13,607 bases of DNA from Chloroflexota bacterium (lineage in GTDB: Bacteria; Chloroflexota; Dehalococcoidia; Dehalococcoidales; RBG-16-60-22), in contig JACPQH010000089.1 in assembly GCA_016190585.1 (NCBI GenBank), positions 1 to 13,607 of the forward strand, read 5' to 3'. Below, in pieces: positions 1 through 13,607 of the stretch. Position 1 is the stretch's first letter, and each line of letters begins with the position of its first letter. The translations under genes were made by a program, and so were the position numbers. A model generated the notes under the pieces. It was not told the origin of the DNA, searched no databases, and saw only the letters and a program-made list of their open reading frames with translations.

Positions 1-39
1 GGTTAACAGCCGGCCGCTCTACCACTGAGCTACTCGGGA
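1..39 (-). tRNA. tRNA-Asn(GTT), 5' part only
   Basis: Read on the minus strand, this gives the first 39 nt of a tRNA, cut by the window edge. It shows a 7-nt acceptor 5' strand TCCCGAG, then T8 A9, a D-arm GCTC/GAGC around AGTGGTA, G26, the anticodon stem strand GCCGG and the loop CTGTTAA. The bases at 34-36 are GTT, the asparagine anticodon. T33 and A37 are the usual flanking bases. The T-arm and 3' acceptor strand lie outside the window. A good promoter sits 21 nt upstream (60-88). Confidence 0.93.
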
Positions 40-59
40 ATGATGACGGCAACGGTTAA

Positions 60-88
60 ATTATTATCCATTTACGAGCTTAAGTCAA
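60..88 (-). promoter_or_regulatory. Promoter of the tRNA-Asn gene
   Basis: On the minus strand, TTGACT (83-88) matches the -35 consensus at 5 of 6 bases. A 17-bp spacer follows, then AATAAT (60-65), which matches the -10 consensus at 5 of 6. The expected start site is near 53, about 14 nt before the mature tRNA 5' end. It lies back to back with the rhomboid gene promoter. Confidence 0.7.
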
Positions 89-90
89 GC

Positions 91-120
91 TTGTCACGCC
101 GGGCGGCGGCGCGGTATCAT
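91..120 (+). promoter_or_regulatory. Promoter of the rhomboid gene
   Basis: TTGTCA (91-96, 5 of 6 consensus) and TATCAT (115-120, 5 of 6) are separated by 18 bp. The predicted start site, near 127, leaves a leader of about 17 nt before the ATG at 144. It is divergent from the tRNA promoter, only a few bases away. Confidence 0.6.
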
Positions 121-143
121 AAGGGAAAAGCCTGATTGGAGCG

Positions 144-710
144 ATGTACTATTACCGTCAACCGAGCGCCCGGGTCGTCTGGTACCTCATCGGGATAAAC
201 GCCCTCGTCTTCTTTATCACCCTGCCCCTGCCGGGGCTGGTCTTCTCCCTCGGCCTGAGCCCGTTCACCTTTGACGCCCGGCCCTGGACCATCATTTCCA
301 GCATGTTCGTCCACGCCGGCTTCGGCCACATCCTCGGCAACATGTTCACGCTCTACTTCTTCGGCAGCTACCTCCTGGGGCTGGTCGGTACCAGGCTGTT
401 CCTGATTACTTACCTGGTGGGCGGCCTGCTGGGTAATATCTTCCTGCTGCTCCTCGCCCCGCTCTTCCCGTTTACGGTGGCGGTGGGGGCGTCCGGGGCC
501 GTTTTCGCCGTCGGCGGCGCGCTCAGCGTCCTCAGGCCCAAGCTCAGGGTCTACATCTTCCCCATCCCGGCGCCCATCCCCCTGTGGATCGCCGTGGTCG
601 GCGGTTTCTTCATCCTGTCGCTGCTGCCGTTCGTGGCCTGGCAGGCGCACCTGGGCGGCCTCCTCCTCGGCCTGGGCATGGGTTACAAGTTCCGCCGGGA
701 CCGGTATTAG
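144..710 (+). CDS. Rhomboid family intramembrane serine protease
   Basis: This 188-residue polytopic membrane protein fits the rhomboid protease family, whose members cleave transmembrane substrates within the bilayer using a Ser-His dyad. The nucleophile motif GASG places the catalytic Ser at residue 117. The partner His is H169 in the segment AHLGGLLLG. The conserved early motif HAGFGHILGN (57-66) supplies the Asn/His of the oxyanion region. Roughly six hydrophobic segments are visible, the usual bacterial core, with no extra N-terminal domain. The ATG at 144 follows GGAG with a short 2-nt gap, and no better start is seen. The gene appears monocistronic with its own promoter, and the substrate cannot be inferred. 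Family assignment is firm; the biological role is unknown. Confidence 0.93.
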   Translation: MYYYRQPSARVVWYLIGINALVFFITLPLPGLVFSLGLSPFTFDARPWTIISSMFVHAGFGHILGNMFTLYFFGSYLLGLVGTRLFLITYLVGGLLGNIFLLLLAPLFPFTVAVGASGAVFAVGGALSVLRPKLRVYIFPIPAPIPLWIAVVGGFFILSLLPFVAWQAHLGGLLLGLGMGYKFRRDRY

Positions 711-718
711 GCCCGGCT

Positions 719-748
719 TTGGCAAATCCCAGGAGAATCTGTTAATAT
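719..748 (+). promoter_or_regulatory. Possible promoter of the molybdoenzyme gene
   Basis: TTGGCA (719-724) and TAATAT (743-748) lie 18 bp apart, giving partial matches to -35 and -10 sequences. The start site would be near 755, leaving a leader of about 50 nt before the GTG at 807. The local AT-rich patch in an otherwise GC-rich region supports a promoter here, but the exact hexamers are uncertain. Confidence 0.35.
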
Positions 749-766
749 CTCTACTATTACTGTTAA
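739..766 (+). repeat. Direct repeat CTGTTAA, 21-bp period
   Basis: CTGTTAA occurs at 739-745 and again at 760-766, so the copies are 21 bp apart, two turns of DNA. They flank or overlap the possible -10 element of the molybdoenzyme gene. This could be a regulator site on one face of the helix. The TTAA core recalls the YTAA boxes at 5111 and 5635, but the spacing is 21 rather than 22 and no middle box is clear. Confidence 0.35.
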
Positions 767-806
767 ACCCTGCAAAACGGTTGGGCCGGCGGGAAGGAGG
801 GGCAGC

Positions 807-2972
807 GTGGCGGAATCGGCGATTGTCACGACGGGCGGGTGCTATGACTGCGGCGGCCGGTGCGTGCACCGGGTGCACGTCAGGGACGGTATCGTAACCA
901 GGATAGAGACGGATGGTGGCGATGAGCCGCAGCTCCGTTCCTGCCTGAGGGGCCGGGCTCTCCGAAAGCGTCTCTACTCCCCGGACCGGCTGGTATACCC
1001 CATGAAACGGTTGGGGGAGCGGGGCGAGGGCAAATTCGCGCGCATCTCCTGGGATGAAGCCCTGGACACGGTCGCCGGCGCGCTCGAGAACACGAAAAAG
1101 ACTTACGGCCCCTCGGCCGTCCTGTATGTCGACGGCACCGGCGCGCAGGGGCACCTGCACCATCCGGCCATGATGGCCCGGCTCTTTAACGAGTTCGGCG
1201 GCTACACCTACCGGTGGGGCAGCGCCTCCTCGGAAGGCTCCCGCTTCGCCTCGAAAGCCACCTACGGCGCTTTCGGTATCGGCCACACCCGCGACGACCT
1301 GGTTAACTCGCGCCTCATCGTCATGTGGGGATGGAACCCCGCCGTGACGATTCACGGCACGAACACCACCCTGCACCTGGCCCGCGCCCGGGAAGCCGGC
1401 GCCAGGGTCATCTGCGTCGACCCCCGCTTCCACGACACGGCGGCCGCCTTCGCCGACCGGTGGGTGCCGCTCCGGCCGGGCACCGACGTGGCGGCGATGG
1501 TCGCCATGGCCTACGTAATGATTACCCGCGGCCTCCATGACCAGCGGTTCCTTGACCGCTATACCTCCGGCTTCCCTGTGTTCCGGGACTACGTTCTCGG
1601 CAAGGAGGACGGACTCCCCAAGACGCCGGAATGGGCGGCGGCCATCACCGGCATCCCGGCGGCGGCCATCGAGAGGCTGGCGCAGGAGTACGCCACTATC
1701 AAGCCGGCGGCGCTGATGACCGGGCTCGGGCCGGGGCGCTCGGCGCTCGGCGAGCAGTTCCACCGCGCCGCCGCCACCTTGGCCGCCATGACCGGCAATA
1801 TCGGCATCCCCGGCGGCGAGCCGGCGGGCTTTGCCGCGACGCCGAACCTGGCCTTCCCCGCGGGCAAGAACCCCGTCGAGGCGGGTTTTTCCCAGCTCGG
1901 CGGCAGCCTGGACAGCAAGCTGAAATCGAAGATAAGGGTGCACACTACCAGGATCTGGGACGCCATCCTGGAAGGCCGGGCCGCGGGCTACCCCGCCGAC
2001 TTCAAGCTGATGTATACGGTCGCCTCCAACTGTCTCAACCAGTTCCTCAACACCAACAAGGCCATCGCGGCGCTGGGAAAGCTGGAGTTCATCGCCGTCC
2101 AGGAGCAGGTCATGACGCCCACCGCCCGCTACGCCGATATCCTGCTGCCGGCTTGCACCCACCTGGAGCATGATGACCTCTACTGCCCGGTATACCCGGG
2201 CCTGAGCTACATCTACGCCCGCAAGACGGTCGAGCCGCTCGGGGAATCGAAATCGGACTATGAAATCGCCCTCTCCCTGGCCCGGCGCCTGAAGATAAAC
2301 GCTTACGAGGACAAGACCGAGGCGGACTGGCTGCGGGCGTTGGTCAAGAGGTACGACGAGGCCCGCCGCGACCTCCCCGATTTCGATAGCTTCCGGGAGA
2401 CCGGCGTGAACAAGGAGCCCCTCAAGAAGACCGTTATTCCGTTCGAAGACCAGGTACGGGACCCGGAGAATAATCCCTTCCCCACGCCTTCGGGCAAGAT
2501 AGAGATATACTCGCGGCTCATCGCTGAGCTAAATGACCCCGCCATCCCGCCCATCCCGAAGTACCGGGAATCGTGGGAGGGCCGGAACGACCCCCTGGCG
2601 AAGGAGTTTCCTCTCCAGCTCATCACCACCCACGCCAAGCGGCGGGCGAACTCGGCCTTCGAGGGCATCACCTGGCTGGAGGAGCTCGACCCGCAGGGCG
2701 TCCTGATGAACCCGGCCGACGCCTCGCCCCGCGGCATCAGCCACGGCGACCGGGTGAGGGTCTTCAACCGGCGCGGCGAGACGTACACCATCGCCCGGGT
2801 GACCGAGCGCATCACGCCAGGGGTGGTGGACCTGAGCGAGGGGGCGGCCTTCACCCCGGACGAGCGGGGCATCGACCGGAACGGCTCGCCCAACCTGCTG
2901 ACCCGGGACGAGCCCTCGCCGGGCGGGGCCTTCTCCTGCAACACCTGCCTCGTCCAGATAAGCAAGGCTTGA
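807..2972 (+). CDS. Molybdopterin oxidoreductase, DMSO reductase family catalytic subunit
   Basis: This 721-residue protein has the layout of DmsA/polysulfide-reductase-like enzymes. An N-terminal [4Fe-4S] site is formed by C12, C15, C19 and C46 (C-x2-C-x3-C-x26-C, then the basic LRGR). Molybdopterin-binding domains follow, including WGWNPAVT, VDPRFHDTAAAFADRW, the GNIGIPGG segment and a C-terminal dinucleotide-binding barrel. At the usual metal-ligand position (about residues 139-142, GSASSEG) there is Ser rather than Cys or Sec, so Mo-Ser coordination is plausible. There is no Tat or Sec signal, so it is probably cytoplasmic. The GTG start at 807 is fixed by AAGGAGG six bases upstream. No iron-sulfur, membrane-anchor or chaperone gene adjoins it, which is unusual for this family. 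The substrate is unknown, and partners may be encoded elsewhere. Confidence 0.9.
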   Translation: MAESAIVTTGGCYDCGGRCVHRVHVRDGIVTRIETDGGDEPQLRSCLRGRALRKRLYSPDRLVYPMKRLGERGEGKFARISWDEALDTVAGALENTKKTYGPSAVLYVDGTGAQGHLHHPAMMARLFNEFGGYTYRWGSASSEGSRFASKATYGAFGIGHTRDDLVNSRLIVMWGWNPAVTIHGTNTTLHLARAREAGARVICVDPRFHDTAAAFADRWVPLRPGTDVAAMVAMAYVMITRGLHDQRFLDRYTSGFPVFRDYVLGKEDGLPKTPEWAAAITGIPAAAIERLAQEYATIKPAALMTGLGPGRSALGEQFHRAAATLAAMTGNIGIPGGEPAGFAATPNLAFPAGKNPVEAGFSQLGGSLDSKLKSKIRVHTTRIWDAILEGRAAGYPADFKLMYTVASNCLNQFLNTNKAIAALGKLEFIAVQEQVMTPTARYADILLPACTHLEHDDLYCPVYPGLSYIYARKTVEPLGESKSDYEIALSLARRLKINAYEDKTEADWLRALVKRYDEARRDLPDFDSFRETGVNKEPLKKTVIPFEDQVRDPENNPFPTPSGKIEIYSRLIAELNDPAIPPIPKYRESWEGRNDPLAKEFPLQLITTHAKRRANSAFEGITWLEELDPQGVLMNPADASPRGISHGDRVRVFNRRGETYTIARVTERITPGVVDLSEGAAFTPDERGIDRNGSPNLLTRDEPSPGGAFSCNTCLVQISKA

Positions 2973-2997
2973 GCCGTCGCGCTTTCGGCTCGCTTTT
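2971..2997 (+). terminator. Possible intrinsic terminator after the molybdoenzyme gene
   Basis: GAGCCG (2971-2976) can pair with CGGCTC (2986-2991) around a 9-nt loop, followed by GCTTTT. The stem begins inside the stop codon. The T-run is only four bases, so termination may be partial. Its position between the molybdoenzyme and the regulator gene suits a boundary of transcription units. Confidence 0.4.
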
Positions 2998-3018
2998 GGC
3001 CGCCTCGCAAGGCTGAAT

Positions 3019-3048
3019 TTGCGCAGGCTCGGCGTCTCTTGTTACTAT
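3019..3048 (+). promoter_or_regulatory. Possible promoter of the two-component operon
   Basis: TTGCGC (3019-3024) and TACTAT (3043-3048) are 18 bp apart, followed by further TATA-rich bases up to 3057. The start codon at 3062 is only 13 bases past this -10. If one of the alternative -10 hexamers at 3046-3053 is used, the mRNA would begin at or very near the ATG. No strong Shine-Dalgarno sequence precedes that ATG. Confidence 0.3.
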
Positions 3049-3061
3049 ATAGATATAGGCA

Positions 3062-3727
3062 ATGAGAGTTCTTGTCGTTGATGACGACCCCCAGATGGTC
3101 AGTCTCCTGAAGCGCGGTCTGTCGTACGAAGGCTATACCGTGGACACCGCCGGGGAGGGTGTTGAAGCCCTGGCCAAGGCCCGGGAGCGGGAGCCGGACC
3201 TGGTCATACTGGATATCATGATGCCCGGACTCGACGGCATCGAGGTCAGCAAGCGGCTCCGGCAGGCCAGCGAGGTGCCCATCATCATGCTGACCGCCCG
3301 CGGCATGGTAAGCGACCGGGTGGCGGGGCTGGACAGCGGAGCGGATGACTACCTGGTCAAACCCTTCTCCCTCGACGAGCTGCTGGCCCGGATGAGGGCC
3401 CTGCTGCGCCGGCGCCAGCCGAAGGACGGCGAGGTGCTGCTGTTCAGCGATGTCTCCCTGAACACCGCCACCCGCGAGGTCAGGCGAGGCAACCGGAATA
3501 TCGAGCTTACCGCCCAGGAGTTCGACCTGCTCGAGCTTTTCCTGCGCCATCCCAGGCAGGTGCTTACCCGCGATACCATCTACCAGAAGGTCTGGGGATA
3601 TGATTTCGAGGGCGAATCGAACGTCATCGAGGTCTACGTCCGCTACCTCCGCGCCAAGCTGGAGACTGACGGCAGGCCGCGCCTGTTACACACCATGCGC
3701 GGCGTGGGCTATGTCCTGAGGGAGTAG
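3062..3727 (+). CDS. OmpR/PhoB-family response regulator
   Basis: This 221-residue DNA-binding response regulator has a receiver domain (about 1-115) with the acidic pocket D7/D8, phospho-acceptor D51 in [12 protein letters not shown], switch Thr78 and Lys100 (VKPFS). A winged-helix output domain follows (about 125-220), with [13 protein letters not shown], the recognition-helix region [20 protein letters not shown] and a C-terminal GVGYVLRE. This is the full normal length for the family. It is followed one base after its stop by the kinase gene, its evident partner. Its likely targets are the two 11-bp-periodic YTAA arrays at 5111-5149 and 5635-5673, a spacing typical of this family (inference). 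The stimulus is unknown. Confidence 0.95.
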
Positions 3728-3728
3728 C

Positions 3729-5114
3729 GTGTCCATTCGCTGGCGGCTGACAGCCTGGTTCTCGCTCATCCTCTTTATCATCCTGCTGATTTCCGGCGTA
3801 GTCCTCTTTACGCTGCTGCAAAACTCGCTGTATACCGAGGTCGACGCCAATCTGAAGCTGTACTCGGCCTGGGTGCACGGTACCCTTAACGCCCAAACGG
3901 CGCAGGAGCATCTCGACTACAATGTCATCCATTCCAACCTGCCGCCCATCAACGAGTTCGCTTCACCGGGCATCTACATCGAGCTGGTGGACAAGCACGG
4001 CCGGGCGGTGGTCAAATCTGACAACATGGGCGACCACGAGCTGCCCATCGACCTGTCCCTGCTCCAGCGGGGATTCAACGGCGAAGTCAGCATCGAAACG
4101 GTGTCGGCCGGGCAGGGCGCCAGCGTCCGGATGATGGTCTCGCCCATGTACCTGCCGGAGGAGACCCTGGTCCTCGAGGTGGCGCAGTCCCTGCAGCCCC
4201 TCGACGCCGCCATGAACAAGGTCGCCTGGGCGCTCCTGGCGAGCATGGCCGTGGCGCTGTGCCTCACGGCTGTCTCCGGGGCGATACTGGTGCGCCGGGC
4301 GCTCGCGCCGGTCGAGCGCATCACCGGCATCGTCAGGAGCCTGGAAGCCGGGACGGACCTGAGCAAGCGGGTCGGGTACGCCGGGCCCGCGGACGAGATC
4401 GGCCGCCTGGCGACTACTTTCGACGACATGCTGGCGCGCCTGGACAAGGTCTTCAAATCGCAAAAGGGCTTCGTGGCGGATGCCTCCCATGAGCTCCGCA
4501 GCCCGCTGGCCGTCATCCAGGGCAACCTGGACCTCCTGAAACGCCCGCTGCCCGAGCCGGAACGCCGCGAATCGCTCCAGGCCGTCGAAGCCGAGTCGGC
4601 CCGGATGGCCCGGATAGTCAATGACCTCCTGCTGCTGGCGGAGCTTGAGTCCGGCAAGATCGAGCGTAAAGGGCCGGTTTCGTTGAAGGCGGTGCTGCTG
4701 GACGAGTTCCGCCGCGCCAGCCAGATCGCAGGCGGGGTTGATGTCAGGCTGGGGCGGCAGGAAGAGCTGGCGATTTCCGCCGATATCGACCTGCTGCGGC
4801 GCATGTACGGCAACCTGGTGGACAACGCCGTCAAGTACACGCCTGAAGGCGGCGCCGTCGTCCTTTCGGCGTACCGGGACAAAGATGCCGCCTGCCTCGA
4901 GGTGAGCGACAGCGGCCCCGGCATCGCTCCGGAGCACCTGCCGCACCTGTTCGACCGGTTTTACCGCGTGGACAAAGCCCACTCGCGGGGCCGGGGCGGC
5001 ACCGGGCTGGGCCTGTCCATTGTAAAAAGCATCGCCGAGCAGTACGGCGGCCGTGTCGAAGTCGCCAGCGAGCCGGGCCAGGGCAGCACCTTCACCATAC
5101 GCTTCAATATCTAA
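3729..5114 (+). CDS. Membrane sensor histidine kinase (HAMP, HisKA, HATPase_c)
   Basis: This 461-residue sensor kinase partners the preceding regulator. Transmembrane segment 1 is about residues 8-30. An extracytoplasmic sensor region of about 130 residues follows, then transmembrane segment 2 at about 166-188 and a HAMP linker to about 240. The dimerisation/phosphotransfer helix carries the H-box ADASHELRSPLAV with phospho-acceptor H254. The ATPase domain shows the N-box NLVDNAVKYTP, the G1 box DSGPGIAPEH, the F-box LFDRFYRVD and the G2 box GGTGLGLSIV. The sensor region is unrecognised and there is no PAS domain. The GTG start at 3729 follows GAGGGAG by four bases and lies one base after the regulator stop, so translation is probably coupled. 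The stop codon overlaps the first box of the downstream regulatory array. Confidence 0.95.
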   Translation: MSIRWRLTAWFSLILFIILLISGVVLFTLLQNSLYTEVDANLKLYSAWVHGTLNAQTAQEHLDYNVIHSNLPPINEFASPGIYIELVDKHGRAVVKSDNMGDHELPIDLSLLQRGFNGEVSIETVSAGQGASVRMMVSPMYLPEETLVLEVAQSLQPLDAAMNKVAWALLASMAVALCLTAVSGAILVRRALAPVERITGIVRSLEAGTDLSKRVGYAGPADEIGRLATTFDDMLARLDKVFKSQKGFVADASHELRSPLAVIQGNLDLLKRPLPEPERRESLQAVEAESARMARIVNDLLLLAELESGKIERKGPVSLKAVLLDEFRRASQIAGGVDVRLGRQEELAISADIDLLRRMYGNLVDNAVKYTPEGGAVVLSAYRDKDAACLEVSDSGPGIAPEHLPHLFDRFYRVDKAHSRGRGGTGLGLSIVKSIAEQYGGRVEVASEPGQGSTFTIRFNI

Positions 5115-5149
5115 TCTGGTTTTAATCTGATGTTAACCCGCCCCTAAGC
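5111..5149 (+). promoter_or_regulatory. Four-box 11-bp-period operator array upstream of the PDZ gene
   Basis: Four hexamers occur at exact 11-bp intervals: CTAATC (5111), TTAATC (5122), TTAACC (5133) and CTAAGC (5144). Each pair is separated by five unrelated bases. Together they read YTAAnC. The first box overlaps the kinase stop codon, and the last ends 21 bases before the GTG of the PDZ gene. This is the geometry of PhoB and Bacillus PhoP sites, tandem hexamers once per helical turn bound by OmpR-family dimers. The adjacent response regulator is the obvious candidate binder (inference). A -10-like TAGACT (5164-5169) lies just downstream. Confidence 0.7.
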
Positions 5150-5170
5150 AACCGGTGCCAAGATAGACTG

Positions 5171-5593
5171 GTGGTGTCGTTTCTGGTCAGGCACAAAAAA
5201 ATCGTCATCCTCTCGTCTTCGCTGGTGTTTTTGTTTGCGGCGTCTTTCCTCTTCGCCCGCGCGTTCCTCTTCGACACCGAAAAGCACCCCGACGTATCCC
5301 TGACCGCCGATATCGGCCTGGTCTATATCTCGGTGTCCCCGCATATCGCGGTGTGCTATTCGCTCGACGTGGAGTACGGCGCGCTGGTCACCGCCGTGAC
5401 CCCCGGCGGGCTGGCGGACCTCGCGGGCATCGAGCCGGGGGATGTCATCCTGAGCTTTAACGGGGTAGCCGTGGGCAGCGACCCCCCCCTGTTCGGCGTT
5501 ATCAGCTCGTGTAATCCCGGCAACCTCATCTCCATCGAGGTGCTCCGGGGGGAATCCCGGCAAAGGATCGAGTTCGTACACCTGGCAAACTGA
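5171..5593 (+). CDS. Membrane-anchored single-PDZ-domain protein
   Basis: This 140-residue protein has a short basic N-terminus (VRHKK), one transmembrane helix (about 11-33) and an extracytoplasmic PDZ domain (about 60-137). The typical PDZ core is visible: YGALVTAVTPGGLADLAGIEPGD, followed by VILSFNGVAV and a closing strand ISIEVLRGE. No protease domain is attached, unlike DegP/HtrA or site-2 proteases, so a peptide-binding adaptor or sensor role is likelier than catalysis (inference). Two adjacent GTG codons (5171, 5174) are the only reasonable starts and neither has a good Shine-Dalgarno sequence. The gene follows the sensor kinase by 56 bp across the four-box array, so it is probably controlled by that system and may feed back on it. 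Confidence 0.8.
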   Translation: MVSFLVRHKKIVILSSSLVFLFAASFLFARAFLFDTEKHPDVSLTADIGLVYISVSPHIAVCYSLDVEYGALVTAVTPGGLADLAGIEPGDVILSFNGVAVGSDPPLFGVISSCNPGNLISIEVLRGESRQRIEFVHLAN

Positions 5594-5634
5594 AAAACCC
5601 TGCTCCCGGTTCTGGCGACCTCTATCCTGAAATT

Positions 5635-5673
5635 CTAATGGGAAACTAAGGCTTCCTTAATTACCGGTTAATC
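5635..5673 (+). promoter_or_regulatory. Second four-box 11-bp-period operator array, upstream of the zinc-ribbon gene
   Basis: CTAATG (5635), CTAAGG (5646), TTAATT (5657) and TTAATC (5668) recur at exact 11-bp intervals with five-base spacers, the same design and YTAA core as the array at 5111-5149. The last box ends 31 bases before the ATG at 5705. A possible -10 (TACGCT, 5683-5688) follows at a distance where an OmpR-family activator could replace the -35 contact. Two arrays of this regularity within 530 bp make chance unlikely. Binding by the response regulator at 3062-3727 is inferred. Confidence 0.7.
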
Positions 5674-5704
5674 TCGGTTGTTTACGCTGGTACCAGAAAC
5701 TGAG

Positions 5705-5878
5705 ATGATTAAACCAACCGAATTTTTCTGGACAAGCCGGTGCCCTCGCTGCGGCGGCAACACTTATGTCGACCGTGACCAGTACGGGTGGTTCCGGGAA
5801 TGCCTCCAGTGCGGTTATCTCGAGAACCGTATCGCCGAGCTGGCGGGGGCGGTTAACAGAGACCGCTTAAGGAGCTAG
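5705..5878 (+). CDS. Small zinc-ribbon protein, 57 residues
   Basis: This short protein contains two CxxC knuckles, CPRC (residues 13-16) and CLQC (33-36), separated by about 16 residues that include aromatic and charged positions (TYVDRDQYGWFREC). That is the pattern of a single zinc ribbon, and the C-terminal tail looks helical. No enzyme motif is present and I do not recognise the family. It could bind nucleic acid or protein. The ATG at 5705 is preferred. An in-frame TTG at 5678 exists, but it lies between the operator array and the expected start site and lacks a ribosome site. Even the ATG has only a weak upstream GAG. The four-box array immediately upstream suggests control by the neighbouring two-component system. 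Confidence 0.65.
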   Translation: MIKPTEFFWTSRCPRCGGNTYVDRDQYGWFRECLQCGYLENRIAELAGAVNRDRLRS

Positions 5879-6030
5879 CGAGGCAGGCGGCGCGGCGAAG
5901 CCTCCGCGGGGTAACCCGCTTGATATAGACGGCTTCAGCAGGCAGCCCGGATGGATGAAGGGTTTAAGGTGTAGCAATTACACCGGGTGAGGTGTCCGGG
6001 CTGCCCTGCTGAGGACCCTCGTTCTAGCCC
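5871..6030 (+). other. Branched structured element in the convergent intergenic gap; possible ncRNA
   Basis: The whole gap can fold into a closed two-armed structure. The closing helix is GG/CC, GCTAG/CTAGC and CGAGG/CCTCG (5871-5883 with 6017-6030). Arm one is GAAGCC (5897-5902)/GGCTTC (5931-5936), enclosing GCGGG-GTAA-CCCGC (5906-5919). Arm two is a 15-bp helix (5937-5951 with 5995-6010, one bulged C) enclosing GGTGTA-GCAAT-TACACC (5968-5984). The loops GTAA and GCAA(T) are GNRA-like only on the plus strand, which favours a plus-strand RNA. The closing helix overlaps the stop codons of both flanking genes. No T-run follows on either strand, so it is not an ordinary intrinsic terminator. I do not recognise a known RNA family. 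Confidence 0.45.
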
Positions 6031-7436
6031 GCCGGGACGCCGGGGCTTGTTTTTCCGGCGGCTTCCTCGATTTCGGGCCGGCGCAGCCGGTTGTCCACAA
6101 AACTTACCGACAGCAGCAGCACGCCGGCCAGGAGCAGGGCCCCCAGGTCAAGGTATTTTACGGCCAGGAACTTGCTGGCCAGGCCCAGCCCGCCCCCACC
6201 AATCAACGCGGCCAGCGCCCCGAGCGAGGTCACCTTCAGGCGCTCTTTGAAAAATCCGGCCAGCACCGGCAGGATGACGCCGGCGGTGTAGATGGTGTAG
6301 GCGAACATCAGGGCGCTCACAATCCCGTTCAGCAGCAAGGCCACGATAAGCCCGGCGGTTCCGATGAGCGCCACCGCCCAGCGGGAATGGGCCACCAGCT
6401 TCTCCCGGCGCTCCTGGCGGGAGCCGAACACGTCCACCATCAGGATCGTGCTGGCGCTGAGCATGGTGGTATCGGCGGAAGACATGACGGCGGCAAGCAG
6501 GGCCGCCAGTATAAGGCCGCCGAGCAGCGGCGAGAACACCTCTTTGATGGCCGCGGGGAAGGCCTGCTCCGGCGCGATGGTGGGAAAGAGCACGGCGCTG
6601 CCCATACCGATAACCACGATAGCCAGGGCGGCGGGTACCAGCAGGAGTGCCGTAAGCAGCGCCGATTTCCTGGCGACTTTATGGTCCTTGGCGCAGAAGA
6701 GACGGGAATACATATCAGGCCCGACAAGATAGGTAAGGCCCACCAGGAACAACATGCTCGTCAGGTCGAGCCAGCCGAATTGCGCGCTGACCGGGAAAGC
6801 GAACCTGTCCGCCGGCAGGGCGGTTGTCAGGCCGCCCCACCCGCCGACCCGTACCAGAACCATGACGGCGCCGGCGAAGACCCCGCCGAAAAGGACTGCC
6901 GCCTGGACGAAATCCGTCCGGATGACGGAATGCTGCCCGCCGATAGCGGTATAGGCGGTGGTTACCAGGGCTATCACGACCATCCACAGCACCGGATCGC
7001 CGATACCCAGCACGGACATTATCTTGCCGGCGGCCAGCATCTGTGCGGCGACGATACCTATCCACGCAACGACGATGAGGACCGAGGCCGCCAGCGCCAC
7101 GCGCCGGTCATACTGTTTCTCGATGATTTCCGGCAGCGTGTACACGGCGAAATCCCTTACCTTCTTCGCCAGGAACAGGCCCAGGAACACCAGGCCCACC
7201 GTGCCGACCAGCACCCACCAGCCCCCAGTAAGCCCCTGCCGGTAGCCCAGCCCGGTCATGCCCAGGGTTGCCGAGGCGCCCAGGATCGTCGCCAGCAGCG
7301 AGCCGGTAATCAGCAGCGACGAGCCGCGCCGGCCGGCCACGAAGAAGCTGTCCGCCCCCCGGGCGTGCCGCCGGCTCATCAGCCCCACCAGGACCACACC
7401 CGCCAGGTAGATGACGATAATGGTTAGCTGCAGCAT
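6024..7436 (-). CDS. Sodium:solute symporter (SSS) family transporter
   Basis: This 470-residue integral membrane protein has about 12-13 hydrophobic helices, a size normal for the SSS family (PutP, PanF and vSGLT relatives). Family marks include the early RRHARGADSFFVAGR segment after helix 1, the GGQHSVIRTDFVQ motif (166-178) and LTYLVGPDMYSRLFCAKD (234-251). AALLAAVMSSADTTMLSAS (311-329) contains the Ser pair 319/320 at the position that helps bind sodium in characterised members. It would import a small organic solute with Na+; the substrate cannot be told from sequence. The ATG at 7436 has AAAGGA about nine bases upstream. The gene lies 74 bp downstream of the small CxxC gene and probably shares its strong promoter. 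Its stop codon lies within the closing helix of the structured gap. Confidence 0.92.
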   Translation of the reverse strand: MLQLTIIVIYLAGVVLVGLMSRRHARGADSFFVAGRRGSSLLITGSLLATILGASATLGMTGLGYRQGLTGGWWVLVGTVGLVFLGLFLAKKVRDFAVYTLPEIIEKQYDRRVALAASVLIVVAWIGIVAAQMLAAGKIMSVLGIGDPVLWMVVIALVTTAYTAIGGQHSVIRTDFVQAAVLFGGVFAGAVMVLVRVGGWGGLTTALPADRFAFPVSAQFGWLDLTSMLFLVGLTYLVGPDMYSRLFCAKDHKVARKSALLTALLLVPAALAIVVIGMGSAVLFPTIAPEQAFPAAIKEVFSPLLGGLILAALLAAVMSSADTTMLSASTILMVDVFGSRQERREKLVAHSRWAVALIGTAGLIVALLLNGIVSALMFAYTIYTAGVILPVLAGFFKERLKVTSLGALAALIGGGGLGLASKFLAVKYLDLGALLLAGVLLLSVSFVDNRLRRPEIEEAAGKTSPGVPAG

Positions 7437-7510
7437 CGACCGCGTCCTTTAAACAAAATTCTCCCCCTGGTGCTATTTCGTTCCTGAGAGGGTCATCTGG
7501 AGCCGGCCGG

Positions 7511-7732
7511 TCAGCCCGGCCGCTCGTTAGCCACGACGGCGATGGAAATCTTGTTCCCGCACTTGGAGCAGGTAACGCTGAGGATGATGGGCTGTTTCAT
7601 GATGCGCTCGGCGACCGCGGTCACGATGGAGTCGATGTTGTCCAGGCGCTGGTCGAAAAGCTCGAGCCTTTTCTCGATCTTCTGGAGTGATTCGGACGGC
7701 GGCTGGCTTTTCTCGTTTTCTTTCTTTGCCAA
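7511..7732 (-). CDS. Small coiled-coil protein with C-terminal CxxC half-ribbon
   Basis: This is a 73-residue protein of unknown function. The N-terminal part is lysine/glutamate-rich, and residues of about 15-45 show heptad-like spacing (LQKIEKRLELFDQRLDNIDSI), suggesting a dimeric coiled coil. The C-terminal part has a single CSKCG knuckle followed by a short beta-like segment (ISIAVVAN). With only one CxxC per chain, a complete four-Cys metal site would need dimerisation (inference). The start is taken as TTG at 7732, because GAGG then sits six bases upstream. The other in-frame TTG at 7738 would abut GAGG directly. The transcript would begin close by, since a perfect consensus promoter lies at 7757-7785. 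The symporter gene follows on the same strand. Confidence 0.6.
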   Translation of the reverse strand: MAKKENEKSQPPSESLQKIEKRLELFDQRLDNIDSIVTAVAERIMKQPIILSVTCSKCGNKISIAVVANERPG

Positions 7733-7756
7733 AATCAACCTCAGGCTTTAGCCCCC

Positions 7757-7785
7757 ATTATATGTCCGGTGCGCGGCGATGTCAA
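7757..7785 (-). promoter_or_regulatory. Perfect consensus promoter for the small CxxC gene and symporter
   Basis: On the minus strand, TTGACA (7780-7785), a 17-bp spacer and TATAAT (7757-7762) match the sigma70-type consensus at all twelve positions. The start site would be near 7750, leaving a leader of about 17 nt before the TTG at 7732. It separates this unit from the fdh operon upstream. Confidence 0.85.
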
Positions 7786-7827
7786 AGCCTGTACCGGGGG
7801 CTATTTCACCAAGGAAGCGTGAGGCGA

Positions 7828-7892
7828 AACCCGCGGCAACTCCCGGCCGGCGCGCCTGCCGGCTTTCGCCGGGATGCCTCGCGACGCGGGTT
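7828..7892 (-). repeat. GC-rich nested inverted repeat downstream of fdhE
   Basis: The outer arms AACCCGCG (7828-7835) and CGCGGGTT (7885-7892) are exact complements. Inside them TCCCGG (7841-7846) can pair with CCGGGA (7869-7874). Alternatively, CCGGC and GCCGG (7859-7863, 7868-7872) can form a hairpin whose minus-strand loop is GAAA. It begins 11 bp past the fdhE stop and ends upstream of the next promoter. There is no T-run after it, so it may protect the fdh mRNA 3' end or be a repeated palindromic element rather than a standard terminator. Confidence 0.5.
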
Positions 7893-7902
7893 GCTGCCTG
7901 AG

Positions 7903-8703
7903 TCAGGGGGCCTTGTAGCCGCGCTCGATGGCCTGCCTGTCGAGGCCCAGGGTATAAAAGCGCTCGAGCGCCACCGGCGTTCCCGTACCGGCCTGGCGGA
8001 GGTCGATGGCTTTGATATAATGCCGGCAACTGTCGCAGAGGTAGACCCGGTAACGCCCGCTGTCATCGGTCAGGAACGAGAGAACGCCCTGTTCCTGGGT
8101 ACCGCAGGCGGGGCACTGGAGCCGCTGGTACAGCCAGCCGGTGTCGCAACGCGAACACAGGAGCCACCGGGCGCCTTTTTCCTGGTCCAGGTAAGCCAGG
8201 TCGGGCAGGCCGCCGCAGACGGGGCAGTAGCTGCGGCGCCATGACTCCTGGGGAAAGCTGAGAGCCCTGGCCCGGCTGGTGATAAAGGGGCGCAGCGTCG
8301 AATGGAGCACCGACCGCGCCAGGCTCCCGGCGGGTTCAGTGGCTTCACCCGGCCCGCCGCAGACCCTGACGGGGGTCTCCGGGAACTCCGGCTCGGGCTG
8401 GGCCATGTCGATATCGAAAAGGTCGGCGTAAGCGGCGTAGATGGTTGATACCTGCTTGAAGGCCCGGCGAAGCTCATCGAGGTACGGGGTAACGTCTTCG
8501 CCGGTGAGCAGGGGGACGCCCTCCTCGAGCTGCCGCAGGATGTCCTCGCGGCTTTTCTCCACCGGAGGCCGCGAGGACATCCTCTCTTCAACTTGCTCTT
8601 GCGCTTCCAGGAGCTCCCGGTAGAATTTCAACAGCCGGGGCAGTTCCCCTTCCTTCTGCGCCTGCTCGTTAAGGCGCTGTATCAGTCTCCGCGTGTCTGT
8701 CAA
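7903..8703 (-). CDS. fdhE: Formate dehydrogenase accessory protein FdhE
   Basis: This 266-residue cytoplasmic assembly factor belongs to the FdhE family, which is needed to mature respiratory formate dehydrogenases and contacts the catalytic subunit. The C-terminal half carries four CxxC pairs: C160/C163 (CPVCGG), C183/C186 (CSRCDTGW), C197/C200 (CPACG) and C223/C226 (CDSCRHYIK). These form two rubredoxin-like iron/zinc sites, as known for the family. The N-terminal half is helical. Translation is taken to start at TTG 8703, which overlaps the TGA of the cytochrome b gene in TTGA, with AGGG close upstream. That indicates translational coupling. No better ATG is seen. Its place as last gene of the cluster supports a dedicated role for FdhABC. 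Confidence 0.93.
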   Translation of the reverse strand: MTDTRRLIQRLNEQAQKEGELPRLLKFYRELLEAQEQVEERMSSRPPVEKSREDILRQLEEGVPLLTGEDVTPYLDELRRAFKQVSTIYAAYADLFDIDMAQPEPEFPETPVRVCGGPGEATEPAGSLARSVLHSTLRPFITSRARALSFPQESWRRSYCPVCGGLPDLAYLDQEKGARWLLCSRCDTGWLYQRLQCPACGTQEQGVLSFLTDDSGRYRVYLCDSCRHYIKAIDLRQAGTGTPVALERFYTLGLDRQAIERGYKAP

Positions 8704-9365
8704 CTTACCCTGACCTTACCCTCTCTCTTGGTCTTATGGCGGCTGATTTCTTCGTACCAGCGGGCGTGATGCGAGCGCGCGTACTCAACCGACACCCCGC
8801 GCCCGGCCATGGAGTTCCACGACTCGGCCATCAGCGGGTGGAACGCCGAGAGGTAGACATGGACGAAGAACATGGCGCCGGTGGCGATGAAAGCCACATC
8901 GTGGGCGAAGACGGCCCACTGCAGGGCCGCCGCCGGGGCGGTGGTCTTGAAGACCCACATCACGAGGCCGGTCACAATGAACAGTATACTGAAAATGATG
9001 ACCATGAACCACCAGAGCTTCTGGCCGGAGTTCATGTGTCCCTGCGGGGGCATGGCCTTCTCGTCGCCGAGGAAATAGTACCGGGGGGCGGCCTGAAGCC
9101 AGCCGAGGTCCTCGGCGCCCCAGGTAAAAGCCTCTTTCATGGAGCGTAACACCGTCCCCGGTCGCAGGACGAGGTACAGGACGGGCGCCGCGATGAACAG
9201 GACGGCCGCCGCCCGGTGGATGACCCGCGTCCAGCTCCCCTGCGCCAGGAAGGCCAGCGGCGGGACGAAGAGCACCAGCCCGGTCAGGAACAGCAGCACG
9301 AAGGCGCCGCCGTGCACCCAGTGCAGTACCCGGGTCGGCGTGCGATATCTCTCTACAATCTCCAT
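8700..9365 (-). CDS. Formate dehydrogenase cytochrome b subunit (FdnI-like)
   Basis: This 221-residue membrane subunit resembles the gamma subunit (FdnI/FdoI) of respiratory formate dehydrogenase. It holds two haem b groups and passes electrons to the quinone pool. Four hydrophobic helices are visible (about 17-37, 48-66, 115-138 and 150-174). Likely haem ligands by family position are H15 in VLHW, H50 in RVIHR, H155 in FAHD and H169 in FVHVYL. The C-terminal part contains SHHARWYEEI, like the KHHPRWYREI of the E. coli protein. The ATG at 9365 is preceded by GGAGGAG, which overlaps the end of the iron-sulfur subunit gene only 4 bp upstream. Its stop overlaps the fdhE start. Assignment is strong. 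Confidence 0.93.
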   Translation of the reverse strand: MEIVERYRTPTRVLHWVHGGAFVLLFLTGLVLFVPPLAFLAQGSWTRVIHRAAAVLFIAAPVLYLVLRPGTVLRSMKEAFTWGAEDLGWLQAAPRYYFLGDEKAMPPQGHMNSGQKLWWFMVIIFSILFIVTGLVMWVFKTTAPAAALQWAVFAHDVAFIATGAMFFVHVYLSAFHPLMAESWNSMAGRGVSVEYARSHHARWYEEISRHKTKREGKVRVS

Positions 9366-9369
9366 CGTC

Positions 9370-10176
9370 TTACTCCTCCTTTTTGGCGTTGGCCCGGGCG
9401 ACCACGTAGTTCAGACCCAGGCCGACCAGCGTGAGACCGCCCACCCCCCAGCCCAGGGGCTGTATCACGTCCTTCCAGGCGATAGACGCCGGCGGCACCA
9501 CCGGGTTGAGCGGCATCCCGTAGAAATCCGGCGATTCGTCGAGGACGTACAACACGTGCAGGCCGGAGAGCTCTTTATCTCCGTAGAGATAGGCGTTGTT
9601 GTAACCCTTTGCCTGCAAGGCCTGTACCCGCTTTCGTCCTTCCGCGGCGAGCTGCTCGCGGTCGCCGTAGGCCAGGGCCCGGGGCGGGCAGGCCTTGACG
9701 CAGGCCGGCTCATAGCCGGCAGCGAGGCGGTCCAGGCCGTTAGAGGTACACAGGGTGCACTTGTCCATGACGGCGACGCCGGTCAGGGCGTTCCGGGTGA
9801 AACGCGGCACCTGGAAAGGGCAGGCGTCAATGCAGTACTGGCAGCCGCTGCACATGCTCCGGTCGTAGGTGATGAAGCCGAGCTCATGGCGGCTCAGGGC
9901 TTTGGTCGGGCAGACCTTGACGCAGGCGGCGTCAGTGCAGTGCAGGCAGGCCCGGCGGTTGAAGAGGAAACGCACCTTGCCGTTCCGTTCTATCTCCCGG
10001 AACTCCATCTTGAGCCAGGTCCGGGGGGAGAGGTCGGCGGGGTTCTCGTAGCTGCCCCGGTTGGTGGTCTTCTCCCCCTCGCCCTCGTCGTTCATGTTCC
10101 ACTGCTTGCAGGCCGCCTGGCAGCCCCGGCAGGCGGTGCACCTGGCGGCGTCGTACAATATCGCTTTATCTGCCAT
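9370..10176 (-). CDS. Formate dehydrogenase iron-sulfur subunit, four [4Fe-4S] (FdnH-like)
   Basis: This 268-residue electron-transfer subunit lies between the catalytic and cytochrome b subunits. Sixteen cysteines form four [4Fe-4S] sets: C13/16/19/23; C77/80/85/89; C109/112/115/119; and C140/143/159/163. The last set has the widened spacing usual for this family. A single C-terminal helix (about 240-261) anchors it in the membrane, as in E. coli FdnH. It has no signal peptide, so export by piggy-back on the Tat-targeted catalytic subunit is expected. The start at 10176 (MADKAILYDAARC) is chosen because GGAGGAG lies four bases upstream. A longer reading frame open to 10314 overlaps fdhA coding sequence and lacks a ribosome site. 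It lies 11 bp after fdhA. Confidence 0.95.
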   Translation of the reverse strand: MADKAILYDAARCTACRGCQAACKQWNMNDEGEGEKTTNRGSYENPADLSPRTWLKMEFREIERNGKVRFLFNRRACLHCTDAACVKVCPTKALSRHELGFITYDRSMCSGCQYCIDACPFQVPRFTRNALTGVAVMDKCTLCTSNGLDRLAAGYEPACVKACPPRALAYGDREQLAAEGRKRVQALQAKGYNNAYLYGDKELSGLHVLYVLDESPDFYGMPLNPVVPPASIAWKDVIQPLGWGVGGLTLVGLGLNYVVARANAKKEE

Positions 10177-10187
10177 TATCTCCTCCG

Positions 10188-13100
10188 CTAGGCCTTGCTG
10201 ACGTTGACCAGGAAGGCCTTGTATTCCGGAATCATGGTATTGGCGTCGCCCACGTGGGGTGTCAGCACGTTGGCGCTGTCGCCAGTAGACGAGCCGATAT
10301 AGCCCCAGTGCCACACCAGGCCGACCTGGTGAATCCTGGTGCCGTTAAGCTGGAAAGGCTTGAAGCGCTTGGTAACGACGGCCACCATGGTCACCTGGCC
10401 GCGGGCCGATTCGATTTTAACCTTGCCGCCGTTGGCGATGCCCTTCTCGGCGGCCAGCTCTTCGCTCATTTCCACGAAGGGCTCGGGCATCATCTCGTTG
10501 AGCCAGGACAGGTTCCGGGTCATGGCGCCGCTCTGCCAGTGCTCGCAGACGCGGTAGGTGGTAGCCACGATGGGGAAGCGGTCGGCCTTGCCCTGCTCTT
10601 CCGGCCGCCATATCTTGAAAGCCGGGTTGTTCTGCTGCTGCGATACTGGGTTGGCGATGGGGGATTCCCACGGCTCGTAGTGCTCCGGCAGCGGGCCGTC
10701 GGCAAGGGTGCTCGGCCCGAAGAGACGGGACAGCCCATCGGCGACCATGATAAAGGGATAGTGACCGCCCTGGTTCATCGGCTTGCCGCCGCCGTCGGGC
10801 ACGTCGCCGATCCATTTATCGTCCTTCCACATGATGGCCGGGTGCTCTTTATCAAAGGGCTGCCCGTCCAGGTCGACCGAGGCCCGGTTGTAGATGATGC
10901 GCCGGTTGACCGGCCAGCACCACGCCCAGCCGGGGAACATGCCGACGTTGAAGGCGTCCGGGGTAAGGCTGCGGCGGCTGGCGCGGTTGCCGGGGATGGG
11001 GGCGTTCGGGTCCTTGTCCGGCTCGACGTAGCTGTTGCAGTAGAGCCAGTTGCCCGAGGTGGTCGTGCCGTCATTCTTGAGATCGGCGAAGCTGTTCATC
11101 AGCTTGCCGGTAGTCAGGTCGTAGCCGTTGATTTCCTTGGCGATGAGGCGGGCGTCGGAAGGGTCGCCGTACTCCCAGGTGAGCCTGGTAATGGCGTCGG
11201 CGTTAGGGCCGCCTTCGCTGGCGTAGAGCTCTTTCAGCTTGAGGATAATCCTGGTCATCATCCAGTGGTCTTCCTCGGCGTGGCCGGGGGCGTCGGCGCA
11301 GTTGTAGCGCCACTGCATCCAGCGCCCGCTGTTGGTGACGCTGCCCTCCTTCTCAAAGGAGTTCCTGGCGGGCAGCAGGAAGACCTCGGTATTTATCCCG
11401 GCCGGGTCGACGAGGGGGCGTTTCCAGAAGGCCGCCGTCTCGGTCTCCCACATATCGGAGGCGACCATCCATTCCAGCTTATCGAGGGCCTGTCGCTCCC
11501 GGTTGGCGTTGGGGCCGCCCACCGCCGGGTTCTGCCCCCAGACCATGAGCCCCTTGATGGTGCCGGCGGCCATGGCCTCAAACAGGGCGATGTGCGAGTA
11601 GTTCTTCCCGGTTTCGATCTTGGGCAGCATGTCGAAGGCAAACTGGTTCTCCCTGGTGGCGGCATCGCCGTACCAGGCTTTCAGCAGGCTGACGATGTAC
11701 TTGGGCGTGTTCTTCCACCAGTTCAGGCTCAAGGGATCGCTGGAGACCGGCGTCGTCCGCGCGAGGTATTTCTCCAGGGTGGTATCGCCGTCGGTAAAGA
11801 CCTTGAGGTAGCCGGGCAGGATGTGGAAGAGCAGGGCGTGGTCGGTCGAGCCCTGGACATTGGACTCGCCGCGCATGGCGTTGATGCCGCCGCCGGTAAC
11901 CCCGATGTTGCCCAGCAGCATCTGCATTATCGAATAAGACCGGATGTTCTGGGCGCCGTAGGTGTGCTGGGTGGTGCCCATGGCGTAGAGTATCGTCCCG
12001 GCTTTACCTGTCTGGCCGGTGGCGGCGTAGGTGCGGCAGACCTCCAGGAAGTTATCGGCCGGCGTGCCGCAGACCCGGTTGACCATATCCGGGGTATAGC
12101 GGGCGACGTGTTTCTTGAGGATCTGGAAGACGCAGTTCGGGTCTTTCAGGGTCCGGTCCCGCCTGGGAACGCCCTTGTCGTCGACCTGGAACTGCCAGGT
12201 AGCGTTGCTGTACTTGCGCTTGGCGCCATCGGTCTCGTTGAGGCCGCCGGCGTACCCGGAGAAGAGCCCGTCGAGCTCGGTGGGGCCCTTATACTGGGGA
12301 TTGACCAGGTAGGCGGCGTTGGTGTACTCGTTGATGTAGGTCATGTTATAGCTGCCGGGGTTGCGCTCGATGTCCTCGATGATGTAGCGTATCATGCCGT
12401 TGATGAAAGCGATATCGGTGCCCGACCTTATCGGGGCGTAGATATCGGCCCTGGCTGACGTCCTGGTGAAGCGCGGGTCTACGCTGATCAGTTTGCCGCC
12501 CTTTTCTTTGGCGGCGGTGATCCAGCCGAAGGCCGCGGGGTGGTTCTCCGCCGGGTTGGCCCCTATGGCCAGTACGCAGTCGCTGTTACCGATGTCGTTC
12601 CAGTGGTTGGTCATGGCGCCGCGCCCGAAACTCTCCGCCAGACTGGCGACGGTGGGGGAATGTCATATCCGGGCGTGGTGCTCGAGATAGACCAGGCCGA
12701 GCGCCCGGGCCATCTTGGACAGGGTATAGCATTCCTCGTTGTCCAGGGCCGAGCCGCCCAGGTTGGCGATGGTCTCGCAGCGATTGACGGTGACGCCCTT
12801 GCCGTCCTTCTGGATGAAGGCGCTGTCCCGGGTGTGCTTGATGCGTTTGGCGATCTCATCGATCGCCCAGTCCCAGCTCTTCTCTTCCCAGTCGGTGCCG
12901 CCGGGGCGGCGGTAGAGGACCTTGCTGAGGCGCCGCGGGTTCGAGGCGTCAAGCTGGCGCATGGACTGCCCCTTGGCGCAGCCGGCGCCCAAATTGATGG
13001 GATGCTCGGGGTCGCCCTCGATGTTGACGACCTTGCCGTCCTGGGTAGCGACGATGAAACCGCAACCTGAACCATCGTAGGGACAGATCGTGGTCTTTTC

Positions 13101-13229
13101 GCCCAGTTGTTTCTTCAGGGGCAGGCGCGGGGACGCCGCCAGAACCTTTTCCGGTAACGCTCCCAGTAGGAAAACGCCACCCGCTCCGGCTCCCGAGGCT
13201 TTAAGGAAATCTCTTCGGCTTAGTTCCAT
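10188..13229 (-). CDS. fdhA: Selenocysteine-containing formate dehydrogenase catalytic subunit (FdnG-like), Tat-exported
   Basis: This 1013-residue molybdo/tungsto-enzyme, close in length to E. coli FdnG, oxidises formate to CO2 on the outer face of the membrane. The N-terminus has a Tat signal, SRRDFLK (4-10), a hydrophobic stretch and a likely cut near A31. The cluster motif reads C49-x2-D52-x3-C56 ... C84, with Asp where the second Cys normally stands. The in-frame TGA at 12663-12665 is residue 189, in the context HHARI-U-HSPTVASLAESFGRGAMTNHW, which aligns with the Sec of known formate dehydrogenases. The frame is continuous, so this is one gene, not two. The C-terminus (HWGYIGSS ... NVLTPHVGDAN ... 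PEYKAFLVN) matches the family. ATG 13229 has AAGGAGGAGG directly upstream. First gene of fdhABC-fdhE. Confidence 0.95.
12623..12665 (-). promoter_or_regulatory. Bacterial SECIS-like hairpin at the Sec codon of fdhA
   Basis: Counting from the U of UGA (12665) on the minus strand, CGCC (18-21), AGUCU (22-26) and GGCG (27-30) form a small hairpin. The stem can close further with A-U. In E. coli fdhF the apical loop GGUCU also occupies positions 22-26, so the spacing agrees exactly and the GU of the loop that SelB reads is kept. The lower helix is not clear. Function follows from context: Sec insertion at residue 189 by SelB and tRNA-Sec encoded elsewhere. Confidence 0.75.
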
Positions 13230-13302
13230 TCCTCCTCCTTCGGTCGGTTCTATTAAGTTGTCACAGCCGCTGTTGCTACTTTCTTTGCTTTTTACCCCCT
13301 AT

Positions 13303-13331
13303 AAAAAAGGGGAAGCCTTGACAGCTTCCCC
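13303..13331 (-). terminator. Intrinsic terminator inside the fdh leader (probable attenuator)
   Basis: On the minus strand, an exact 8-bp stem GGGGAAGC/GCTTCCCC (13324-13331 with 13309-13316) with a 7-nt loop is followed at once by TTTTTT (13303-13308). This is a textbook intrinsic terminator. It begins about 27 nt after the predicted start of the fdh promoter and 74 bp before the fdhA ATG, so it would stop fdh transcription unless bypassed. A competing pairing, AAGGGG (13343-13348) with CCCCTT (13307-13312), could act as an antiterminator. It might instead end an unseen upstream transcript. Confidence 0.8.
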
Positions 13332-13365
13332 TGGCATCGGAACCCCTTGCATTCACAGCGCTCCC

Positions 13366-13394
13366 ATTATAAACGTCGCTCGTAGTCTTGTCAA
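13366..13394 (-). promoter_or_regulatory. fdhAp: Perfect consensus promoter of the fdh operon
   Basis: Minus-strand TTGACA (13389-13394), a 17-bp spacer and TATAAT (13366-13371) match the sigma70-type consensus at all twelve positions. The start site is predicted near 13358, giving a leader of about 130 nt to fdhA that contains the terminator hairpin. Such a strong promoter followed by a terminator suggests control by attenuation rather than by initiation. Confidence 0.85.
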
Positions 13395-13517
13395 TCCGGC
13401 GGCGCGGGACGCGGCACCCTGTTTTTTTCCCGCTTTTACCGCCGGCCCCGTGCCCTATCCGGCTGGCCGGGACTTCCGGCGGGGGCAGCACCCGCTACCC
13501 GCCTGAATTTACACCGG
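13395..13517 (+). other. Non-coding stretch upstream of both divergent promoters; nothing recognised
   Basis: Between the fdh promoter and the plus-strand promoter at 13518 I find no credible gene, repeat array or clear hairpin. Short open frames cross it on both strands but have no ribosome sites or recognisable motifs. Operators for fdh may lie here, but no repeated motif stands out. Confidence 0.4.
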
Positions 13518-13548
13518 TTATCCGTTATGTTACAATCTATGCTAAAAT
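13518..13548 (+). promoter_or_regulatory. Possible extended -10 promoter reading out of the window
   Basis: TAAAAT (13543-13548, 5 of 6 consensus) is preceded by TGC, an extended -10 arrangement. The -35 region (TTATCC, 13518-13523, 19-bp spacer) is weak. It lies in an AT-rich patch and points toward the possible gene start at 13583. Confidence 0.4.
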
Positions 13549-13582
13549 TGAAGGGTTAAAAATAAAGTGAGGTTTGTATTAA

Positions 13583-13607
13583 TTGGAGAAGTCTAGCAAG
13601 ACAGAGA
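13583..13607 (+). CDS. Possible start of a gene truncated by the right edge
   Basis: A TTG at 13583 opens a frame encoding (M)EKSSKTE before the sequence ends. GTGAGG (13567-13572) lies ten bases upstream, a little far for a ribosome site. A promoter-like sequence is at 13518-13548. Too little is visible to name a product, and the true start could lie beyond the window. Confidence 0.25.

Follow-up and report, generated by a model that had tools for sequence, protein, structure and literature searches.

Organization of the locus

The window, that is, the whole stretch of 13,607 nt of Chloroflexota DNA analysed here, encodes a response regulator and a membrane sensor histidine kinase, followed on the same strand by a PDZ gene and a zinc-ribbon gene, with one array of four YTAA boxes at the end of the kinase gene and a second ahead of the zinc-ribbon gene (Table 1). 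On the reverse strand, formate dehydrogenase-N alpha is found in two same-phase frames at 12663-13229 and 10188-12614 (10188-13229 overall), a pattern such as an in-frame TGA read as a putative selenocysteine would give, and a perfect sigma70-type consensus (TTGACA N17 TATAAT, 12/12) lies at 7785-7757.

Table 1. Coordinates of the window features and of the arrays, small RNA copies and candidate targets at other loci
Feature	Locus	Position	Strand	Basis or remark
Tentative promoter of ordinary type (TTGCGC N18 TACTAT) ahead of the regulator-kinase operon, without an array	window	3019..3048	+	read by eye
Response regulator, OmpR/PhoB family (receiver and winged helix), predicted to bind both arrays	window	3062..3727	+	Pfam Response_reg 2.4e-34, Trans_reg_C 5.4e-28
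Membrane sensor histidine kinase, HAMP, HisKA and HATPase_c	window	3729..5114	+	Pfam
Array 1, boxes CTAATC 5111, TTAATC 5122, TTAACC 5133, CTAAGC 5144	window	5111..5149	+	sequence
Predicted -10 of array 1, CAAGAT (weak; A2 and T6 present)	window	5159..5164	+	15 nt from box 4 start
PDZ protein with a membrane anchor and no protease domain, predicted array 1 target	window	5171..5593	+	Pfam PDZ_2 and PDZ_6 6.5e-11
Array 2, boxes CTAATG 5635, CTAAGG 5646, TTAATT 5657, TTAATC 5668	window	5635..5673	+	sequence
Predicted -10 of array 2, TACGCT	window	5683..5688	+	15 nt from box 4 start
57-residue zinc-ribbon protein, predicted array 2 target	window	5705..5878	+	comparable zinc ribbons follow PDZ in L137 and L152 and lie further down in L154
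Small RNA copy	L144	5296-5366
Small RNA copy	L145	5386-5456
Small RNA copies	L140	5148-5219 and 7552-7630
Small RNA copy	L201	2797-2880
Small RNA copy	L203	2882-2968
Pho-type TTAACA arrays, identical 11-bp geometry	L161, L164, L169, L173-L176
Gene without a family match	L162			candidate target
M48 peptidase	L163			candidate target
PCYCGC protein	L165			candidate target
ICMT-like	L166			candidate target
Lgt	L167			candidate target
NiFe hydrogenase small subunit	L168			candidate target
Amdase-like	L170			candidate target
Spermine-synthase-domain protein	L171			candidate target
FAD oxidoreductase	L172			candidate target, not the immediate neighbour of the array
CcmF	L147			candidate target, short frame between
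Zinc-ribbon protein	L148			candidate target
NPCBM-domain protein	L198			candidate target
DsbD-like	L204			candidate target
NPCBM-domain protein	L206			candidate target, genome without a kinase match

The regulator belongs to the OmpR/PhoB family by its receiver and Trans_reg_C domains (Pfam), and direct-repeat sites of about 11 bp, a further mark of this family, are also found here as predicted sites tied to the regulator by association. It scored below the cut-off of all 25 NCBIfam models listed of the 102 matched. The best listed was MtrA, where 241.6 bits against a cut-off of 300 did not reach equivalog assignment, followed by the heavy-metal regulators (239.4 against 279.2) and PhoB (222.8 against 296.2); MprA is the label given to many of its relatives by one source. 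In the AlphaFold2 model of the kinase (pLDDT 72.6, pTM 0.44), two long helices flank a small alpha/beta domain. A fold search returned kinase cores among the best 50 of 1281 rows, with WalK at the top, and identified no sensor domain, and no PAS domain was found in the window kinase by Pfam.

The PDZ protein matched PDZ families only in Pfam, and the NCBIfam protease models that matched it cover the PDZ part below their cut-offs, so that no HtrA protease domain was found; a search with the protein recovered itself and three weak serine-protease-Do matches. For the zinc-ribbon frame (5678-5878), Pfam matches were weak and below curated cut-offs. Translation probably starts at ATG 5705 and not at TTG 5678, since the predicted -10 of array 2 occupies 5683-5688.

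Repeat arrays in the window

The pattern scan of the window found exact (YTAA N7)x4 matches at 5111 and 5635. Chains of three boxes at 11 bp occur four times, all within these two arrays, compared with a mean of 0.01 and a maximum of 1 in 200 dinucleotide shuffles. A 55-column matrix trained on 31 arrays of other loci, with the window arrays excluded, likewise placed both at the top of the window, with scores of 41.1 at 5111(+) and 33.4 at 5635(+). The next scores (11.8, 8.0, and 7.3) are the same arrays in a shifted register or on the opposite strand; the best unrelated site reached 5.9 (at 13509), and the maximum over 10 mononucleotide shuffles was 9.9.

The sequence-only reading of this DNA had described YTAA boxes in exact 11-bp phase, each a hexamer with a five-base spacer. 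All eight positions stand, but the unit is better written as seven conserved and four free bases (tYTAAKC). Box by box, the array consensus reads tCTAATC, CTAAGS, CTAATC, and YTAAKC. The kinase stop codon (TAA, 5112-5114) falls inside box 1 of array 1, which is therefore partly coding sequence.

Neither the pattern nor the matrix scan showed an array upstream of the regulator operon in the window, in agreement with the earlier proposal that the arrays serve output and not simple autoregulation. TTGACC followed by a -10 was seen by eye at the same place upstream of the regulator in 10 of the 13 relatives printed. Where arrays do lie upstream of the regulator in relatives, those of L137 and L152 point away from it and that of L140 precedes a small RNA. 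The array of L158, however, lies on the regulator's strand, so autoregulation may hold in some relatives.

Conservation of the arrays in relatives

Genomes carrying the kinase were collected at E ≤ 1e-110 from two sets. The class of G339 contributed 12 of 393 genomes and the order of G654 contributed 13 of 156; one genome is shared, which leaves 24 kinase-bearing genomes with 47-63% identity to the window kinase. Identity ranged from 57 to 64% among the 120 kinase relatives listed, the window's own entry aside, and the organisms named among them were Chloroflexi/Chloroflexota, Dehalococcoidales or Dehalococcoidia, with one Desulfobacteraceae. The window thus probably comes from a Dehalococcoidia-like bacterium. 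A separate kinase scan of genome contigs gave at least 80 loci, the matches listed being distant kinases (28-44%).

Directly 3' of the kinase stop, at least three boxes at 11 bp were present in 14 of 24 loci (window included, incomplete L115 left out; shuffle mean 0.02) and four boxes in 8; without the window, the counts are 13/23 and 7/23. Ten loci fall short of three boxes, three having two and seven having one or none. Periods of 7-10 and 12-15 bp gave 0/24 loci in this post-kinase region, where the 10-bp period was counted, and TAA-TAA distances there peak at 11 (29 cases) and 22 (16). Box 1 overlaps the kinase stop, as in the window, in all of the three-box loci except L097 (13/14). Across orthologous loci, what had been read from one sequence as regulator sites thus keeps its phase and its place along with the flanking genes.

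A PDZ gene lies 3' of the kinase in nine relatives (L137, L139, L141, L146, L147, L151, L152, L154, and L156, the last interrupted by a contig end), with Pfam run on the PDZ proteins of the window and L147; the L142 frame in the PDZ alignment is not a PDZ protein and was excluded from the counts. At the kinase stop, two or more boxes are present in eight of these nine loci, six of which reach three or more; L146 has a single box. The second array, 3' of PDZ and before a zinc-ribbon gene, is found in the window and in L152. In L151 and, more loosely, L154, an array lies further on, with one reading frame intervening after PDZ, and in L137 a zinc ribbon follows PDZ with the second array absent.

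Distribution of arrays and candidate targets

In the 24 kinase-bearing genomes, the forward strand has 22 matches to (YTAA N7)x4 and the reverse strand 24, spread over 17 genomes, and the backward control pattern gave 1; the exact four-box match is missing from the other seven genomes. Arrays made purely of TTAA were counted on both strands because TTAA is its own complement, and the 46 strand-matches reduce to 31 places, of which 16 contain one or more CTAA boxes and 15 are pure TTAA. Six of the 16 CTAA places and one pure-TTAA place (G768) lie at the kinase. A 12-bp period gave no four-box match in these 24 genomes, and the shorter pattern YTAA N7 CTAAGS N5 YTAA gave 22 matches in 15 of them (control 2).

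For comparison, 60 genomes without a kinase match were taken by handle order from the 143 of the order of G654. Twelve of them carry four-box arrays, all pure TTAA except at two places. CTAA-containing arrays therefore number 16 in the kinase-bearing genomes (47.4 Mb) and 2 in the kinase-negative ones (83.6 Mb, both totals being sums of rounded sizes). This is a density about 14 times higher with the kinase gene, or about 9 times when the six kinase-linked sites are removed. The two sets are unmatched, since the wider class is the source of about half of the kinase-bearing genomes, and incomplete assemblies may mimic kinase absence. The outcome favours the sequence-only reading of a regulon.

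Candidate targets were assigned by position relative to the array (Table 1). Kinase-bearing genomes supply 13 targets away from the kinase locus. An envelope role is clear for four of these (M48, Lgt, DsbD-like, and CcmF), and the Amdase-like, spermine-synthase-domain, and FAD oxidoreductase targets do not fit such a role. In G410, a three-box array lies upstream of a DsbD-like gene and none at the kinase.

A sister Pho system in the same genomes

The arrays could be genuine sites of another OmpR-family regulator, such as a Pho regulator, and not of the neighbour. The same genomes do carry arrays of the TTAACA type with identical 11-bp geometry. At the seven such loci examined, these adjoin genes for pstS-like binding proteins (4), LMW phosphatases (3), and PAS-bearing kinases (2 scanned); the gene scanned by the array of L173 is MGS-like. 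The kinase-linked array of G768 is also pure TTAA. However, the box letters differ, CTAATC/CTAAGC in the window's type against TTAACA, and so do the recognition segments. In the window's regulator family the segment is SNVIEVYxRYLRxKLE, unchanged in 21 of 24 relatives and with single departures in L141, L142, and L157, whereas the Pho paralogs read TRTVDVHxRWLRxKIE and differ from it in 4/4. Box letters and recognition segment thus change together between the two regulators. Further, CTAA arrays track the kinase gene whereas pure-TTAA arrays also occur without it, and 14 of 24 loci carry their array at the kinase stop codon. The window system itself is without the marks of a phosphate regulon, as its kinase is without PAS, the targets scanned are not phosphate genes, and the Pho arrays are separate. 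A different binder is therefore considered unlikely, and the neighbouring regulator is most likely the one that binds the arrays.

Promoter geometry

The position of a -10 element was counted over 33 strand-defined arrays with exact boxes 1 and 4, using A2 and T6 (xAxxxT) as the criterion and keeping three doubtful arrays (L142 5929, L168 2528, and L173 2821). An xAxxxT hexamer begins 15 nt from the start of box 4 in 24 of these 33, against 2.8 expected from composition, a count that includes the arrays in which the spacing was first noticed by eye. The runner-up distance, 22, has 9 arrays, and the highest count at any distance over 2000 shuffles was 12. A -10-like hexamer at a fixed distance marks the arrays as promoters. 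Hexamers at 15 nt include TATACT, TATCAT, TACAAT, and CACCAT, and the -35 at a 17-nt spacer is poor, with at most 3/6 matches in 32 of 33 arrays. Pho-type arrays have their -10 at 15 nt in 7 of 9. Both window arrays keep this spacing and sit in promoter position, which bears out the earlier suggestion that they are placed to control the PDZ and zinc-ribbon genes. In another member of the family, tandem dimers bind with one subunit per 7-bp motif, the spacer is strictly 4 bp, and binding is tighter with three or four motifs (in part, PMC4832192).

Alternatively, the main function of the arrays might be repression, or the switching of read-through from the regulator operon into the PDZ gene. This would fit the stable hairpin that overlaps the -10 region in four of the 13 relatives folded (z of -3.8 in L093, -5.9 in L095, -2.2 in L110, and -3.5 in L113), accompanied in the first three by a T run and possibly a terminator of kinase read-through. 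However, z lies above -2 in the other nine relatives and no hairpin was seen after array 1 in the window (z 0.45), the fixed 15-nt distance combined with a poor -35 fits activation, and arrays also precede genes distant from the operon, so that repression or switching as the main function is unlikely. A terminator overlapping the promoter was also considered as a general feature and was dropped, z being below -2 in just 4/13 loci.

Chance A/T-rich periodicity beside a stop codon, for which the TAA within box 1 and the frequent CTC-TAA endings of the family might speak, can practically be dismissed, given 0.01 expected three-box chains, 0/24 loci with other periods, and the conservation across relatives of boxes 2-4, which are beyond the end of the kinase gene. 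We conclude that the arrays are genuine promoter elements, conserved and in helical phase.

A small RNA with a C-rich loop

In G339, G496, and G535, the kinase-end array leads to an RNA of about 70 nt and not to a PDZ gene, and likewise by upstream sequence in G515, which is outside the kinase matches of G339's class. The RNA (copies in Table 1) consists of a stem-loop with AGGNNACCCCCC followed by an intrinsic terminator, and folding z for six array-linked copies ranges from -4.0 to -6.9. Across nine aligned copies, the loop is invariant and the stems vary. An RNA model, R1, built from these nine copies and covering nine base pairs of the first stem but not the terminator, gave 29 matches, including the nine building sequences, in 7 of 294 genomes, with up to 8 per genome. 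At least two exact 11-bp boxes lie upstream of 16 of the 29 by a lax criterion without a control; among the others, two have degenerate boxes by eye (L226 and L235), seven have no boxes, and in four the motif was not located. A sigma70-like promoter is present at three of those others. Copies with a sigma70-like promoter (TTGACA, then an ATAAT-like -10) were found at L158 9493-9566, L159 3349-3422, and L160 5563-5636. At each of these, a match of the c-di-GMP-II riboswitch type lies within about 200 bases 3' of the RNA copy.

Where box 4 of an RNA-linked array reads CCAA, the -10 starts at 26 nt (15 + 11) in 11/11, a spacing seen by eye with the CCAA anchor chosen afterwards; a strict script gave five arrays, two of them at 26. 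No Rfam match at gathering score covered the small RNA in the eight loci searched. Neither Rfam nor R1 matched the window, and the RNA is for this reason not claimed there. A C-rich-loop RNA, sX13, has reportedly been described from Xanthomonas.

Comparison with known systems

In mycobacterial MprAB-PepD, the gene order is regulator, kinase, and PDZ-containing gene, and the window has the same succession of a regulator-kinase pair and a PDZ-containing gene. The window differs in that its PDZ protein is without a protease domain, its array has four boxes in strict 11-bp phase, and its regulator promoter is without an array, and in its lineage, MprAB-PepD being actinobacterial. In Corynebacterium glutamicum, MprA has the motif TKTTAAGAAM and the target htrA (in part, PMC12113857).

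The PHO box consists of two 11-nucleotide direct repeats of seven well conserved and four less conserved positions (in part, PMC4415409), and the window arrays share this layout of 7 + 4. Their letters, however, are YTAAKC and not TTAACA, the targets found are not phosphate genes, and a separate Pho system coexists in several of the same genomes. Cpx controls DegP, HtpX, and DsbA and includes the small RNA CpxQ (in part, PMC6737893). Some array targets are of a similar kind and one lineage also has a small RNA, but most targets differ, and the array-linked RNA is multicopy with its own array promoter whereas CpxQ derives from the 3' end of cpxP mRNA.

A direct-repeat promoter of the OmpR/PhoB type is thus of a known kind. 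The literature searched, which was mainly open-access, gave no earlier description of such a regulon in this group, of its box letters, or of the RNA branch.

Proposed circuit

From the arrays, their conservation, the promoter geometry, and the linkage, all of which are sequence-based, we infer the binder, activation, the signal, and the function. Upon stimulation, the kinase would phosphorylate the regulator, which would bind an array head-to-tail with one subunit per 11-bp repeat, so that two tandem dimers would occupy each array. The bound regulator would substitute for the -35 element and recruit polymerase to the -10, whose first base lies 15 nt from the start of the last YTAA box. Array 1 would in this way turn on the PDZ gene and array 2 the zinc-ribbon gene, with the regulator operon itself transcribed from its ordinary promoter.

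The PDZ gene, together with the M48, Lgt, DsbD-like, and CcmF targets, leads to the proposal of a function like that of Cpx or MprAB, in which the circuit would most likely serve quality control of envelope proteins. We consider it highly probable that the adjacent MprA/PhoB-type regulator uses the arrays as activator sites and as promoter upstream regions, from which it would drive the PDZ and zinc-ribbon genes in such a response.

A broader proposal is offered tentatively, as a possibility: an undescribed Dehalococcoidia-like envelope-stress circuit in which one regulator would recognise a four-turn code (CTAATC-CTAAGS-CTAATC-YTAAKC) and thereby switch on PDZ, zinc-ribbon, and envelope genes from a -10 at 15 or 26 nt. 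One lineage would add multicopy small RNAs whose AGGNNACCCCCC loop could pair with ribosome-binding sites, and the sister Pho system would be set apart by box letters alone. This proposal is given less weight because a clear envelope role was found for four of the 13 targets.

The arrays may thus be part of an uncharacterised cell-envelope control circuit in uncultured bacteria, a lineage that would gain a regulator with a readable, predicted binding code. The promoter rule of array, 15 nt, and -10 can be scanned for in any genome of the lineage, with candidate targets that include a small-RNA family. Sister regulators with equal geometry but different letters within one genome would further offer a natural specificity test for the OmpR/PhoB family.
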